Assembly (NCBI RefSeq): GCF_006228125.1
Contig: NZ_VDFY01000121.1
Location: forward strand, 1 to 64,000
Direction: 5' to 3'
DNA from: Micromonospora orduensis
Lineage (GTDB): Bacteria; Actinomycetota; Actinomycetes; Mycobacteriales; Micromonosporaceae
DNA length: 64,000 nucleotides
This document shows positions 1 through 64,000 of the stretch, piece after piece. Both the position numbers and the translations under genes were made by a program. A model generated the notes under the pieces. That model worked only from the letters and a program-made list of their open reading frames with translations, had not been told where the DNA came from and ran no database searches. How positions within the stretch are numbered: the stretch's first letter is position 1; every line of letters starts with the position of its first letter.

Positions 1-1
1 A

Positions 2-319
2 GCCGGAGATGGGTATAAGAGGCAGGGGTCGTTCCTCAACGCGTTCGCGCTGCGCATCGGTGAGCGGCTGCGCGCGGCCACCGACGCGGCGGATCAGGCG
101 GCGGCCGGGACGGCCGGGGCGGAGCGGCTGTTGCCGGTGCTCGCCGAGCGCGGCGAGGCGGTCCAGGAACGGCTGGAGACGCTCTTTCCCGGTGTCACGC
201 GGCACCGGCTCAGCGTCCGCGACGCCGAGGGCTGGTCGTCCGGCACCTCGGCCGCGGACCGGGCGTCGCTGGACGTCGGCGGCGGGCGAAAGCCCCGACA
301 GGTGCCAGGCCGGCGCTGA
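2..319 (+). CDS. C-terminal end of a DUF2786-type protein (5' truncated by window)
   Basis: The frame is open from the first bases to a TGA at 317-319, so only the last 105 or so residues are present. The visible part runs GYKRQGSFLNAFALRIGERL, then a helical, Ala/Arg/Glu-rich segment, then a tail with SAADRASLD. A ring-like 'RRSFL..FA.RIGERL' block followed by a C-terminal 'AADRA.L' motif is what I recall from the C-terminal half of actinobacterial DUF2786 proteins, whose biochemical role is unknown. The N-terminal domain lies outside the window, so the family call rests on this tail alone. The other open frames across this stretch are Arg-rich shadows. Moderate confidence that it is coding, lower for the family. 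Confidence 0.5.
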   Translation, partial: AGDGYKRQGSFLNAFALRIGERLRAATDAADQAAAGTAGAERLLPVLAERGEAVQERLETLFPGVTRHRLSVRDAEGWSSGTSAADRASLDVGGGRKPRQVPGRR

Positions 320-413
320 CCTCCCGGCGTGGGACCGCCGCCCGGAAGGTTTTCTGCGATTTTCTTCGGTACGCGGTAGGGAACGGGGCGACGGCTCCGA
401 CCCTCCGGTGAGC

Positions 414-433
414 CGCGCCCCGACCGGGGCGCG
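414..433. promoter_or_regulatory. GC hairpin just upstream of the DGPF-sigma operon
   Basis: Perfect 8-bp arms (CGCGCCCC / GGGGCGCG) flank a GACC loop, ending 23 nt before the ATG of the YciI/DGPF gene. It lies in the 5' leader or promoter region and has no T-run. It could be a leader structure, an operator, or a chance GC palindrome. Confidence 0.25.
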
Positions 434-456
434 ACCAGGACGCGAGGAGCATCGCC

Positions 457-822
457 GTGAAGTACATGCTGCTGATCTGGAACCGGCCCGGCTTCACCGA
501 GGAGCTTTCCGAGCAGGACCGCACCGCCCTGTTCGGCGAGGTCGACGAGATCATGAAGGAGCTGACCGAGACCGGCGAACTGGTCGGCGGCCAGGCGTTG
601 GCCAACCCGTCGCAGACGCGGACGGTCCGGCTCGCCGGCGGTCACCCGGAGGTCGTCGACGGGCCGTTCATGGAGAGCAAGGAACAGTTCGCCGGCTACC
701 TGGCCGTGGACTGCGACAGCCCGGAGCGGGCCGCCGAGATCGCCGCCCGCTGGCCGGACGTGCGCTTCGGCGGCGCGATGGAGGTCCGGCCGATCATGGA
801 CGAGTCCGGAGCGGAGATGTGA
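457..822 (+). CDS. YciI/DGPF-domain protein, partner of the ECF42 sigma factor
   Basis: This 121-residue protein is one YciI-like (DGPF) domain. It begins MKYMLLIW, with the typical first beta strand, and carries the hallmark VVDGPF at residues 66-71 followed by ESKEQFAGY. The fold is a dimeric ferredoxin-like alpha/beta barrel related to muconolactone isomerase; the substrate is unknown for most members. The upstream GAGGAGCATCGCC gives a good ribosome-binding site. The last codons ATGTGA contain the GTG start of the sigma factor gene (GTGA overlap at 819-822), so the two are probably translationally coupled. DGPF genes beside ECF42 sigma factors are a recurring actinobacterial pair, and the DGPF protein is usually considered a target or partner of the sigma factor. 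Confidence 0.9.
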   Translation: MKYMLLIWNRPGFTEELSEQDRTALFGEVDEIMKELTETGELVGGQALANPSQTRTVRLAGGHPEVVDGPFMESKEQFAGYLAVDCDSPERAAEIAARWPDVRFGGAMEVRPIMDESGAEM

Positions 823-2072
823 CCGACGACCGGACGGTCGAGGACCTGCTGCGCACGTTCGCGCCGCAGGTCCTCGGCCTGCTGGTCCGCCGGCACGGCC
901 AGTTCGACAGGTGTGAGGACGCGGTCCAGGAGGCGTTGCTGGCCGCCGCGACACAGTGGCCCGAGCAGGGCGTACCGGACAGCCCCCGCGCCTGGTTGCT
1001 CACCGTGGCCACCCGCCGGCTCACCGACGAGTGGCGCAGCGAGAGCGCCCGCCGGGACCGCGAGGTCGCGGTGGCGCTGCGCGAGCCGGCGTACGTCCAG
1101 GTGGCGCCGCCGGCCGACGCGGAGCCGGCAGTGGCGGACGCCGACGACACCCTGACCCTGCTGTTCCTCTGCTGCCATCCGGCGCTGGCCGGATCCGCGC
1201 AGGTGGCGCTCACGCTGCGGGCGGTCGGCGGGCTCAGCACCGCCCAGATCGCCCGGGCACACCTCGTGCCCGAGGCGACGATGAGCCAACGCATCCGCCG
1301 GGCGAAGCAGCGGATCGAGGCGGCCGGCGCCCGCTTCGACATGCCGGCGCCGGGTGAACGGGAGGAGCGGCTGCGGACGGTGCTGCGCGTCCTCTATCTG
1401 ATCTTCAACGAGGGGTACACGGCCTCCAGCGGGCCGGATCTGCGCCGGGCCGACCTGACCCGCGAGGCGATCCGGCTGACCCGCGTCCTGCACGGGCTGC
1501 TGCCCGACGACGGCGAGGTGGCCGGGCTGCTGGCGTTGATGCTGCTCACCGACGCGCACCGGGCGGCCCGGGTGGGCGCGGACGGGGAACTGGTGCCGCT
1601 GGCCGAGCAGGACCGCACCCGGTGGGACACGGCCGAGATCGCCGAGGGCGTCGCGCTGATCACCGAGGCGTTGACCTGGACGCCGCCCGGCCCGTACCAG
1701 CTCCAGGCGGCCATCGCGGCCGTGCACGCCGAGGCGCCGACGGCGGCGCAGACGGACTGGCGGCAGATCGCCGCGCTCTACCGGCTGCTGGCCCGGATCG
1801 CCCCGAACCCGATGGTCACCCTCAACCAGGCGGTGGCGGTGGCCATGGTGGACGGGCCGCGAGACGGGCTCGCGCTGCTCGCGTCACTGGACGCGGACGA
1901 GCGTACGGCGGGGCACCACCGGCTCGCCGCCGTCCGGGCGCACCTGCTGGAGCTGGCCGGGGAGCCCGACGCGGCGCGGGCGGCGTACCTGGCGGCGGCA
2001 CGCGGCACCACGAGCCGGCCCGAGCAGCGCTACCTGGAACGGAGAGCCGCCCGACTGGCGGGCCAACGATGA
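819..2072 (+). CDS. ECF42-type RNA polymerase sigma factor with C-terminal extension
   Basis: The start is the GTG at 819, which overlaps the stop of the DGPF gene by 4 nt. The frame stays open upstream, but that part is a shadow of other genes. The 417-residue protein has sigma region 2 near residues 15-70 (core around FDRCEDAVQEALLAA) and region 4 near 130-165 (GGLSTAQIARAHLVPEATMS helix-turn-helix). It continues for about 240 residues into a helical, TPR-like extension (DUF6596 type) containing NEGYTAS and LNQAVAVAMV. The long C-terminal extension and the DGPF neighbour are diagnostic of ECF42 (formerly SigJ-like) factors, which lack a classical anti-sigma factor and use the extension for control. 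It probably transcribes its own DGPF operon. Confidence is high for the family; the inducing signal is unknown. Confidence 0.92.
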   Translation: MTDDRTVEDLLRTFAPQVLGLLVRRHGQFDRCEDAVQEALLAAATQWPEQGVPDSPRAWLLTVATRRLTDEWRSESARRDREVAVALREPAYVQVAPPADAEPAVADADDTLTLLFLCCHPALAGSAQVALTLRAVGGLSTAQIARAHLVPEATMSQRIRRAKQRIEAAGARFDMPAPGEREERLRTVLRVLYLIFNEGYTASSGPDLRRADLTREAIRLTRVLHGLLPDDGEVAGLLALMLLTDAHRAARVGADGELVPLAEQDRTRWDTAEIAEGVALITEALTWTPPGPYQLQAAIAAVHAEAPTAAQTDWRQIAALYRLLARIAPNPMVTLNQAVAVAMVDGPRDGLALLASLDADERTAGHHRLAAVRAHLLELAGEPDAARAAYLAAARGTTSRPEQRYLERRAARLAGQR

Positions 2073-2109
2073 GTGACGGGAGTCGAAGGAGCATGGGGAT
2101 GGCGAGCAG

Positions 2110-2733
2110 TCAGCTGTCGATCTCGCCGGACGGGTACGTGGCGGGTCCCGCGCTGATCGGCGCCGCGCGCACGTGTGCGCGTTCGCCCTGCTTGCCGACC
2201 AGGCTGAGGAACTCGACGGGGCCGGCGCTGGTGGCGCCGAACCAGTGCGGGGTGCGGGTGTCGAACTCGGCGGCCTCGCCGGGCCGGAGAAGGAGGTTGT
2301 GGTCGCCGAGGACCAGGCGCAGCGTGCCGTTGAGGACGAAGACCCAGTCGTAGCCCTCGTGGGTGCGCAGGTCGGGTTCGCGGTCGTCCGGCCCGGCCGG
2401 GAGCACGAACTTGTACGCCTGGATACCGCCGGGCCGGCGGGTCAGCGGCAGGATGGTCGATCCGTCGCTGGAGGCGATGGGGCGCAGGTTGATGCGGGGG
2501 TCGCCGGTGGGCGGCGCGCCGACGAGGTCGTCGAGCGTCACGCCGTGGACACGGGCGAGCGGGAGGAGCTGTTCGAGTGTGGGGCGTCGCAGGCCCGCTT
2601 CGAGGCGGGAGAGGGTGCTGGCGGAGATTCCGGTCTGCTCGGCGAGGTCGGTGAGGGTGAGGCCGTGGCGGAGCCGGAGGTGCTTCAGTCTCGGGCCGAC
2701 CGCGTCGAGCGTGCGGTCCGAATGCTCGTCCAT
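2110..2733 (-). CDS. XRE-family regulator with C-terminal cupin domain
   Basis: I chose ATG 2733, giving 207 residues beginning MDEHSDRTLDAVG. An upstream extension is possible in frame, but it would run through the divergent promoter and into the methyltransferase gene. Residues about 13-67 form a Cro/CI helix-turn-helix (LTLTDLAEQTGISASTLSRL). Residues about 115-190 form a single cupin barrel (HEGYDWVFVLNGTLRLVLGD, then FDTRTPHWF). HTH-cupin regulators sense a small ligand in the cupin and usually control a neighbouring operon. The adjacent divergent gene is a SAM methyltransferase, and a palindrome lies between the two genes, so autoregulation and control of the methyltransferase are likely. 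The ligand is unknown. Confidence 0.9.
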   Translation of the reverse strand: MDEHSDRTLDAVGPRLKHLRLRHGLTLTDLAEQTGISASTLSRLEAGLRRPTLEQLLPLARVHGVTLDDLVGAPPTGDPRINLRPIASSDGSTILPLTRRPGGIQAYKFVLPAGPDDREPDLRTHEGYDWVFVLNGTLRLVLGDHNLLLRPGEAAEFDTRTPHWFGATSAGPVEFLSLVGKQGERAHVRAAPISAGPATYPSGEIDS

Positions 2734-2742
2734 GCAGCCATT

Positions 2743-2756
2743 TTGCCATTCGGCAA
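2743..2756. promoter_or_regulatory. Candidate operator TTGCC-ATTC-GGCAA
   Basis: A perfect 5-bp inverted repeat with a 4-nt spacer sits 10 nt upstream of the XRE-cupin start codon, in the 87-nt divergent intergenic region shared with the methyltransferase gene. Size, symmetry and position fit a dimeric XRE-family binding site. The assignment is inferred from position only. Confidence 0.5.
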
Positions 2757-2820
2757 GAAGCTTTGCGGATCGGGTCCGATGCCGGTCACAGTCGCTCGTG
2801 ACACGCGAAGGAGCAGCCAG

Positions 2821-3462
2821 ATGACCGAGCAGCACGATTTCGACAGGGACTACTGGGAGCGACACTGGCAGCAGGCGCAGCACGGCCACTCACGGGCCTC
2901 CGGGGCGGGTCGCCCGCACCGGTACCTGGCCGGTGAGACCGCCGGCCTGACGCCCGGCACGGCCCTGGACGCCGGGTGCGGCACCGGCGCGGAGGCCGTC
3001 TGGCTCGCCGGGCACGGCTGGCAGGTCACCGCTGTCGACATCGCGTCCGCCGCCCTCGCCGTCGCCGCCGAACGCGCGACGGCCGGCGGGGTGTCCGAGC
3101 GGGTGCGGTGGGTGGAGGCGGACCTGACGACCTGGGATCCGGGGACACGGTTCGACCTGGTGACGACGCACTACGCGCACCCGGCGATGCCGCAACTGGC
3201 CTTCTACGACCGCATCTCCACGTGGGTTTCGCCAGGCGGAACCCTGCTGATCGTCGGGCACCTGCACGCTCCGGGAGCCACCGGGCACGGGCACCACCCG
3301 CCCGCCGAGGCATCGGTCACCCTCGCGGCCATCACCGCCGTCCTGGACAGCGCCACCTGGGAGATCACCACCTCCGAGGAGCACCACCGCACGGTCACCG
3401 GCCCGGCGGGCCAGGAGAACACGCTGCACGACGTCGTCGTACGCGCCACGCGGCGGCGCTGA
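2821..3462 (+). CDS. Class I SAM-dependent methyltransferase
   Basis: This 213-residue protein opens with the FDRDYWERHW block typical of small actinobacterial methyltransferases. Motif I, ALDAGCGTGAEAVWLA, lies around residues 49-65, an acidic post-I strand (VTAVDIASAAL) follows, and motif III-like SPGGTLLIVGH lies near residue 140. It is a cytosolic SAM-binding Rossmann domain without extra domains. The start ATG 2821 is preceded by GAAGGAGCAGCC. The gene is divergent from an XRE-cupin regulator, which probably controls it, and is followed by a strong terminator. The methyl acceptor cannot be told from sequence. His-rich stretches near the C terminus (GHGHHPP) could simply be a loop. Confidence 0.87.
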   Translation: MTEQHDFDRDYWERHWQQAQHGHSRASGAGRPHRYLAGETAGLTPGTALDAGCGTGAEAVWLAGHGWQVTAVDIASAALAVAAERATAGGVSERVRWVEADLTTWDPGTRFDLVTTHYAHPAMPQLAFYDRISTWVSPGGTLLIVGHLHAPGATGHGHHPPAEASVTLAAITAVLDSATWEITTSEEHHRTVTGPAGQENTLHDVVVRATRRR

Positions 3463-3472
3463 GCCCTCCGCT

Positions 3473-3510
3473 GCCGGCCGTCGGGCGGACCTGACCACCC
3501 GACGGCCGGC
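3473..3510. terminator. Bidirectional terminator between convergent genes
   Basis: Perfect 13-bp arms (GCCGGCCGTCGGG / CCCGACGGCCGGC) with a 12-nt loop lie in the 55-nt gap between the convergent methyltransferase and secreted hydrolase genes. There is no strong T-run, as is common in high-GC actinobacteria. Confidence 0.75.
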
Positions 3511-3517
3511 GGCGCGG

Positions 3518-4966
3518 TCACACGTCCGGGTCGACGGCCGGGCAGTCGGCGCCCCGGGCGGGCACCACCTGATCGATCACATAGGCATCGACGGCCCGCG
3601 CCACGCACGGGCTGGTGGAGTAGCTGCCGTGCCCCCACCCGCGGTATGTGAGCAGCACGCCGTGCCCGCCCAACTGTCGCGCCACGTTCGTGGCCCAGTT
3701 GTACCCGCTCGCCGGGTCGTGCACGGTGGCGGCGATCAGCAGCGGCACATCGGTGCGCACCCGCAGGCGGTGCTGCGGATTGGCGACCGGCGTCGGCGCG
3801 CCCAGGCAGGTCACCAGGGCGAACACCGCCGTCGGGTACCGCAGGTCGGGTGCGAGCCGGGCTATCCGGCGCAGGTGCCCGGCGTACTCCCGGTAGTCCC
3901 GGACGGGCAGGCTCCAGTCCTGGCAGAGGACCGCGAAGGGGTACGGCGCCACGGCGTCGCCCGCCGACGGGACGACGCCCCGCGCGGCGGTCGGGGCGTC
4001 CATCCTGCCCAGCCACTCGGCCAGCCCCGGCCACCGCCACGTGTCGTAGAACTCCTTGTGGGTGAGCCGGGTCAGCTCGAACGGGGTCAGCACGACTCCG
4101 GGCCGTTCCGGGTCGGTCAGGTCGCCGCGTTCGGCCCGGGCGCGCAGCCCGGCCCAGACCGCCCGGAAGTCCCGCCCGTGCAGGGCGCAGGCGGTGGACC
4201 GGTCGCACCAGGCGACGAACTCGTCGAACGCGTTCTGCGAGGTGACGGCCTGGGTGTCGAGGAAGGCGCGGGTGCCGAGGCTGTGGTCCATGGCGGCCTC
4301 CAGCACCACGGCCCGGACCCGGTCGGGGAACAGCTCCGCGTACCGCTCGCCGAGCAGGGTGCCGTACGAGCTGCCGTGGAAGGTCAGGCGCCGCTCGCCG
4401 AGCGCGGCGCGGACCGCGTCGAGGTCACGGGCGGCGCTTGTGGTGTCCACGTGGTCGTACAGCGGGCCGGTGCGGGCCCGGCAGCCGGCGCGCAGCAGTG
4501 CGTTCCCGGCCAGTGTGGCGTCGAACTGGGCCTGGTCGGTCAGCAGTTGCGGCTGCCGGGCGAGCAGGTCTCGGGAGCAGACCACCGGGTGACTGCCGCC
4601 GGTGCCGCGCGGGTCGAAGCTGACGATGTCGAACCGGCGGCGCAGGTCGGCGCTGAACCGGGAAATGCCGTTCACCACCCGGTCCACCCCGCTGTCGCCC
4701 GGCCCGCCGGGGCCGAACACCAGGGAACCCTGCCGGACAGCCGGATCGGCGACCCGGCGGGCCAACGCCAGGTCGAAGCGCTCACCCCGGGGGCGGTGCC
4801 AGTCCACCGGCAGCGACAGGGTGCCGCACTCCGCGGTGGCGTCGGTCGGGCAGGGTCGCCAGTCGATCGCGGGTCGGGCGGTGGCCGGGCTCGCCGGGGT
4901 CAGGCCGGCGGCCGTGAGTGCCAGGGTCACGGCCCAGCCCACTGCGGATTTGCGTACGCGCAGCAT
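3518..4966 (-). CDS. Secreted tripeptidyl aminopeptidase-like alpha/beta hydrolase
   Basis: The 482-residue protein has an N-terminal signal peptide (MLRVRKSAVGWAVTLALTAA..., cleavage probably after ATA near residue 30). An alpha/beta-hydrolase fold follows, with oxyanion motif FGPGGPG (84-90), FDPRGTGGS (117-125) and nucleophile motif GSSYG (198-202, Ser200). The C-terminal third matches the TAP-like domain (PLLIAATVHDP, then YRGWGHGSY with the catalytic His). This is the Streptomyces SlpD/SlpE and Tap exopeptidase family (S33), which removes N-terminal di- or tripeptides from secreted proteins or exogenous peptides. It is monocistronic: terminators lie on both sides. Its precise specificity cannot be told from sequence. 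Confidence 0.9.
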   Translation of the reverse strand: MLRVRKSAVGWAVTLALTAAGLTPASPATARPAIDWRPCPTDATAECGTLSLPVDWHRPRGERFDLALARRVADPAVRQGSLVFGPGGPGDSGVDRVVNGISRFSADLRRRFDIVSFDPRGTGGSHPVVCSRDLLARQPQLLTDQAQFDATLAGNALLRAGCRARTGPLYDHVDTTSAARDLDAVRAALGERRLTFHGSSYGTLLGERYAELFPDRVRAVVLEAAMDHSLGTRAFLDTQAVTSQNAFDEFVAWCDRSTACALHGRDFRAVWAGLRARAERGDLTDPERPGVVLTPFELTRLTHKEFYDTWRWPGLAEWLGRMDAPTAARGVVPSAGDAVAPYPFAVLCQDWSLPVRDYREYAGHLRRIARLAPDLRYPTAVFALVTCLGAPTPVANPQHRLRVRTDVPLLIAATVHDPASGYNWATNVARQLGGHGVLLTYRGWGHGSYSTSPCVARAVDAYVIDQVVPARGADCPAVDPDV

Positions 4967-5038
4967 GAGGTGCTGTCCTCTCCTCGAAGGAGCGTTACCT
5001 GTGAAACTCGCCCACGGGCGAGGTGATGCCTTCTTCCA

Positions 5039-5072
5039 CCCGGGTCGTCGAGTAGCCGCTCGACGACCCGGG
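5039..5072 (-). terminator. Terminator of the winged-helix/membrane-protein operon
   Basis: Perfect 14-bp arms (CCCGGGTCGTCGAG / CTCGACGACCCGGG) with a 6-nt loop lie 17 nt past the stop of the small membrane protein gene and before the upstream region of the secreted hydrolase. On the minus strand this is correctly placed to end the two-gene operon. Confidence 0.8.
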
Positions 5073-5089
5073 GTCTTCGTCGGGCGGTG

Positions 5090-5368
5090 TCAGTCGACCT
5101 CGCGCAGGACGCGTTCGAGGCTGGTCATCCGGGTCTCCATCCCGCCCAGTCGGCCGTCCAGCGCCGCGAGCAGGCGGGCGTTCTCCGCCTGCGCCTGGGC
5201 GGCGGTCTCGGCGATCCGGCGGTACTCGTCCGAGCGGGACGACTCGAAACGGGCCCGCCGGGTCTTGGCGAGCTGGACGACGCTCACCGCGAACACGGTG
5301 ATCAGCAGGGCGAAGATGCCTACCGCGCCGACCACCTCGGTCCAGTCGTGCTCGCTCATGCCGGTCAT
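5090..5368 (-). CDS. Small membrane-anchored coiled-coil protein
   Basis: The 92-residue protein starts at ATG 5368, which overlaps the stop of the upstream regulator (ATGA at 5365-5368); an in-frame ATG three codons later is an alternative. It has one membrane helix near residues 12-34 (VVGAVGIFALLITVFAVSVV). The helix is followed by a basic patch and an amphipathic helix with heptad-like spacing (IAETAAQAQAENARLLAALD), ending in METRMTSLERVLREVD. No enzymatic motif is visible. Tight coupling to an HTH regulator suggests the two work together, for example as a membrane-linked sensor or effector, but the function is unknown. Confidence 0.78.
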   Translation of the reverse strand: MTGMSEHDWTEVVGAVGIFALLITVFAVSVVQLAKTRRARFESSRSDEYRRIAETAAQAQAENARLLAALDGRLGGMETRMTSLERVLREVD

Positions 5369-5712
5369 CGCGCCGCTCCCGACTGCTCGGCCGAGTCGGG
5401 CACGGTGAGCGTCTCGACCGCCGCCGCGATGACCTCGGGGGTGAGTGTGAGCACGAACGGCTGCACCTCGTAGTAGTTCATGGCCTTCCCGTCCTCCGAC
5501 AACTCCAGGCGGGCGGTGACCAGCCCGGCCGCCGCCAGCTTCCGTAGGTGGACCTGCAACAGCGCGCGGCTGATGCCCAGTTGCCGGGCCAGCCCGCTGA
5601 CGTAGGCACGCTCGCGGGCCAGCGCGGCGACGACCCGCATCCGGTGCGGGTTGGCCAGGGTGGCCAGCACCCGGACCAGATCGTCGCCGGTCGGCGGCGA
5701 AACGCTGCTCAT
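5365..5712 (-). CDS. ArsR-like winged-helix transcriptional regulator
   Basis: I chose ATG 5712 (MSSVSPPTGDD), preceded by AAGGG at a 6-nt spacing; a GTG at 5727 is an alternative. The 115-residue protein is a single winged helix: LATLANPHRMRVVAAL, then the recognition region LARQLGISRALLQVHLRKL (about residues 43-61), then a beta wing. No Cys-rich metal site (CxC) is visible, so it is not a classic metal sensor. The end of the gene is coupled to a small membrane protein. Target genes are not evident beyond its own operon. Confidence 0.85.
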   Translation of the reverse strand: MSSVSPPTGDDLVRVLATLANPHRMRVVAALARERAYVSGLARQLGISRALLQVHLRKLAAAGLVTARLELSEDGKAMNYYEVQPFVLTLTPEVIAAAVETLTVPDSAEQSGAAR

Positions 5713-5822
5713 AACCAGCCCTTGCACATGCCAACAGAAGTTAGCAGGTATCGACGCCCGGCGGTGAGGACCGATTGCGGAATCAGGGGAACCTCAGGGT
5801 CACGGAGAGGACCGGACACACA

Positions 5823-5860
5823 GCACGCCGGGCCGGTGAATGATCACCGGCCCGGCGTGC
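5823..5860 (-). terminator. Strong terminator after the CsbD-like gene
   Basis: Perfect 17-bp arms (GCACGCCGGGCCGGTGA / TCACCGGCCCGGCGTGC) with an ATGA tetraloop begin 16 nt past the csbD-like stop. It also insulates the downstream winged-helix operon promoter (5713-5822). Confidence 0.85.
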
Positions 5861-5875
5861 GGATTACGTCGTACG

Positions 5876-6049
5876 TCAGCTCTTGAAGGCGTCCTTGATC
5901 TTCTCGCCGGCCTGCTTGAGCTTGGCCGTCGACTGGTCAGCACGACCCTCGGCCTCGAGCTGCTCGTTGTCGGTGGCGCGACCGGCGCCTTCCTTCAGCT
6001 TGCCGGCCGCGTCCTCGCTGGCATTGTTGATCTTGTCGTCGATACCCAT
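5876..6049 (-). CDS. CsbD-family stress-response protein (57 aa)
   Basis: This short gene reads MGIDDKINNASEDAAGKLKE and ends in a Lys-rich helix (QAGEKIKDAFKS). The repeated K-I/L-K pattern, the acidic/basic composition with no Cys or Trp, and the length are typical of CsbD-like proteins, small helical proteins that accumulate in general stress response. The ATG at 6049 is preceded on the minus strand by GGAGGTTGGCAC, a strong ribosome-binding site. It is monocistronic, followed by a 17-bp hairpin terminator, and lies between the copper operon end and a regulator operon. The molecular role of CsbD proteins is not known. Confidence 0.9.
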   Translation of the reverse strand: MGIDDKINNASEDAAGKLKEGAGRATDNEQLEAEGRADQSTAKLKQAGEKIKDAFKS

Positions 6050-6124
6050 GTGCCAACCTCCATTGCGAGCGTCGCTACGACCTCAGCAGTACCCCCGCCA
6101 CCGCCGGCCCAACCATTACCGCCG

Positions 6125-8374
6125 TCACAGATCACCGGCGGCGGAGCGGAACCGGCGCAGCCGCAGGCTGTTCGCCACCACGAAGACCGAGGACAGCGCC
6201 ATCGTCGCCCCGGCGATCATCGGGTTGAGCAGCCCGGCGGCGGCCAACGGCAGGGCCGCCACGTTGTAGCCGAACGCCCAGAACAGGTTGCCCCGGATGA
6301 TGCCGAGCGTGCGCCGGGACAGTCGGATCGCGTCCACCGCCGCGTCCAGGTCACCCCGGACCAGGGTGAGGTCCGACGCCTCGATCGCCACGTCGGTGCC
6401 GGTACCCATGGCCAGTCCGAGGTCGGCCCGGGCCAGCGCCGGAGCGTCGTTCACCCCGTCACCGACCATCGCCACCGACCGGCCCTCGGCCTGGAGCCGC
6501 TTGACCACGTCGACCTTGCCGGCCGGCAGCACCTCGGCGATCACCTCGTCGATGCCCACCTCGGCGGCGACCGCGCGGGCCACTGTGGTGTTGTCCCCGG
6601 TCAACAGGATCGGAGTGAGCCCCAGGGCGCGCAGCCGGGCCACGGCCGCCCGGCTGGTCGGCCGGACCACGTCGGCGACCGCGAGGACGCCCCGGGCGCT
6701 GCCGTCCCAGGCGGCGAGGATCGCCGTCCGGCCGGCAGCCTCGGCGTCGCTGACGGCCCACTCGACCTCCGGCGGTACGTCGATGCCACGCTCGCGCAGC
6801 AGCCGGGGTCGACCGACCAGCACGGCCCGCCCGTCGACCGTGCCGGTCACGCCCAGCCCTTCGAGGTTGGCGAAGTCGGTGACCGGGGGGAGGGTGCCCG
6901 CCTCGGCGGCGCCCGCCGCGACCGCGCGGGCGATCGGGTGCTCGGAGGCGGTCTCCACCGCCCCGGCGAGCCGGAGCAGCTCGGCGCGATCCTCGCCGCT
7001 GGCCGGCACCACGTCCACCAGGGTCATCCGGCCGGTGGTCACGGTGCCGGTCTTGTCCAGCACGACGGTGTCCACCCGCCGAGTCGACTCCAACACCTCC
7101 GGCCCGTTGATCAGGACGCCGAGCTGGGCGCCCCGACCGGTGCCGACGAGCAGCGCGGTCGGCGTGGCCAGGCCCAGCGCGCACGGGCAGGCGATGATCA
7201 GCACGGCCACGGCGGCGGTGAATGCGGCAGTCGGGCCGGCGCCCGTCCCGAGCCACCAGCCGAGGGTGCCCACGGCCAGGGTGATGACGATCGGCACGAA
7301 CACACCGGAGATCCGGTCGGCCAGCCGCTGCACGGCCGCCTTGCCGCTCTGGGCCTGCTCCACCAGATCGGCCATCCGAGCGAGCTGGGTGTCGCCGCCG
7401 ACCCGGGTGGCGGTGACCACCAGCCGTCCGCCCGCGTTGATCGTGGCGCCGACCACGCCGTCTCCCGGGCCGACCTCGACCGGCACCGACTCGCCGGTCA
7501 CCATGCTGGCGTCGACGGCCGAGGTGCCCTCGTCGACCACCCCGTCGGTGGCGATCTTCTCCCCGGGCCGGACCACGAACCGGTCGCCCACGACGAGCTG
7601 GTCCACAGGTATCCGGGTCTCCACGCCGTCGCGCAGCACCGCCACGTCCTTGGCGCCGAGTTCGAGAAGGGCGCGCAGGGCGGCGCCGGCGGTCCGCTTG
7701 GAACGCGCCTCGAAGTAGCGGCCGGCCAGGATGAACACGGTCACCCCGGCGGCCGCCTCCAGGTAGATGTTGCCGGCGCCGTCGGTGCGGGTGATGTCGA
7801 AACGGAACGGGTGCGTCATGCCGGGCATCCCGGCGTCGCCGAGGAAGAGCGCCCAGATCGACCACCCGAACGCCGCCAGGGTGCCGAGTGAGACAAGCGT
7901 GTCCATGGTCGCCGCGCCGTGCCGCAGGTTGGTCCAGGCCGCGCGGTGGAACGGCAGGCCACCCCAGACCACCACCGGGGCGGCCAGGGTCAGCGACAGC
8001 CACTGCCAGTAGTCGAACTGCCAGGCGGGGACCATGGCCAGCAGGACCACCGGCACGCTGAGCGCCACCGACACCCAGAGCCGGGTACGCGGGCCCTTGA
8101 GCGGGTCCACCGGCTCCTCGTTGCTGGCGGGCGGCGCCGGCAGCGCCGCCGTGTAACCGGTCTTCTGCACGGTGTCGATGAGGTCGTCCGGGGTGACGCC
8201 GTCGACGTAGCGGACGGTGGCCTTCTCGGTGGCGTAGTTGACTGTGGCGCTCACCCCGTCCATCCGGTTCAGCTTCTTCTCGATCCGGGCGGCGCAGGCG
8301 GCGCAGGTCATCCCCCCGATCGCCAACTCGATCCGGTTCGGCGCCTCGGGCAGCGGTGTGCTGGTGGTGGTCAT
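6125..8374 (-). CDS. copA: Copper-exporting P1B-type ATPase CopA
   Basis: The 749-residue P-type ATPase has one N-terminal heavy-metal domain ([10 protein letters not shown], Cys24 and Cys27), eight predicted membrane helices, and actuator motif VTGESVPVE. The transmembrane metal site is CPC at 396-398 and the phosphorylation motif DKTGT starts at Asp440. The ATP-binding HP motif is SEHPIARAV and the hinge is [16 protein letters not shown] plus the single GMTCxxC domain identify it as a Cu(I) exporter. It is the last gene of the operon copZ - HVHPD protein - copA, 12 nt after the preceding gene. CsoR is divergent on the other side, so induction by Cu(I) through CsoR release is expected. Confidence 0.96.
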
Positions 8375-8386
8375 CGTCTGGTCCCG

Positions 8387-9337
8387 TCAGTTGTGCCCGT
8401 GCCCGGGGGTGCCGTGCTCGGCCTCCCCGGTCGGCGCTGGTCCGCTCGGGCTGGGAGCGCCACCGGCCGTAACGGCGCCGGCGACGACTGTGAACTCGGC
8501 GGTGTGCACCGCCCCGCCGTGCCGGAAGTCGAGGTAGAGCCGGTAGGTGCCGGCCGACGGCACCTCGGCGAGGAAGGTCACGGCCGGGCCGGGGCGGGTG
8601 CGGCCGTCGCCGGGCGTCCCGTCCGGGTGCACGTGCAGGTACGCGAGGTCTCCCCGGCGCAGCGCCACCAGGTGCCCGTACGCGCCGAGGTAGGGCTCCA
8701 GGTCGGTGACCGGCTGCCCGTTCCGGCTGACCGTCAGGGTGAGCGGCGAGGTGCGGCCGGGCTGCGGCTCGCCGGCCAGGGTGACCGTGTAGCCGTCGAC
8801 GCTGGTGCTGGTCGCCGGGGCGGGCAGGGGCCGCTCGGTCAGCTCCCCGGGGACGGTCACGTCCACCCCCAGGGTCAGCGGCTCGCCCCCGGTCGGGGTG
8901 AAGTCGGCGAAGGCCCGCCACTGCCCGGGACCGGCCAGGGGGCTGGCGACCCGCCAGGTGCCGTCCGGGGTCAGGTCGGGGTGGACGTGCCGGAAGCCGG
9001 AGAGGTCCCGTCGGGCCACGATCAGGTGCATCCGCTTGTCGTGTGCGACGTCGTAGCGGGTGACCGGACGGCCGTCCGGACCATCGATCGTGAAGGCGAA
9101 CTCGCCGGCCGGGGCGGCGACCGGAGCGAGGGTGTAGCCACGGTCGGAGACGAGCAGGCCGCCGGGGAGCCGGTCGGCCGCCTCGTCGTGCTCCCCGGCC
9201 GGGTGGGCGGCGTCGCCGTCGTGCAGGATCTCGGCGGCGGGGGCGCCGGGGTCGACCACGCGACCGACCCCGTACGCCGTGCCGAAGACCGCCACGAGAC
9301 CGAGGGCGAACCCGCCCAGTCGGGTCACCGTGTTCAC
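8387..9337 (-). CDS. Secreted copper-operon protein with duplicated HVHPD motif
   Basis: The 316-residue protein has an N-terminal hydrophobic segment (residues 5-24) that could be a signal peptide or anchor, so it acts outside the membrane. Two matching blocks are visible: residues 101-121 (MHLIVARRDLSGFRHVHPD) and 220-239 (GHLVALRRGDLAYLHVHPDG). Both have the pattern HL[IV]A..RR.DL..[FY].HVHPD and are followed by beta-rich segments. The C terminus is His-rich (HGTPGHGHN). The gene starts with a GTG overlapping the copZ stop by 4 nt and is followed by copA. His-pair motifs plus operon position suggest extracytoplasmic copper binding or handover. I do not recognise a named family. Confidence 0.8.
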   Translation of the reverse strand: MNTVTRLGGFALGLVAVFGTAYGVGRVVDPGAPAAEILHDGDAAHPAGEHDEAADRLPGGLLVSDRGYTLAPVAAPAGEFAFTIDGPDGRPVTRYDVAHDKRMHLIVARRDLSGFRHVHPDLTPDGTWRVASPLAGPGQWRAFADFTPTGGEPLTLGVDVTVPGELTERPLPAPATSTSVDGYTVTLAGEPQPGRTSPLTLTVSRNGQPVTDLEPYLGAYGHLVALRRGDLAYLHVHPDGTPGDGRTRPGPAVTFLAEVPSAGTYRLYLDFRHGGAVHTAEFTVVAGAVTAGGAPSPSGPAPTGEAEHGTPGHGHN

Positions 9338-9561
9338 GCCGGACCTCCGGATGAGCCGTCCACCAGTTCGTAGCCGGCCTCGTCGACGGCGGCCCGGACG
9401 GACGCCACGTCCAGCGGCTGGTCGCTGCTCACGGTGACCTGGCCGCTGGCGAGGTCGACCTGGACGTCGCGCACACCGTCGAGAGCGCCGACCTCGGCGC
9501 TTACCGCGCTGACGCAGTGCCCGCAGGTCATGCCCTGCACCTGGTACGTGGTGTTGACCAT
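9334..9561 (-). CDS. copZ: CopZ-like copper chaperone (HMA domain)
   Basis: The 75-residue protein is a single heavy-metal-associated domain with the ferredoxin-like babbab pattern. The metal-binding loop GMTCGHC has Cys13 and Cys16, and the usual VDLASGQVTV and VRAAVDEAGYE elements follow. It delivers Cu(I) in the cytosol to CopA. The ATG at 9561 has a strong upstream GGAGGAGAC. First gene of the copper operon, it overlaps the next gene by GTGA. It is transcribed divergently from csoR across a 96-nt region holding a CsoR-type operator. Confidence 0.94.
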   Translation of the reverse strand: MVNTTYQVQGMTCGHCVSAVSAEVGALDGVRDVQVDLASGQVTVSSDQPLDVASVRAAVDEAGYELVDGSSGGPA

Positions 9562-9626
9562 CAGACCGTCTCCTCCGCCTCGCTACCGGTACCCGGTGGG
9601 GGTATCCGTCAGGTTGGACCGTACCA

Positions 9627-9641
9627 TACCCCCCAGGGGTA
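9627..9641. promoter_or_regulatory. CsoR operator TACCCC-CCA-GGGGTA
   Basis: A perfect 6-bp inverted repeat with a 3-nt centre matches the G-tract palindromes bound by actinobacterial CsoR. It lies between copZ and csoR. On the csoR side a TATCCT element (9645-9650) lies only 7 nt before the ATG, suggesting a leaderless transcript whose promoter the operator overlaps. A second G-rich element GGGGGTATCC is nearer copZ (around 9596-9605). Confidence 0.75.
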
Positions 9642-9657
9642 GGCTATCCTGGTCGGC

Positions 9658-9954
9658 ATGACCACACCCACCCCGATCCGCGGGTACACCGCCAGCAAGG
9701 ACCAGCTGCTCGCGCGGCTCCGCCGCGTCGAGGGGCAGGTCCGGGGCATCGAGAAGATGGTCGACGACGACCGCTACTGCATCGACGTGCTCACCCAGAT
9801 CTCCGCGATCCAGGCCGCCCTCGACAAGGTGGCGCTGGGGCTGCTCGACGGCCACGCCCGGCACTGCATGCACGAGGGCGCGGCCGAGGGCCGGGCCGAC
9901 GAGATGGCCACCGAGATGATGGCGGCCGTCGGCCGGCTGATGAAGCGCGGCTGA
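9658..9954 (+). CDS. csoR: Copper-sensing transcriptional repressor CsoR
   Basis: The 98-residue all-helical protein is of the CsoR/RcnR (DUF156) family: LLARLRRVEGQVRGIEKMV forms helix 1. The Cu(I) ligands appear as Cys41, His66 and Cys70, with spacing 25 and 4, identical to the C-H-C set of Mycobacterium CsoR. It binds DNA as a tetramer and is released by Cu(I). There is no clear Shine-Dalgarno before ATG 9658; a -10-like TATCCT 7 nt upstream suggests leaderless translation. It should control both itself and the divergent copZ operon. It is convergent with a decayed P-type ATPase 5 nt downstream. Confidence 0.95.
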   Translation: MTTPTPIRGYTASKDQLLARLRRVEGQVRGIEKMVDDDRYCIDVLTQISAIQAALDKVALGLLDGHARHCMHEGAAEGRADEMATEMMAAVGRLMKRG

Positions 9955-9959
9955 GGCCC

Positions 9960-10441
9960 TCAATCCGACTCCGGGTCGAGCCGTACCCGGCGCAGCAACT
10001 GGGCGTTGAGCGCCACCACGTTGTAGCCCGCCGCCCAGGCCAGGTTCTGCCGCATCTTGCGGTACGACGCCCGGGACAGCCGCACCACGGCGCCCACCCC
10101 CCGCGGGTCCGACGAGGCGAACACCACCCCGGCCGACTCGATCGCCACATCGGTGCCCGCGCCGATCGCGATGCCCACGTCGGCGCGGGCAAGCGCGGGC
10201 GCGTCATTCACTCCGTCACCGACCATCGCCACGGTCAAGCCCCGCCGCTGGAGCTCCACCACCCGGCCGTCCTTGTCCGCCGGCAGCACCTCGGCGAAGA
10301 CCTCGTCAACGCCGGGACGGAAACCGAGTTCGGCGGCTACCGCCTCGGCCACCGGCCGCGTCCCCGGTGATCATGGCGATGGTCCGGACGCCCTCGGCAC
10401 GCAGCTCGTCGACGGCCCCACCTGGCCTCCGGACGTACCTC
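9960..10441 (-). pseudogene. Remnant of a second copper/heavy-metal P-type ATPase
   Basis: Reading the minus strand, P-type ATPase sequence appears in three different frames. EVRPEAR (near 10441-10421) is followed after a frame change by [19 protein letters not shown]. After another change, [24 protein letters not shown] continues through [20 protein letters not shown] to a normal-looking C terminus with [12 protein letters not shown]. The N-terminal two thirds (HMA, membrane helices M1-M6, CPC, DKTGT) are absent. The intact downstream part (9960-10352, about 130 residues) keeps the hinge motif but cannot be a working pump. Two frameshifts and a missing N terminus point to a decaying CopB-like or second CopA gene next to csoR. 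Sequencing error at the two frameshifts would not explain the missing 5' part. Confidence 0.8.
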
Positions 10442-10704
10442 AGTGTGCATGACTCCACGGTCCTGGGCCGTACGCCGCCACGCGGGCGGTTCGCGGACCC
10501 CGACACTCCGCCAGGACCTGCGTCCCTCGGCCGGGGTCGTTAGCATTCCGACGATGGCCCTCCGGATCCGCTGCGCAGTCCGGCACCGGTGCCGCCGAGA
10601 CACGGCGGTGCTCCCGGCCGACCCCACCAGTCGTTCACCGTACGTGATCAAGCGATCGGCATCCCGCGATCCGCCGCGCCCGTCATCGCATTTCCGCGAC
10701 GACG

Positions 10705-12132
10705 GTGAACCAACCGGCCCGCCGGCACGTACCCCGCACCGGATTCGTTGGGAGTCTCGCATTGGGTTCCGACCACAGCCGTTCCGTTCCGTCCGCCCCT
10801 CCCCGGGTACGGCGGATCCTCGTCGCGACCGTGGTACCCCTGTTCGTCGCCACGGTGCTCGCGGCCGTGGTGCTCTGGCCCCGGGGCGACTCGCCGCAGA
10901 CCGGCGGCGGCGCGGACGTCCCGCGCTACCACGGCACCGTGACCCGCGTGGTGACCGAACCGTGCCCGCCCGCGCCGCAGACCCCGGAGGGCACACCGGA
11001 TGCCGGAGACGGGCCGTGCGGCACGGTGGACGTCCGGGTGCAGGACGGGCCGAGCGCCGGGCAGCAGGTCCAGACACCGGTGCCGGACGGCCCCGGGGCG
11101 CCCCGGGTCGACGTCGGCGACGAGGTGATCCTGGTCGAGCTGACCGACCCCGCCGATCCCAGCGCCAGCAACTGGAACATCGCCGAACACCAGCGCGGCA
11201 CGCCGCTGGTGTGGCTGGCGGTGGTCTTCGCCGCCGCGATCGTCGCGTTCGGCCGGTGGCGTGGCCTGGCCGCGCTCGCCGGGCTGGCCGCCAGCTTCGC
11301 CATCCTGCTCGCCTTCGTGCTGCCGGGCATCGCCGCCGGCAGGTCACCGCTGGTCGTGGCGGTGGTCGGCGCAGCCCTGATCATGTTCGTGGTGCTCTAC
11401 CTGACGCACGGGGTGACCGCGCAGACCTCGGTCGCGGTGCTCGGCACCCTGGGCAGCCTGGTGCTCACCGGCGTGTTGGCCACCATCGCCACCGCCGCCA
11501 CCCACCTCACCGGTTTCGGCAGCGAGGACGCCACCACACTGTCGATGTTCCAGGCCGACGTGGACCTGCACGGCCTGCTGCTCGCCGGGATCATCATCGG
11601 TTCGCTCGGGGTGCTCGACGACGTGACGGTCACCCAGGCGGCCACCGTTACGGAACTGGCGAACGCCAACCCGGGGCTGACCCGGTTGCAGCTCTACCGG
11701 GCGGCCACCCGGGTCGGCCGGGCGCACATCGCCTCCACGGTCAACACCATCGTGCTGGCGTACGCGGGCGCCTCGCTGCCGTTGCTGCTCCTGCTCACCG
11801 CCGACACGCGCCCCCTCGGACAGATCCTCACCAGCGAGTTCCTGGCGCAGGAGATCGTCCGCAGCGCCGTGGCCACCCTCGGTCTCATCGCCGCCGTACC
11901 GCTGACCACCGGGCTGGCCGCCGTGGTGACGGCCGCCGGCCGGTCGACCGCCGAGCCGGCCGACGACGTCCCCGCCCCCCGACCTCAGCCGGACCGGGCG
12001 GAGGCCCTGGCCGCACTGAGCTCCCCGCGAGCGGGCCCATTGAACGGACCGGACCCGACGCGGACGACACCCCCACCCACCGCCACCGACGGGTGGCCAG
12101 AGCCGAACAGGAGCACGGATACGGCATGGTGA
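10705..12132 (+). CDS. YibE/F-family polytopic membrane protein
   Basis: The 475-residue protein (GTG 10705; the first 30 residues are uncertain) has one N-terminal helix (VATVVPLFVATVLAAVVLWP). An extracytoplasmic domain of about 110 residues follows, containing paired Cys residues (TEPCPPAP, DGPCGTV). Seven or so helices come next, with the conserved YibE/F signatures FGSEDATTLSMFQADVDL, GSLGVLDDVTVTQ and AHIASTVNTIVLAYAGASLP. The C terminus is a Pro-rich, disordered tail. YibE/F proteins resemble permeases but their substrate is unknown. The 263-nt stretch upstream (10442-10704) holds no gene I can support. No operon partner: the next feature is a riboswitch. Confidence 0.85.
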   Translation: MNQPARRHVPRTGFVGSLALGSDHSRSVPSAPPRVRRILVATVVPLFVATVLAAVVLWPRGDSPQTGGGADVPRYHGTVTRVVTEPCPPAPQTPEGTPDAGDGPCGTVDVRVQDGPSAGQQVQTPVPDGPGAPRVDVGDEVILVELTDPADPSASNWNIAEHQRGTPLVWLAVVFAAAIVAFGRWRGLAALAGLAASFAILLAFVLPGIAAGRSPLVVAVVGAALIMFVVLYLTHGVTAQTSVAVLGTLGSLVLTGVLATIATAATHLTGFGSEDATTLSMFQADVDLHGLLLAGIIIGSLGVLDDVTVTQAATVTELANANPGLTRLQLYRAATRVGRAHIASTVNTIVLAYAGASLPLLLLLTADTRPLGQILTSEFLAQEIVRSAVATLGLIAAVPLTTGLAAVVTAAGRSTAEPADDVPAPRPQPDRAEALAALSSPRAGPLNGPDPTRTTPPPTATDGWPEPNRSTDTAW

Positions 12133-12257
12133 CACTCCTCAGCGTGACCAGATCGGGCATCCGGCCTGAGAACCGCATCACTGGTCACTCAACGCCATGG
12201 CGAAATGACGCTTTTAGTCGGCATCGGGACGTAGCTCAGCGGGTCGACTCTCGGGTA

Positions 12258-12425
12258 ACCTCGCTGCCGGTCACCGCCGAAGGCGCGAATCGGCGCCTGC
12301 GGTGCCACCGCCCAATCGCCAACCGGCGAGCCGGGAACCCAGGTACGTGGGGTGAATCCGCGTCAGCGGTAGGGGCCACTTCCGCCCCGAACCCGTCAGC
12401 TAACCCGGTCGGCGGTCGACGGAAG
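12258..12425 (+). promoter_or_regulatory. Cyclic-di-AMP riboswitch (ydaO-yuaA type)
   Basis: The leader shows the conserved blocks of the ydaO motif in order: GCCGAAGGCGCGAATCGGCG (12276-12295), GCCGGGAACCCA (about 12330-12341), GGGGTGAATCC (12349-12359), GCGGTAGGGGCC (12366-12377), and CCGTCAGCTAACCCGGTCGG (12393-12412). These match the GGGGUGAAUCC and CCGUCAGCUAAC elements that form the two ligand pockets. It ends just before GGAAGGGAAC and the GTG of a secreted cell-wall protein. In actinobacteria this riboswitch turns off peptidoglycan hydrolase genes when c-di-AMP is high. The 125 nt before it (12133-12257) presumably hold the promoter. Confidence 0.93.
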
Positions 12426-12433
12426 GGAACATC

Positions 12434-13453
12434 GTGACGGCACCCCTACGCCGCTGGTTGACACCCGTGGTGGCCGTGATCGCCGCAGTGACCGTGCTCG
12501 CCGGACCCCTCCCGGCGCACGCCGCCCCGACGACGCCGACGCCGTCCGGGCACGAGGAGGACGGCGAGCCGAAGCTGCTCAACGACGTCATCGAGAAGAC
12601 CAACCGGGACTACGTGGCGGCCAAGTCGCAGCTGGACAAGTCCAAGAAGCGGCAGGCGGAGCTGGCGGCGGAGGTGGAGCGCGCGAAGGCCGACCTGGAC
12701 GCCCTGGCCCCGCAGGTCAGTCAGATCGCCGCCCAGTCGTACCGGACCGGCCGGATCGGGGCGATCGCGATGCTGCTGGAGAGCGACGCCCCCGACTCGT
12801 TCGTCCGGCGGGCAGCCGCGCTCGACGAGATGAACATGGTCAACGAGAAGAAGCTCTCCGAGGTCAACGCGGTGAAGGCCCGCGCCGAACAGGCGAAGCT
12901 GGCCCTCGACGCGGAGGTGCGGGAGCAGCAGAAGCAGACCGCCCTGATGGCGAAGGAGAAGCGCGACGCGGACAAGGCCCTCGCCCTCGTCGGCGGGAAG
13001 GGCTTCACCGGCGGCCTGGTGGACGCCACGTCGCCGGTCGCCCGGATCGGCCCGGGGCGCACCGCCGACGGCGACTGGAAGCCGCAGTCGTGCAGCGAGG
13101 ACGACCCGACCACGTCCGGCTGCGTCACGCCCCGCACGCTGCACGCGTACAAGGAGGTCAAGCGGGCCGGCTTCAACCGGTTCGTCGGCTGCTACCGCTC
13201 CGGCGGGCCGTGGGAGCACCCGAAGGGCCGCGCCTGTGACTGGTCGTTGCAGAAGAGCGGCTTCAGCCCGTGGCACAACGAGGACACCCGGACGTACGGC
13301 AACAACGTCGCCGCGTTCCTCATCCGCAACGCCGACCGCCTCGGCATCTACTACGTGATCTGGAACCGGCAGATCTGGTTCCCGGCGACCGGCTGGAAGT
13401 CGTACAGCGGGCCGTCGAACCACACCGACCACGTCCACATGTCGCTGCTCTGA
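12434..13453 (+). CDS. Secreted coiled-coil protein with ARB_07466/M15-like C-terminal domain
   Basis: This is a 339-residue secreted protein: GTG 12434 with GGAAGGGAAC upstream, and a signal peptide ending APAHAA near residue 32. Residues about 50-185 are a long coiled coil (KSQLDKSKKRQAELAAEVER and onward), as in NlpC/P60 wall hydrolases. Residues about 210-339 form a domain with CDWSL (in KGRACDWSLQKSG) and terminal SNHTDHVHMSLL. Asp plus DHVH look like the metal ligands of M15-type D,D-peptidases, which I infer for this ARB_07466-like domain. A c-di-AMP riboswitch immediately upstream supports a role in cell-wall remodelling. The catalytic activity itself is unproven. Confidence 0.88.
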   Translation: MTAPLRRWLTPVVAVIAAVTVLAGPLPAHAAPTTPTPSGHEEDGEPKLLNDVIEKTNRDYVAAKSQLDKSKKRQAELAAEVERAKADLDALAPQVSQIAAQSYRTGRIGAIAMLLESDAPDSFVRRAAALDEMNMVNEKKLSEVNAVKARAEQAKLALDAEVREQQKQTALMAKEKRDADKALALVGGKGFTGGLVDATSPVARIGPGRTADGDWKPQSCSEDDPTTSGCVTPRTLHAYKEVKRAGFNRFVGCYRSGGPWEHPKGRACDWSLQKSGFSPWHNEDTRTYGNNVAAFLIRNADRLGIYYVIWNRQIWFPATGWKSYSGPSNHTDHVHMSLL

Positions 13454-13471
13454 CCCGCCCGCTCACGTGAT

Positions 13472-13504
13472 CGAGGGCCGTCCCGCATCGCGGGGCGGCC
13501 CTCG
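13472..13504. terminator. Bidirectional terminator between convergent genes
   Basis: Arms of 15 bp (CGAGGGCCGTCCCGC / GCGGGGCGGCCCTCG, with one G-U pair) and a 3-nt loop, followed by GTCGCGTC. It lies in the 56-nt gap between the wall-protein gene and the carbonic anhydrase gene. Confidence 0.82.
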
Positions 13505-13509
13505 TCGCG

Positions 13510-14229
13510 TCAGGCGGCGGCGGGTGTCGACGGCCCGTCGGATACGCCGAGCGAGGCGACGTCTGCCGGAACGGCAGCGACCGGGCGCACCACACCGGCG
13601 GCGAGCCGGTACGACACACCCACCACCGCGCACCGCCCCCGCGTCACCGCGTCGGCCAGCACGGACGACTGCTCCAGCAACGCCTCGACGGTCTGTGCGA
13701 TGTGGATGTCGACGATGCCGTCGATGTCCTCGACACCGTCGGCGGCGGCTCGACGGAGGCTGGGCAGCACGGCGTCCACCACGGCCCCCAGGTGCCCCTC
13801 GGGTGCCACGCCGGTGGCGGCGACCTCCCGGGCCGCCTGGACCGCGCCGCACGAGTCGTGGCCCAGCACCACCACCAGCGGGGTGCCGAGCACGGTCACC
13901 GCGTACTCCACGCTGCCCAGCACCTCCGGGCCGGTCGTGTGCCCGGCCGTGCGGACCACGAACAGGTCACCCAGCCCCCGGTCGAAGATGATCTCGGCGG
14001 CGAGCCGGGAGTCGGAGCAGCCGACGATCACCGCGAACGGGTGCTGCCCGTCGGCCACCGCGGCCCGGTGCCCGGCGTCCTGGTTGGGGTGGCGCGGGGA
14101 GCCGCTGACGAAGCGCCGGTTGCCAGCGGTCAGCTCGGCGTACGCCCGGGCCGGCTCGGTGATCGTCGACGACTGGTCGGTGCTCCGCTGCGGACCCGGC
14201 TGCCCGCCGGATGCTCCGGGAAGGCTCAT
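13510..14229 (-). CDS. Beta-class carbonic anhydrase
   Basis: The 239-residue cytosolic zinc enzyme interconverts CO2 and bicarbonate. Zinc ligands and the catalytic dyad are visible: GCSDSR (Cys71, Asp73, Arg75) and LGHDSCGA (His124, Cys127). The N-terminal PARAYAELTAGNRRF and VRTAGH motifs are also canonical for beta-CA. There is no signal peptide. The gene is divergent from a small winged-helix regulator with a 236-nt spacer containing an AT-richer inverted repeat, so the regulator probably controls it. SulP-like fusion domains are absent. Confidence 0.94.
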   Translation of the reverse strand: MSLPGASGGQPGPQRSTDQSSTITEPARAYAELTAGNRRFVSGSPRHPNQDAGHRAAVADGQHPFAVIVGCSDSRLAAEIIFDRGLGDLFVVRTAGHTTGPEVLGSVEYAVTVLGTPLVVVLGHDSCGAVQAAREVAATGVAPEGHLGAVVDAVLPSLRRAAADGVEDIDGIVDIHIAQTVEALLEQSSVLADAVTRGRCAVVGVSYRLAAGVVRPVAAVPADVASLGVSDGPSTPAAA

Positions 14230-14336
14230 CCCCGCACCTCGTTTCCACGCATCTGACCTGGTCAGCCGGCTGTTCGGCCGGCCGGTGGCGGGCGCTGGCC
14301 CGCTCCACCGTCACACGCACCACAAGATGCGTCAAG

Positions 14337-14360
14337 GTATGCGTGATATAGATTTCATAC
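14337..14360. promoter_or_regulatory. Candidate operator GTATG-N14-CATAC in divergent promoter region
   Basis: Inverted GTATG (14337-14341) and CATAC (14356-14360) flank an AT-rich stretch GTGATATAGATTT, unusual in this GC-rich DNA. A direct ATGCGT repeat overlaps the left arm. It sits between the carbonic anhydrase and winged-helix genes, a likely binding site and promoter for one or both. Inferred from composition and position only. Confidence 0.4.
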
Positions 14361-14465
14361 GTTGAGGGCCAGGGTCCCTCCCGCGACGACGCCCCGGAGA
14401 AAGGGCCGACGAGCCTCGATGGCAGGGTGACGGGCGGGACGGACAACCGGAGAGGCGGTCCCACG

Positions 14466-14801
14466 ATGACGGGCACGGCGACGGGTGCGACCGGGGGCGG
14501 GCGGAACTGGACGTTCCTCACCAACCACGGACACGTTCTGCTGGCCATCGCCCGCGATCCCACCGCCCGGCTGCGCGACGTCGCCGCGGAGGTCGGGGTG
14601 ACCGAACGGGCCGCGCAGGCGATCGTCGCCGACCTGGAGGCGGAGGGCTACCTGCACCGCACCCGGGTCGGCCGGCGAAACGAGTACACCCTCAACCCGT
14701 CCGGCCGGTTCCGGCACCCCGCCGAGGCGTACCGGCAGGTCGGCGATCTGCTCGCGCTCTTCGCCGACGCACCGCCCGCCGACGCCACCCGCCCGTCCTG
14801 A
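14466..14801 (+). CDS. Small winged-helix (MarR/ArsR-like) regulator
   Basis: I chose ATG 14466 (MTGTATGATGGGRNW), with GGAGAGGCGG upstream; an in-frame GTG at 14427 is an alternative. The 111-residue protein is a compact winged helix: WTFLTNHGHVLLAIARDP, then HTH LRDVAAEVGVTERAAQAIVADL, then the wing GYLHRTRVGRRNEYTLN. A short tail with PAEAYRQVGDLLALF could be a dimer helix. Its single-domain layout and divergence from the carbonic anhydrase gene suggest a local regulator. The NHGHVLLAIARDP opening is common in actinobacterial regulators of this small class. The signal is unknown. Confidence 0.82.
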   Translation: MTGTATGATGGGRNWTFLTNHGHVLLAIARDPTARLRDVAAEVGVTERAAQAIVADLEAEGYLHRTRVGRRNEYTLNPSGRFRHPAEAYRQVGDLLALFADAPPADATRPS

Positions 14802-14851
14802 CCGCCGCCGCCGGGCCGCTGCCCGGCGCACCACAGCGGTAATCTCTGCGG

Positions 14852-16093
14852 GTGCGCGAAAGCCTGCCGATGAGCGCGACCGAGCCGCCCCACCGTCCGG
14901 GGCGCGCCGTCCGTGGCGTCCTCTGTGGAGCGCTGGCGGCCCTGGTCGGCGCCACAGTGGTGGTGCCCACCCCGGCAGCCGCGGCACCGCCCACGTGCGG
15001 CCCCGTCGGCGAACCGGGCCTGACCGAGATGCCGTGGGGGCTGCGCCGGCTGGAGCCGTCCTCGGCCTGGCCGCTGTCCCGGGGCGGCGGAGTGACGGTG
15101 GCCGTCATCGACTCCGGGGTTTCGGCCATCCACCCGGCGCTCAAGGGCCAGGTGCTCGAAGGGCGCGACTTCAACAACCTCCCCGCCAACAAGGGGCAGT
15201 GCGACCTGGTCGGCCACGGCACGATGATCGCCGGCATCATCGCCGGCCGGGAGGGCACCGGCGTACCGTTCAGCGGCATCGCCCCCGCCGCCCGCATCCT
15301 GCCCGTCCGGGTGCTTCCGGACCTCAAGGGCACCAACGACGAGGCGCTGCCCGGCCAGGTCGCCGCCGCCATCGACTGGGCCGTCGACCAGGGTGCGGAC
15401 GTCATCAACATGTCCCTGACGACACTGCCCCGCCCCGAGTTGGAACGAGCCGTCGAGCGGGCGCTGGCCAAGCGGGTGGTGCTCGTCGCCGCCGCCGGCA
15501 ACCGGCAGGAGAACCAGCAGGACCGGCCCGGCTACCCGGCCGCCTACCCCGGCGTCATCGCCGTCGGCGGCGTGGACGAGCAGGGCGGGCACGTGGGCAC
15601 GTCGGTCAGCGGCTCCTACGTGGACATCGCCGCGCCGGGGCTGAACATCGTCGGCCCGGCACCCGGCGGGTCCGGCTACCGCGCCGAGCCCAACGGCGGC
15701 ACCAGCTACGCCGCCGCGTACGTCTCGGGGACGGCCGCGCTGGTCCGGGCCGCGTACCCGGACCTCGACCCGCAGGAGATCGCCGATCGGCTGGAACGGA
15801 CGGCCGACAACCCGCCGGACGGGCACGACGCCGACGTCGGCTACGGGGTGGTCAGCCCGTACCGCGCGGTGTCGAGCCTGCTCGGCACCCGCACCGACCC
15901 GCCTGCCGGGGCGCTGCCGGCGCCCACCCCGCAGGACGACCCGCTGAGCGCGCAACGCACGGCCGCGCTGTGGGCCGCCGCCATCGGCGCCCTGCTCGTC
16001 GTGCTGCTGCTGATCGCACGACCGGTGCTGGCCCGAGGCCGTCGCCGCGGCTGGCGACCCGGCCGGCGTACGGATTCACCAGTCACCGGCTGA
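14852..16093 (+). CDS. mycP: Mycosin (type VII secretion subtilisin-like protease)
   Basis: The 413-residue S8 serine protease has a signal peptide (ending PAAAAPP near 46), catalytic Asp87 (VAVIDSGV), His122 (GHGTMIAGI) and Ser285 (NGGTSYAAAYVSG), and a C-terminal membrane helix (about 370-394) followed by a basic tail. This is the mycosin layout: a membrane-anchored protease on the outer face of the ESX complex, needed for complex stability. The start is GTG 14852, only 6 nt after a TAATCT -10-like box (14840-14845), which suggests leaderless translation; ATG 14870 is the alternative. The WXG100 and ecc genes follow. Confidence 0.95.
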   Translation: MRESLPMSATEPPHRPGRAVRGVLCGALAALVGATVVVPTPAAAAPPTCGPVGEPGLTEMPWGLRRLEPSSAWPLSRGGGVTVAVIDSGVSAIHPALKGQVLEGRDFNNLPANKGQCDLVGHGTMIAGIIAGREGTGVPFSGIAPAARILPVRVLPDLKGTNDEALPGQVAAAIDWAVDQGADVINMSLTTLPRPELERAVERALAKRVVLVAAAGNRQENQQDRPGYPAAYPGVIAVGGVDEQGGHVGTSVSGSYVDIAAPGLNIVGPAPGGSGYRAEPNGGTSYAAAYVSGTAALVRAAYPDLDPQEIADRLERTADNPPDGHDADVGYGVVSPYRAVSSLLGTRTDPPAGALPAPTPQDDPLSAQRTAALWAAAIGALLVVLLLIARPVLARGRRRGWRPGRRTDSPVTG

Positions 16094-16127
16094 GTCGACC
16101 CCGGTGTGTGGGGCCGCCCAACGCACT

Positions 16128-16164
16128 GCGGCTCCGACCCGGGTCGAACCCGAATCGGAGCCGC
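16128..16164. terminator. Bidirectional terminator between mycP and the WXG100 pair
   Basis: Outer 10-bp arms (GCGGCTCCGA / TCGGAGCCGC) enclose an inner CGGGT-CGA-ACCCG stem. It sits 34 nt after the mycP stop and 13 nt after the convergent WXG100 stop. Confidence 0.78.
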
Positions 16165-16177
16165 GGCGGAGACTGCG

Positions 16178-16456
16178 TCAGCTCCACACCTTGGAGTTGC
16201 TCATCTCGGTGGAGACGTAGTTCTCGCGGGCGATCCCCACCGCGCCACCGATCTCGTTGAGGATCCGGTTGATGTCCCGGACCGCCGTGTCCCACTTGGC
16301 CTGGTGCTGCTCGTAGGCCACCCGGTCCTCGCCGTCCCAGTGCAGCTTGGACAGCATCGACCGCAGCGTGTCGAGCTTCTCGTCGATGGTCTTCGAGATC
16401 GCCTGCATCTGCTGGTTGCTGCTCTCGAGGACCGCGTAGTCAACCTTGATCGTCAC
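16178..16456 (-). CDS. WXG100-family ESX substrate (EsxA/B-like), distal gene
   Basis: This 92-residue helical-hairpin protein has the turn motif Trp40-Asp41-Gly42 (LHWDGED), i.e. a W-D-G form of WXG. The C-terminal YVSTE (Tyr80 to Glu84) matches the YxxxD/E type VII export signal. No Cys and no signal peptide, as usual for the family. Strong GGAGGAAATCGTG precedes the ATG at 16456. It is the second gene of a pair, 25 nt after the other WXG100 gene, and the two products probably form the secreted heterodimer. It lies between mycP and eccC. Confidence 0.93.
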   Translation of the reverse strand: MTIKVDYAVLESSNQQMQAISKTIDEKLDTLRSMLSKLHWDGEDRVAYEQHQAKWDTAVRDINRILNEIGGAVGIARENYVSTEMSNSKVWS

Positions 16457-16481
16457 GATTTCCTCCTCTGCTGGCTACGGA

Positions 16482-16790
16482 TCACGGGTTGAGAGCAGAG
16501 TGGAACTTGTCCAGCATCTGCTGCTGCTCTTCGTCGTTGACCTGGTGCGTCGTACCCGACTTGTCGAGCAGGTCGGCGATGCTGTCCATCGCCGTCAGCA
16601 GCTTGACGGTGTCCTCGTTCCAGCGCGTCATCAGCGACTGGAAGCCCGTGGACGCCTGACCCTTCCACGCCATGGCCAGGTCGTCGACCACGTTCCACAG
16701 CTTCTTCAGCTCGCCGTCGACCTCGCTGCGCGTGGACCGCACGTCACTCGCGGCGGTATGCAGAGTCGCAGCTTCGACCTCGAACGCCAT
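16482..16790 (-). CDS. WXG100-family ESX substrate (EsxA/B-like), proximal gene
   Basis: The 102-residue protein begins MAFEVEAATLHTAASDVR and has the WXG turn Trp42-Lys43-Gly44 (AMAWKGQAS) between two long helices. The C terminus is acidic and Gln-rich (NDEEQQQMLDKFHSALNP) and lacks the clear YxxxE seen in its partner, consistent with one signal per heterodimer. GGAAGGGTGTGAAGC precedes the ATG 16790. The 213 nt between this gene and the eccC stop (16791-17003) hold the promoter for the pair but no other gene that I can support. Confidence 0.93.
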   Translation of the reverse strand: MAFEVEAATLHTAASDVRSTRSEVDGELKKLWNVVDDLAMAWKGQASTGFQSLMTRWNEDTVKLLTAMDSIADLLDKSGTTHQVNDEEQQQMLDKFHSALNP

Positions 16791-17003
16791 GCTTCACACC
16801 CTTCCGTCTGTTGTGGTGGCGGCTTCGCCGCACCCCTCCCCCGCGGCAAGGCAGCAACACCCCACCGACGGACACTCCAGTGAAGACCGTAGCCGAACCG
16901 GTCCAGCCCCCGCAGCCCTGAGGCGGGCGTTCGATGGATGGTGGTGAATCAGGAATGCGACCGAATGCCCACCGTACGGAAGCCCCCGTTCACCACCGCC
17001 CGA

Positions 17004-20000
17004 TCAGGACGGCTCGGACCAGGCGGTCTGGATCAGCTGCTGACCGTCGCGCCGGCGCACGAGGGTGCCCCGACCCGGCGGCTGCGGGCTCGGCCGCAAC
17101 GCGCCGAAGACCGCGCCCTCCTCCCGGTTTCCGGACATCAGCAGGCCGGGCGAGTCCAGTTCGCGGAGCCGTTGCAGCACCGGCTCGTAGAGCGCGCGGG
17201 ACACACCGCCGACCCGCCGCGTCACCACCAGGTGCAGGCCGATGTCCCGAGCCTGCGGCAACAGCTCCAGCAGGGCGCTGAGCGGATTGCTGCCACCGGA
17301 GGCGACCAGGTCGTAGTCGTCCACCAGGATGTACAGGTCCGGACCCTTCCACCAACTGCGGTCCCGCAGCTGGGCGGTGGTCACGTCCGGGCCGGGCAGC
17401 CGGTTGGACAACGCGCTGCGGATCGAGCCGAGCCCCTGGGCGAACGCCTGGTTGGACGGCGCGTAGTCGAGCAGGTGGTCACCCTCCACCGCACCCAGCA
17501 GACCGCGCCGGTAGTCGGCGATCACCAGCCGGGCCTGCGCCGGCGTGTACCGCTCGGCGATGCCCCGGGCGATCAACCGCAGCAGGTTGGTCTTGCCGCA
17601 CTCCGCGTCGCCGAAGACCGTCAGGTGCGGCTCGTTCGCCAGGTCCAGGTAGACCGGCGCCAGCGCCGACTCGTTGACGCCGATCGGCAGGCCCGGCACC
17701 GACCGGTCGATGATCCGGGCCAGCTCACCCACCGGCAGCTTGCGCGGCAGCAGCCGCACCTTCGGCGCCGGTCGACCCGGCCAGTTCGCCGCCACGTGCC
17801 CGGCCAGGGCGATCGACGCCTCGGTCAGGTCGTCGATGTCCCGGCGGCCGTCGATCCGCGAGATGGCGGTGAGGAAATGCAGCTTGTCCCGGGTCAGGCC
17901 CCGCCCGGGCGCCTTCTCCGGCACGTTGGTCGCCGAGCGGCGGTCGATCTCCGACTCGGAGGCGTCACCCAGACGCAACTCCAGCTTGGTGCCGAGCAGA
18001 TCCCGCATGTTGATCCGGATCTCCGCCCACCGCACCGCCGTGAGCACCACGTGCACACCGAAACCGAGACCCCGGTTGGCGAGCGTGGTGATGGTCTGCT
18101 CGAGCTCCTCGTACTCCTGGCGCAGCGTGTTCCAGCCATCCACGACCAGGAACACGTCACCGAACGGATCGTCGGCGAACTCGCCGGCCGCCCGGCGACG
18201 GCGGTAGCTCGCCACCGAGTCGATGCCGTGCTGGGCGAAGCGCGCCTCCCGGTCGTCCAGCACCGCGACCACCTCGGCCACCGTCCGGCGTACCGCCTCC
18301 ACGTCCCGCCGGCCGGCCACCCCGGCCATGTGCGGCAGCCGCTCCATGCTGCGCAACGCGCCGCCGCCGAAGTCCAGGCAGAAGAACTGCACCTCACGGG
18401 GAGTGTGGGTGAGCGCCAGCGAGGCCAGCAGCGTACGCAGCATGGTGCTCTTGCCGCTCATCGAACGGCCCACGATGACCACGTTGCCGCCCGCTCCGGC
18501 CAGCTCGACCATCATCGGGTCACGGCGCTGCTCGTACGGGCGGTCGACCACGCCGACCGGCACGGTGAGCCGGCCCCGGCCCGGCCAGGACGCGGTGCAC
18601 AGCCCGTACGTCGGGTCCACGGCCAGCTGACCGAGCAGCTCACCCAGCCCCGGCGGATCGGCCAGCGGAGGCAGCCACACCTGGTGCGCCGGACGACCAC
18701 GGCCCTTGAGCTGGTCGATCAGCACGTCGAGCATCGCCACGGCCTTGCCGTCGGCCGGCTGTTCCGGCTCCGGCGTGGTGTCCACCGGCAGTTGCGGGGC
18801 CTGCGCCGGAATGAAGTCGAGCCCGTACGGCACGATCCGGCGCTGCACCAGCGCCTGCGACGCGGACGCCTGCTGCCCCGGCGCCCGGTACGCCCCCGAC
18901 ACGTACGCGGCCCGGAACCGCAGCATCGTGCTGGTGTCCGTCTTCAGGTAGCCGTGCCCCGGCGCGTTCGGCAGCTCGTACGCGTCCGGCACACCGAGGA
19001 CGATCCGGCTCTCCACCGCCGAGAAGGTCCGCAGACCGATCCGGTACGACAGGTGGGTGTCCAGGCCGCGCAGCTTGCCCTCTTCGAGGCGCTGGCTGGC
19101 CAGCAGCAGGTGCACGCCGAGCGAGCGGCCCAACCGGCCGATCATGACGAACAGGTCGATGAAGTCGGGCTTCGCGGCGAGCAGTTCGCTGAACTCGTCG
19201 CAGATGATCAGGAGGCTGGGCATCGGCGCCAACGGCTCGCCGGCCGAGCGGGCCTTCTCGTACTCGAAGCGGGAGACGTAGTTGCCGGCCGCCCGCAGCA
19301 GCTCCTGACGACGCACCATCTCGCCCGCGAGCGCGTCGCGCATGCGGTCGACAAGCGGCAGCTCGTCGGCCAGGTTGGTGATCACCGCGCTGGTGTGCGG
19401 CAGCGCCTCCAACGAGGCGAAGGTCGCACCACCCTTGAAGTCCACCAGGACGAAGTTCAGTTCCTCCGACGAGTGGGTGACCGCCAGCGCTGCCACCACC
19501 GTCCGCAGCAGCTCGCTCTTTCCGGAGCCGGTGGCGCCGATCACCAGGCCGTGCGGACCCATGCCCTCGTGCGCGGACTCCTTGAAGTCCAGCTCGACCA
19601 CGTTGCCGTCCGGGCCGACGCCGAGCGGGATGCGCAGCCGGTCCCGGTGGCCGCGTGGCCGCCAGGTCTGGCGGACGTCGACAGTCGCGGCGTCACCCAC
19701 GCCGAGCAGGTCCGGAAGCTCCATGCTGCGGGCCAGCGGTTCCTCGTTGCTGGTCTGCTGCTGGGAGAGCCGGTAGGGGGCGATCTGCCGGGCCAGCCCC
19801 TCGGCGGCCTCGGCGGTGAGCCGGTCCGGTCGGCCCAGCGGCGACGAGGTGGTGCCCCGGACCAGCTCCAGCGTGCTGCCGTCACCGACGTCGAGGCAGA
19901 GCAGCCAGCGACCGGCGTCGCGCGGCACCGTCCCGGACAGGTCGATCATCGTGGCGCCCAGCAGACCCGGGCCCAGCAGTTGGCCGGTCGGCGAGACCTC

Positions 20001-20969
20001 GCCACCGTCGATCACCACCACCAGGTGCGGCGCGGTGGTCAGCGGCTTGGCCTCCGGCGCGAACCGGGGCCGCCCGGCCAGCTCACCCGCGAGGGACTCC
20101 TCCGCCTCGGCGAGGCTCGCGAACACCAGCCGGCGCGCGCCGGCCGCGTCCGTACGTCCACTGTGGTGCGCGTGCGGCAGCCACTTCACCCAGTCCCAGA
20201 CCGACTGCCGGTCCGGTGCGGCGACCACCGCGATCACCAGGTCGTCCGGGGCGTGGAAGGTGGCCAGCTGACCCAGTGCCGCCCGGGTCAGGTCGAGCAC
20301 CGGCTCCCGGTCACCACGCAGCACGACCCGGCTGAACGCGCGCACCGACAGCGCGGTCGGCAGGTCGGGCACCGTGGAATGGGCGCGGACGAACCGGCGC
20401 AGCGCGATGGCGCTCATCGGCTCCAGGTCCTCCACCGGCTTGGTCTCCGGCGGAACGATCTCCACGGCCAGCCGCTGCGGGCCGAGCGCGATCCGGGTCT
20501 CGCCGAAGTCGTCCTCGGTGATCCGCCGCTCCCACAGCCGGCGGGACGCGGCGATCGACCAGAGCGCGTCCGGTTCCGGGTGCCGCCACGCCATCGCCGC
20601 CCGCTGCTGCTCCGCCGCGCGCCGGGTGCGCTTGCGCATCTGGGCCAGGTAACGCATGTAGTCGCGTCGGTCGGCGTTCAGCTCGGCCTTGTCCTTGCCG
20701 CCGCTGTTGGCCAGCGAACCGATCGCCATGCCGAGCATGGAGACACCGAACAGGCCACCGGCGACGTACGTCATCATGCCGCCGCCCTTGCCGGCGTAGA
20801 GGAACGCCATCGCGCCGACCCCGCAGAACATCGGCAGGATCATGAGCAGCTGCCCCATCCCGCGTGGTGTCGGCTCCGGCAGCTCGGGAGGGGACTCCAG
20901 CAGCACCTCACCACGCGGCAAGGCCGGTCCCGGCTGACGCGGGAGCCGGCGGAACACCACCGTGCTCAC
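17004..20969 (-). CDS. eccC: Type VII secretion ATPase EccC (fused EccCa-EccCb)
   Basis: I chose GTG 20969 ([14 protein letters not shown] as translated) because GGGGAGGAG lies 7 nt upstream and the sequence matches known EccC N termini. The frame extends upstream to 21248, but that part overlaps eccD. The 1321-residue protein has two N-terminal membrane helices (near residues 38-90) and three FtsK/SpoIIIE ATPase domains. Walker A motifs are [11 protein letters not shown] (about 478), [11 protein letters not shown] (about 833) and [11 protein letters not shown] (about 1119). Domain 1 has Walker [10 protein letters not shown]. It is the motor that recognises WXG substrates, as a single chain rather than split EccCa/EccCb. 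Divergent from eccD by 166 nt. Confidence 0.97.
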
Positions 20970-21135
20970 GGCTGTCTCCTCCCCAGAAGCGGCCCTGACG
21001 ATGAGCCGCCGCGGACCGGAGTCTGCGGGTGGGCATCGTACGTGCACGCCATCGTAGGTAATCTCCCGTGGGCGCGGTGGACCCGCACCGCGGCACCGCG
21101 GCCCGCTGATCGTAGACGGACACCTGGAGGCCACT

Positions 21136-22533
21136 GTGGCGACGAAGACGGCGACCGGTGGTCTGAGCCGGATCACCATCGTGGCTCCCCGTACCCGGAT
21201 GGATCTGGCTCTGCCGTCGGACGTGCCGCTGGCCGACCTGCTCCCCACCCTGCTGCGGTACGCCGGTGAGGATCTGGCCGACGAGGGGGTACGGCACGGC
21301 GGCTGGGCACTGTCCAGATTGGGCGGTGCATCGCTGGACGGTGGCCGTACGGCGGTGCAGCTCGGCGTCCGCGACGGCGAGGTCCTCTACTTCAACCCCC
21401 GCTCGGCCGCGGCCCCGGAGATCGTCTTCGACGACGTGGTGGACGCGGTGGCCACCGCCACCAACCAGCGACCCGGCGCCTGGCAGGCCGACGCGAGCCG
21501 GAGCTTCGCGGTGCTGTTCGCGGCGGCGGCGCTGGGTGCCGGCGCGCTGGCGGCGCTCTTCGCCGGCCCACCGCACCTGCCCGGCGCGGTGGCCGCCCTC
21601 CTGGTGGCGGTGGCGCTGCTGGTCGGTGCGGCGGTGCTGTCCCGGGCCGCCGGTGACAGCCGGACGGGTGCGGTGCTGGCCATGGTCGGCCTGGTGCACG
21701 CCGGCACCGGCGGTCTGCTGCTGCTCGCCGGTGACCGGCCGCTGACCGACCTGGCGAGCCCGCACGTCCTGCTCGCGGCGACCGCCGCGGTGGTCGCCGG
21801 GGCGGTGGCCGTGCTGGCGGTGGGTGACCGGTACCCACTCTTCTTCGCCTCGATCGGCGTGGGTGCGGCGACCGGCGTGGGCGCCCTGCTCTGCCTGGCC
21901 TTCGGCATCGACGCGCCGGCCGCGGCGGCGGTGGTGGCGGCTGTCGCGTTCGGTGTGGTGCCGGCGCTGCCGATGGCGGCGTACCGGCTGGCCCGGCTGC
22001 CGGTGCCGTCGATCCCGACCGGCCCGGAGGACCTGAAGACCGACAGCGAGTCGGTCGACGGCCGGCAGGTGCTCCAGCAGAGCGAACGCGCCGACGAGTT
22101 CCTGACCGGTCTGCTGTGGACCGTATCGGTCCTGGTCCTCGGCGCGGAACTGGTGCTCGCCCTGGACGGGCGCCTGCCGGCGGTGCTGCTCTGCCTGGTG
22201 CTGGGGCTCCTCTCGCTGCTGCGGGCCCGGCCACTGCTGGGCCGGGCGCAGCGCGTCCCGGTGCTGCTCGCCGGCACGGCGGGGCTGGGTCTGGCCGCCG
22301 CGGCCACCTTCGCCGACGGGTCCCTGCCGGTCCGCCTCGGCCTGGTCCTCGGTGGGCTGCTGCTGGCCGCCGTGATCAGCCTGGTCTACGGGCTGAGCGT
22401 CGCCGGCAAGCGCATCTCGCCGGTCTGGGGCCGGCTGCTCGACATCGTCGAGATCCTGCTGATCATCTCGCTGGTGCCGCTCGCCGTCTGGGTCTGCGGG
22501 CTGTACGGCTGGATCGTCAACCTGCGGCCCTGA
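21136..22533 (+). CDS. eccD: Type VII secretion channel protein EccD
   Basis: The 465-residue protein starts at GTG 21136 with CTGGAGG upstream. Residues about 12-95 form the ubiquitin-like (YukD) cytosolic domain ([20 protein letters not shown], then DGEVLYFNP). Eleven or so membrane helices follow from residue 125 to the end, interrupted by a soluble loop near 290-320 ([14 protein letters not shown]). This is the EccD layout, the central membrane-pore component of ESX complexes. It is convergent with eccE (28-nt gap) and divergent from eccC. Confidence 0.95.
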
Positions 22534-22561
22534 CCCGGCCGACCGGGCGACGCCGGGACGG

Positions 22562-23749
22562 TCAGCGCAGCTGCGGGCGGGTGGACCCGCCAAGCGTCCA
22601 CCCGACCGGAGCGCTGGCGTAGACGCCGGGGCCGTGCTGACCGTCCACCGGTCGGGCCGACGCTCCGGCGCGATCGGTCACCTCCCGCACCGCCCTGACC
22701 AGCGCCTCCACGTGGTTGTCCATGGCCGCGACCCGCAGCAGCGGCGCCGCCACCCGGCCGTCCGCCGACACCGACACGGCCACCGTGTGCGACGGCGCCG
22801 AGGTGGCGGTGATCGCGTCCACCAGTGGGCCGAGCGGCGCGTCCGGGCGACCCCGCAGGGCCATGCAGCGGTGCGTCCAGCCGCCGCCGCGCAGCCCCTG
22901 CCAGGTCTCCGTCGGTGGCTCCGGCACCAGGTCCAGCCCGGCGGCCGAGACCACCGCCGAGCGCAGCTCGTCGCGGCCCAGCGGACGGTGGGACAGGCCG
23001 GCGGCGGTCAGCGCCTTGCCGAGCCGGCCGATCCCGGCGGCCAACGTCCGGTGCACACCGGGCAGACCGCCGCCCCGGCTCACCGCCTCCACCCGGGCGT
23101 CCCGCACGGTGAGTCGCAGCGCCACCCAGACGGTCCGGTGCGCCGCCGGAGGCGCGCCGGGCGCCGGATACCAGACCAGGGTGTGCGCGACGACCTGGGT
23201 ACGGGACACCGGCGCGGCGAAGTCCCTGAGCACCCGCAGCGCGCGGTCCACCATGGACGCCTCGACCGAGCCGACCGCCCCGCCGCTGCCCGACTGCAGC
23301 GCGATCACCGCGAACCAACCGTGGTCGTCCTGCCCGATGCCGAGGCGGGTGCCCCGGTCGGTCAACTCGATGACGCTCAGCTCGGGGGCCAGCGCGGCCA
23401 GCCGTGGATCGGCCGCGGAGCCGCCCTTCAGCGCCGCCGCGGCCCGTTCGCGGCGTCGCCGCAGCCGCCGACGCAGCAGCAGGTCCTCGAACCACCAGCG
23501 CCCGCCACGGCGGGCGAAGACGGCCAGGACGACGAGCGCCGCCACGGTGCCCACCGCCGCGAGCAGCCAGACCGGCCCGGCGGTCGAGGCCCAGACGGCG
23601 ATGGCGCACAACTCCAGCAGGACGAGCTGCCCGACGAGCACCGGGCCGACCCGGCCCCGACCGGGCCGGTCGGCCGACGGCGTCGCCCGTGGCGGGACGT
23701 CGGACGGGCTCGTGTCCGCTCGGACGGGTCGCGCCTGAACCTGCGTCAT
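22562..23749 (-). CDS. eccE: Type VII secretion protein EccE
   Basis: I chose ATG 23749 (MTQVQARPVRADTS) with AGGAGGGACAG upstream; in-frame sequence further upstream would overlap the divergent eccB promoter. The 395-residue protein has two N-terminal membrane helices (about residues 36-75). A basic linker (RRRLRRRRERAAAAL) and a soluble domain of about 300 residues follow, with WFAVIALQSG and TLVWYPAPG, typical of the EccE family peripheral ESX component. The C terminus ends GVYASAPVGWTLGGSTRPQLR. Its gene is divergent from eccB. Confidence 0.9.
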   Translation of the reverse strand: MTQVQARPVRADTSPSDVPPRATPSADRPGRGRVGPVLVGQLVLLELCAIAVWASTAGPVWLLAAVGTVAALVVLAVFARRGGRWWFEDLLLRRRLRRRRERAAAALKGGSAADPRLAALAPELSVIELTDRGTRLGIGQDDHGWFAVIALQSGSGGAVGSVEASMVDRALRVLRDFAAPVSRTQVVAHTLVWYPAPGAPPAAHRTVWVALRLTVRDARVEAVSRGGGLPGVHRTLAAGIGRLGKALTAAGLSHRPLGRDELRSAVVSAAGLDLVPEPPTETWQGLRGGGWTHRCMALRGRPDAPLGPLVDAITATSAPSHTVAVSVSADGRVAAPLLRVAAMDNHVEALVRAVREVTDRAGASARPVDGQHGPGVYASAPVGWTLGGSTRPQLR

Positions 23750-23910
23750 CGCTGACTGTCCCTCCTGCACGGTACGGCTCTGCGCCGGGCCGGTCCGGTG
23801 CCGGCCACGGGCGGTGGCCCCGAAGACCCGCCGTCGGCCCCTTATCGTAGGGAAGCCCGCGACGGCACCCCGAGGACATCGTCGCGGATCCACCCCGCCG
23901 GAGGTAAGTC

Positions 23911-25425
23911 ATGCGGACCCGCCGCGATCAGGTGCAGGCGTACCGCTTCGTCACCCGCCGGATCGTCTCCGCACTGCTGTCGGGCGATCCGGAGACCACA
24001 AACCTGCCGATGCGACGGCTCGGCATGGCGGTCTTCGGCAGCGTGATCGCCGCCGCGGTGGTGCTCGGGGGTGTGGGCGCCTACGGTCAGTTGACCGGCA
24101 ACACCGCGCCGCTTGAGGACAAGACGCTTGTCATCGAACGGGAGACCGGCGCGACGTACGTGTTCGTGGGCGGGCAGTTGTACCCGGCCCTCAACTACAC
24201 CTCCGCGCGGCTGATCCTGAACGTGGCGGACCCGACGGTGCGGACGATGTCCCAGGCGTCGCTGCGGGACCGCCCGCGTGGTCGTACGCTCGGCATCGTC
24301 GGCGCCCCGGACGCGTTGCCGGACCGCAAGTCGTTGACCGGGCTGCCCTGGTCGGTCTGCGACGTGCCGGACCCGACCGACCCACAGCGGTCCAGGACCC
24401 GGGTCGTCATCGACCGGGCGCTGCCCGGTGGCGTGCCGCTCGGCGACCGGGCCGTACTGGTCACTATGGACGGTCAGCGGTACCTACTGACCGGCGACGC
24501 CCGGCTCCAGGTGCTCGGCGGCGACCAGACGATCGCGGCGCTGCGGATGCCGAACGCCACGCAGCTGCGCGTCGGGCAACAGCTGCTCAACGCCGTACCG
24601 GCCGGGCCTGCCCTGCGCAAGCCGACGTTGCCCGGCGAGGGCGACCGGAGCGGGCTGAGCGTCGGCGACCGGCCGTCCACCATCGGCCAGGTCTTCCAGG
24701 CCGCCGGCCGCTACTACGTGCTGACCCGCGAGGGGCTCGTCTCGATCACCGAGATCACCGCCCTGTTGATGATCAGCGGTGGTGGTCAGATCACCGAGAT
24801 CACGCCGGACCAGGCCGGCCGGCTGCTGACCGAGCAGCGGGTGGAGGAGGACGGCCTGCCGGAGACGCTGCCGACCCTGTACCCGGCCCGCGTGGGGCAG
24901 ACCACGCTGTGCGCGACGTACCGGGCGGGCACCGGCGGCGGCCCGCCGGTCACCACGCTGGAGGTCTTCGACCGGGCGCCGGCGGAGCTGACCGCGACCG
25001 ATCCCGGTCCGGTGCCGGTGCGCCAGACCGCCCGGGACGCGGTACGCACCGCCGAGGCGGTCCTGCTGCCCGGCGGTAAGGGCGTCCTCGCGCAGGCCGC
25101 GCCCGGCGCCGGGACCAGCGGTTCCGGCGCGGCCGGATCGACGGTCTACCTGATCAGCCCGCAGGGCGTCCGGTACCCGCTCGCGTCGACCGAGACGCTG
25201 GCCGTGCTCGGCTACGCGGGGGTCACCCCGCTCGCCGTGCCCGGCGCGCTGCTCGCCCTGATCCCCACCGGGCCCACTCTGGACCCGGAGGACGCGGCGG
25301 CCTTCTTCGCCCCCGAGGGCGAAGGGCCCACCACGACCGCCCCGAGCCCATCCGCCAGCGGCACGTCCTCGAACGGTGGTGCCGGCGGGGGCCCGCCGGC
25401 CGCATCGACCGACGCCGACGGTTGA
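23911..25425 (+). CDS. eccB: Type VII secretion protein EccB
   Basis: The 504-residue protein opens MRTRRDQVQAYRFVTRRIVS, the conserved EccB start, and has a single membrane helix at about 39-61 (MAVFGSVIAAAVVLGGVGAY). A large external domain follows, with repeats such as TYVFVGGQLYPALNYTSARL and paired Cys (SVCDVP, TTLCATY). A Pro/Ser/Thr-rich tail comes last. EccB bridges the ESX membrane complex to the outside. GGAGG lies 8 nt before ATG 23911. It is followed 88 nt later by two WXG-like genes on the same strand. Confidence 0.96.
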   Translation: MRTRRDQVQAYRFVTRRIVSALLSGDPETTNLPMRRLGMAVFGSVIAAAVVLGGVGAYGQLTGNTAPLEDKTLVIERETGATYVFVGGQLYPALNYTSARLILNVADPTVRTMSQASLRDRPRGRTLGIVGAPDALPDRKSLTGLPWSVCDVPDPTDPQRSRTRVVIDRALPGGVPLGDRAVLVTMDGQRYLLTGDARLQVLGGDQTIAALRMPNATQLRVGQQLLNAVPAGPALRKPTLPGEGDRSGLSVGDRPSTIGQVFQAAGRYYVLTREGLVSITEITALLMISGGGQITEITPDQAGRLLTEQRVEEDGLPETLPTLYPARVGQTTLCATYRAGTGGGPPVTTLEVFDRAPAELTATDPGPVPVRQTARDAVRTAEAVLLPGGKGVLAQAAPGAGTSGSGAAGSTVYLISPQGVRYPLASTETLAVLGYAGVTPLAVPGALLALIPTGPTLDPEDAAAFFAPEGEGPTTTAPSPSASGTSSNGGAGGGPPAASTDADG

Positions 25426-25513
25426 GCCGCATCCACGGGTCGCCCGGGATCGCGGCGGTGGACTAACCTGGGATCCGCTGACGGTTGTCAACCAGAACGA
25501 CGGGGATGTTGCC

Positions 25514-25882
25514 ATGACCGGGCGCACGGAAGTCGACCTGCTGTCCTTTGAGGACTTCCACAAGAACCTGGCCGCCCGGCTGAGCCAAGCCGAGTCGGTG
25601 CTGCGCAAGCTCAACACCGAGATGCAGTGCCGGCCACCGGCGTTGGGCTCGTTCACCGACGCCACCGACAACGCGCGTCGCTACAGCGCCGTCCACCAGT
25701 CCTACGTCGAGCAGGCCGAACGCCTGCGGCAGGCCGTGCTGGCGGCACAGCAGGCCACCGGCACGATCCTGGCCAACTACCGCACCGCCGAGGCGCGGAA
25801 CGCGGCAAACGCCACCGACATCACCGCCGCGTTGACCGGCGTCCAGCAGGCGTTGGAGCCGAAGGGGGACGGGCGTGTCTGA
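25514..25882 (+). CDS. Small helical ESX-associated protein (WXG/EspC-like)
   Basis: This 122-residue, Cys-free, all-helical protein starts at ATG 25514 (MTGRTEVDLLSFEDFHKNLA). It has two long Ala/Glu/Arg-rich helices with a turn near PALGSFTDATDN, and YRTAE resembles the YxxxE export motif. It lacks a canonical WXG. Its length and position directly after eccB, with an 8-nt overlap into the next WXG-containing gene, suggest a type VII secreted partner protein or chaperone, comparable to EspC-like proteins. The family assignment is by architecture only. Confidence 0.75.
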   Translation: MTGRTEVDLLSFEDFHKNLAARLSQAESVLRKLNTEMQCRPPALGSFTDATDNARRYSAVHQSYVEQAERLRQAVLAAQQATGTILANYRTAEARNAANATDITAALTGVQQALEPKGDGRV

Positions 25883-27122
25883 GTACACCCAGCGCTACGA
25901 GGGCCGCAGCCACCAGGAGCTGTACGACGCCGTCATGGCGGGCAAGCCGGAGCAGATCGAGGGCGTGGCCGCCCAGTGGGCCTCGCTCAAGGGCATCCTG
26001 GACGGCCTCGGCCGGGAGCTGAGCGGCGACCTCGAAAAGCTCGGCAACACCTGGACGGGTGCGGCGGGCCAGGAGTTCCAGCGCCGGGTGGGGCTGATCG
26101 CCGTGCACTCCGACGCGCTCGGCGAGGGGATGGCCGGCGTCAAGCAGGCGCTCACGATGATGGCCGGCCAGCTGCGCACCGCACACAAGCAGGTGGAGAG
26201 CCCGGAAGAGACCGACGACAACGACCAGCTGGTCAACGGCGCCCTGCGCGGCAGCGCCTTCGGCCTGCCCGGCGCCGTGATCGGCGGCATCCTCGGCCAC
26301 CAGCAGGACAAGGAGGAGCAGGAGAAGGCCCACCAGCGGATGGTGAACGTGGTGGCCGAGCTGGCCGCCGGTTACGACCTGTCCGCGTACGACCGGGTGG
26401 TCGACCCGCCTCCGCCTCCGCCGGACACGCCGAAGACCGCCGACGACGACAGGACGGCGCCCCGCAGCACGCCGCACACGGCACCGGCCACCGCCGCGCC
26501 CACCATCAGCGGCCACACCGCCCGCACCGGCGACGCGACCATCGCGACGCCCGGCGGGGCCGACCCGGCGCCGGTCGTCGGCGACGGCGCCCCGCCCGTG
26601 CAGGGGGGCACCGGCGACACCCCGGGCGTGGTCACCGTCGGGGACGACACCGCAGGCGGCGGCACCGTTCTCGCCGGCGCGGACCCGCTGGTCGGCGGCG
26701 CTCTGCTGGCGGGCGGCGCCGCGGGTCTGGCCGGCCTGTCCGGGCCCGCCGCCGTGCCCGCCGGCACCACCGGTCCAGGTCTGCTCTTCGGCGCCCAGGG
26801 CGGCGCCCCGGCCGGTGGGGTGCTCCGCACCTCCGCACTGGCCAGCTCGGGCAGCACGCCCACCACGTCGGCCCGGCCGGCCTCGGCGCCGGCCCCGACC
26901 GACAACCGCTCCGCCAGTGGCATCGGGCGCAGCATCGACGGCCGGCGTACGGACGGCACCGGCCGCGCGGCGGGCGGGGCGAACCGTCCAGGGCTGCTCG
27001 GCGGGCGCGGGCGCCCCGGCGAAGACGAGTCCGACGAGCGGCTCACCTGGCTCACCGAGGACGAGATGGTGTGGCGGGAGGGTGGGGCCGCCGCGCCCCC
27101 GGTGCTCGGCACCAACGACTGA
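25875..27122 (+). CDS. Long WXG100-domain ESX substrate with disordered tail
   Basis: The GTG at 25875 overlaps the previous gene by 8 nt. The 415-residue protein has an N-terminal WXG-like helical domain (residues about 15-110) with Trp60-Thr61-Gly62 in NTWTGAAGQEF. A segment with Gly-zipper features follows (GSAFGLPGAVIGGILG near 120-135), then about 240 residues of Pro/Ala/Gly/Thr-rich, low-complexity sequence. The conserved-looking C terminus is LTWLTEDEMVWREGG. This long architecture is seen in actinobacterial type VII targets with a C-terminal domain. It is likely secreted together with the 122-residue protein. Function outside the cell is unknown. Confidence 0.85.
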   Translation: MSEYTQRYEGRSHQELYDAVMAGKPEQIEGVAAQWASLKGILDGLGRELSGDLEKLGNTWTGAAGQEFQRRVGLIAVHSDALGEGMAGVKQALTMMAGQLRTAHKQVESPEETDDNDQLVNGALRGSAFGLPGAVIGGILGHQQDKEEQEKAHQRMVNVVAELAAGYDLSAYDRVVDPPPPPPDTPKTADDDRTAPRSTPHTAPATAAPTISGHTARTGDATIATPGGADPAPVVGDGAPPVQGGTGDTPGVVTVGDDTAGGGTVLAGADPLVGGALLAGGAAGLAGLSGPAAVPAGTTGPGLLFGAQGGAPAGGVLRTSALASSGSTPTTSARPASAPAPTDNRSASGIGRSIDGRRTDGTGRAAGGANRPGLLGGRGRPGEDESDERLTWLTEDEMVWREGGAAAPPVLGTND

Positions 27123-27237
27123 CATCCGGGCGTCCCCGTCCCGGTGACACCGTCCACAGTGCCCAGGTGGTGGCTGTCACTGCGGAGAGCGTCCTGGTCG
27201 AGCTGCGCCGGGCCGGGACGGACGATAGGTTGGTGGG

Positions 27238-27594
27238 GTGTCCTCCGCAGCCTCCGTCCGCCCAGCCCGGTTGGCAGTGCTGCGGTCGCTGCGGGAGCTG
27301 ACCCGGCTGGCGGTCACCGCGTTGGTGCTCGCGGTCGGCCTCGGCGGCGCCCTCGCCGCCACGTCACCCCCCGCCCCGACGCAGCCACGGCCCAGCGCCG
27401 TGAGCAGCCGGGTGGACACTCTCCGACCGGCAGCCGGCAGCGCGGAGCAGGCGAGCCGACCGGTCGCCTCCCCGCCGTCGGGCGCGGTCGACAACCCCAC
27501 GGCGGTGACCCCGGTCGCCGTGCGCCCGGAGTACGCGCCGGCCGTCGATCCCGGCCGTGGCGTCCACTCCCGACGCGGTCCGCCGACCCGCTGA
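27238..27594 (+). CDS. Small membrane-anchored or secreted Pro-rich protein
   Basis: GTG 27238 gives 118 residues: a hydrophobic helix at about 24-43 (LAVTALVLAVGLGGALAAT) followed by a Pro/Ser/Val-rich extracytoplasmic tail with no domain I recognise. Third codon positions are very GC-rich, as in neighbouring genes. A TAGGTT box lies exactly 6 nt before the GTG (27226-27231), the same arrangement seen before mycP, suggesting leaderless expression. Several open frames on the other strand overlap it but look like shadows. Probably a real gene, but unproven. Confidence 0.5.
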   Translation: MSSAASVRPARLAVLRSLRELTRLAVTALVLAVGLGGALAATSPPAPTQPRPSAVSSRVDTLRPAAGSAEQASRPVASPPSGAVDNPTAVTPVAVRPEYAPAVDPGRGVHSRRGPPTR

Positions 27595-27842
27595 CCTCGG
27601 CCGACCATCGGCCCGCGGCTGCTCCTGCGGCCCGGCCCGGGTCACCCGTCGGGGCCTGACAGCCCCCGCACCCGCCGGACGGCACCGATCGGTGACCGGC
27701 CCGCCGGGCACCGGACAGCGGTGACCCAGCCCAACGCGCGGCCCAGCCATCCGCTCGACCGTCCGGCTTCGATCCGGCCGCGGCCGTGGAGATCCCGTCC
27801 ACCGCCCGCCGCTACCCGCCATTCGACCGCGAGGTGCTGATC

Positions 27843-28637
27843 ATGCAGACCGTCCTCTCCGCCGTCCTGCCCGACGTACCCCGGGCCGCCGCCATCTGGC
27901 TGAGCCTGCTCGGGCTCGTCGCGGTCACCGTCGCCACCCTGCTGCTGCGGCCCGGCCGTCTCCGCCTCGACCCGGCGGCCCGGATCCGCCGCGCGGCCAT
28001 GCCGAGCCACCTCGAACAGGTTCAGCAGGAGCGCGAGCAGAGCCGCTACGCACAGGAGATCGGGGTTGCCGCCGAGCGGGCCACCACCACCGCCCAGCGC
28101 CGCCGGACGGAGTGGGTGGCCGCGCAGGACGAAGTCGAGGCCGCCTGGCAGGCGTACGAGGCGGCCGAGGCGGCCGTCCGGCGTCTCGACGCGGCGGCGG
28201 CCATGCCGCTGCCCCACACGGCCCGCACCCCGGCCGAGTACGCGGACCGCGAGCGCTACCTGCACCGGGCGGCGCTTGACGCGTACTGGCGGCGGGAGTT
28301 GTCGGTGGAGCAGCTCAGTGACGTGTTCGCGCACCGTGCCGGCTGGGATCCGCGGCGGCACCCGGTCGAGCAGGAGCTGGTGTTGCAGCGGGCGATCCGG
28401 GACAACCTGGCGGCTCGGCACGCCGCTGCCCGTGAGCGGGAGCAGGCCGCCTGGCGGGCGGCGGAACTCGCGGTCGCGGCGGCTCGCAACCTGCGAGAGG
28501 AGGCCCACGCGGCGAGCGGTCGACGGGTGGCGGAGTCGGCCTCGGTGCTGCCGCTGAGCGAGGTCGGCCGGCCGGTCGAGCAGACCCGCGAGAACCAGGT
28601 GGTCGCCCGGGGCCGCGCGGCGGTGCCGGCGTACTGA
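27843..28637 (+). CDS. Membrane-anchored coiled-coil protein of unknown function
   Basis: I chose ATG 27843 (MQTVLSAVLPDVPRAAAIW) with GAGGTGCTGATC upstream. The 264-residue protein has an N-terminal membrane helix (about 14-36, AAIWLSLLGLVAVTVATLLL). Long charged helices rich in Ala, Glu, Arg and Gln follow (from EQVQQEREQSRYAQEIGVAA onward), with a central segment LDAYWRRELSVEQLSDVFAH, then another coiled coil and an acidic-to-neutral tail. No catalytic motif is visible. It lies downstream of the ESX genes but nothing in it ties it directly to secretion. The 248 nt before it (27595-27842) appear non-coding. Confidence 0.72.
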   Translation: MQTVLSAVLPDVPRAAAIWLSLLGLVAVTVATLLLRPGRLRLDPAARIRRAAMPSHLEQVQQEREQSRYAQEIGVAAERATTTAQRRRTEWVAAQDEVEAAWQAYEAAEAAVRRLDAAAAMPLPHTARTPAEYADRERYLHRAALDAYWRRELSVEQLSDVFAHRAGWDPRRHPVEQELVLQRAIRDNLAARHAAAREREQAAWRAAELAVAAARNLREEAHAASGRRVAESASVLPLSEVGRPVEQTRENQVVARGRAAVPAY

Positions 28638-28696
28638 TCGACATCGCCGCTGGGCGGCTCCGACGCCGTGGCCCGGTGGTGGGTTAGCGTGGCGGC

Positions 28697-29038
28697 ATGT
28701 CCCGTGAGGCGTGGGTGCTCGTGGTGATCGCTGGCCTCCTGGCGATCGCCACACTGGTCGGCGCGGTGCTGCTGGCGGTCCGGGTGGTGCGGACCCGGCG
28801 TTTGCTGGCCGGGCTCGGCGCGGGTGGCAAGGTCGCCTTCTACGGGGCCCTGATCTACACGATCTTCCCGATCGACCTGCTCCCCGATCCGATCTACCTG
28901 GACGACATGGGTGTCCTGGCCGGCGCGCTGATCTATCTGACCCGGCTGGTGCACCAGCGCCGGGCGGCAGGTCGCCAACTGCCGGGGCAGCCGGACTCTC
29001 CGTCGGACCCGGACCACGCGCGCCGCCGCGTGCCATGA
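28697..29038 (+). CDS. DUF1232 (YkvA-like) small membrane protein
   Basis: The 113-residue protein has one or two membrane helices (about 7-30, [20 protein letters not shown]) and then the DUF1232 core [20 protein letters not shown] and [13 protein letters not shown], with the invariant P-x-D-L-x-P-D signature. A basic, Pro-rich tail follows. Function of the family is unknown; it is often linked to membrane stress. A TAGCGT box (28685-28690) lies 6 nt before ATG 28697, hinting at a leaderless message. 31 nt separate it from the next gene. Confidence 0.85.
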
Positions 29039-29069
29039 TCGGGGTCGGTTCGGTGGACGGGGGACGGGC

Positions 29070-29477
29070 ATGGCGGGCGATCATCGGCTGGACGTACACG
29101 ACGCTCGTGTCACAGCCTTCTGCGCCGAACGGCACCTCGCGACGCTTACCACCCTGCGCGCCGACGGCACTCCGCACGTGGTGCCGGTAGGCGTCACCCT
29201 CGACCCGGAGGCCGGCCTGGCCCGGGTGATCACCTCGGGCACCTCGCGCAAGGCCCGGCAGGTGGCCGCCGCCGGCGCGGCCGGCACTCCGGTGGCCCTC
29301 TGTCACGTCGACGGGCGCCGCTGGCTGACCATCGAGGGTCGGGCGGTGCTCCGCTCGGACCGGGCCGCCGTGGCGGAGGCGGAGCGCCGCTACGCCGAGC
29401 GGTACCGGGTGCCTCGTCCCAACCCGGAGCGGGTGGTCATCGAGATCACCGTGACGGGGTTGCTGGGCAGTCTCTGA
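29070..29477 (+). CDS. PPOX-class (split-barrel) F420/FMN-dependent protein
   Basis: The 135-residue protein has the split beta-barrel FDOR/PPOX pattern: [25 protein letters not shown] (strand pair with TP-H-VPV), [12 protein letters not shown], then [20 protein letters not shown]. The length and [16 protein letters not shown] end match actinobacterial F420-dependent FDOR-B members. It would bind a flavin or F420 and reduce a small substrate, unidentified here. ATG 29070 has GGGGGACGGGC upstream. It may form an operon with the preceding DUF1232 gene. Confidence 0.85.
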
Positions 29478-29695
29478 CCGTCCGTACGGTCTTCGCCCGT
29501 CTGACCGGTTTCGCCGGCCGGCCGTGACCGGTCGCACCCAGAGCGAGGAATCCGGGTCACCGAGCAGCCGTTGCATCCGGTACGCCCACGGCCGAGAGCC
29601 GCCGCGGGTCATCGCCTCATGGTGAGCCGAGCGCCATTCCCGGTGCTGCTGCCTCCGCCGACCGGAGGCACCAACCCCCGAACGGAGACTCGACA

Positions 29696-30352
29696 ATGAA
29701 TCCGATCCTCCAGAAGAGCGGTGTGTCCGTTGCCGGCCTGCTTGTCGCCGGCGGGTGCGCGCTCGGTCCCGCGATGGCCGCACAGGCCGCACCGGTGCAG
29801 GTCAACCCGACCTCGACGGTCGAGCGGGGCGGCCAGCACGACCGGTCCGCCGAGCGGATCCTCGGCATCGACTACCAGGCCCAGCCGAACTTCTACTACT
29901 GCGGTCCGGCCGCGACCCGGATCGCGTTGTCCGCGCAGGGCAAGGCGGTCTCCCAGGACGACGTGGCCAAGCTGCTGGGCACCACCGAGGCGGGCACCCC
30001 CTCGGCCCTGGACACCACGCGGGTGCTCAACGAGCTGACCGGCGGCGGGTACCGGACCACCGAGATCCGTGACGCGGTGGCCCGCCCCGACCAGGTCGAG
30101 CAGCTGCGCCGGGATGTGCTGGCAGCGGTGGACGCCGGTCGACCGGTGGTGGCCAACATCAAGGGCACGACCGTGGACACCGACGGCAACCCGCACTCGT
30201 ACGAGGGGGGTCACTATCTGACCCTCGTCGGCTACCGCGACGGCGGGGACACCATCCGGGTCGCCGACCCGGCCGACCCGGCGCTCGGCGAGTACTGGAT
30301 GAGCCTGCCGAAGGTCGCCAACTGGATCGCCGAGCGCGGCTACTCCTCCTGA
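29696..30352 (+). CDS. Secreted C39-family cysteine peptidase-like protein
   Basis: The 218-residue protein has a signal peptide (cleavage near AAQAA, about residue 32) followed by a papain-like C39_2 domain. Cys69 sits in NFYYCGPAATRIAL, His173 in EGGHYLTLVGY, and Asp191 in VADPADPAL, consistent with the catalytic triad. GGAGACTCGACA precedes ATG 29696, and a GCCTCCG/CGGAGGC hairpin lies just upstream. Without an attached ABC exporter it is a free extracellular protease or peptidase-fold protein. The 218-nt region before it (29478-29695) contains only weak hairpins. The substrate is unknown. Confidence 0.9.
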   Translation: MNPILQKSGVSVAGLLVAGGCALGPAMAAQAAPVQVNPTSTVERGGQHDRSAERILGIDYQAQPNFYYCGPAATRIALSAQGKAVSQDDVAKLLGTTEAGTPSALDTTRVLNELTGGGYRTTEIRDAVARPDQVEQLRRDVLAAVDAGRPVVANIKGTTVDTDGNPHSYEGGHYLTLVGYRDGGDTIRVADPADPALGEYWMSLPKVANWIAERGYSS

Positions 30353-30362
30353 CCCTGACGGT

Positions 30363-31688
30363 TCACCGGGCCGGTCTCTTCCGCGCGGAGAGGCCGGCCC
30401 TGTCGTCGTCGCGCCGACGGGTCGCGAGGTGCGCTCGCCGACGCGCCCGGGCGGCCCGAGTCGGCCGGGCGTGGTGCAGATGGCGTCGGGTCGGCGGGGC
30501 GATGGCCGCCTCGCCGACGCCGGCCGCCCTGCGCACGATCCGGTTGGCGTCGTCGGGCTCGCACCCTGCCGCCCGGAGCAGGTCGCTGGACGCGGTGCGC
30601 AGGCCGGTGACGAGGGCGTCGCCGAACGACTTGACCCCGATTGCGGCTGCCCGTCCGGCCAGCTCGGCACACTCCTCGACCGCCTTCCGGGTGCACCGCG
30701 GGGTCTCGCCGACCCGGCACTCAGTCCGCATCTCCGCCACCGCCTGTCCCAGCCGGGCGATCGCGTCCGGCAGCTCCGCCGGAATCGGCTCGTCGTACTG
30801 CAGGGCGGTCGTCGACCAGCGGGCCAGCGCGCGGCTGTCCAGCAGCAGCCGCTCCAGGTGCGACGCGCTGCGGGCGTACCGGTGGAACTGTTGACGGCGG
30901 TGCCAGCGTGCCGGCGCGATGGTGACCACCTCCTCCGCCCCACTCAGCGAGTCGTTCAGGCGCCCCACGTCGCCCTCGGTGCCGCGAAGCCGCTCCAGAA
31001 CACCCTGCGTCCGGTCGACGTCGCGCCGCCGTACCGCCTCCGCCAGCTCGGCGAGTTGCTCGCGCAGGACCGCGAAGATCGGCGCGGCGGCGCGGTCGAG
31101 CACCCGTATCGGGTTGATGGGCAGGAGCAGCGCGACCACCAGGAGGCCGACCGCGCCGCCGACGAGCGCGTCGAAGATCCGGGGCAGCTCCAGGCCACGT
31201 TGCATCGGGGCCAGCGTGGCGATCAGTACGGCGGTACCGCCAGCCTGGCCGACCAACGGTCCGCCCTTACCGGCCACCAGGAGGGCGCTGGCGATGGCCA
31301 GGGCGACGACCACGCCGGTCTGCCACGGCCCGGAGCCGATAAGGAAGCGCAGCGCGTCGCCGATGACGATGCCCAGGCCGACGCCGAACAGCAGCTCGAA
31401 GGTTCGTCGGGCCCGCTGGCCGATGGCGGTGGCGATCGTACCGACAGCGGCGGCGGGAGCGAAGACGTGCGCCCCGGGGCCGAGGAAGTGCTGGGCGATC
31501 AGGGCGGCGAGCGCCGCGGCCAGCCCGGCCTGGACGGCGATTACCAGGGTGACCTCCCACTGCCGGGCCCGGATCCGGCTGGCCTGCCCGCTGCGGTGCC
31601 ACACCCGATCAACTGTCTGGCCGCTGCGATCGGCGGCCTCGCCGAGCCGTGACCGGTCACGGTCGGCTGGTGGGCGGTCGTCGGCCAT
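30363..31688 (-). CDS. FUSC/aromatic acid exporter-like membrane protein
   Basis: The 441-residue protein has about six N-terminal membrane helices (residues 45-200: VTLVIAVQAGLAAALAALIA, FELLFGVGLGIVIGDAL, DALVGGAVGLLVVALLLPI). A long, charged helical cytosolic half follows, ending in a very Arg/His-rich tail. The FGVGLGIVIGDAL signature resembles the FUSC/ArAE (AaeB) family, whose better-known members export aromatic acids; in actinobacteria the substrate is unknown. It is monocistronic, and its 3' end overlaps the terminator of the convergent C39 gene. The Arg/His tail may interact with nucleic acid or membrane; that is speculation. Confidence 0.85.
   Translation of the reverse strand: MADDRPPADRDRSRLGEAADRSGQTVDRVWHRSGQASRIRARQWEVTLVIAVQAGLAAALAALIAQHFLGPGAHVFAPAAAVGTIATAIGQRARRTFELLFGVGLGIVIGDALRFLIGSGPWQTGVVVALAIASALLVAGKGGPLVGQAGGTAVLIATLAPMQRGLELPRIFDALVGGAVGLLVVALLLPINPIRVLDRAAAPIFAVLREQLAELAEAVRRRDVDRTQGVLERLRGTEGDVGRLNDSLSGAEEVVTIAPARWHRRQQFHRYARSASHLERLLLDSRALARWSTTALQYDEPIPAELPDAIARLGQAVAEMRTECRVGETPRCTRKAVEECAELAGRAAAIGVKSFGDALVTGLRTASSDLLRAAGCEPDDANRIVRRAAGVGEAAIAPPTRRHLHHARPTRAARARRRAHLATRRRDDDRAGLSARKRPAR
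30368..30400. terminator. Terminator after the C39 gene (overlaps FUSC 3' end)
   Basis: Arms GGGCCGGTCTCT / AGAGGCCGGCCC (12 bp, one G-U) lie 16 nt after the C39 stop. They sit inside the last codons of the convergent FUSC gene, so this is probably a bidirectional terminator. Confidence 0.65.
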
Positions 31689-31763
31689 GGCGGCGGTTAC
31701 CCCGGGGCCGTCCGTCCAATCGTGCCCCTCCGCCCCACCGGCACCGGCCGCACCAGCCGTAGG

Positions 31764-32933
31764 TCAGCCACCGCCGTCCCGGCTGACCTGGTCGATCAGG
31801 CCGGCCAGCAGGGCGGTGCGGGGCACTACGGAATCCAGGTCCAGCCACTCCGACGGGCTGTGGTCCGCGCCGCCCACCGGGCCGAGACCGTCCAGCACCG
31901 CCGCGCCCGCCTCGGCCAGCAGGTTCGCGTCGGCACACCCGCCGGTGGCGGTGTGTGACACCGGTACGCCGAGCCCCGCCCCCACCTTCGCCGCCAGTTC
32001 GGTGAGGCGACGGTCTGCCGGGCGTGGTTCCCAGGGCGGGGTGGGTGCGTGCACGGACACCTCGGCCCGGACCCCGGAGACGGTCGGCACGGCCACCAGC
32101 CGACGGATCTCGGCCAGCGCCGCCTCGTACTCGCCGGTGCGCCAGGCGCGCAGGTCGACGAGCATCCGGGCTCGGTCGGCGACCACGTTCGGCCGGTCCC
32201 CTGCGTCCAGGTGGCCGACGTTCACCGTCACACCGGCCCAGCGGTCGTTGAGCCCGTCCAGCGCGACGGTCAGCCGGGCCGCGGCGAGCAGCGCGTTGGC
32301 GCCGCGCTCCGGCTCGATGCCGGCGTGCGCCGCCCGGCCGCGCAGGGTCACCTCAAGATCCGCGACACCCTTGCGGGCGGAGACCAGGTCGCCGTTGTCC
32401 CTGGCGCACTCCAGGCAGAGCGCGACGTCGACCTGCGCTCCGAGGTCACGCAGCAGGGTCCGGCTGCCGGGCGAGCCGATCTCCTCGTCGGGGGTGCAGA
32501 CCAGGATCAGCTCGCCGTACTCGGCCAGCTCCAGCCTGGTCAGCACCTCGATCGCGGCCAGCCCGGCGAGTACGCCGCCCTTGTCGTCGCTCACCCCCGG
32601 GCCGTACGCCCGCCCGTCCTGCACCCGGAACGGGCGGGCGGCTGCCGTGCCCGGCGGGAACACCGTGTCCAGGTGGCCGGCGAGCAGGATCCGGCGGGTG
32701 CCGTGTCCGCGTCGGCGGGCGATCAGCACGTCGCCCAGCGGTGTGCCGGTGGGGTCGGCGACGGGTTCCCGTTCGACCGCCAGGCCGGCGGTCAGGCACC
32801 AGGTCTGCACGAGATCGGCGGCGGCACGCAGCCCGTCGACCTGCCCGGACCCGGAGTCGATGCCGACCAGTTGGGCCAACCGCTCGTGGTACGCGGTGAG
32901 CCTGTCGCCGGCGGCGGTGAGCAGCGGGTCCAT
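31764..32933 (-). CDS. M20-family metallopeptidase (CPG2-like), last gene of an amino-acid ABC operon
   Basis: The 389-residue cytosolic peptidase has the di-zinc ligands of M20: LLAGHLDTVFPPG (His87 and nearby Asp89), GPGVSDDKGG (Asp117) and TPDEEIGSPGS (Glu150/151). A lid/dimerisation domain has RGRAAHAGIEPERGANA, and a late His lies in GADHSPSEWLD. It resembles carboxypeptidase G2/glutamate carboxypeptidases, which remove acidic C-terminal residues. Its ATG overlaps the ABC ATPase stop (TGATG), so it is cotranscribed with the importer. Cleavage of imported dipeptides is a reasonable inference. The gene sits near two secreted cyanophycinase genes. Confidence 0.92.
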   Translation of the reverse strand: MDPLLTAAGDRLTAYHERLAQLVGIDSGSGQVDGLRAAADLVQTWCLTAGLAVEREPVADPTGTPLGDVLIARRRGHGTRRILLAGHLDTVFPPGTAAARPFRVQDGRAYGPGVSDDKGGVLAGLAAIEVLTRLELAEYGELILVCTPDEEIGSPGSRTLLRDLGAQVDVALCLECARDNGDLVSARKGVADLEVTLRGRAAHAGIEPERGANALLAAARLTVALDGLNDRWAGVTVNVGHLDAGDRPNVVADRARMLVDLRAWRTGEYEAALAEIRRLVAVPTVSGVRAEVSVHAPTPPWEPRPADRRLTELAAKVGAGLGVPVSHTATGGCADANLLAEAGAAVLDGLGPVGGADHSPSEWLDLDSVVPRTALLAGLIDQVSRDGGG

Positions 32934-33712
32934 CAGAGCACCTTGTCCAGGAAGGCGCGGGTGCGGTCGTGCCGTGGGTTGCCCAGCACCTCCGCCGGCG
33001 GGCCGGCCTCGACGACCACTCCGCCGTCGAGGAAGGCCACCGAGTCGGCCACCTCGCGGGCGAAGCCCATCTCGTGGGTCACCACGATCATCGTCATCCC
33101 GTCGGCGGCGAGGCCCTTCATCACGTCCAACACGTCACCCACCAGCTCGGGGTCGAGCGCCGAGGTGGGCTCGTCGAAGAGCATCAGCTTCGGGTGCATG
33201 GCCAGCGCGCGGGCGATCGCCACCCGCTGCTGCTGCCCGCCGGACAGCTGCCCGGGGTAGGCGTTCGCCTTCTCCGCCAGCCCTACCCGCTCGAGCAGCC
33301 GCTGCGCCTCGGCGCGGGCCGCCTCCCGGGCGGTGCCGAGCACCCGGACCGGGGCCTCGATCACGTTGCCGAGGGCGGTCAGGTGTGGGAAGAGGTTGAA
33401 CCGCTGGAACACCATGCCGATGTCCCGGCGGCGCCGGGCCACCTCGCGGGCCTTCAACTCGTAGAGCTTGTCGCCGCTGCGCCGGTAGCCGACCAGCTCG
33501 CCGTCGACCCAGAGCTGGCCGCCGTCGATCCGTTCGAGGTGGTTGATGCAGCGCAGGAACGTGGACTTGCCCGAGCCGGAGGGGCCGAGCAGGCAGGCCA
33601 CCTCGCCGGGTGCCACAGCGAGGTCGATGCCCCTGAGCACCTCGATGGGGCCGTACCGTTTGGTGACCGACTCGGCCCGGACCATGGGTGGGACCCGTTC
33701 GGCGACCGTCAT
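32933..33712 (-). CDS. Polar amino-acid ABC transporter ATP-binding protein (GlnQ/HisP-like)
   Basis: ATG 33712 ([15 protein letters not shown]) overlaps the permease stop (ATGA). The 259-residue protein has Walker [12 protein letters not shown], the Q-loop [14 protein letters not shown], signature [15 protein letters not shown], Walker [13 protein letters not shown] and H-loop VVTHEMGF. All are characteristic of the PAAT family of polar amino-acid importers. It is third in the operon SBP - permease - ATPase - M20. One permease gene is seen, so the transporter may be a permease homodimer. Confidence 0.95.
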
Positions 33713-34560
33713 CGCACTCCTCCTCGGCTGAACCCGCGCCCGAATCGCCGTTCGATCGCCCATTGCCCGGCGGAGAGCAGACTCACCAGCGCCAGGTACC
33801 AGATCGCGGCGACGACCAGCAGCGGGATCACCTTGTAGTTGCCCTGGTAGACGGTCTGCACGGCGGTCATCAGGTCCCGCCCGGCGATGATCGAGACCAG
33901 GGCTGTGGACTTGAGCATGGTGATGGTCTCGTTGCCCATCGGCGGAATGATGACCCGCATCGCCTGGGGCAGCACCACCCGGCGCAGGGTGAGCGCCGGG
34001 CTCATGCCGAGCGCCGCGGCTGCCTCGGTCTGGCCGCCGTCGACGGCGAGGATGCCACCCCGGATGACCTCGGCGGCGTACGCCATCTCGTTGAGCGACA
34101 GGGCCAGGACGGCGGCGACGGTGCCGGTGACCACCACGCTGGTGGGCTGGTCGAACAGGACGGTGCCGGTGAACGGCAGGCTGAGCGTCAGCCGGGGAAA
34201 GAGCGCGCCGAGGAAGCCGAAGAAGATGATCTGCACGAGCAGCGGCGTGCCCCGGAAGACCCAGATGAAGGCCCAGGAGACCGCCCTCAGCACGGGGTTG
34301 GGCGACAGCCGCATGACGGCGAGCAGGACGCCGCCGACGGTGCCGAGCACCATCGCCAGCAGGGTCAGCCAGAGCGTGGTGACCACGCCGTCGAGGATGT
34401 AGTCCTTGAACAGGTAGTCGCCGATGGTGGCGGGTTCGAGGTTCGGGCTGTCCAGCAGTGCCCGGAGGAACAGGGCCGCCAGTCCGACCACGAGCAGCGC
34501 GGTCAGCCAGCGACCGTAGTGCCGCACGGGGACCACCCGTACGGTCTGGGTCTCGCTCAA
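33709..34560 (-). CDS. Polar amino-acid ABC transporter permease
   Basis: This 283-residue inner-membrane protein has about five to six helices and the His/Glu/Gln TRAP permease (HEQRo) motif region. It has [30 protein letters not shown], the conserved [20 protein letters not shown] segment, and the EAA loop [19 protein letters not shown]. The start ATG 34560 follows a 112-nt spacer from the binding protein gene that contains a hairpin. It belongs to the M20-associated operon. Substrate specificity, probably a cationic/acidic amino acid or dipeptide, cannot be read from the permease. Confidence 0.93.
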
Positions 34561-34590
34561 TGCAGTGCCTCCTGCGGGAACGGTGCGGCG

Positions 34591-34643
34591 GTCGCCGGGC
34601 GTCCTGCCGGCCCGCCCTCACGGTGGGAAGGGCACCCGGCGAC
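34591..34643 (-). promoter_or_regulatory. Hairpin between binding-protein and permease genes
   Basis: Complementary 9-nt arms GTCGCCGGG / CCCGGCGAC bracket a GC-rich loop of about 35 nt, in the 112-nt gap after the binding-protein gene. Intra-operon hairpins at this position often protect or attenuate mRNA, raising binding-protein levels over the membrane parts. Weak prediction. Confidence 0.35.
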
Positions 34644-34672
34644 CGCAGTTCAGGGGGTCGTGTCCGCTGGGA

Positions 34673-35620
34673 TCAGTCGATGGCCTGGTCGATCGTGGCC
34701 TGCTTGACGGCGATCGGGGTCTGCTTCCACTGGCCGAGGATCTTGGCGTAGCTGCCGTCGTCGATCAGCGACTGCACGGCGGCCCGGTACGCCTCGGCGA
34801 CGTCCTTCTTGCTCTTGAGGAAGCCGAAGCCGTTGGGGCTGGCGAGCCAGCCGTTGGGGGCGGACGGGTCGTCCACCAGGTCGGCCTTGCCCGCGAGCGT
34901 GCCGGCGGTGTCGACCAGGTTGACCCGGGTGGCGGCGACCACCTCGACGTTGCCGGCGATCAGGGCCTGCACCGCCTGCGGGTTCTCCGGGTACTCCTTG
35001 ACCTCGATGGCCCTGCCGGCGCAGCTCTCCGTGGAGTACGCGGCGAGGTTCTTGGCCTGGTTGCTGGCCTTCTGCACGGCGACCTTGCGCCCGCAGAGGT
35101 CCACGACGGTCTTGACGCCGAGCGGGTTGCCGGTCTTGACGAGGAAGCCGGTGCCGGAGGCGGAGTAGTCGACGAAGGTCGCGACCTGCTGGCGCTCCTT
35201 CTTGTCGGTGATGCCACCGGCGATGGCGTCGTACTTGCCGGCCTGCAGGCCGGGCACCAACCCGTCGAAGGGCTGTTGGGTGAAGGTGGCCTTGATGCCG
35301 AGTCGGGCGGAGGCGGCGAGGAAGAGGTCGTAGTCGAGACCCTTGAACTCGTCGGTCCGGCCCTCCTGCTTGAAGTCGATGAACGGCTCGTAGGGGGCGT
35401 TCGTGGCGACTGTGACCGTGCCGCGGCCGCGCAGGTCGGCGGGGACCTTCTTGGCGAGGTTGGCGTCGGTGCTGATGGGGCCGACGCCCTCGATCGTGAC
35501 GGTGATGGTCGGGACCTTGCCGCCGGAGCCGGCGGCCGTGGAGGAACTGCCACCGCAGCCTGCGGTGACGGCGAGGAGAGCCGTGGCCGTGGTGGCCATG
35601 GCGAGCTGACGGATGCGCAT
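34673..35620 (-). CDS. Polar amino-acid ABC transporter substrate-binding lipoprotein
   Basis: The 315-residue protein has a lipoprotein signal with lipobox LLAVTAGC (Cys22). An SBP_bac_3 fold follows: VTVATNAPYEPFIDFKQEGR, FKGLDYDLFLAASARLGI, FDGLVPGLQAGKYDAIAGGITDKKER, and VAVQKASNQ. An N-terminal insert of about 45 residues (GKVPTITVTIEGVGPISTDA) precedes the usual first strand. GGAAGG lies upstream of ATG 35620, and operator-like TGTAAC motifs lie just before it. It captures a polar amino acid or dipeptide for the adjoining importer. The ligand is not identifiable. Confidence 0.94.
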   Translation of the reverse strand: MRIRQLAMATTATALLAVTAGCGGSSSTAAGSGGKVPTITVTIEGVGPISTDANLAKKVPADLRGRGTVTVATNAPYEPFIDFKQEGRTDEFKGLDYDLFLAASARLGIKATFTQQPFDGLVPGLQAGKYDAIAGGITDKKERQQVATFVDYSASGTGFLVKTGNPLGVKTVVDLCGRKVAVQKASNQAKNLAAYSTESCAGRAIEVKEYPENPQAVQALIAGNVEVVAATRVNLVDTAGTLAGKADLVDDPSAPNGWLASPNGFGFLKSKKDVAEAYRAAVQSLIDDGSYAKILGQWKQTPIAVKQATIDQAID

Positions 35621-35659
35621 GGGGTGTCCTTCCGGGTGCCAGACGAACCAGCACCCGGA

Positions 35660-35705
35660 CTGTAACGCACATTACTATTTCTGTGGGGTTACAGTTTTCT
35701 GTAAC
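35660..35705. promoter_or_regulatory. Candidate RpiR operators: TGTAAC-N4-ATTAC and GTTACAG-TTTT-CTGTAAC
   Basis: Within the 90-nt gap between the RpiR gene and the binding-protein gene are TGTAACgcacATTAC (35661-35675) and a perfect 7-bp inverted repeat GTTACAG-TTTT-CTGTAAC (35688-35705). RpiR-family HexR sites (TGTAAT-N3-ATTACA) look similar. The first pattern recurs before the cyanophycinase gene at 36717-38147. Likely control sites for the importer operon. Confidence 0.65.
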
Positions 35706-35710
35706 GACCG

Positions 35711-36640
35711 TCAGCCGATACCGAACTCCTGCTGCGCCTGCTCCATCGCCTTCAGACGGGTGCCCGCGACCGGTCCGAGCCGATCGATGACCGCCGCCAC
35801 CACCGTCTCCACCAAGGCCAGCGCCGGCACGAAGCTGTCGTACAGCGATGGCGACTCAACCCGGCCGGGCAGCACCACCTCGGCCAGACCGGCCACCGGG
35901 GACAGCCACCGGTCGGTGAACAGCACCACCCGGGCGCCGCGCGCGGTCACCTCCCGGGCCAACGCCAGCGTCGGTTCCTCGTAACGCCGGAAGTCGAAGA
36001 GCACGACCAGGTCGCGCCGGCCCATGTCGACAAGCATGTCGGTGCGCTCCACCGGGCTGGCCGGCAACAGCCGGCTGCCCCCGCGCACCTGCATCAGGTG
36101 CAGCACCAGGTAGTGGGCGAGCAGTCGGGAGAACCGGCCGCCAGCCACGGTGACGCGCGACTGCTGGTCGGCGAGGAGCCGGGCCGCCGCGTCCAACTCG
36201 CCCTGCGGAAGCTCGACGAGCGTGCGGCTGACCGCCTCGGGCAGCCGCGCCGCGGCCCGGGCCAGCGCGCCCGCCGGCGGCTCCCCGGTGCGTTCCGCCG
36301 CCCGGTACGCGGTAAGGGGCGAGGTTTCGCGTTCGGTCAGCTCGTCGCGCAGCGCGCGCTGGAACTCCGGGTAACCACCGAAGCCGAGACGGCTCAGGAA
36401 ACGCAACACGGTCGGGGCACTCACCTCGGCGCGCTCGGCCAGGGCGGCCACCGTGCCCAGCCCGGCCGCCGGATAGGCGGCGAGCAGCGCCCGCGCCACC
36501 CGTCGCTCGGCGGGGCTGCACTCACCGAGGCGCTGGCGGATCAGGGCGGCCACCCCGACGGCCGTCGGCTCGGCGCCGTCGGTATCAGAACCGCTGGGGT
36601 ACGACGCCGCCGGCTGGGCGGCGTGATCGGAGGTCGACAC
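35711..36640 (-). CDS. MurR/RpiR-family transcriptional regulator
   Basis: The 309-residue protein (GTG 36640) has an N-terminal HTH_6 domain (residues about 26-105: LIRQRLGECSPAERRVARAL, RAEVSAPTVLRFLSRLGFGG). A C-terminal SIS-type domain follows (about 130-290: VTVAGGRFSRLLAHYLVLHL, DLVVLFDFRRYEEPTL, ARVVLFTDRWLSPVAG). SIS domains usually bind phosphosugars, but many actinobacterial members sit beside amino-acid or peptide genes. It lies 90 nt upstream of the importer operon on the same strand, and TGTAAC-type repeats fill that gap, so it is the likely regulator. The true effector is unknown. Confidence 0.9.
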   Translation of the reverse strand: MSTSDHAAQPAASYPSGSDTDGAEPTAVGVAALIRQRLGECSPAERRVARALLAAYPAAGLGTVAALAERAEVSAPTVLRFLSRLGFGGYPEFQRALRDELTERETSPLTAYRAAERTGEPPAGALARAAARLPEAVSRTLVELPQGELDAAARLLADQQSRVTVAGGRFSRLLAHYLVLHLMQVRGGSRLLPASPVERTDMLVDMGRRDLVVLFDFRRYEEPTLALAREVTARGARVVLFTDRWLSPVAGLAEVVLPGRVESPSLYDSFVPALALVETVVAAVIDRLGPVAGTRLKAMEQAQQEFGIG

Positions 36641-36716
36641 GCGCTGAGCCTAACCGTGGCCCGAGACGGCGCGGACGCACCGAACACGCCCGCGCCGCCC
36701 CTCGATCCACGCTCGG

Positions 36717-38147
36717 TCAGGACTTCGTGACGGTGCAGCTGTAGTCGGCGCTGCCCGAACCCGAGTACGCCTCCACCTCGACGTAGTAGGTCGCCGAGCC
36801 GGACGCGGTGCGGGTGGTGGACGCCGCCTCGTCGGTGCCGGCGCCGTCGTTGACCGACCGGGCGAGCGTGCTCCCGGTGGAGCTGAGCAGGTAGAGATCG
36901 GCGTCGTACGCGGTGGGCACCGCGCAGGTCACCGACAGCGTCTGGCCGCTGGCGAGGCTGACCGCGAAGTAGTCCCGGTCACTGCCGCTCTTCATGTCTC
37001 CCGTGACGGTCAGCGGGTAGCTGCGGCCGGTCACGTCGTTGGCCGTGGTGCGGGAGTCGTTGGCCTCCACCTCGGCGTAGCTTGCTCCACCGCCCGGCGG
37101 CGGGGTGGAGCAGTCGGTGACCGGCGTGCCGCTGTACAGGCTGCCGCTGGCCACCCCGTTGGTGACGCTCTTGAGGTAGTAGCCGCAGGTCGGCCGGTTG
37201 GCGAAGTTGTAGGTCTGGCCGCTGGTGAGCTTCCAGATCTTGAAGTTGGAGTAGGTCAGGGGCTGGCCGGAGCTGGCCACCTCCGGCTGATGGTCGCCGA
37301 GCACGACGTACGCGCTGGGGCCGCTGAGGGTGGCCAGTCCGTTGCGGTCGATGAAGAGCGAGGCACCCTCCTCGACGCCCACTCCCCAAGCCTTGCCGCC
37401 GCTGGTACGACCGTCCTTGATGGAACGCGCCACGAAGGCCATGAGCCGGCCCATCCGGTCCCGGGTGACGAAGTGCGAGTCGTTGACGGTGTCGGCGTAG
37501 TTCGGCCAGCGGAACATGCCGGTGGTGAAGGTCATCGACGAGTCGTACGGATCGTCGAGGGCGATGGCCGAGGTGGCGCTGCCGCCGCAGGCGTCGTACA
37601 CGATGTCGCTGTTGACGTGGTGCCCGGCGCTGCCGCCGCCGACGCCGCCGCCCTTGGCCACCACCGTCTCGACGGACGCCTCCAGCGCGGTGCCCTTCCA
37701 CGCCACGTACCGGCACTGGTCGCCACCCGCGAAGTAGACGAACTCGGCGTTACGGATGTCGGTGTTGACCTGGCTGTTGTTGCCGTCGCTGGCGGCGGTG
37801 AGGGTGAGCGTGGTGCAGGAGTTGACGCCACTCAGCCCGGTGATCACGTCACATTCCGGGGTGCCGGAGCCCGAGCCGGCGACGACCACCACGTCGATCG
37901 AGCCGGAGCCGCCGCGGATGGCGCTGATCGCCTGGTTCATCGTCGCGGTGATGACGCCGCCCGAGCCGTTCATGGTGTACGCCGGGCCGGACCAGCTGGC
38001 TCGACTGACGTCCGCCGAACTCCCCTGGCGAACCCGGGTGACCTGGGCCTGCGCGGCGGTCACCCCGATCGGTGCGACGGTCAGCAGGGTGGCTGCGGTG
38101 ACGAGCACCGCGACGCGCCTGCGGATGGGGTTGCGGGAAAGGGACAT
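36717..38147 (-). CDS. Secreted cyanophycinase-family (S51) protein with PPC domain
   Basis: I chose ATG 38147 (MSLSRNPIRRRVAV) because GGAGGTGCCC precedes it. The 476-residue protein has a signal peptide (to about residue 35), then a type 1 amidotransferase-like S51 domain (about 45-330). This holds FVYFAGGDQCRYV, nucleophile GGSAG (Ser173) and ALDDPYDSSMTF. A linker then leads to a C-terminal pre-peptidase C-terminal (PPC) beta-sandwich (about 370-476, ending DYSCTVTKS). Cyanophycinases cut the Asp-Arg polymer cyanophycin into beta-Asp-Arg dipeptides. A secreted form with a binding-type domain fits digestion of external polymer. TGTAAC-N4-ATTAC lies upstream. Whether cyanophycin itself is the substrate is not proven. 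Confidence 0.85.
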   Translation of the reverse strand: MSLSRNPIRRRVAVLVTAATLLTVAPIGVTAAQAQVTRVRQGSSADVSRASWSGPAYTMNGSGGVITATMNQAISAIRGGSGSIDVVVVAGSGSGTPECDVITGLSGVNSCTTLTLTAASDGNNSQVNTDIRNAEFVYFAGGDQCRYVAWKGTALEASVETVVAKGGGVGGGSAGHHVNSDIVYDACGGSATSAIALDDPYDSSMTFTTGMFRWPNYADTVNDSHFVTRDRMGRLMAFVARSIKDGRTSGGKAWGVGVEEGASLFIDRNGLATLSGPSAYVVLGDHQPEVASSGQPLTYSNFKIWKLTSGQTYNFANRPTCGYYLKSVTNGVASGSLYSGTPVTDCSTPPPGGGASYAEVEANDSRTTANDVTGRSYPLTVTGDMKSGSDRDYFAVSLASGQTLSVTCAVPTAYDADLYLLSSTGSTLARSVNDGAGTDEAASTTRTASGSATYYVEVEAYSGSGSADYSCTVTKS

Positions 38148-38214
38148 GGGCACCTCCGAGGGGCCGCTGTTCGATGAAACAGAAGTTACATCCACCGCCT
38201 TCGCTGCTCAATAC

Positions 38215-38229
38215 GTAATCTCTGTTACA
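38215..38229 (-). promoter_or_regulatory. Candidate RpiR operator TGTAAC-AGAG-ATTAC
   Basis: On the minus strand TGTAACagagATTAC repeats the 6+4+5 pattern found before the importer operon (35661-35675). It lies 68 nt upstream of the secreted cyanophycinase ATG, in a 203-nt gap with lower GC than the genes. A second GTTACA half-site lies at 38185-38190. Confidence 0.6.
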
Positions 38230-38241
38230 ACTACGTGACGA

Positions 38242-38260
38242 ATGCCGGACCGGCCGGCAT
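38242..38260 (-). terminator. Short hairpin downstream of the second cyanophycinase gene
   Basis: Arms ATGCCGG / CCGGCAT with a 5-nt loop lie about 90 nt past the stop at 38351. It could end that gene's transcript, but it has no T-run and the larger palindrome at 38271-38314 is nearer the stop. Weak. Confidence 0.3.
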
Positions 38261-38270
38261 CGGCGGACGC

Positions 38271-38314
38271 GCGGTATGACTCCACGTCATATCTATGACG
38301 CAGAGTCATACCGC
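38271..38314. repeat. 44-bp nested palindrome with four TATGAC half-sites
   Basis: Outer arms GCGGTATGACTC / GAGTCATACCGC (12 bp, perfect) surround inner arms CGTCATA / TATGACG (7 bp, perfect) with only TC in the centre and CA steps between. Four TATGAC/GTCATA units therefore alternate in orientation. It begins 36 nt past the stop of the upstream cyanophycinase gene and 124 nt before the next ATG. It could be a double operator for a dimeric regulator or an elaborate terminator. Confidence 0.7.
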
Positions 38315-38350
38315 TTGTGGTGGCGCCCGCTCGGTGGGCCGAACCCCCGA

Positions 38351-39604
38351 TCAGACCGGGCTGATGCCGATCACCGCGTCGACGAACGAGGTCGTCGAGC
38401 CCAGCCGGTAACCGGCGAACCCACGACCCCGGGTCACCTCGGCGGCGAACTGCGGGTCCTTCTCGTACGACGTGCCCGACGTTGACGCGCAACCGGCCTG
38501 GTCGACAAGCCCCTCGGCGAGCCCGACCAGTGCGTAGTCGTAAAAGACGTCGTCCGAGGTCGGCACGGTGCACGCGCCGGCGGCCGGCGCCACCCGTCGC
38601 TTGCCCGGCGCGATCACCGGCTGCCAGCGGTCCGACCGGTACCGGTCACCCGTGGTGAGCCGGGTCCACCGCACCCCCTCGATGCCCCAGACGGCCGACC
38701 CCGCGACCCGCGCCCGGCGCAGGTCGAGCACGCTCACCCCCCGCGTGCCGAGAACACGCAGCGACTGCCGGCGCGTGCCGACCCCGGTCACCTCCAACGC
38801 GGTGTCCTCGTCCAGGCCGAACACCCGGTGGTGCCCAGTGTCCGAAGCCAGCCGGATCGACCGACCCTCCCGACCCCGCCGGGAGAAGTGCGTGTCGAGC
38901 AACCCGTCGGTGAAGAAACCGAAACCGCCCCGGGGCAGGTAGGCCAGGACGCCGGCGTCCTCGAAGTAGCCCGGCCGGGCACCGTCGCGCAGGCCCGGCT
39001 CGGTGGAACCTCCGGTGATCATGTCGCGGCCGGCCATGATCTGCGCGCCCGCGCTGGTGCCGGCGACCACCGCGCCGCCGCGAAGCTTGCGCCGAACCGC
39101 CGCCAGCGCGGCGGTATCCCGCTGCGACTCTCCCCGGGTCATCGTGGTGACGTACCGGTACTGGTCGCCGCCGCCGAAGAAGAAGCCGGTCATCGAGTCG
39201 ATCTGCCGGACCACGGCCGAGTCCTCGGCCGCACCCGGCCGGTCCAGGTCGATCGGGATCCACTGCGCGTCGGCCACCCCGTAGCTCCGGAACAGCCTGG
39301 CGTAGTAGTCGCCGTTGCAGACGCTGTTGTTGCAGTCCGGCGTGTCCGCGTCCGGGTCTTCGGATGGCACCGGGGCGGCCGCGGTGACGATGCCGATCCG
39401 GGCCTTGCCGGCACCACCGGCCAGCCGGACGATGTCGCCGTAGACAGCGGCGTTGTCGTCGGCGAGACCGCCACCGACAAGGACCAGGCTGCCGCCGCGC
39501 GACTGGGACGGATGGGCCGAGGCTGGCGCCGCAGCCAGCGGGACGCTCAGCGCGACCGCCGTACACGCGGCGACCCCGAGGGTCAGCAGACGGTTCACGG
39601 GCAT
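38351..39604 (-). CDS. Secreted cyanophycinase-family (S51) peptidase
   Basis: The 417-residue protein (ATG 39604, upstream GAGGAGCAGTC) has a signal peptide ending PASAHP near residue 31. A full S51 domain follows: GSLVLVGGGLADDN, IGIVTAAAPVPS, FFFGGGDQYRYV, nucleophile AGTSAGAQIM (Ser184), then GLLDTHFSRRGREGR with a conserved His. GTSAG, FGGGDQ and THFSxRGR are hallmarks of cyanophycinase. It lacks the PPC domain of its neighbour and is closer to canonical cyanophycinase. Paired Cys near 91/96 suggest an extracellular disulfide. Its own promoter region is 39605-39775, shared with a divergent hemerythrin gene. Confidence 0.9.
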   Translation of the reverse strand: MPVNRLLTLGVAACTAVALSVPLAAAPASAHPSQSRGGSLVLVGGGLADDNAAVYGDIVRLAGGAGKARIGIVTAAAPVPSEDPDADTPDCNNSVCNGDYYARLFRSYGVADAQWIPIDLDRPGAAEDSAVVRQIDSMTGFFFGGGDQYRYVTTMTRGESQRDTAALAAVRRKLRGGAVVAGTSAGAQIMAGRDMITGGSTEPGLRDGARPGYFEDAGVLAYLPRGGFGFFTDGLLDTHFSRRGREGRSIRLASDTGHHRVFGLDEDTALEVTGVGTRRQSLRVLGTRGVSVLDLRRARVAGSAVWGIEGVRWTRLTTGDRYRSDRWQPVIAPGKRRVAPAAGACTVPTSDDVFYDYALVGLAEGLVDQAGCASTSGTSYEKDPQFAAEVTRGRGFAGYRLGSTTSFVDAVIGISPV

Positions 39605-39775
39605 GACTGCTCCTCACTGGAAACCGTGAGGGCGGGCCGGGATGAAGCGTACGGCAGCGTAACGACGCGGACAACGTCCCGGACGCCATCCATCGGTGGT
39701 CGTAGGTTTGCCCAGCCGGTGCGGGGTACCAGGGGCCACACACCCACCGATCCGCAACCGGTAAGGGGACACGAG

Positions 39776-40381
39776 ATGAGCAACCCACAGAGCACCGACG
39801 ACCAGGATGTCGTCGACATCCTCGTCGCCGACCATCGTGAGGTCGAGAGCCTCTTCGTCGAGTTGGAGTCGCGGCAGGGCACCCCCGATTACCGCCGCCA
39901 GATAGCCGACGTGGTGATCGCCGAACTCGTCCGCCACGCCGTCGCCGAGGAGGCGTACGTCTACCCGACGGCCCGCAAGGTGCTGCCCGACGGCGACCAG
40001 ATCGCCGAGCACGAGATCGCCGAACACTCCGACGCGGAACGGACCATGAAGGACCTGGAGTCGGTCGACCCGTCCGACAGCCGCTTCGACGAGTTGCTCG
40101 CCCACCTGACCGGCACCATCCGGCACCACGTGCGGGACGAGGAGAACGACCTCTTCCCCCGGCTCCGCGCCGCGGCGGCCCGGGAGGAGCTGGTCGAGCT
40201 GGCGGCGAAGGTGACGGCGTTCAAGAAGGTCGCGCCGACCCGACCACACCCGGGCGCGCCGGACCACCCGCCGGCGAACAAGCTGCTCGCCCCCGGCACG
40301 GGCATGATCGACCGGATGCGTGACGCGCTGAGCGGCCGGCCGACCTCGATGAGCGAGCTACGCGAGAACCAGCAGCGCTGA
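39776..40381 (+). CDS. Hemerythrin (HHE) domain protein
   Basis: ATG 39776 (MSNPQSTDDQDVVDIL) with AAGGGGA upstream is the right start; the longer frame upstream runs opposite the cyanophycinase gene. The 201-residue protein has a four-helix HHE domain. His/Glu ligands appear in LVADHREVESLF, LVRHAVAEEAYVYP, EHEIAEHSDAE and IRHHVRDEENDLFP, consistent with a di-iron site that binds oxygen or reactive species. A C-terminal linker of about 50 residues (PTRPHPGAPDHPPANK) ends in a short helix. A strong terminator follows. Role: probably oxygen, NO or peroxide sensing or protection. Confidence 0.92.
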   Translation: MSNPQSTDDQDVVDILVADHREVESLFVELESRQGTPDYRRQIADVVIAELVRHAVAEEAYVYPTARKVLPDGDQIAEHEIAEHSDAERTMKDLESVDPSDSRFDELLAHLTGTIRHHVRDEENDLFPRLRAAAAREELVELAAKVTAFKKVAPTRPHPGAPDHPPANKLLAPGTGMIDRMRDALSGRPTSMSELRENQQR

Positions 40382-40405
40382 GCGACGCACGGTCCGCACA
40401 GGACG

Positions 40406-40439
40406 CTCCCGGGCCGCCGATGGGTCGGCGGCCCGGGAG
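40406..40439. terminator. Strong terminator after the hemerythrin gene
   Basis: Perfect 15-bp arms CTCCCGGGCCGCCGA / TCGGCGGCCCGGGAG with a TGGG loop begin 24 nt after the hemerythrin stop. It also faces the end of the small minus-strand antitoxin-like gene. Confidence 0.85.
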
Positions 40440-40451
40440 ACGTCCGGCACG

Positions 40452-40568
40452 TCAACGGACCTGATCGCCCTCGCCGGTACGCGCCTGCGCCTGGTCCACG
40501 CCCTTGTCGATCTGGTCGTCGTACCTGCCGCCGGTGCGCTTGTCGGCCATGTCGCCGGCCTTCTCCAC
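40452..40568 (-). pseudogene. Truncated MT0933/Rv0909-like antitoxin
   Basis: The 38-residue frame from GTG 40568 reads VEKAGDMADKRTGGRYDDQI and continues IDKGVDQAQ. This is the C-terminal half of the MT0933-like antitoxin family, where a run such as DQGVEKAGDMxDxRTGGRYxDQIDxGVD is typical. The expected N-terminal amphipathic helix (about 20 residues) is missing. The frame upstream instead reads unrelated residues, although RVDQG just before the GTG also fits. No toxin gene is adjacent. It may be a relic, or a short real gene starting at a non-canonical codon. Confidence 0.5.
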
Positions 40569-40733
40569 ACCCTGGTCGACTCGGGGAGCACAAACGCCGG
40601 GACCGGCGAACCACCCGCCGGACCGTCCGAGCCGGCGTACGATCCGCGCGGACGACCGGCCCGGCGTCGGGCGATTCGGGTGTCGGCGCACGGCTGGGCG
40701 GGTACCGACCTCGCGAGATCGAGGAGGGCCGAC

Positions 40734-41891
40734 ATGGCGGCAGACGAAGCCGGGACGGACACCGCGCCGACACAGGGCACCGCGCCGAGGACGGGCACCG
40801 GCGCGACGCCCACGAACGGCGACACGGGACCGCGCCAGGCGTGGGCGGCGCTGCCGTGGCTGGTCCGGACCGCGGTGCTGTGGAGCGCCTGCCTGGTGGT
40901 GGTCGTCGCCGGGCTCTACCTGGTGGGCCGGATCGCCGTACTGCTGGCGCCGCTGGCCATCGCGTTGGCCGCCACCGTCTTCCTCACCGCGCTGCTCGAC
41001 CCGGTGCTGCTCCTGCTGCGTCGGCTGCGGCTGCCGGCGGCGCTGGCCGCGCTGCTCACGGTGCTGCTGCTGCTCGGCGTCCTGGTCGGGCTGGGCGCGC
41101 TGGTGTGGAACCTGACCGCCAGCCAGTTCGACCAGCTCAGTCAGGAGCTGACCCAGGGGCTCGAACGCAGCCGGGACTTCGTCACCTCGACCCTGCCGGT
41201 CACCGACGCCCAACTGGACCGGCTGGTCGAGCAGGCCCGGCAGGGCTTCAGCGGCAGTTCCCCGGACCCGGTGGCGGGTGCCCGGACCGCCAGCGAGGTG
41301 GTCGGCTCCGCGCTGCTCGCCCTGGTGCTGCTCTTCTTCCTGCTCAAGGACGGCCGGTCGATGTGGCACTGGGTGCTGTCGCGGGTGTCCGGTCCGAACC
41401 GGTCGGTGGCGACCGAGGCCGGTCGGGCGGGCTGGCAGACGCTCGGCGCGTACAGCCGGGGAACGATGCTGATCGCCGCCATCGACGCGATCGGCATCGG
41501 CCTGGCCCTGGTGCTGCTGCGGGTGCCGCTCGCCCTGCCACTGGCGTTGATCACCTTCCTCGGCGGTTTCGTACCCATCATCGGGGCGACCGTCGCGGGT
41601 GCGGTGGCGGTGCTGGTGGCGTTGGCGGCGAACGGGCCGACCACCGCGCTGCTCACCCTCGCCGCCGTGATCGCCGTGCAGCAGATCGAGGGCAACCTGT
41701 TGGAGCCGCTGGTGATGAAGCGGCAGGTCCGGCTGCATCCGGCGGTGATCCTGGTGGCGGTCACGGCCGGCACGTTGATCGCGGGTATCGCCGGCGCCTT
41801 CGTCAGCGTCCCGATCACCGCCGTGCTCTGGCGCGTCATCGACACAGTTCAACGACGCAGGTCCGCCGCGAACGGTCTGCTCACCGGCTGA
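40734..41891 (+). CDS. AI-2E family (PerM-like) transporter
   Basis: ATG 40734 (MAADEAGTDTAPTQG) with GAGGAGGGCC upstream. The 385-residue protein has a disordered N terminus and then about eight membrane helices. These include the PerM/AI-2E pattern of two N-terminal helices, a long periplasmic amphipathic stretch (QLSQELTQGLERSRDFV), then LLFFLLKDG, PLALPLALITFLGGFVPIIG and the signature QQIEGNLLEPLVMKRQVRLHP. Family members are permeases of unclear substrate (AI-2 in a few cases, Na+/H+ in others). The 3' end overlaps the convergent hydrolase gene by 11 nt. Confidence 0.92.
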   Translation: MAADEAGTDTAPTQGTAPRTGTGATPTNGDTGPRQAWAALPWLVRTAVLWSACLVVVVAGLYLVGRIAVLLAPLAIALAATVFLTALLDPVLLLLRRLRLPAALAALLTVLLLLGVLVGLGALVWNLTASQFDQLSQELTQGLERSRDFVTSTLPVTDAQLDRLVEQARQGFSGSSPDPVAGARTASEVVGSALLALVLLFFLLKDGRSMWHWVLSRVSGPNRSVATEAGRAGWQTLGAYSRGTMLIAAIDAIGIGLALVLLRVPLALPLALITFLGGFVPIIGATVAGAVAVLVALAANGPTTALLTLAAVIAVQQIEGNLLEPLVMKRQVRLHPAVILVAVTAGTLIAGIAGAFVSVPITAVLWRVIDTVQRRRSAANGLLTG

Positions 41892-42534
41892 GGTGGCTGG
41901 TGAACCAGGCGCCGGCCTGCTCGGCGACCTGGTCGAGGGTCCCGGGCTCCTCGAAGAGGTGGGTGGCGCCCGGGACCACCCGCAGCTCGCCGACGTCCCC
42001 CAGCTCGGCCAACGCCTGCTCGTTCAGCGCGATCACCTCCTCGTCCAAGCCGCCGACCAGCAGCAGCGTGGGCGTACGCACCTGGGGCAGCGCGGCGCCG
42101 GCCAGGTCGGGCCGGCCGCCGCGGCTGACGACGGCGCCCACCCGGTCGGCGCGCGTCGACGCCGCGACCAGGGCGGCGGCGGCGCCCGTGCTGGCGCCGA
42201 ACAGGCCGATCGGTACGTCACCGGCGGGCCGCTCCACCGCGAGCCAGTCGACGATCCCGGCGAGGCGGCTCGCCAACAGCCCGATGTCGAACCGCAGTTC
42301 GGCGGTGCGCGCGTCCACCTCGTCCTCGGTCGGGGTGAGCAGGTCCGCCAGCACGGTGCCGAGCCCACGGTCGTTCAGCGTCCGGGCCACCGCCACGTTG
42401 CGCGGGCTGTGCCGGGAGCTGCCGCTGCCGTGCGCGAACAGCACCACGCCGACCGGCCGCGCGGGCACCGTCAGGTCGGCGGGGAGCGCGACGTCCCCCA
42501 CCGGCACCATCACCGTGCTGCGCTGCTCGTCCAT
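41881..42534 (-). CDS. Dienelactone hydrolase-like alpha/beta hydrolase
   Basis: I chose ATG 42534 (MDEQRSTVMVPVGDV) because upstream in-frame sequence overlaps the small gene on the other strand; GAGGTGGGGT precedes it. The 217-residue single-domain hydrolase has VGVVLFAHGSGSSRHSPRN, nucleophile GASTGAAAAL (Ser115), Asp in TPTLLLVGGLDEEV and His in VPGATHLFEEPG. Proteins with this AHGSGSSRHSPRN block often occur in actinobacteria fused to or beside phosphoribosyltransferases and stress genes. It is intracellular; the substrate is unknown. Convergent overlap with the AI-2E transporter. Confidence 0.9.
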   Translation of the reverse strand: MDEQRSTVMVPVGDVALPADLTVPARPVGVVLFAHGSGSSRHSPRNVAVARTLNDRGLGTVLADLLTPTEDEVDARTAELRFDIGLLASRLAGIVDWLAVERPAGDVPIGLFGASTGAAAALVAASTRADRVGAVVSRGGRPDLAGAALPQVRTPTLLLVGGLDEEVIALNEQALAELGDVGELRVVPGATHLFEEPGTLDQVAEQAGAWFTSHLSR

Positions 42535-42694
42535 ACCCCACCTCCGGATGCTCGCCTGCGGCCCGGGTACCCCGCCCGCCGCAACGCACGCACGTCGGTG
42601 GTGGCCGCGTTTGCCCGGTGGGGCCTCGGGTACGCGACGAGCGACCGCAGACCGTGTCGGCGCAACCGCGCCCCGACGGATCGCGAGGATCGCC

Positions 42695-42874
42695 ATGGCC
42701 CAGCAGCAGCCGTCCCGACAGCAGCAGATGGACGAGCGGAAGAGGCGGGAACAGGACGCCGAACGCAACCAGGACTTCGGGGACCGGGCCGCTTCGGCCC
42801 GCCTTCCCGACGACCCCAAGGCGATGGCGCCCCGGGACGCGATCGGGCGCCCGTCCACCGGCGAGCCCATCTGA
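42695..42874 (+). CDS. Small hydrophilic protein (59 aa)
   Basis: ATG 42695 with GCGAGGATCGCC upstream gives a 59-residue, highly charged, Gln/Arg/Asp-rich protein (MAQQQPSRQQQMDERKRREQ at the start, PDDPKAMAPRDAIGRPSTGE near the end). No membrane helix, Cys or known domain. It is likely disordered. The GC-rich third positions, good ribosome-binding site and terminator 14 nt after the stop favour a real gene. Function unknown. Confidence 0.6.
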   Translation: MAQQQPSRQQQMDERKRREQDAERNQDFGDRAASARLPDDPKAMAPRDAIGRPSTGEPI

Positions 42875-42887
42875 CCCAGGCGCACGG

Positions 42888-42920
42888 CGGCCGGGGCGGG
42901 AGACGATCCCGCCCCGGCCG
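42888..42920. terminator. Terminator between the 59-aa gene and the GH65 operon
   Basis: Perfect 14-bp arms CGGCCGGGGCGGGA / TCCCGCCCCGGCCG with a GACGA loop, located 14 nt after one stop and 2 nt after the convergent GH65 stop. Bidirectional. Confidence 0.82.
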
Positions 42921-42921
42921 T

Positions 42922-45294
42922 TCAGTCCTTGTGCTCGGGCAGCCGGAGCAGCGGCGACCGGCCCGGTGGGTGCTCCGGTGGCGGCCCGGACGGTTCGGCC
43001 GGCGGCACCGGCACGGTCACCGGCTCGTCGCAGGTCACCCGCAGCACCTGGTCGTGGTGCCGCAGCTCGACCACGTCGTCCGGACCGCCGTGGCGCAGCG
43101 AGTACGTCGTCTGGTGCGGCCGGACGTCCACCCGCAGCGCCAGTCCACGCCACTGGAGGGAGAACTCCAGCCGGCTCAGGCGACTGGAGAGCCGGGGCGC
43201 GAACGACAGCCGACCGTCGTGGTCCCGCAGACCGCCGAGTCCGCCGACCAGGGCGAGCCACGCGCCCGCCAGCGAGGCCATGTGCACGCCGTCGCGGGTG
43301 TTCTCGTTGAGGTCGTGCAGGTCCATCAGCGCGGCCTCGCGCAGGTAGATGTGCGCCAGCTCGGGATGGCCGACCTCGGCGGCGAGCACCGCCTGGGTGC
43401 AGGCCGAGAGCGACGAGTCCCGCACGGTCCGCCGCTCGTAGTAGAGGAAGTTGCGCATCTTCTCCTCGGGGGTGAACGCGTCCCCCCGCCAGTGCATGGC
43501 CAGCACCAGGTCGGCCTGCTTGACCACCTGCTTGCGGTACAGGTCGAAGTACGGGTAGTGCAGCAGCAGCGGGTACTTCTCCGCGGGTGTGTGGGCGAAG
43601 TCCCACTCCTCGAGCCGGGTGAACCCCTCGACCTGCTGGTGGACGCCGATCTCGTCGTCGTACGGGACGTGCATGGAGGCGGCGGCGTCCCGCCAGCTCG
43701 CCGCCTCCTCGTCGTTGACCCCGAGGTGGGCGGCGTCGTCCCGGTAGCGCATCACCACGTCGGCGGCGGCGAGCAGGTTCCGCTGCGCCATCAGGTTGGT
43801 GTAGACGTTGTCGTTCTTGACGGCGGTGTACTCGTCCGGGCCGGTCACCCCGTCGATGTGGAACTGCCCGTGCCGGTCGTGGTGGCCGAGCGAACGCCAC
43901 AACCGGGCGGTCTCCACCAGCAGCTCCAGCCCGATCTCCCGTTCCAGCGCGGTGTCCCCGGTGACCAGCACGTAGCGGCGCAATGCGTCGGCGATGTCGG
44001 CGGCGATGTGGAAGGCGGCCGTTCCCGCCGGCCAGTACCCGGAGGACTCCGGACCCTCGATGGTCCGCCACGGGAACGCGGCGCCCTTGAGGTTGAGGGT
44101 CGCGGCCCGTTCCCGCGCGCTGTCGAGCGTGCTGTGCCGCCAGTGCAATGCGTTACGGACCGCGCTCGGCTGGGTGTACGTGAGCACCGGCAGGACGAAC
44201 ATCTCGGTGTCCCAGAAGGCGTGCCCGTCGTACCCGGGGCCGGTCAGTCCCTTCGCCGAGATGGGCCGCCGTTCGGCCCGGGCGCCGGCCTGGAGAACGT
44301 GGAAGAGGCCGAACCGGACGGCCTGCTGCACCTCCGGGTCCCCGTCGACCCGCACGTCCGCGGCATCCCAGAAGTCGTCGAGGTAGCCGCGCTGCTCCCG
44401 GCAGAGCCCCTCCCAGCCGTCCAGCTTGGCCGCGGCCAGCGCCGCGCCGACCTGGTCGCGTAGCGCGGGCAGCGAGCGTCGGCTCGACCAGCCGTACGTC
44501 AGGTACTTGACCACCCGCAGCTTTTCACCGGGTTTGAGCACGCAGCCGAGTGTGGTACGGACCCAGTTCTCGTACCCCTCGGATTCGATCGTGGTGTGCT
44601 CGGGGCCGTGCACCTCGTGTTCCATCGCCGCGGCGACCCGCAGCCCGGAGACCTTGGTGCGGTGGATCAGCTGACCGCCGTCGGGGGTGGTCAGCTCCTC
44701 CTCGGCCTGCAACGGCGACTCCAGGACCGCCGCGACCCGGGGGTCCTTGCTCTGCGCGGGCAGCGACTCGTTGGCGACCAGCTCGGACTGCACGATCAGC
44801 CGCAGTGGGCCGTCGACGGCCTCCACCTCGTAGCTGATGGCGGCGACCGACCGCTGGGTGAACGACACCAGCCGGGTGCTGCGGACCTTGACCTCCCGGC
44901 CGGCGGGCGAGCGCCAGTGCAGTTCCCGGTGCAGGGTGCCGGCCCGCATGTCCAGGACCCGTTCGTGGGAGATCAGCTCGCCGTAGCGCACGTCGAGCGG
45001 TTCGTCGTTGACGAGCAGCCGGATCAGCTTGCCGTTTGTGACGTTGACGATGGTCTGCCCGGACTCGGGGAAGCCGTAGCCGGCCTCCGCGTACGGCAGG
45101 GGGCGAAGCTCGTAGAACGAGTTGAGGTACGTGCCGGGCAGGCCGTGCGGCTCGCCCTCGTCGAGGTTGCCGCGCAGCCCCACGTGACCGTTGGAGAGCG
45201 CGAAGACCGACTCGGACTGGGCCAGCACGTCCATGTCGAGTCGGGTTTCCCGGACGTGCCACTGTTCGACGGGATAGGCCCGTTCCCGGATCAC
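42922..45294 (-). CDS. GH65 disaccharide phosphorylase (trehalose/maltose/kojibiose type)
   Basis: The 790-residue enzyme has the three GH65 parts. An N-terminal beta-sandwich contains [20 protein letters not shown]. The (alpha/alpha)6 barrel has [15 protein letters not shown], the acid [15 protein letters not shown] (Glu488) and phosphate-site residues [10 protein letters not shown] short C-terminal beta domain follows. It phosphorolyses an alpha-linked glucose disaccharide to beta-glucose-1-phosphate plus glucose. The GTG start overlaps the stop of the beta-phosphoglucomutase gene by 4 nt, and the two form a complete route to glucose-6-phosphate. The exact disaccharide cannot be told; trehalose or maltose is most likely. 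Confidence 0.95.
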
Positions 45295-46103
45295 GCGGGG
45301 CCCCGCTCTCCGGTCGCGTGCCGGGCTGCCCCGTCGGTGGCCCGGCGCGGCGCCGGCGGGTCGTCCGCGTCGAGCAGGTCGGCAAGGTCCTTGACCACGA
45401 TGTCGGCGCCGTGGGCGAGCAGTTCGTCGGCCTGGCCGACCCGGTCGACACCCACCACGTAGCCGAAGCCGCCGGCCCGACCGGCCGCGACCCCGGACAG
45501 CGCGTCCTCGAAGACGGCGGCCCGCGTCGGGTCGACACCGAGCAGCCGGGCACCGGCGAGGAAGCTGTCCGGCTGCGGTTTGCCGCGCAGCCCCTGCGCC
45601 CGGGCCACCAGCCCATCGACCCGTGCCTCCAGCAGTGGCTCCAGCCCGGCGGCGGCGACCACCTCCCGCCCGTTGGCACTGGCGGTCACCACTGCTCGCC
45701 GCAGGCCGGCGTCGGCCGCCGCCTTCAGGTAGCGCACCGAACCCGGGTACACCTCGACTCCGGCGCTGCGCAGGCGCTCCAGCAGCAGGACGTTCTTGCG
45801 GTTGCCCACGCCGTTGACCGTGTCGGCGCTCGGCGGGTCGTCGGGGCTGCCCTCGGGCAGCACGATCCCGCGGGAGGCGAGGAACGCCCGGACGCCGTCC
45901 GCCCTGGGCCGGCCGTCGACGTAGCGGTTGTAGTCCGGGCCGGGGTCGAACGGTTGGAAGGGTTCACCGGTGGCGGTGGCGCGCTGCTGGAGGAACTCGT
46001 CGAACGTCTGCGTCCAGGCGGCGTTGTGCACCAGGGCGGTCTGCGTCAGCACACCGTCCAGATCGAAGAGACAGGCGGTCACATGAGCAGGTAGGCCCAG
46101 CAC
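45291..46103 (-). CDS. Beta-phosphoglucomutase-like HAD hydrolase
   Basis: The 270-residue HAD protein has nucleophile motif [11 protein letters not shown] (Asp14, Asp16), cap helices containing [20 protein letters not shown], motif [13 protein letters not shown], motif [19 protein letters not shown], and motif [14 protein letters not shown]. VDGRPRxxGVxxFLxSRGI and the coupling to GH65 mark it as a beta-PGM (also seen in trehalose phosphorolysis). The start GTG 46103 is weakly supported: there is no clear ribosome-binding site, and GTG 46082 is the alternative. It is first in the two-gene operon. Confidence 0.9.
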
Positions 46104-46162
46104 GGTACGAATCTAACCAGCCGGGCGGGCCCGCAAACCCGTTTCCGCTGGCCGGTCGCGGC

Positions 46163-46627
46163 TCAGTTCGGACGCAGCGTCCAGATCACGGTCATCGTCG
46201 CGGTGGTCCTGCCGTCCTCGGTGGCGATCTCCACCTCGACGCCGAACTCGGGTCGCCGACCGGCCTCCAGTTCGTCGATCACCTCGAGCGCCGGGCGGGC
46301 GAGGCGCGCGGTGGCCAGCACCGGGCCCATGGCGAGCTTGCGGTAGTCGATGTCGGCGTGGACGGCGAGCGGCACGGCACGGTCCAGCAAGTGCCCGAAG
46401 GCGGCCAGCACGACCGTGCCGGAGGCCGTCTCACCGAGCGTGAACATGGCGCCGGCGTGCGGGCCGCCGACGTGGTTGTGGGTGGCCGGCGAGTCGGGGA
46501 GGCGGACGACGGCCCGCACCCCGCCCTCCGCCTCGGGTGCCACCTCGACGAATTCGATGCCGAGGGTCCGGGCGAAGGGCACCGCCTCGAGCATTCCGGC
46601 CGCCACCTGGCGGGAGTCGATGGTCAT
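46163..46627 (-). CDS. PaaI-like hotdog thioesterase (DUF4442 type)
   Basis: The 154-residue single hotdog domain has VRLPDSPATHNHVGGPHAGA, where HNHVGxxHAGAMFTLGE forms the central helix seen in PaaI/DUF4442 thioesterases. VPLAVHADIDYRKLAMGPV follows. It would act on an acyl-CoA, but the substrate is unknown. It stands alone between the sugar operon and a membrane protein, with a modest ribosome-binding site. Confidence 0.87.
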   Translation of the reverse strand: MTIDSRQVAAGMLEAVPFARTLGIEFVEVAPEAEGGVRAVVRLPDSPATHNHVGGPHAGAMFTLGETASGTVVLAAFGHLLDRAVPLAVHADIDYRKLAMGPVLATARLARPALEVIDELEAGRRPEFGVEVEIATEDGRTTATMTVIWTLRPN

Positions 46628-46690
46628 GACCTGACGTTACTCGCCGGTAACCAGGCAGGGCAACCAGGACCTCCCCCGCTCCGTCCGGGG

Positions 46691-47695
46691 TCAGAGGTTC
46701 GCGATCGTCCGCAGGATCTCGGCGTAGAAGTTGCCGTCGATGCTGCGGAAGAAGGCGAAATCCTGACCCGGGTCGCCGAAGAACGGGCGCAGGGTCCACG
46801 CCAGTTGGGTGCCGACGAAGCCGAAGAGCAGGATCCAGATGTAGAGCAGCGTCATGCTGGCCGGTCGCTGCGTCGGCTCGGCGCGCCGCACCTGCGGGCT
46901 GCCCCACGGGCGCTGGGCGGGCGCGTAGCCGGGCGGCATCATGCCGGGCGGGAAGGCCGCGGTCGCCGGCTGCCCGGTCCACTGCGCCGGAACCGGCGCC
47001 GGTGCGACGGCGGTGGCGCCGTTCGCGGCGGCCACTGCCGCGCCAGCCGGCACGGCGACGGGTTCGGCGACCGGCTCGGCACTCTGCCCGGCGGCCGGCG
47101 CGTCAGCCGGCGTCGAGCCCGCGGCCGGCGCGACCTGGGCCGGGGCCTGCGCCGTAGCCTGCGCCGGGGCCTTCGCGGTGGCGGCCTCCGGCGCGAGCAG
47201 GCCGTGGTCGTTGAGCACCTGCATCCCACCGGTGAGGAAGCGCAGCCCGACCAGCGCCGACAGGGTCAGGATCGCCACGTTGAGCAGCTTGAAGAACCCG
47301 TAGTCGGGCGCGGTGATCAGGAAGAAGAGACTGATCGGCGCGAACGCCACCGCGAGCATCGAGGTGACCGTGATGGCCACCATCACCAGGGCCAGTGACT
47401 GACGGACCGAGAGCCGAGCGCCGAAGACCAGGTTGAACAGGTAGAGCGTGGGCAGGCAGATGGCCAGCGTGACCAGGAACAGCAGTGGCAGCTTGAGAGC
47501 GGAGGTCAGCGCCATGAGCGGGCTGTGGAACGCGCCCAGCACCGCCCCGTAGCAGGCGAGCGCGATGGCGGAGCTGGCCAGCATCCGGCCGGTCAGTGCG
47601 TTCAGGTCGCCCTCGGCGACGATCTGCTGCCAGATGCCCTGCCGGTCGCGCAGGATGCGCTCGATGACGAGCGGACTGGGACGGTCACCCGACAC
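46691..47695 (-). CDS. Polytopic membrane protein with low-complexity linker
   Basis: I chose GTG 47695 (MSGDRPSPLVIERILRD as translated) with GAGAGGGGTG upstream; the frame extends to 47797 but overlaps the ABC ATPase gene. The 334-residue protein has four or five membrane helices in residues about 35-175, with PTLYLFNLVFGARLSVRQSL and SLFFLITAPDYGFFKLLNVA, a Yip1-like pattern. An Ala/Pro-rich disordered segment of about 90 residues and a further membrane helix (SMTLLYIWILLFGFVGTQL) follow. The C-terminal tail has FFGDPGQDFAFFRSIDGNFY. I do not recognise a characterised family. Confidence 0.78.
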   Translation of the reverse strand: MSGDRPSPLVIERILRDRQGIWQQIVAEGDLNALTGRMLASSAIALACYGAVLGAFHSPLMALTSALKLPLLFLVTLAICLPTLYLFNLVFGARLSVRQSLALVMVAITVTSMLAVAFAPISLFFLITAPDYGFFKLLNVAILTLSALVGLRFLTGGMQVLNDHGLLAPEAATAKAPAQATAQAPAQVAPAAGSTPADAPAAGQSAEPVAEPVAVPAGAAVAAANGATAVAPAPVPAQWTGQPATAAFPPGMMPPGYAPAQRPWGSPQVRRAEPTQRPASMTLLYIWILLFGFVGTQLAWTLRPFFGDPGQDFAFFRSIDGNFYAEILRTIANL

Positions 47696-47787
47696 GGGTG
47701 CACCCCTCTCGGTGGTCTCACTGTGGACTGGGTGCGCAGACGGTAGGACACCGGCGGGTGCCGCCGCCACCCCGACACGGCGCGTCG

Positions 47788-49086
47788 TCAGCGCCAACCA
47801 ACGTCGATCCGTGCTCCACGCTCGTCGAAGAAGTGCAGCGCGTCCATTCGAACCGAGACCGCGAGCTGGTGGCCGGCGGTGACCGCCGGGTACGGCGCCA
47901 ACCGCACCGCCAGCTCCGCCGGACGCCTGTGGTGCCGACCCGGGTCGGGCAGGACGCTCGTCCGGTTGCCGCCGGTCGGCGCCTCGACCGGTTCCACCGG
48001 CTTGCCGGTGAGCCGCTGCATCACGGAGCCGAACCTGCGCAGGCCCCGCTGGCCCACGGGCGGCGGGTCCAGCGGAGCGCCCATCTCGTCGACCATGATC
48101 GCGGTCGCGCCGATGTCGAGGAACGCGAGCGACTCGTGGCCGTGGTGCTCCAGATAGCGGATGCGGCCGTGCAGCACGTCACCGGGGCTGTCCGGGCTGA
48201 CCGGGGTGAGCGCCTCGGCTCGCATGCCGACGACGATCCGCTCGCCGTGGTAGTGCGCCACCGCCCGGCTGCGGATGTCGTTCCAGGGCAGGTAGAGCGA
48301 CTGTTCGCCGAGGTTGAGCGTGACGTACCGGTCGAGGTGGACGTAGACCGACGCCTCCAGCAGGTTCATCCGGGGGCTGCCCAGGAAGGCGGCCACGTAG
48401 AGCGTCGCGGGGCGCCCGTACACCTGTGTCGGTGTGCCCACGTCCTGGAGCACGCCGCGGCGCATGATGGCCACCCGGTCGGCCATGGTGAGCGCCTCGG
48501 CCTGGTCGTGGGTGACGTAGACGGTGGTGACGCCCAGCTCCCGGGTGAGGCCGGAGATCTCGGCGCGTAACTCGGCGCGCAGGCCGCTGTCCAGGTTGGA
48601 CAGGGGCTCGTCCATCAGGAACAACCCGGGTCGGCGGACGATCGCCCGGCCCATGGCGACCCGCTGCCGCTGCCCGCCGGAGAGCTGCCCGGGCTTGCGG
48701 GCCAGCACGTCGCCGATGCCCAGCGCGCTGGCCACGTCGCTGACCCGCTCCCCGCGGGGCTCCGGCTCGACGCCGGACAGCCGCAGCGGGAAGGCGATGT
48801 TGTCGCCGACGGTCATGTGCGGGTAGAGCGCGAAGTCCTGGAACACCATGGCGATCTTCCGGTCCCGCGGCGGCAGGTCGTTGGCGAGTTCTCCGTCGAG
48901 CAGGACCGCCCCCTGGGTCGGATCCTCCAGGCCGGCGATCATCCGCAGCACCGTGGACTTCCCACATCCCGACGGGCCGAGCAGCACCATGAACTCGCCG
49001 TCGTTCACGTCCAGGTTGATGCTGTCGACGGCCACCGTGCCGTCCTTGAATATCTTGGTGACATCCTTGAGCGCGACGGTGCTCAC
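47788..49086 (-). CDS. MsiK/UgpC/MalK-like ATP-binding protein, orphan
   Basis: I chose GTG 49086 (MSTVALKDVTKIFKDGT as translated) with GGGGGAGGAGACG upstream. The 432-residue protein has Walker A LLGPSGCGKST, Q-loop MVFQDFALYPHMT, signature LSGGQRQRVAMGRAI, Walker B LFLMDEPLSNLD and H-loop VYVTHDQAEALTMA. A MalK-type C-terminal regulatory domain follows (TPTQVYGRPATLYVAAFLGS, GMRAEAL) with an additional linker near 350-395. No permease or binding protein is adjacent, which fits a shared multi-sugar ATPase such as Streptomyces MsiK. The C-terminal insert makes it longer than usual (about 370-380). Confidence 0.92.
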   Translation of the reverse strand: MSTVALKDVTKIFKDGTVAVDSINLDVNDGEFMVLLGPSGCGKSTVLRMIAGLEDPTQGAVLLDGELANDLPPRDRKIAMVFQDFALYPHMTVGDNIAFPLRLSGVEPEPRGERVSDVASALGIGDVLARKPGQLSGGQRQRVAMGRAIVRRPGLFLMDEPLSNLDSGLRAELRAEISGLTRELGVTTVYVTHDQAEALTMADRVAIMRRGVLQDVGTPTQVYGRPATLYVAAFLGSPRMNLLEASVYVHLDRYVTLNLGEQSLYLPWNDIRSRAVAHYHGERIVVGMRAEALTPVSPDSPGDVLHGRIRYLEHHGHESLAFLDIGATAIMVDEMGAPLDPPPVGQRGLRRFGSVMQRLTGKPVEPVEAPTGGNRTSVLPDPGRHHRRPAELAVRLAPYPAVTAGHQLAVSVRMDALHFFDERGARIDVGWR

Positions 49087-49220
49087 CGTCTCCTCCCCCA
49101 GCTCGTCGGCCGAACCCCACAAGACTGTGACCAGGATCATCCGATCAGCACATCGGGTAAACGTCTCATGTTCGACCTATGACGCTGCCATTACACGACA
49201 GTACGCAGCGCGACGCGTGA

Positions 49221-51431
49221 TCAGCAGTGCGACGAACGCCCGGCCGGCTCCCCCAGGAACACGCGGCGCACCACCCGCTCCGCCGCGTGCCCGTCGTCCA
49301 GGGTGCAGAATCGGCCCCGGAACTGGGCGCGGGCCTTGCTCGCCGCGTCCGAGCGCACCGCGTCGGTACGGAACAGGTCCAGCAGGCCGGTGAACGTGGT
49401 GGCCACCGCGCCCGGAGGCTCCGCCGTCACGTCTAAGTAGACGCCCCGGGCCAGCCGGTACGCGTCCCAGTCCGGTGTGTACAGCACGATCGGCCGATCC
49501 AGCACCGCATAGTCGAACATCGCCGAGGAGTAGTCGGTGACCAGCACGTCGGCCACCAGGTAGAGATCCTCCACCCGCTGGTGACCGCTGACGTCGCGGA
49601 CCCGGTCACGGTCCACCGACCGCCCGGGGCGGCGGTCCCGGTCGTCGAAGTAGTGGCTGCGCATCAGCAGCCGGCCCGACCCTCCCAGCGCGTCGACGAA
49701 CCGGTCCGGATCGAACGGCGGCCGGTAGCCGGGCAGGTGCTCGCGGTGTGTCGGGGCGTACAGCACCACCTGCTCGTCGGGGGCGAGACCGAAGTCGGCG
49801 CGCAGCCGGCGCACCTCGTCCGGGTCGGCGGTGACCAGCCGGTCGTTGCGCGGGTAGCCCACCTCCAGTGTGGTGTAGGTGGCCGGGTACGCCCGGTCCC
49901 ACATCTGCGTGGAGAAGCTGTTCGAGCTGACGCTGTAGTCCCACCGGTCCACCCGGCGCAGCAGCCCGGCGAAGTCCATCCGGCCCGCGCCGATCGGGTA
50001 GCGCTGCTGGTCGAGCCCCATCACCTTCACCGGCGTGCCGTGGTGGGTCTGTACGTGCACCTGCTCCGGCCGCTTACGGACGAAGTCCGGGTAGTTCACG
50101 TTGTTGATCAGCCACCGGGCTCGGGCCAGCACCCGGTAGTAGGCCGGGGTGCCCGCGACCACGTACTCCACCCCCGCCGGCACGGCGTCCACCCGGTCGC
50201 GGCGCACGATCCACACACCCCGAACCTCGGGGGCCAGCCGCCGGGCCACCTCGTAGATCGCCGCCGGGTTGCAGGAGTATCCCCGGAACCAGTAGGCCGC
50301 GTACACGGCGAGCGTCGGGTCGACCGGCCGGCGCAGTTCCGCCCGGTAGTACTCGCGCAGCAGGCCGTCGCGGGTCAGCCGGGCGCCACGCCGGGCCGCC
50401 GGGCCGACCCGCCGTCGCACGGTACGGGTCTGCCGGCGGGCGGTGTCCCGGGCCCGGCTGGCGGCCCGCAGCGCGCTGAACGTCCGCCACCGGCCGGCGG
50501 CGACCAGCCGGTGCTTGATCCCCTCCACCCCGTCCGGCACCGGGTAGCCGCCGTCCGGCAGCCAGCGCGCGTAGTCGGCGGTGATCTGCGCGAAGAACGC
50601 CGGCCGCAGTTCCGGCGCGATGCGCTGGCCGTTGCCGAGCACCGTCAGGTAGTGCCAGATCATCCGCTCGAAGACCGCCGGCCGCAGGGCGTCCGTCGCC
50701 GGCCCCCACTCATCCATCAGGTGGAACACCCGGTGCCACTGCGGAAACACCTCGAAGTGCCGGTCGCCTCGGGTCCGGGTGATCGCGCCGGCGCGGCGCT
50801 GCCGGTAGTTGACACACACCTGGTCGAGTACGCCGATCCGCCGTGCCGCCATCAGCACCGGATAGCTGAACGACACGTCCTCGTACCAGCCCGGCGCGAA
50901 GCGCAGACCCAGGTCGACCAGGAACTCCCGACGGACCAGCCGGTTCCACGCGGTGTGCAGCAGGCGCATCGCCTCCGGCCGGTCCCGCAGCCGGAAGGTG
51001 TGCGCGCCGGGCGACTGCGGGAACACCTCGGCCATCGCGCTGCGGGTGACTGTGTCGTTCCAGTGGGCGCGGACGTGGTCGACAAGCAGCACGTCGGGGC
51101 TGGTGGCCCGCAACCGCTCGGCGACCGCCGGCAGGCACTCCGGCGCCAGCCAGTCGTCGCCGTCGAGAAACCAGACGTACTCGCCGACGGCCCGGTCCAG
51201 CCCGACGTTGCGGGCCGGACCGAGACCGATGTTCTCCGACAGCCGGACCGAGCGGACCCGCTGGTCACGGGCCGCGTACTCGTCGATGATCTCGCCGCTG
51301 GCGTCCGGCGAGCAGTCGTCGACGGCGATCACCTCGACGTCCGTCTCCGGCTGGCCGAGGATCGAATCCAGGCACTCACGCAGATAGCCCTGCACCCGGA
51401 AGGCCGGTACGACGAAACTGATCAGGGTCAT
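49221..51431 (-). CDS. Bifunctional GT2 / CDP-glycerol glycerophosphotransferase (TagF-like)
   Basis: The 736-residue protein fuses two enzymes. Residues about 3-260 are a GT2 glycosyltransferase (FVVPAFRVQGYLRECLDSIL, VDDCSPDASGEI, FLDGDDWLAPE). Residues about 365-725 are a CDP-glycerol:poly(glycerophosphate) glycerophosphotransferase domain (HVQTHHGTPVKVMGLDQ, VLYAPTHREHLPGY, VADVLVTDYSSAMFDYAVLD, with catalytic His in HHGT and PTHR). It would extend a glycerophosphate wall polymer and add sugar. It lies 15 nt after the CDP-alcohol phosphotransferase gene in the TagGH-like operon. Location: cytosolic membrane face. Confidence 0.9.
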   Translation of the reverse strand: MTLISFVVPAFRVQGYLRECLDSILGQPETDVEVIAVDDCSPDASGEIIDEYAARDQRVRSVRLSENIGLGPARNVGLDRAVGEYVWFLDGDDWLAPECLPAVAERLRATSPDVLLVDHVRAHWNDTVTRSAMAEVFPQSPGAHTFRLRDRPEAMRLLHTAWNRLVRREFLVDLGLRFAPGWYEDVSFSYPVLMAARRIGVLDQVCVNYRQRRAGAITRTRGDRHFEVFPQWHRVFHLMDEWGPATDALRPAVFERMIWHYLTVLGNGQRIAPELRPAFFAQITADYARWLPDGGYPVPDGVEGIKHRLVAAGRWRTFSALRAASRARDTARRQTRTVRRRVGPAARRGARLTRDGLLREYYRAELRRPVDPTLAVYAAYWFRGYSCNPAAIYEVARRLAPEVRGVWIVRRDRVDAVPAGVEYVVAGTPAYYRVLARARWLINNVNYPDFVRKRPEQVHVQTHHGTPVKVMGLDQQRYPIGAGRMDFAGLLRRVDRWDYSVSSNSFSTQMWDRAYPATYTTLEVGYPRNDRLVTADPDEVRRLRADFGLAPDEQVVLYAPTHREHLPGYRPPFDPDRFVDALGGSGRLLMRSHYFDDRDRRPGRSVDRDRVRDVSGHQRVEDLYLVADVLVTDYSSAMFDYAVLDRPIVLYTPDWDAYRLARGVYLDVTAEPPGAVATTFTGLLDLFRTDAVRSDAASKARAQFRGRFCTLDDGHAAERVVRRVFLGEPAGRSSHC

Positions 51432-51446
51432 CCGGCCGTCCCTCCG

Positions 51447-53411
51447 TCAGCGCGGCACGGCACCTCCCGCGCCCACCGGCGCGGCCGACGCCCGCGCGCC
51501 ACGGGACGGCCGGACGAACCAGGCCAGGACGACGCTCGCCACGAAAACCACGAGAAGGTACGCACCGAGTGTAGCCATGCCGATACTCACGATGCCGGCA
51601 ATCGCCACGAGGGTCAGCAGCACCGAACGACCGTCCCAGCCCAGGGTGGCCGCGTGCAGGGGCGGCGCCGCCTGCCGCTTCTCCAGCCGGGCGGTCAGGT
51701 CGTAGTGGTGCACGGTGAGCACGAAGACGTACCCGAAGATCAGCCAACCCGGCGCGTCCCCGACCACCCCGACCGCGATCGCGAACAGGTACTCGGCGGC
51801 CCGCAACGCCGCCGGCACCAGCCAGTCCAGCGGGCCGTTGTGCGCGGCCCCGGCACCGAGGCCGCCGGCCAGGAGCACCAGCAGCGCCACCGGCACCGCC
51901 CAGCGCAGCCCGTCGGGTGTGTCGCTCCACAGCGCCGCGACCAGCAGCGCCGCCGGGCCGAGCGCGGCGATCACCGACAGGGTGAGCGGCCCCATCGGGC
52001 GGACCACCGGCAGCCGGCGGACCAGCGGACCGTCGTCGCGGTGCAGGGTGGCGTCGACCGTGTCCAGCACCGGCACCCACATCCAGCGGGCCCGCAGCGT
52101 GCGCAGCGCACCGGTGTACGCGAACGCCAACGCCCCCCAGACCAGCACCGCGATGAGGCTGACCAGCGGGTTGAACAGCGCCACGGTCAGCGCGATCAAC
52201 GCCCACCGCTCACCGATCGGAAAGACCACTGTCCGCTTCAGCCAGTACGACAGCGAGCCGGTGTCGGCCTGCACCCGGGTCGACGCGGCGTTCAACCGGT
52301 CACCGATCCCGCCGCTGACACCCGCCGTCGGCCGGGGCCGGCGGGCCGCCTCGTCGTGCAGCACCCCGTACCAGGTGTCGGTCATGTGCCGGACGGTCTG
52401 CAACGTCATCGCGGCGATCGCCAGCGCCCAGCCGTTGCCCAACCCGGCGTGACTCACCCCGAAGCCGAGACCGGCGTAGACCAGGTACTCCTTCGCCCGG
52501 TCGGCCATGGTGTCCAGCCAGCCGCCCCAGGCGCTGAAGTTCCGGGTGTAGCGGGCCAACTGGCCGTCCACGCAGTCCAGCACGAAGCCGAGGTAGAGCA
52601 GCACCGCACCGCTGACCAGCGCCAGCCGCCCGCCGACGCCGAACAGCACGGCGGCGGCCAGCGCGAACAGCACCGAGATCACTGTCACGCCGGTCGGGGT
52701 GAGCCGCAGCCGGGCCGCCACCCGGACCAGGTACGGCGACCAGGTGCTGACGAAGTACGTGGAGAAGAAGTCGTCCTTCTCCTTCACCGACAGCCGCAAC
52801 TCGGCCCGGTCCTCGTCGACAGCGGTCACCGCGGCCTCGGCGGCGACCAGACCGGCGTCGTCGTCGACGCGGTGCGCGACGAGCAGACGTACCCGCTGGG
52901 CGAAGATCAGGGTGCCGAGCGCCGCGAGCCCCGCGAAGAGCCGGTCCACGGCGGACCCGGGGCCGGCCACGGCGGCGGCCCGGGCGGCTGCGGCCAGTGT
53001 CGGTCGGTCGTCGACGCCGACGCGCAGCGCGCCGCCGAACACACCTGTGGCGTCGCCGTCGAGGGCGTCCAGCGGGCCGGCGTCGACGACCTGACCGCGC
53101 TCCTCGCGCACCGCGGTACGCCCGGGCACCGGCGGGTCGGTCAGCACCAACGCCACGGTCGGCCCGACCGGGCTGGTGGCGAGGTGCCGCAGGACGGCGG
53201 TGTGCGCCACCAGGTCGGTGCCGGTGATCAGCAGCGGACCGGTGGCGGCGTCGGCCAGCGCGGCCAGCTCGTCGAGGGTCGCCGCGAAGCGCACCTCGTC
53301 CGCCCCGGCCCGGCGCAACTGGTCGGCGAGCCGGTCGGCCAGCGGCTCACCGGTCGCGGTGGTCAGGCCCGCCGCGGGCGTCCCGGCGGCGAGCACGATC
53401 GCGAGCGTCAC
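51447..53411 (-). CDS. Membrane CDP-alcohol phosphotransferase with N-terminal NTP-transferase-like domain
   Basis: The 654-residue protein starts with a GTG that overlaps the ATPase stop by GTGA. Residues about 1-190 look like a degenerate nucleotidyltransferase (LAIVLAAGTPAAG opening). The centre holds the CDP-OH phosphotransferase motif DCVDGQLARYTRNFSAWGGW followed by LDTMAD, i.e. D-x2-DG-x2-AR-x8-G-x3-D-x3-D, with about six helices. The last 280 residues form another multi-helix region, similar in layout to DUF5941. It probably makes or transfers a CDP-activated alcohol for the wall polymer built by the operon. The N-terminal activity is uncertain, since the usual GxGxR is not evident. 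Confidence 0.85.
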   Translation of the reverse strand: MTLAIVLAAGTPAAGLTTATGEPLADRLADQLRRAGADEVRFAATLDELAALADAATGPLLITGTDLVAHTAVLRHLATSPVGPTVALVLTDPPVPGRTAVREERGQVVDAGPLDALDGDATGVFGGALRVGVDDRPTLAAAARAAAVAGPGSAVDRLFAGLAALGTLIFAQRVRLLVAHRVDDDAGLVAAEAAVTAVDEDRAELRLSVKEKDDFFSTYFVSTWSPYLVRVAARLRLTPTGVTVISVLFALAAAVLFGVGGRLALVSGAVLLYLGFVLDCVDGQLARYTRNFSAWGGWLDTMADRAKEYLVYAGLGFGVSHAGLGNGWALAIAAMTLQTVRHMTDTWYGVLHDEAARRPRPTAGVSGGIGDRLNAASTRVQADTGSLSYWLKRTVVFPIGERWALIALTVALFNPLVSLIAVLVWGALAFAYTGALRTLRARWMWVPVLDTVDATLHRDDGPLVRRLPVVRPMGPLTLSVIAALGPAALLVAALWSDTPDGLRWAVPVALLVLLAGGLGAGAAHNGPLDWLVPAALRAAEYLFAIAVGVVGDAPGWLIFGYVFVLTVHHYDLTARLEKRQAAPPLHAATLGWDGRSVLLTLVAIAGIVSIGMATLGAYLLVVFVASVVLAWFVRPSRGARASAAPVGAGGAVPR

Positions 53412-54154
53412 CGCGGGACCGCGGCGTGGTACGCGTCGAGCGCCTCGGCGATGGTGCCGTCGAGCGTCAGCCGGCCCGCGTCGAGGTACAACCCCCGACG
53501 GCAGAACCGGGTCAGGTCCTTTTCGTTGTGTGACACCAGCACGAGCGTGCGCCCCTCCCCGAGCAGACGATCAATCGTCGCGTAACACTTCTTGCGGAAC
53601 TCCGCGTCCCCGACCGCCGTCACCTCGTCCATCAGCAGGATCGGATGCGGCAGGTGCGAGATGATCGCGAAGCCGAGCCGTACCTTCATCCCGGACGAGT
53701 AGTGCCGCACCGACGTGTCGATGGCCCGTTCCACCTGCTCACCGGCGAACTCGACGATCTCGTCGAAGTGCCGCTTCAGGTAGCCCGCCGACAGGCCGTG
53801 CAACCCACCGACCAGGTGCAGGTTCTCCCGGCCGGTCAGGTCGTTGGAGAAGCCGGCGGACAGCTCCAGCAGTGGCGCCACCGCGCCGTGCACCCGGATG
53901 CCGCCCTCGTCCGGGATGAGCACCCCGGCGATCAGCCGCAGCAGGGTGCTCTTGCCGGTCCCGTTGCGGCCGATCACCCCGACGGTCTCGCCCGGCTCGA
54001 CGGTGAACGACACGTCGCGCAGCGGCCAGAACTGGCCCGGCAGGGCACCGCGCCCACCGCGGTGGATGAACAGCTCCCGCAGCCGCAGCTGCCGGCGACG
54101 GTTACGGACGAACCGGATGCCGAGCCCGTCGGCCTCGATGATCGGCGCGGCCAT
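53408..54154 (-). CDS. Wall-polymer ABC exporter ATP-binding protein (TagH/Wzt-like)
   Basis: ATG 54154 overlaps the permease stop (TGATG). The 248-residue ATPase has Walker A GVIGRNGTGKSTLL, then LELSAGFSNDLTGRENLHL, signature YSSGMKVRLGFAI, Walker B PILLMDEVTAVGD, and H-loop LVSHNEKDL. The FSNDLTGRENL and YSSGMKVRL variants are characteristic of polysaccharide/teichoic acid exporters. It lacks the long C-terminal extension of some TagH proteins. It works with the adjoining permease to flip the polymer. Confidence 0.93.
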   Translation of the reverse strand: MAAPIIEADGLGIRFVRNRRRQLRLRELFIHRGGRGALPGQFWPLRDVSFTVEPGETVGVIGRNGTGKSTLLRLIAGVLIPDEGGIRVHGAVAPLLELSAGFSNDLTGRENLHLVGGLHGLSAGYLKRHFDEIVEFAGEQVERAIDTSVRHYSSGMKVRLGFAIISHLPHPILLMDEVTAVGDAEFRKKCYATIDRLLGEGRTLVLVSHNEKDLTRFCRRGLYLDAGRLTLDGTIAEALDAYHAAVPR

Positions 54155-54981
54155 CAGAGTTCCTTGAGCACGGCTGGCTCCAACCGGCGGAACGACCACC
54201 AGCCGGCGGCCAGCACCAGCAGGCTGCCGACGATCGTGGTGGCTAGCAGCCGGGCGTCCGGGAACTCGTCCGGATACCAGATCGCGTGGTGCAGCTGGAA
54301 GATCCCGACCAGCGGGTTCAGCTCGTACACGAGCTTCAGCCAGCCCGGCAGACCGGACTCGCGGACCAGGCTGAGCGGATAGATGATCGGCGTGGCGTAG
54401 AAGAGCACCCGGATGATCAGCCGCATGAGCCGTTCCACGTCGCGCATCAGCACGTTCCACGCGGACAGCAGCAGGGCGAGCCCGACCAGCAGCACACCCT
54501 GCACTGCCACCGCCAACGGCAGCGCCAGCAACGACCAGCCGGGGTGGATCCGGCCGTGCACCGCGTAGATCACCGCGACGGCGACCAGGATCGGCAGGCC
54601 GGCCGCGTACTCGGCGAACCGGCCGGTGACCCGGCCGATCGGGAAGACCTGACGCGGCACGTTCATCGTGGTGATCAGCCGGGACTGGCCGGTCAGCGCG
54701 TTGGTGGCCTCACTCAACGCCGAACTGGTCCACATCCAGGCGAAGATCCCGGTGATCAGGAACAGCGGATACGACCCGGCCGCCTCACCGAGGTGCCGAC
54801 CGGTGTCCCGGGAGTAGAGCACCCCGAACACGAACCAGTAGATGGCGCCCATGCCGAGCGGCTCGATCAGCGACCAGAAGTAGCCAAGCACCGACTGCTG
54901 GTACTTGACCGCCAGGTCCCGCCTGACCAGGATGCGCAGCGAGTTGCGGTGCGACCACAACGCCGCGACGCCAGAGGTCAC
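54154..54981 (-). CDS. Wall-polymer ABC exporter permease (TagG/Wzm-like)
   Basis: The 275-residue protein (GTG 54981, GGGAGGCGGGAGG upstream) is an ABC-2-type permease. Its amphipathic N-terminal LVRRDLAVKYQQSVLGYFWSLIEP is the hallmark of TagG/Wzm. Six helices follow, with the conserved VPRQVFPIGRVTGRFAEY and NVLMRDVERLMRLIIRVLF segments. It is first gene of the four-gene operon permease-ATPase-phosphotransferase-polymerase. Location: cytoplasmic membrane. Confidence 0.93.
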   Translation of the reverse strand: MTSGVAALWSHRNSLRILVRRDLAVKYQQSVLGYFWSLIEPLGMGAIYWFVFGVLYSRDTGRHLGEAAGSYPLFLITGIFAWMWTSSALSEATNALTGQSRLITTMNVPRQVFPIGRVTGRFAEYAAGLPILVAVAVIYAVHGRIHPGWSLLALPLAVAVQGVLLVGLALLLSAWNVLMRDVERLMRLIIRVLFYATPIIYPLSLVRESGLPGWLKLVYELNPLVGIFQLHHAIWYPDEFPDARLLATTIVGSLLVLAAGWWSFRRLEPAVLKEL

Positions 54982-55053
54982 CGCGAGCCTCCCGCCTCCC
55001 GAAACGGACGACAGGTTAGCAGTCGGTGAACGAATGCCCCGAATCGGCCGTAC

Positions 55054-56424
55054 TCAGCACTCGATCACGTTGACGGCCAGACCGCCGCGCGCCGTCTCCT
55101 TGTACTTGACCTTCATGTCGGCGCCCGTCTCCCGCATGGTCTTGATGACCTTGTCCAGTGACACCGCGTGCACACCGTCGCCGCGCAGCGCCAGCCGGGC
55201 GGCCGTGATCGCCTTGATGCTAGCCACGGCGTTCCGCTCGATGCAGGGGATCTGCACCAGGCCACCCACCGGATCACACGTCAACCCGAGGTTGTGCTCC
55301 ATCCCGATCTCGGCCGCGTTCTCCACCTGCTCCGGGGTGCCACCGAGCGCCTCGGCCAGCCCCGCCGCCGCCATCGAACACGCCGAGCCGACCTCACCCT
55401 GGCAGCCCACCTCCGCGCCGGAGATCGACGCGTTCTCCTTGAACAGCACACCGATCGCCCCGGCGGCCAGCAGGAACCGCACCACGCCGTCCTCGTCGGC
55501 GCCCGGCACGAACCGCGTGTAGTAGTGCAGCACCGCCGGAATGATCCCGGCCGCGCCGTTCGTCGGCGCGGTCACCACCCGCCCGCCCGCCGCGTTCTCC
55601 TCGTTCACCGCGAGGGCGAACAGCGTCACCCAGTCCATGGCGTGCAGCGGGTCGGGCGTCCCCGCGTCCGCCTCCAGGCCGCGCCGCAGCTCCGCCGCGC
55701 GCCGCCGGACCTTCAAACCACCAGGGAGTACGCCGTCCCGCTCGCAGCCGCGCTGCACGCACTCCCGCATCACCCGCCAGATCTCCAGCAGACCCGCCCG
55801 GATCTCCGCCTCGCCGCGCCAGGACCGCTCGTTGGCCAGCATCACCTCGCTGATCGACAGCCCGGTGCCGGTGGTGACGTCGAGGAGCTGCGCGCCGGTC
55901 AGGAACGGGTACCGCACCCGGGTGCTGTCCGGCTTGATCCGGTCCGCACCGGCCGCCTCCTCGTCCACCACGAAACCGCCACCCACCGAGTAGTAGGTGC
56001 GGCTGCGCAGCTCGGCGCCCTCGGCGTCGTACGCCGCGAAGGTCATCCCGTTCGGGTGGTACGGCAGCGACCGGCGGCGGTGCAGCGTCAGATCCCGGTC
56101 CGGGTCGAAGTCGATCTCGTGCGCGTCCAGCAGGCTGATCCGCCGCTCGGCGCGAATGCGCTCGACCCGAGGGCCGACCGTGTCCGTGTCAACGGTCTCC
56201 GGCGACTCGCCCGCCAGCCCCAGCAGCACCGCCGGCCCGCTGCCGTGGCCGTGCCCCGTGGCGCCCAACGAACCGAACAGCTCGGCCTGCACCCGCGCGG
56301 TGCCGGTGAGCAGCCCATCGGCCTTGAGCCCTGCCACGAACGTACGGGCGGCCCGCATCGGCCCCACCGTGTGCGAGCTGGACGGCCCGATGCCGACGCT
56401 GAAGAGGTCGAAAACACTGATCAT
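55054..56424 (-). CDS. sdaA: L-serine ammonia-lyase (L-serine dehydratase), single-chain
   Basis: The 456-residue iron-sulfur enzyme deaminates L-serine to pyruvate and ammonia. The beta-type N-terminal domain has [20 protein letters not shown], and the alpha-type C-terminal domain has [35 protein letters not shown] and [17 protein letters not shown], with Cys ligands for the 4Fe-4S cluster. The fused single-chain form is typical of E. coli-type SdaA/B. ATG 56424 has CGAGGAAGCG upstream. It is monocistronic; no glycine-riboswitch signature was seen in its leader. Confidence 0.95.
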
Positions 56425-56862
56425 GGCTGCGCTTCCTCGCCGTTGCCCGTGGTACGGGTCCGGCCCGGTTCGTGGCCACCGGTCAGGCGGCCCCGCTCAT
56501 GGCCGCCCGGTCGGTCGGCCGCTGGTCACCCGGGGTGCGGGTGCCCAACCAGCGAGCCTACCCGCCCAACCGACCGCCCAACCGGCCACCGCGAGGCGGC
56601 CACCTGACCGCCACCTGACCGCCGTCCCACCGCCACCTCCCCGCAGCGTCCGGCCGTCCCATCGCGCCCGCCCGGCTGCCCGGCTGCACGGGCTGCCCGG
56701 TCAAGATCACGCCAAGGCGCGAGGCGTCGGAGCCGGGCCGCACGGGTAAGTACCTACGGGTCCACGGGTTGCTGATCCTCCTCGGGACCGAGGTCGAGGT
56801 GGCCGCCCCTTTCTACCGTGGATTGCAGACGCGGCGCACCGCCGCAGAGTGGGAGTACGACG
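56425..56862. other. 438-nt intergenic region, no gene seen
   Basis: Between sdaA and the PspC-domain gene there is no supportable gene. It is C-rich on the plus strand and contains a short direct repeat CCACCTGACCG (twice, around 56600-56620) and many CCCGGC/GCCCGG runs. The sdaA promoter and the PspC promoter must lie within it. Any open frames in the region are Arg/Pro-rich shadows. Confidence 0.6.
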
Positions 56863-57072
56863 ATGAGTCGCAAACTGGTCCGACCCCGCCAGGGGCGCAT
56901 GCTCGCCGGTGTCTGCGCCGGCCTCGGTCAGCGGTTCGGCATGTCCGCCGGAATGGTCCGGCTGCTGTTCCTGCTGTCGCTGCTGCTGCCCGGCACCCAG
57001 GTGATCGTCTATCTGATCCTCTGGGTCCTCATGCCGAACGAGGACCGCTACCTCGCGTCCACCCGGCACTGA
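56863..57072 (+). CDS. PspC-domain small membrane protein
   Basis: ATG 56863 (MSRKLVRPRQGRMLAGV) with GGGAG upstream; the longer frame from 56818 is unlikely. The 69-residue protein is a PspC domain: GRMLAGVCAGLGQRFGMSAGMVRLL, then a single membrane helix (LLFLLSLLLPGTQVIVYLIL), and W.LMP. PspC proteins act in envelope stress sensing, usually with PspA/PspB elsewhere. No psp partner is adjacent. A strong hairpin lies downstream. Confidence 0.9.
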   Translation: MSRKLVRPRQGRMLAGVCAGLGQRFGMSAGMVRLLFLLSLLLPGTQVIVYLILWVLMPNEDRYLASTRH

Positions 57073-57143
57073 CCCACGCCCGCACCACCCAGCGCTGCCC
57101 CACCCGAACCACACGACAGGGCTGAGATCGCACCGACGGGTTT

Positions 57144-57182
57144 GCGGGAGGCCACAACATCACTGATGTTGTGGCCTCCCGC
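57144..57182. terminator. Hairpin GCGGGAGGCCACAACAT...ATGTTGTGGCCTCCCGC
   Basis: Perfect 17-bp arms with a 5-nt loop (CACTG), starting 72 nt after the PspC stop. The stem top AACAT-N5-ATGTT is repeated in the next hairpin. Most likely the PspC terminator. Confidence 0.7.
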
Positions 57183-57194
57183 GCGTCGGAGGCA

Positions 57195-57213
57195 GCAACA
57201 TCCCTGATGTTGC
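57195..57213. repeat. Second AACAT-CCCTG-ATGTT palindrome
   Basis: GCAACAT / ATGTTGC with loop CCCTG, 13 nt after the larger hairpin. It shares the 15-nt core AACATC-N-CTGATGTT with the first, differing by one base at the centre. It could be a regulatory site or a decayed copy of the terminator top. Confidence 0.5.
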
Positions 57214-57289
57214 GCGGATCTTGCGATGAGACGGGGGCGCGCGACGCGGACCTTGTGCCGAGGCGCCGGGACGTGCCGGCGCTCGCACG

Positions 57290-57327
57290 GAATCGCCCGC
57301 CCCAACATCCGTCGGGGCGGGCGATTC
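57290..57327 (-). terminator. Terminator of the DUF4230 gene
   Basis: Perfect 14-bp arms GAATCGCCCGCCCC / GGGGCGGGCGATTC with a 10-nt loop (AACATCCGTC), located 26 nt past the minus-strand DUF4230 stop. Confidence 0.8.
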
Positions 57328-57352
57328 GGTGTGCGCGGTACAGGTGCGCGGG

Positions 57353-58132
57353 TCAGGGGGCCGTGTAGGTGACCGTGATCTGCTGGTAGCCGAGGGAGCG
57401 CAGCAGCCCCTCCAGCATCTTGCGGGTGTTCTCCTCGGCGCGGGCGGAGAGCCCGCTGTCCCGGGCGGCGGCGGTGATCCGTTCCTCGGCGAGCTGGTAG
57501 ACCTGCTGCTGCCGGTTGGGGTCGTTGCCGACCAGGTCACCGAGCCGGTTGAGCAGACCGCGCTGCTCGGCGAAGACGTAGCTCTTCTCCAGGTCGAGGT
57601 TGGTCTCGCCGAGCTGCGGCGCGGGCAGCTTGATCTCGACCGACTTGCCGTCCGCGGACTGGACGACAGCACCCTCACCGATCTTGGTGAAGTCGACGTA
57701 CGCCTCGACGCTGCCAGCTCCGACGAACAGGGTGCGCTCGTTGAGCAGGAAGTCCGGGACGTTACGGCGGTCGTTCTGCGTGTCGACCACGACCTGGAAG
57801 TTGCCCTCGGCGGCCACGTAGCGGCTGAGGTCCTGGATCGACTTCAGCAGCGGGGGTTGGCTGCGGTCGGTCTGCTCCTTGGCGAACGGGTTACGGAAGT
57901 CGGGCAGGAAGCCGGTCACCTGAACGCCGAGCAGCACGACCACGGCGAGCGCGGCGGCACCCAGCAGAAGCAGCAGGCCCCGGGCCGCCCCACCGCCACC
58001 GGAGCCGCCGGGTGTGTCAGTGGTTGGTTCGGGTGTCGCGCTCGACCGCTCCTTGAGATCGTCCCCGGTCGGGTAACCGGGGAACTCCTTCGTGGGCTCG
58101 TTGATGCCAGCGTCGCGGGCCATCACGCTCAC
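57353..58132 (-). CDS. DUF4230-domain membrane protein
   Basis: The 259-residue protein has a disordered, Pro/Thr-rich N terminus (EFPGYPTGDDLKERSS), a membrane helix at about 51-73 (GLLLLLGAAALAVVVLLGVQ) and an external DUF4230 domain. That domain carries LKSIQDLSRYVAAEGNFQVV, GAGSVEAYVDFTKI and VEIKLPAPQLGETNLDLEKS. DUF4230 resembles SPFH/PH-like modules of unknown role. The start may be GTG 58132 or ATG 58123. It is monocistronic with a terminator; no partner genes suggest a pathway. Confidence 0.88.
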   Translation of the reverse strand: MSVMARDAGINEPTKEFPGYPTGDDLKERSSATPEPTTDTPGGSGGGGAARGLLLLLGAAALAVVVLLGVQVTGFLPDFRNPFAKEQTDRSQPPLLKSIQDLSRYVAAEGNFQVVVDTQNDRRNVPDFLLNERTLFVGAGSVEAYVDFTKIGEGAVVQSADGKSVEIKLPAPQLGETNLDLEKSYVFAEQRGLLNRLGDLVGNDPNRQQQVYQLAEERITAAARDSGLSARAEENTRKMLEGLLRSLGYQQITVTYTAP

Positions 58133-58222
58133 CGTCCTCGTCAGACACGTCGTCTGCCAATGACGTTACGGCCCCCGTACGACAGCCGCGCGGCGAGCGG
58201 CCGGAAAGAACAAACGGGCAGG

Positions 58223-59383
58223 TCAGGCGAAGGCGGAAAGCCCGGTGAGCCGCTGCCCCACGACGAGCTGGTGGATCTCCGAGGTGCCCTCGTAGGTCAG
58301 CACGCTCTCCAGGTTGTTCGCGTGCCGCATCACCGGGTACTCCCCGGAGACGCCGTTGGCGCCGAGGATGGTCCGGCACTGCCGGGCGATGGCCAGGGCC
58401 TCCCGTACGTTGTTCAGCTTGCCCACGCTGACCTGGTCGGGGCGGAGCCGGCCGGCGTCGGCGAGGCGGCCCAGGTGCAGCGCGAGCAGTTGTCCCTTGA
58501 CCAGTTCGACTGCCATGTCGGCGAGCTTGGCCTGGGTGAGCTGGAACCCGGCGATCGGGCGACCGAACTGGGTGCGGGTGGTGGCGTACGCCAGGGTGGT
58601 CTCCAGGCAGTCCCGGGCGGCGCCGAGAGAGCCCCAGACGATGCCGTACCGGGCTTCGGTGAGGCAGCTCAGCGGGGCCTTGAGCCCGGCAGCCTCGGGC
58701 AGTTGGGCGTCGGCCGGGAGCCGGACGTCGTCGAGCACGATCTCGCCGGTCACCGACGCGCGCAGCGACATCTTGCGGCGGATCTCGCGGGCCGTGACAC
58801 CGGGCGTGTCCATCGGTACGGCGAAACCCCGCACGCCGGAGTCGGTGCGCGCCCAGATCACCGCGACGTCGGCGATCGGCGCGTTGGTGATCCACATCTT
58901 GCCGCCGTTGAGCAGCCAGTCGTCGCCGTCGCGGCGGGCGCGGGTGGCCATGGAGGCGGGGTCGGAGCCGTGGTCCGGCTCGGTCAGGCCGAAGCAGCCG
59001 ATCGCCTCACCGGTCGCCATCGACGGCAGCCATCGTTGCTTCTGCTCCTCGCTGCCGTAGCGCCAGATGGCGTACATGGCCAGTGAGCCCTGCACCGAGA
59101 CCAGCGAACGGAGGCCGGAGTCGCCGGCCTCCAGCTCCTGGCAGGCCAGCCCGTACGCGACGGCGGAGGCGCCGGCGCAGCCGTAGCCGGTGAGGTGCAT
59201 GCCGAGCAGCCCGAGTTTGCCGAATTCGCGGGCCAGCTCGCGGGCCGGCACGCGGCCCTCCTCGTACCAGTCGGCGACGTGCGGGCGGACCCGGTCGTCG
59301 ACGAGTTGGCGGACGACGTCGCGGATCTGCCGCTCCTCGTCGGTGAGCGACGGGTCCAGGTCGAGCAGATCGAGGGCAGTCAT
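58223..59383 (-). CDS. Acyl-CoA dehydrogenase (glutaryl-CoA dehydrogenase-like)
   Basis: The 386-residue flavoenzyme has the three-part ACAD fold with an N-terminal helical domain, IGCFGLTEPDHGSDPASMAT (FAD/substrate loop), WLLNGGKMWITNAPIADVAV, and the catalytic base region LTYEGTSEIHQL (Glu365). LTEPDHGSDP with CxxxLAxxGxxxxY spacing and GTSEIH fit the glutaryl-CoA dehydrogenase/isovaleryl group. It oxidises an acyl-CoA in the cytosol, passing electrons to ETF. The gene is not next to other fatty-acid genes, so the substrate is not settled. Confidence 0.92.
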   Translation of the reverse strand: MTALDLLDLDPSLTDEERQIRDVVRQLVDDRVRPHVADWYEEGRVPARELAREFGKLGLLGMHLTGYGCAGASAVAYGLACQELEAGDSGLRSLVSVQGSLAMYAIWRYGSEEQKQRWLPSMATGEAIGCFGLTEPDHGSDPASMATRARRDGDDWLLNGGKMWITNAPIADVAVIWARTDSGVRGFAVPMDTPGVTAREIRRKMSLRASVTGEIVLDDVRLPADAQLPEAAGLKAPLSCLTEARYGIVWGSLGAARDCLETTLAYATTRTQFGRPIAGFQLTQAKLADMAVELVKGQLLALHLGRLADAGRLRPDQVSVGKLNNVREALAIARQCRTILGANGVSGEYPVMRHANNLESVLTYEGTSEIHQLVVGQRLTGLSAFA

Positions 59384-59417
59384 GCCGCCACCTTAACGAA
59401 GCCTCAGCTCAGGCCGT

Positions 59418-59723
59418 TCACTCGATCGGCCCGGAGAGCACCAGCACCCGGGCGTGGATCTGGTTGCGCTGCTGAAGGGCGGCGCGCAGCGCCCGGTGCA
59501 GCCCGTCCTCCAGGTAGAGGCCGCCGTTCCACTGCACCACGTGCGGGAAGAGGTCGCCGTAGAAGGTGGAGTCCTCGGCGAGGAGCTTGTCGAGCGCCAG
59601 CTCGCGCTTGGTGGTGATCAACTGGTCCAGACGCAGCGGACGCGGCGGAATCTCCGCCCACTGCTTGAGCGTCAGATTGTGCTCCGGATAGGGACGCCCG
59701 TCCCGGACCGCTCTGAAGATCAC
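59418..59723 (-). CDS. Conserved small actinobacterial protein with ParB-like motif
   Basis: GTG 59723 gives 101 residues: VPYPEHNLTLKQWAEIPP-like opening (here RDGRPYPEHNLTLKQWAEIP), central TKRELALDKLLAEDSTFYGD, and VQWNGGLYLEDGLHRALRAAL, where DGLHRALRA resembles the DGHHR motif of ParB/sulfiredoxin-like nucleases. No Cys for sulfiredoxin chemistry. Seen widely in actinobacteria as a lone gene, as far as I recall. Function unknown. GGGGAGGGGAG lies upstream. Confidence 0.75.
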   Translation of the reverse strand: MIFRAVRDGRPYPEHNLTLKQWAEIPPRPLRLDQLITTKRELALDKLLAEDSTFYGDLFPHVVQWNGGLYLEDGLHRALRAALQQRNQIHARVLVLSGPIE

Positions 59724-59910
59724 GACGGCACGCTCCCCTCCCCGTGGCCGGGCCGACCGACGGCGCCGAGCCGGGCCGCGGCGGGCACCGCGCGGCGCGG
59801 CACCGATGACCGTGCCAGCCTAGCCGTCCGGTGCACGTTGCGTTCTGCTCCCTGATGTCAGTTTCGCTATCGGTCGTCCGATCCTCAACCGGACAAGCGG
59901 GACATCCGGT

Positions 59911-60513
59911 TCAGCTCCACCGGCCCCGACGCACCACTTCGTCCACTCCCCGACGCCCACGGCGCAATGACGGTGACCGATGGTCGGGGGCACGGTAACC
60001 GATTGTGATGGCACCGACGGGTTGGTACTCGTCCGGCACGCCGAACGCGTTCCGGTAGGCGGCCAGTCGCTGCGGCGGGATGCCGAAGAAACACGCCCCC
60101 AGTCCCTCGTCCACCGCGGTGAGCAACATCAGCAGCGCGGCGAACCCGGCGTCGACATGCCAGTACGGCACCGGCCAGCGGTCGGTCGACCGGTCCGTCC
60201 AGCCCTTGTCCGGCTCGGCGTACCGCCGCAGGTAGGCCGACTCGTTGGCGTGCGGCACCACGATCAGTGGCGCCCGGCGCATCCCGGCCAGCCACCGCTC
60301 CCGGCCGCCGCCGTCCGGCGTGGTCGCGGCCCAGAACCGGTCCCGGTCGGCGGCCTCCTCCAGCACGAGGAAACCCCAGCCCTGCGCGAACCCGGCCGAC
60401 GGGGCGCGGATCGCGTGGTCTAGCAGCCGGTCGACCACGTCGGGCGGGACGGGACGGTCCGGGTCGTAGTTGCGCACCATCCGCCGTCGGCGGACGACCT
60501 CGGCGAACTCCAT
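59911..60513 (-). CDS. Nitroreductase-family flavoprotein
   Basis: I chose ATG 60513 (MEFAEVVRRRRMVRNY), overlapping the epimerase stop by one base (TGATG). The 200-residue enzyme has the nitroreductase start RRRRMVRNYDPDRPV with FMN-phosphate Arg residues, APSAGFAQGWGFLV, and the C-terminal GLGACFFGIPPQRLAAY and IGYRAPDHRS. It is a cytosolic FMN/NAD(P)H reductase of unknown acceptor. Translationally coupled to the aldose epimerase upstream. Confidence 0.9.
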   Translation of the reverse strand: MEFAEVVRRRRMVRNYDPDRPVPPDVVDRLLDHAIRAPSAGFAQGWGFLVLEEAADRDRFWAATTPDGGGRERWLAGMRRAPLIVVPHANESAYLRRYAEPDKGWTDRSTDRWPVPYWHVDAGFAALLMLLTAVDEGLGACFFGIPPQRLAAYRNAFGVPDEYQPVGAITIGYRAPDHRSPSLRRGRRGVDEVVRRGRWS

Positions 60514-61442
60514 CAGGCTCCGGGGCGGATGCCCCAGGCGCCCCGCCAGGTCCTGCCCGGCTTGAGCGTGAGCACGTCCTTGCCCGACCGGAACGCGTCC
60601 GGCGGGCAGGTCATCGGCTCGATCGCCACCGAGCGGCGGTGCCGCTCCCCGGTGAGGGCGTCCCCGGTGAACACCTGCCACCAGCCGAACTCGGCGTCCG
60701 CCCAGATGCTCACGCCCGCCGAGCCGTCCGGTGCGGCAAGGCTCACCGAGGAGCCGCCGTCGGCGTCGCGGATCACCCCGCCGAAGCAGAGATCCAGCTC
60801 CGCGCCGCCGATCCGGCGCGGGCTCGTCCAGTCGTACTGGGTGCCGGCCACCGGGCTCGCCCCCACCGGCAGCAGCCGACCGTCCACCAGCACGCGGGTA
60901 CGGGTGGGCAGGCGCATGACCAGGTCGTCCACGGCGACGCCCGGCAGTTGCAGGTACGGGTGCACGGAGAACCCGAACGGCGCCACCTCCGCACCGATGT
61001 TGCTCACCTCGTGCTCGGCGCGCAGCCCGTCCGCGTCGACGCTCCACCGGCTGCGCAGCCGCAGCGGCCACTCATAGCCGGGCTGCGGCGGCAGGTCGTA
61101 GCCGACAGTCACCGCGTCCTCCGACTGCTCCAGCAACTGCCACGGCACCCAGTTGACCAGCCCGTGGATGGCCACGTGCCGTTCCGGCTCGGTCAGCGCC
61201 AGCTGGTGCGTCCGCCCACCGAACGGGTAGCGGCCGTCGCGGATCCGGTTCGGCCAGGGCGCCAGCACCTGCCCGGCGCAACCGGGGCAGACCTCGTCGG
61301 TCCGGTACCCGTCGACCAGGTCGACGCCGTCGTGCCGGTACGTCCGCAGCCCGCCGCCCACCTCCACGATGACGGCCTCGTGGCCGGCGGCGGAGATGGT
61401 CCACTGGGCGCCGGAGAACGGGCGCTGGTCGGGGCTTTCCAT
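60513..61442 (-). CDS. Aldose 1-epimerase
   Basis: The 309-residue protein is a beta-sandwich mutarotase: GGGLRTYRHDGVDLVDGY, LAPWPNRIRDGRYPFGGRTH (conserved NRI-G-Y), HGLVNWVPWQL (His), FGFSVHPYLQLPG (catalytic His) and a late AIEPMTCPPDAF (Glu). It interconverts sugar anomers in the cytosol; the SVHPYL and EPMTCPPDAF motifs match the actinobacterial subgroup. Overlaps the nitroreductase by one nucleotide. Upstream is an MFS exporter gene on the same strand, 18 nt away. Confidence 0.93.
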   Translation of the reverse strand: MESPDQRPFSGAQWTISAAGHEAVIVEVGGGLRTYRHDGVDLVDGYRTDEVCPGCAGQVLAPWPNRIRDGRYPFGGRTHQLALTEPERHVAIHGLVNWVPWQLLEQSEDAVTVGYDLPPQPGYEWPLRLRSRWSVDADGLRAEHEVSNIGAEVAPFGFSVHPYLQLPGVAVDDLVMRLPTRTRVLVDGRLLPVGASPVAGTQYDWTSPRRIGGAELDLCFGGVIRDADGGSSVSLAAPDGSAGVSIWADAEFGWWQVFTGDALTGERHRRSVAIEPMTCPPDAFRSGKDVLTLKPGRTWRGAWGIRPGA

Positions 61443-61460
61443 GCCGGCGACCCTAACCGG

Positions 61461-62759
61461 TCAGGTGCGGTCACCGCTCGACGCGGTAGCGGCCCGGTAG
61501 CGCAGCAGCGCCGGGAACGCGACAGCCAGCACCACCACGAGTACCGCCGAGGCGAGACCGCCGGCGACCCAGGCGACCCCGCCACCGAACCCGGCGGCCA
61601 TGGTGCCGGCCCGCAGATCGCCCAGGCGCGGGCCACCCGCCACCACCACCGTGTTGACGCCCTGGAGTCGACCGCGCATCCGGTCCGGCGCGTACACCAG
61701 CAGCATCGACTGGCGCAGCACCGCGCTGATCAGGTCGGCGGCGCCGGCCACGGCGAGCAGGGCGACCATCAGCCAGAGCTGTCGGGCCAGCCCAGCCGCG
61801 GCGATGGCCAGGCCCCAGCCGACCACGGCGAGCACCAGGCCGAGGCCCTGGCGGCGCAGCCGGCCGATCCAGCCGGAGGTCAACCCGCCGATCATCGAAC
61901 CGATCGCGATGGCGCTGTAGAGCAGGCCGACCGCGCCACCGCCGCCAAACCGCTCGTTCGCGATCTCCGGAAAGAGGGCCCGTGGCATGGCGAGGATCAT
62001 CGCGATCAGGTCCACGCCGAAGGAGAGCAGCAGGACCGGGGTGGTGGCCAGATAGCGGAATCCGTCGATCACGCTGGCCAGGCCGGCGCGACGGGCCTGG
62101 CCGTCGGCGGTGGGCTCGGGCGGTAGCGAGGGCAGCCGCAGCGCGGCCCAGAGCATCGCGGTGAACAGCACCGCGTCCAACCCGTACGCGATCGGCAGGA
62201 CCACAGTGGTGTCCGGCGAGGCGGCGAGGATCAGGCCGGCGGCGAGCGGGCCGGCGACCGAGGCGGCGGTGAAGGTCGTGTAGTTCAGGGTGGTGGCGGA
62301 CGCCACCAGGTCCTCCGGCACCAGCCGGGGCAGCATGGCGCTGCGGGCCGGCGAGCTGATCGCGAAAGCCACCGACTGCACCGCCATCAACGCCAGCAGC
62401 AGCACCGGACTGCCCACGTCCAACAGGGCCTGGAGCAGCAGCCCGAGGGTGGATGCCCAGAGCAACAATGAGCCACCGAGCAGCACCGCACGGCGGTCGC
62501 GGGCGTCGGCGACCGCGCCGCCCCAGAGCCCGAAGATCAGCAACGGTACGAAGGCGGCCACTCCCAGCAGGCCCACCCAGAACGAGTCCCGGGTCAGGGC
62601 GTACATCTCCACCGGGACCGCGACGGCGGTGAACTGGAAGCCGAACATCGCCACCGTGTTGCCGAGCCACAACCGTCGGTACGCCGGGACGCGCAGCGGA
62701 CGGACGTCGATAGCCCAGCGGCGCGCTCCGCGCGGCCGGGCCTCCTGCACATCCGTCAC
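61461..62759 (-). CDS. MFS transporter (EntS/DHA3-like)
   Basis: GTG 62759 ([15 protein letters not shown] as translated) overlaps the pdxH stop by GTGA. The 432-residue protein has twelve predicted helices, with MFS loop [20 protein letters not shown] and [20 protein letters not shown] typical of the EntS/DHA3 group of siderophore and drug exporters. Probably exports a small molecule. Cotranscription order appears to be pdxH - MFS - epimerase - nitroreductase. Confidence 0.9.
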
Positions 62760-63415
62760 GGGGCCAGCCGCTCGACGGTCCACGCACCCTCGTCGAGGTG
62801 GCGGAAGCGCAGCCGGTCGTGCAGCCGGCCGGCCCGGCCCTGCCAGAACTCCACCGAGTCGGGACGGACCCGCAACCCACCCCAGTGCGGAGGGGTCGGA
62901 ATGGCGGCGTCGTCGGCGTACCGCTCGGCGACCTCCCGGTAGCGCTCCTCCAGGGCGGCCCGGTCCGGCACCACCTGTGACTGGGGGCTGGCCCAGGCGC
63001 CCAGTTGGGAGCCGCGCGGACGGCTGGCGAAGTACGCGTCGGTCTCGGCCCGGTCGACCGGGGCGATCCGTCCGGTGACGACCACCTGCCGCTGCATCGC
63101 GAACCAGGGGAAGACCAGGCTGGCGTACGGGTTGGCGCTCGCCTCGACGCCCTTGCGGGAGAGGTGGTTGGTGAAGAAGACGAAACCGCTCGGGTCGTAC
63201 CCCTTGAGCAGCACCGTCCGTCCACTCGGCCGGCCGGCGGCGTCGGCGGTGCCCACCACCATCGCGTTGGGTTCGGGTAGCCCGAAGGCCACCGCGTCGG
63301 CGAACCAGCTGTCGAACTGGGTGTGCCAGTCGACGGCCAGGTCAGCTTCGGTCAGGCCCAGGTCCGCCGCGTACTCGTTACGCATGGCGGCCGGGGCGGG
63401 TGTGTCGCCCGTCAC
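62756..63415 (-). CDS. pdxH: Pyridoxamine/pyridoxine 5'-phosphate oxidase
   Basis: I chose GTG 63415 with AAGGAGTGGGGAC upstream; the frame continues to 63880 but runs across the citrate synthase gene. The 219-residue FMN enzyme makes pyridoxal 5'-phosphate. It has [39 protein letters not shown] (FMN and substrate), [15 protein letters not shown], and [20 protein letters not shown] with RLHDRLRF, all canonical for PdxH. Divergent from the citrate synthase gene by 252 nt. Confidence 0.95.
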
Positions 63416-63667
63416 GTCCCCACTCCTTCTCGGCGGCCTCGCCGACGCCCTCCCGCGCTGACCAGCCCGCACCGCCCCAGTCTCACCGAGCCGTGCGGAG
63501 AATGCGCGTCCTGAGATGTCGTGTGCAGCACAGTGGCGGTGGGTCGCGTATCCGGTTACTGAGCGGGCAAGATGTTCCGAACACATCCCTGAGGGTCGCC
63601 TGAGGCGCTCGGCCGATCGGGCCGGATGAGCCGGACCGGGCGCACCGACCAGATCCAGGAGAGCGAC

Positions 63668-64000
63668 ATGGCCGATTTCAAACCCGGACTGGAGGGCGTA
63701 GCCGCCTTCGAGACCGAGATCGCCGAACCTGACCGCGAGGGTGGCGCGCTGCGCTATCGCGGGGTCGACATCGAGGATCTGATCGGCCAGGTCTCGTTCG
63801 GCAACGTGTGGGCGCTGCTGGTCGACGGCCGGTTCGGGCCGGGCCTGCCGCCGGCGGAGCCGTTCCCGGTGCCGGTGCACTCCGGTGACATCCGGGTCGA
63901 CGTGCAGTCCGCGGTCGCCATGCTGGCCCCGTACTGGGGGCTCAGCCAGCTGTTGGACATCTCCGACGAGCAGGCCCGCGAGGACCTCGCCCGGGTCTCG
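63668..64000 (+). CDS. Citrate synthase 2 (3' end outside window)
   Basis: ATG 63668 with AGGAGAG upstream; the frame is open to the last base (111 codons). [20 protein letters not shown] and [20 protein letters not shown] are typical of the citrate synthase 2 N-terminal segment (GLEGVxAxxTxIxxxD...LxYRGxDIxDL). Catalytic residues lie beyond the window. It should condense oxaloacetate and acetyl-CoA. Divergent from pdxH, an arrangement I recall in other actinobacteria. The shared upstream region (63416-63667) holds their promoters. Confidence 0.93.

Follow-up and report, generated by a model that had tools for sequence, protein, structure and literature searches.

CsoR, CopZ and CopA make up a textbook bacterial copper system. 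In the pneumococcus, the cop operon has the gene order copY-cupA-copA. CupA is the membrane-bound copper protein of this export operon; its fold is that of a cupredoxin, and in the model proposed for it, Cu(I) goes from CupA to CopA and is then exported (PMC5646241, in the part of the text available). Other copper proteins are tied to supply: in Bacillus subtilis, CtaK and YcnJ, the latter through its YtkA domain, aid assembly of the CuA center (available part of PMC13344008), and in Streptomyces lividans, the sco-ecuc-SLI_4212-dtpA operon, in which dtpA is the DyP gene, has been tied to the maturation of the oxidase and of GlxA (available part of PMC4736821). The arrangement described below is itself on record, since the COP module of the Arthrobacter plasmid pA40H1 is listed with the same gene order, its middle gene being only named in the accessible text of PMC6305408.

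Here we consider that middle gene, referred to as X, in a 64 kb stretch of a Micromonospora genome (the window). On balance we favor the view that X encodes an outward-facing, membrane-anchored copper-binding protein that is made together with CopZ and CopA under excess copper. We recognized no functional study of X in the open-licence literature, X having no name to search by, and a text search with its motif returned no copper-protein paper. The part of the Frankia metal review PMC4531530 that was available makes no mention of X. CopL was considered as a counterpart and not adopted, and the Corynebacterium glutamicum genes cg3283 and cg3286 (CopRS cluster) were set aside, as no match to X can be derived from the available part of PMC3140484.

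The copZ-X-copA locus and its control region

The reading frame at 8387–9337 (minus strand) opens with GTG and encodes a tandem-domain, predicted membrane-anchored protein of 316 residues. It is a real gene, part of a csoR/copZ-X-copA locus. An order-wide sample includes 22 other genomes of the genus, and 21 of them have an orthologue at 72–89% identity and without internal stops; the 22nd (G015) has only distant copies. Both neighbors were assigned with family models. Upstream, copZ (9334–9561, minus strand) encodes an HMA copper chaperone (PF00403, 64 bits; TIGR00003, 65.5 bits, above the cut-off of 62), and the X start overlaps the copZ stop as GTGA (9337–9334), which confirms the coupling noted at the outset. 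Downstream, copA (6125–8374, minus strand), a copper-type P1B ATPase gene (TIGR01511, 539 bits; cut-off 397), starts 12 bases past the X stop, so that X does lie between the two. Divergent from copZ is a gene for a CsoR/RicR-type repressor (9658–9954, plus strand; PF02583, 103 bits; the RicR model gives 111 bits and so falls short of its cut-off, 175).

Two palindromes of the form TACCCCnnnnGGGTA lie between csoR and copZ and nowhere else in the 64 kb at up to one mismatch; the search gave four strand hits at these two places, against 0.42 expected by chance. The csoR-proximal copy, TACCCCTGGGGGGTA in the minus-strand reading (9627–9641), is the predicted CsoR operator from palindrome search and alignment, and is kept in all 22 aligned intergenic regions (the window plus 21 from the genus). 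The copZ-proximal copy, TACCCCCACCGGGTA (9590–9604), found in the same way, is operator-like and less conserved. We take the two to resemble the B. subtilis CsoR operator. (The available part of PMC4938975 gives no CsoR operator sequence.) Together, the position of X between copZ and copA and the CsoR-type palindromes point to a response to excess copper.

Two further features adjoin csoR. One is the remnant of a second P-type ATPase gene (9960–10352 and 10306–10506, minus strand), which matches CopA in a C-terminal stretch only (57% over residues 598–708) and looks like a decaying gene; in L004–L008, loci of the same genus, a longer ATPase copy occupies its place beside csoR. The other is a membrane protein gene (10705–12132, plus strand), presumably YibE/F-like, that is also found near csoR in several Micromonospora loci.

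The company of copper genes extends well beyond the window. Among 73 loci, which are best matches or diversity picks rather than a random draw, a CopA homologue lies within 600 bases of X in 56 and CopZ in 49; 35 have CsoR anywhere in the stretch, three a CopC fusion, and 61 some copper link. The remaining 12, including a recQ-linked paralogue in the window's own genome, have no copper gene in the stretch examined. Among the best 80 of 581 named loci, where the closest named genomes are Micromonospora, copA directly follows X in 73 and copZ directly precedes it in 65; four of the six loci in this set without copA end within 400 bases of X. The association with copper, part of the original prediction, thus holds across independent contexts: the CsoR/CopZ/CopA locus, a CopC fusion with PCuAC and DyP genes, and other phyla. 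X is nonetheless no fixed part of the copper system, given its patchy distribution: 105 of 200 genomes of the order had a match, as did 21 of the 296 sampled across the phylum (the window's own genome is counted each time, and some genomes belong to both samples).

Duplicated domains and histidine triads

The first reading of the sequence had described two segments of about 20 residues around HVHPD, each with three His. The three His of each copy are indeed in register, in HLIVARRDLSGFRHVHPD (residues 104–121) and HLVALRRGDLAYLHVHPD (residues 222–239), but the pattern as written matches neither copy letter for letter. The duplication itself is larger than was claimed, comprising a whole domain of about 100 residues. 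BLASTP aligned 63 residues of the two halves at E 6e-8 (for this pair alone, with composition correction off); their local alignment score of 80 was reached by none of 2000 shuffles, which gave at most 57; and profile–profile comparison returned 99% probability over 93–108 columns with E about 1e-17 (a single comparison). Since the duplication covers the whole domain, the 20-residue repeat represents the core of a duplicated domain.

The AlphaFold model, built from a 60-sequence alignment, has a mean pLDDT of 87, with block means of 90–98 over residues 61–290, and consists of a helix followed by two Ig-like beta sandwiches. All parts are encoded on the minus strand. The hydrophobic N-terminal helix (residues 3–27; 9257–9331), assigned from the model, hydropathy and charge, is predicted to be an anchor or an uncleaved signal. 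It is followed by a linker (residues 28–58; 9164–9256), mostly of low confidence, with His 39, 45 and 50. Domain 1 (residues 66–164; 8846–9142) and domain 2 (residues 177–288; 8474–8809) were delimited by profile comparison, AlphaFold and fold search, and a His-containing tail (residues 305–316; 8390–8425), with pLDDT under 50, ends the protein; much of the linker, too, is below 50. The fold search with this model returned generic Ig, FnIII and filamin sandwiches, the best VIA-align rows being the DUF4426 structure 3uc2 (Z 9.6; 96 residues, 3.2 Å) and TRIM3 filamin (Z 8.8; 91 residues, 2.5 Å). These share only a common fold with X and were not taken as relatives, and the matches in a sequence search of solved structures (designed trefoils, ubiquitin repeats) are chance only.

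The pattern H-x12-H-x-H-P occurs once in each domain. Triad 1 (H104, H117, H119-P120; 8978–9028, minus strand) is kept in 72, 72 and 71 of 73 members, respectively, and triad 2 (H222, H235, H237-P238; 8624–8674, minus strand) in 71 of 73 at each position. The 73 members come from the window's phylum and were found without a motif requirement, hence free of bias toward the His pattern; 78 sequences were collected, from which L069, L070 and L077 were dropped as broken or fragmentary and L033 and L034 as longer copies of L002 and L003 (alignment A1 contains 60 of the 73). When named and plasmid-borne members are added, all six His are present in 170 of 173 distinct cores (176 rows, of which three repeated others). 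The 80 named loci were found through a pattern that includes H235 and H237 and so say nothing about those two residues; once loci found in this way are removed, the count is 92 of 95. All 12 aligned plasmid-borne members, a set likewise free of the bias, have the six His, and six-His cores include Bacillota, Cyanobacteriota, Bacteroidota, Legionella and haloarchaea. Within residues 60–286, the six His fall among the ten most conserved columns. Of the three exceptional cores, two keep four His, and the third, L051 (4042–4953), an X homologue adjoining copA, has lost all six while keeping the fold residues. (A separate cross-phylum alignment of 23 sequences, with 11 hand-picked members of the 73, does not include L051 or L071, which belong to the three members that have lost His.)

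Judged from the sequence, each domain probably contains one metal site, and the duplication together with the conservation of both triads supports two sites in X. The protein contains no Cys, and its only Met residues are Met 1 and Met 103; such His-only ligands suggest a Cu(II)-capable or a mixed Cu(I)/Cu(II) site. The C terminus is, as proposed, rich in His (three of the last nine residues), but this is lineage-specific, H313 being kept in 49 and H315 in 39 of the 73.

Could the metal be something other than copper? Three-His sites suit Zn(II) too, and X could bind Zn(II) or another metal, or its His could be structural in an envelope scaffold that merely travels with copper genes; in several contexts the neighbors are heavy-metal ATPases or RND pumps whose metal is unstated. 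However, X co-occurs specifically with CopZ, CsoR and CopC, and its six His equal the core's structural Gly and Pro in their degree of conservation, which makes such a role improbable. Slighter still is the chance that X is a copper enzyme, such as a cuprous oxidase or reductase, in which the two His sites would serve as redox centers. A relative in Cytobacillus adjoins two multicopper oxidase genes, and D111, close to triad 1, is near-invariant (71 of 73; H99 is kept in 65), as an enzymatic role might have it. But relatives from other phyla do not keep D230, which corresponds to D111, and no enzyme family matches the window's X, the few weak enzyme-named hits among relatives being confined to single members.

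Location, paralogues and relatives in other phyla

X had been described as secreted. An outward-facing position is supported, but the modelled helix at residues 3–27 is better read as a membrane anchor, with cleavage possible. The hydropathy of the helix is 1.66, and the net charge is +1 before it and −3 after it. Among the 73 members, with starts chosen by script, 50 passed the hydropathy test, 47 of these with the more positive charge on the N side; of the 23 that failed, most were slightly below the cut-off and a few have no hydrophobic start. Some relatives (Priestia, two Hymenobacter, Calothrix and, by eye, Tolypothrix) have a lipoprotein N terminus instead. The CopC-fused paralogue provides a further indication: its order is signal peptide, CopC, hydrophobic stretch, basic loop, hydrophobic stretch and X, and by the positive-inside rule, this layout places the X part outside. 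For the window's member, then, the N-terminal helix, its charge distribution, the lipoprotein relatives and the topology of the fusion all predict an extracytoplasmic location.

This location does not extend to the whole family, as some relatives, for example in Staphylococcus, have no visible export signal. Among 11 relatives from other phyla, five (S. epidermidis, Planococcus, Cytobacillus and two haloarchaea) lack a hydrophobic start. In four of these, no signal was found in the open frame upstream; in Natrinema, the upstream open frame includes a short stretch that is partly hydrophobic, and the start may be misplaced. By their sequences, relatives of this kind may be cytosolic.

The window's genome has three X genes. 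In one paralogue (L034:4079–5824), a CopC domain (PF04234, 53 bits) is fused in frame to the X tandem domain by way of two hydrophobic stretches, and downstream are genes for PCuAC (119 bits), a peroxidase of the DyP type, another CopC and a PepSY protein. CopC is present in seven of 13 paralogue stretches, with the fusion in frame and open in all seven, and PCuAC and DyP are near in three of the seven. The other paralogue adjoins recQ. Since copZ is next to X in two of five recQ-linked loci (L194 and L195), this paralogue may stem from a copZ-X pair.

A tblastn search of plasmids with X matched 231 records, 96 of them staphylococcal, and those listed mostly annotate the protein as hypothetical; a reverse search from the S. 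epidermidis protein returned actinobacterial members. The S. epidermidis plasmid pHD104-6_1 carries, in this order, genes for a CsoR-type repressor and a copper ATPase, then copZ and X. A staphylococcal plasmid member (L159:4884–5540), with a His-rich start and no visible signal peptide, ends a csoR-copA-copZ run, and 98 plasmid records match it at 99% identity or more. In Hymenobacter, a lipoprotein (L161:5836–6795) has an HMBD heavy-metal domain (PF19335) ahead of the X tandem domain. The plasmid regions were hand-picked and their gene tables are incomplete; eight of the 11 regions from other phyla have ATPases for copper, other metals or cations, RND pumps or multicopper oxidases near X, and three (Priestia, Planococcus and Natrinema) show none.

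Function and comparison with known systems

Why would a copper export operon encode an additional protein facing outward? Most likely, X buffers or hands over the copper pumped out by CopA; its metal binding, the oxidation state and the direction of transfer are what we infer from the features above. According to this scheme, copper would derepress the copZ-X-copA operon, CopZ would pass Cu(I) to CopA, and CopA would export it. X, tethered nearby outside, would capture this copper as it emerges, using its two His sites and perhaps also the His of the linker and tail, and would either keep the copper off the membrane and wall or transfer it to other envelope copper proteins.

A different emphasis would make X a supply-side chaperone, delivering copper from CopA or from outside to cuproenzymes (the CuA center of cytochrome oxidase, or a radical copper oxidase) in the manner of CtaK/YcnJ-YtkA, Sco and PCuAC, rather than protecting the cell. 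What speaks for supply is, in the first place, the family search. No NCBIfam model matched X at E up to 1, and the nearest Pfam family, YtkA-like (PF13115), scored 18.0 bits, below its gathering cut-off of 25.9, so that neither database has a model that covers the window's X. The similarity is nevertheless recurrent: with a limit of E 0.1, YtkA matched 27 of 60 members, the best of them at 7e-6, and one of ten plasmid-borne relatives scanned, a haloarchaeal one, passed the cut-off at 32.3 bits. When compared with nine YtkA domains (of 14 actinobacterial YtkA hits), domain 1 gave 80–83% probability, E about 1e-5 and scores of 33–35, and domain 2 gave 9–11% and a score of 21; the maximum in 40 column shuffles was 16.3. 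(Matches of X members to Golvesin_C, in 10 of 60, and to Big, DUF4198 and adhesin models were weak and scattered.) As both CtaK and YcnJ, through its YtkA domain, assist in CuA assembly (available part of PMC13344008), this likeness favors supply over detoxification, as does the CopC-X paralogue with PCuAC and DyP, a copper-trafficking cluster comparable to the S. lividans sco-ecuc-SLI_4212-dtpA operon in the part of PMC4736821 available. However, the window's X is placed directly between copZ and copA, behind CsoR-type palindromes, and for this gene we consider a supply function unlikely, if the most plausible of the alternatives. Storage and detoxification agree best with the CsoR operon; supply agrees with the YtkA likeness and the CopC/PCuAC/DyP paralogue.

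Returning to buffering or handover of exported copper, what does X mean for bacterial copper handling? As a third gene, X is found repeatedly between copZ and copA in many Actinomycetota, although by no means in all, and on staphylococcal plasmids it follows copZ. More tentatively, X could represent an old, unnamed copper-protein family of at least five bacterial phyla and haloarchaea, with two Ig-like domains and one His3 copper site in each, located outside in actinobacteria, as lipoproteins elsewhere and possibly intracellularly in staphylococci, some bacilli and haloarchaea: a recurrent, overlooked third partner of CopZ and CopA. If X binds copper, it has a bearing on where copper exported by CopA goes in cells that have no classical periplasm, and its two duplicated His sites, together with the physical fusion of a paralogue to CopC, provide a model that can be tested. 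Many proteins at present annotated as hypothetical would receive a name from a family model based on the six His.

How does X compare with the systems already described? In the pA40H1 record, an X homologue is flanked by an HMA gene and the gene of a P-type ATPase, so that the middle gene of the COP module, named and not studied in the available part of PMC6305408, is an X homologue. With the YtkA proteins (CtaK and the C-terminal domain of B. subtilis YcnJ), X shares a copper-tied, extracytoplasmic character and a recurrent weak similarity, stronger for domain 1. It differs in having two domains in tandem with an H-x12-H-x-H-P triad in each, and in its CsoR/CopZ/CopA locus, which is neither an oxidase nor an import locus. 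CopC (PF04234), PCuAC (PF04314) and YcnI (DUF1775) are, like X, extracytoplasmic copper-binding accessory proteins (binding being predicted for X, as is its export signal or anchor from helix 3–27, the charge bias and the order of the CopC fusion). Unlike them, X has no His at a post-signal N terminus and only two Met, and it matched neither the CopC nor the PCuAC model, nor that of YcnI, at E up to 1. It is also distinct from CopZ-type proteins, having no HMA match and no Cys, hence no CxxC. CupA, like X, is a membrane-bound copper protein encoded in a copper export operon (available part of PMC5646241), copper binding being predicted for X. Weak Cupredoxin_1 matches occur in two of 60 members and, below the cut-off, in two of ten relatives, and the listed structure matches of X, which are Ig, FnIII or filamin-like, are compatible with a cupredoxin relation. 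Compared with CupA as presented in the available part of PMC5646241, X is Ig-like, duplicated and His-only, and most likely lies outside.
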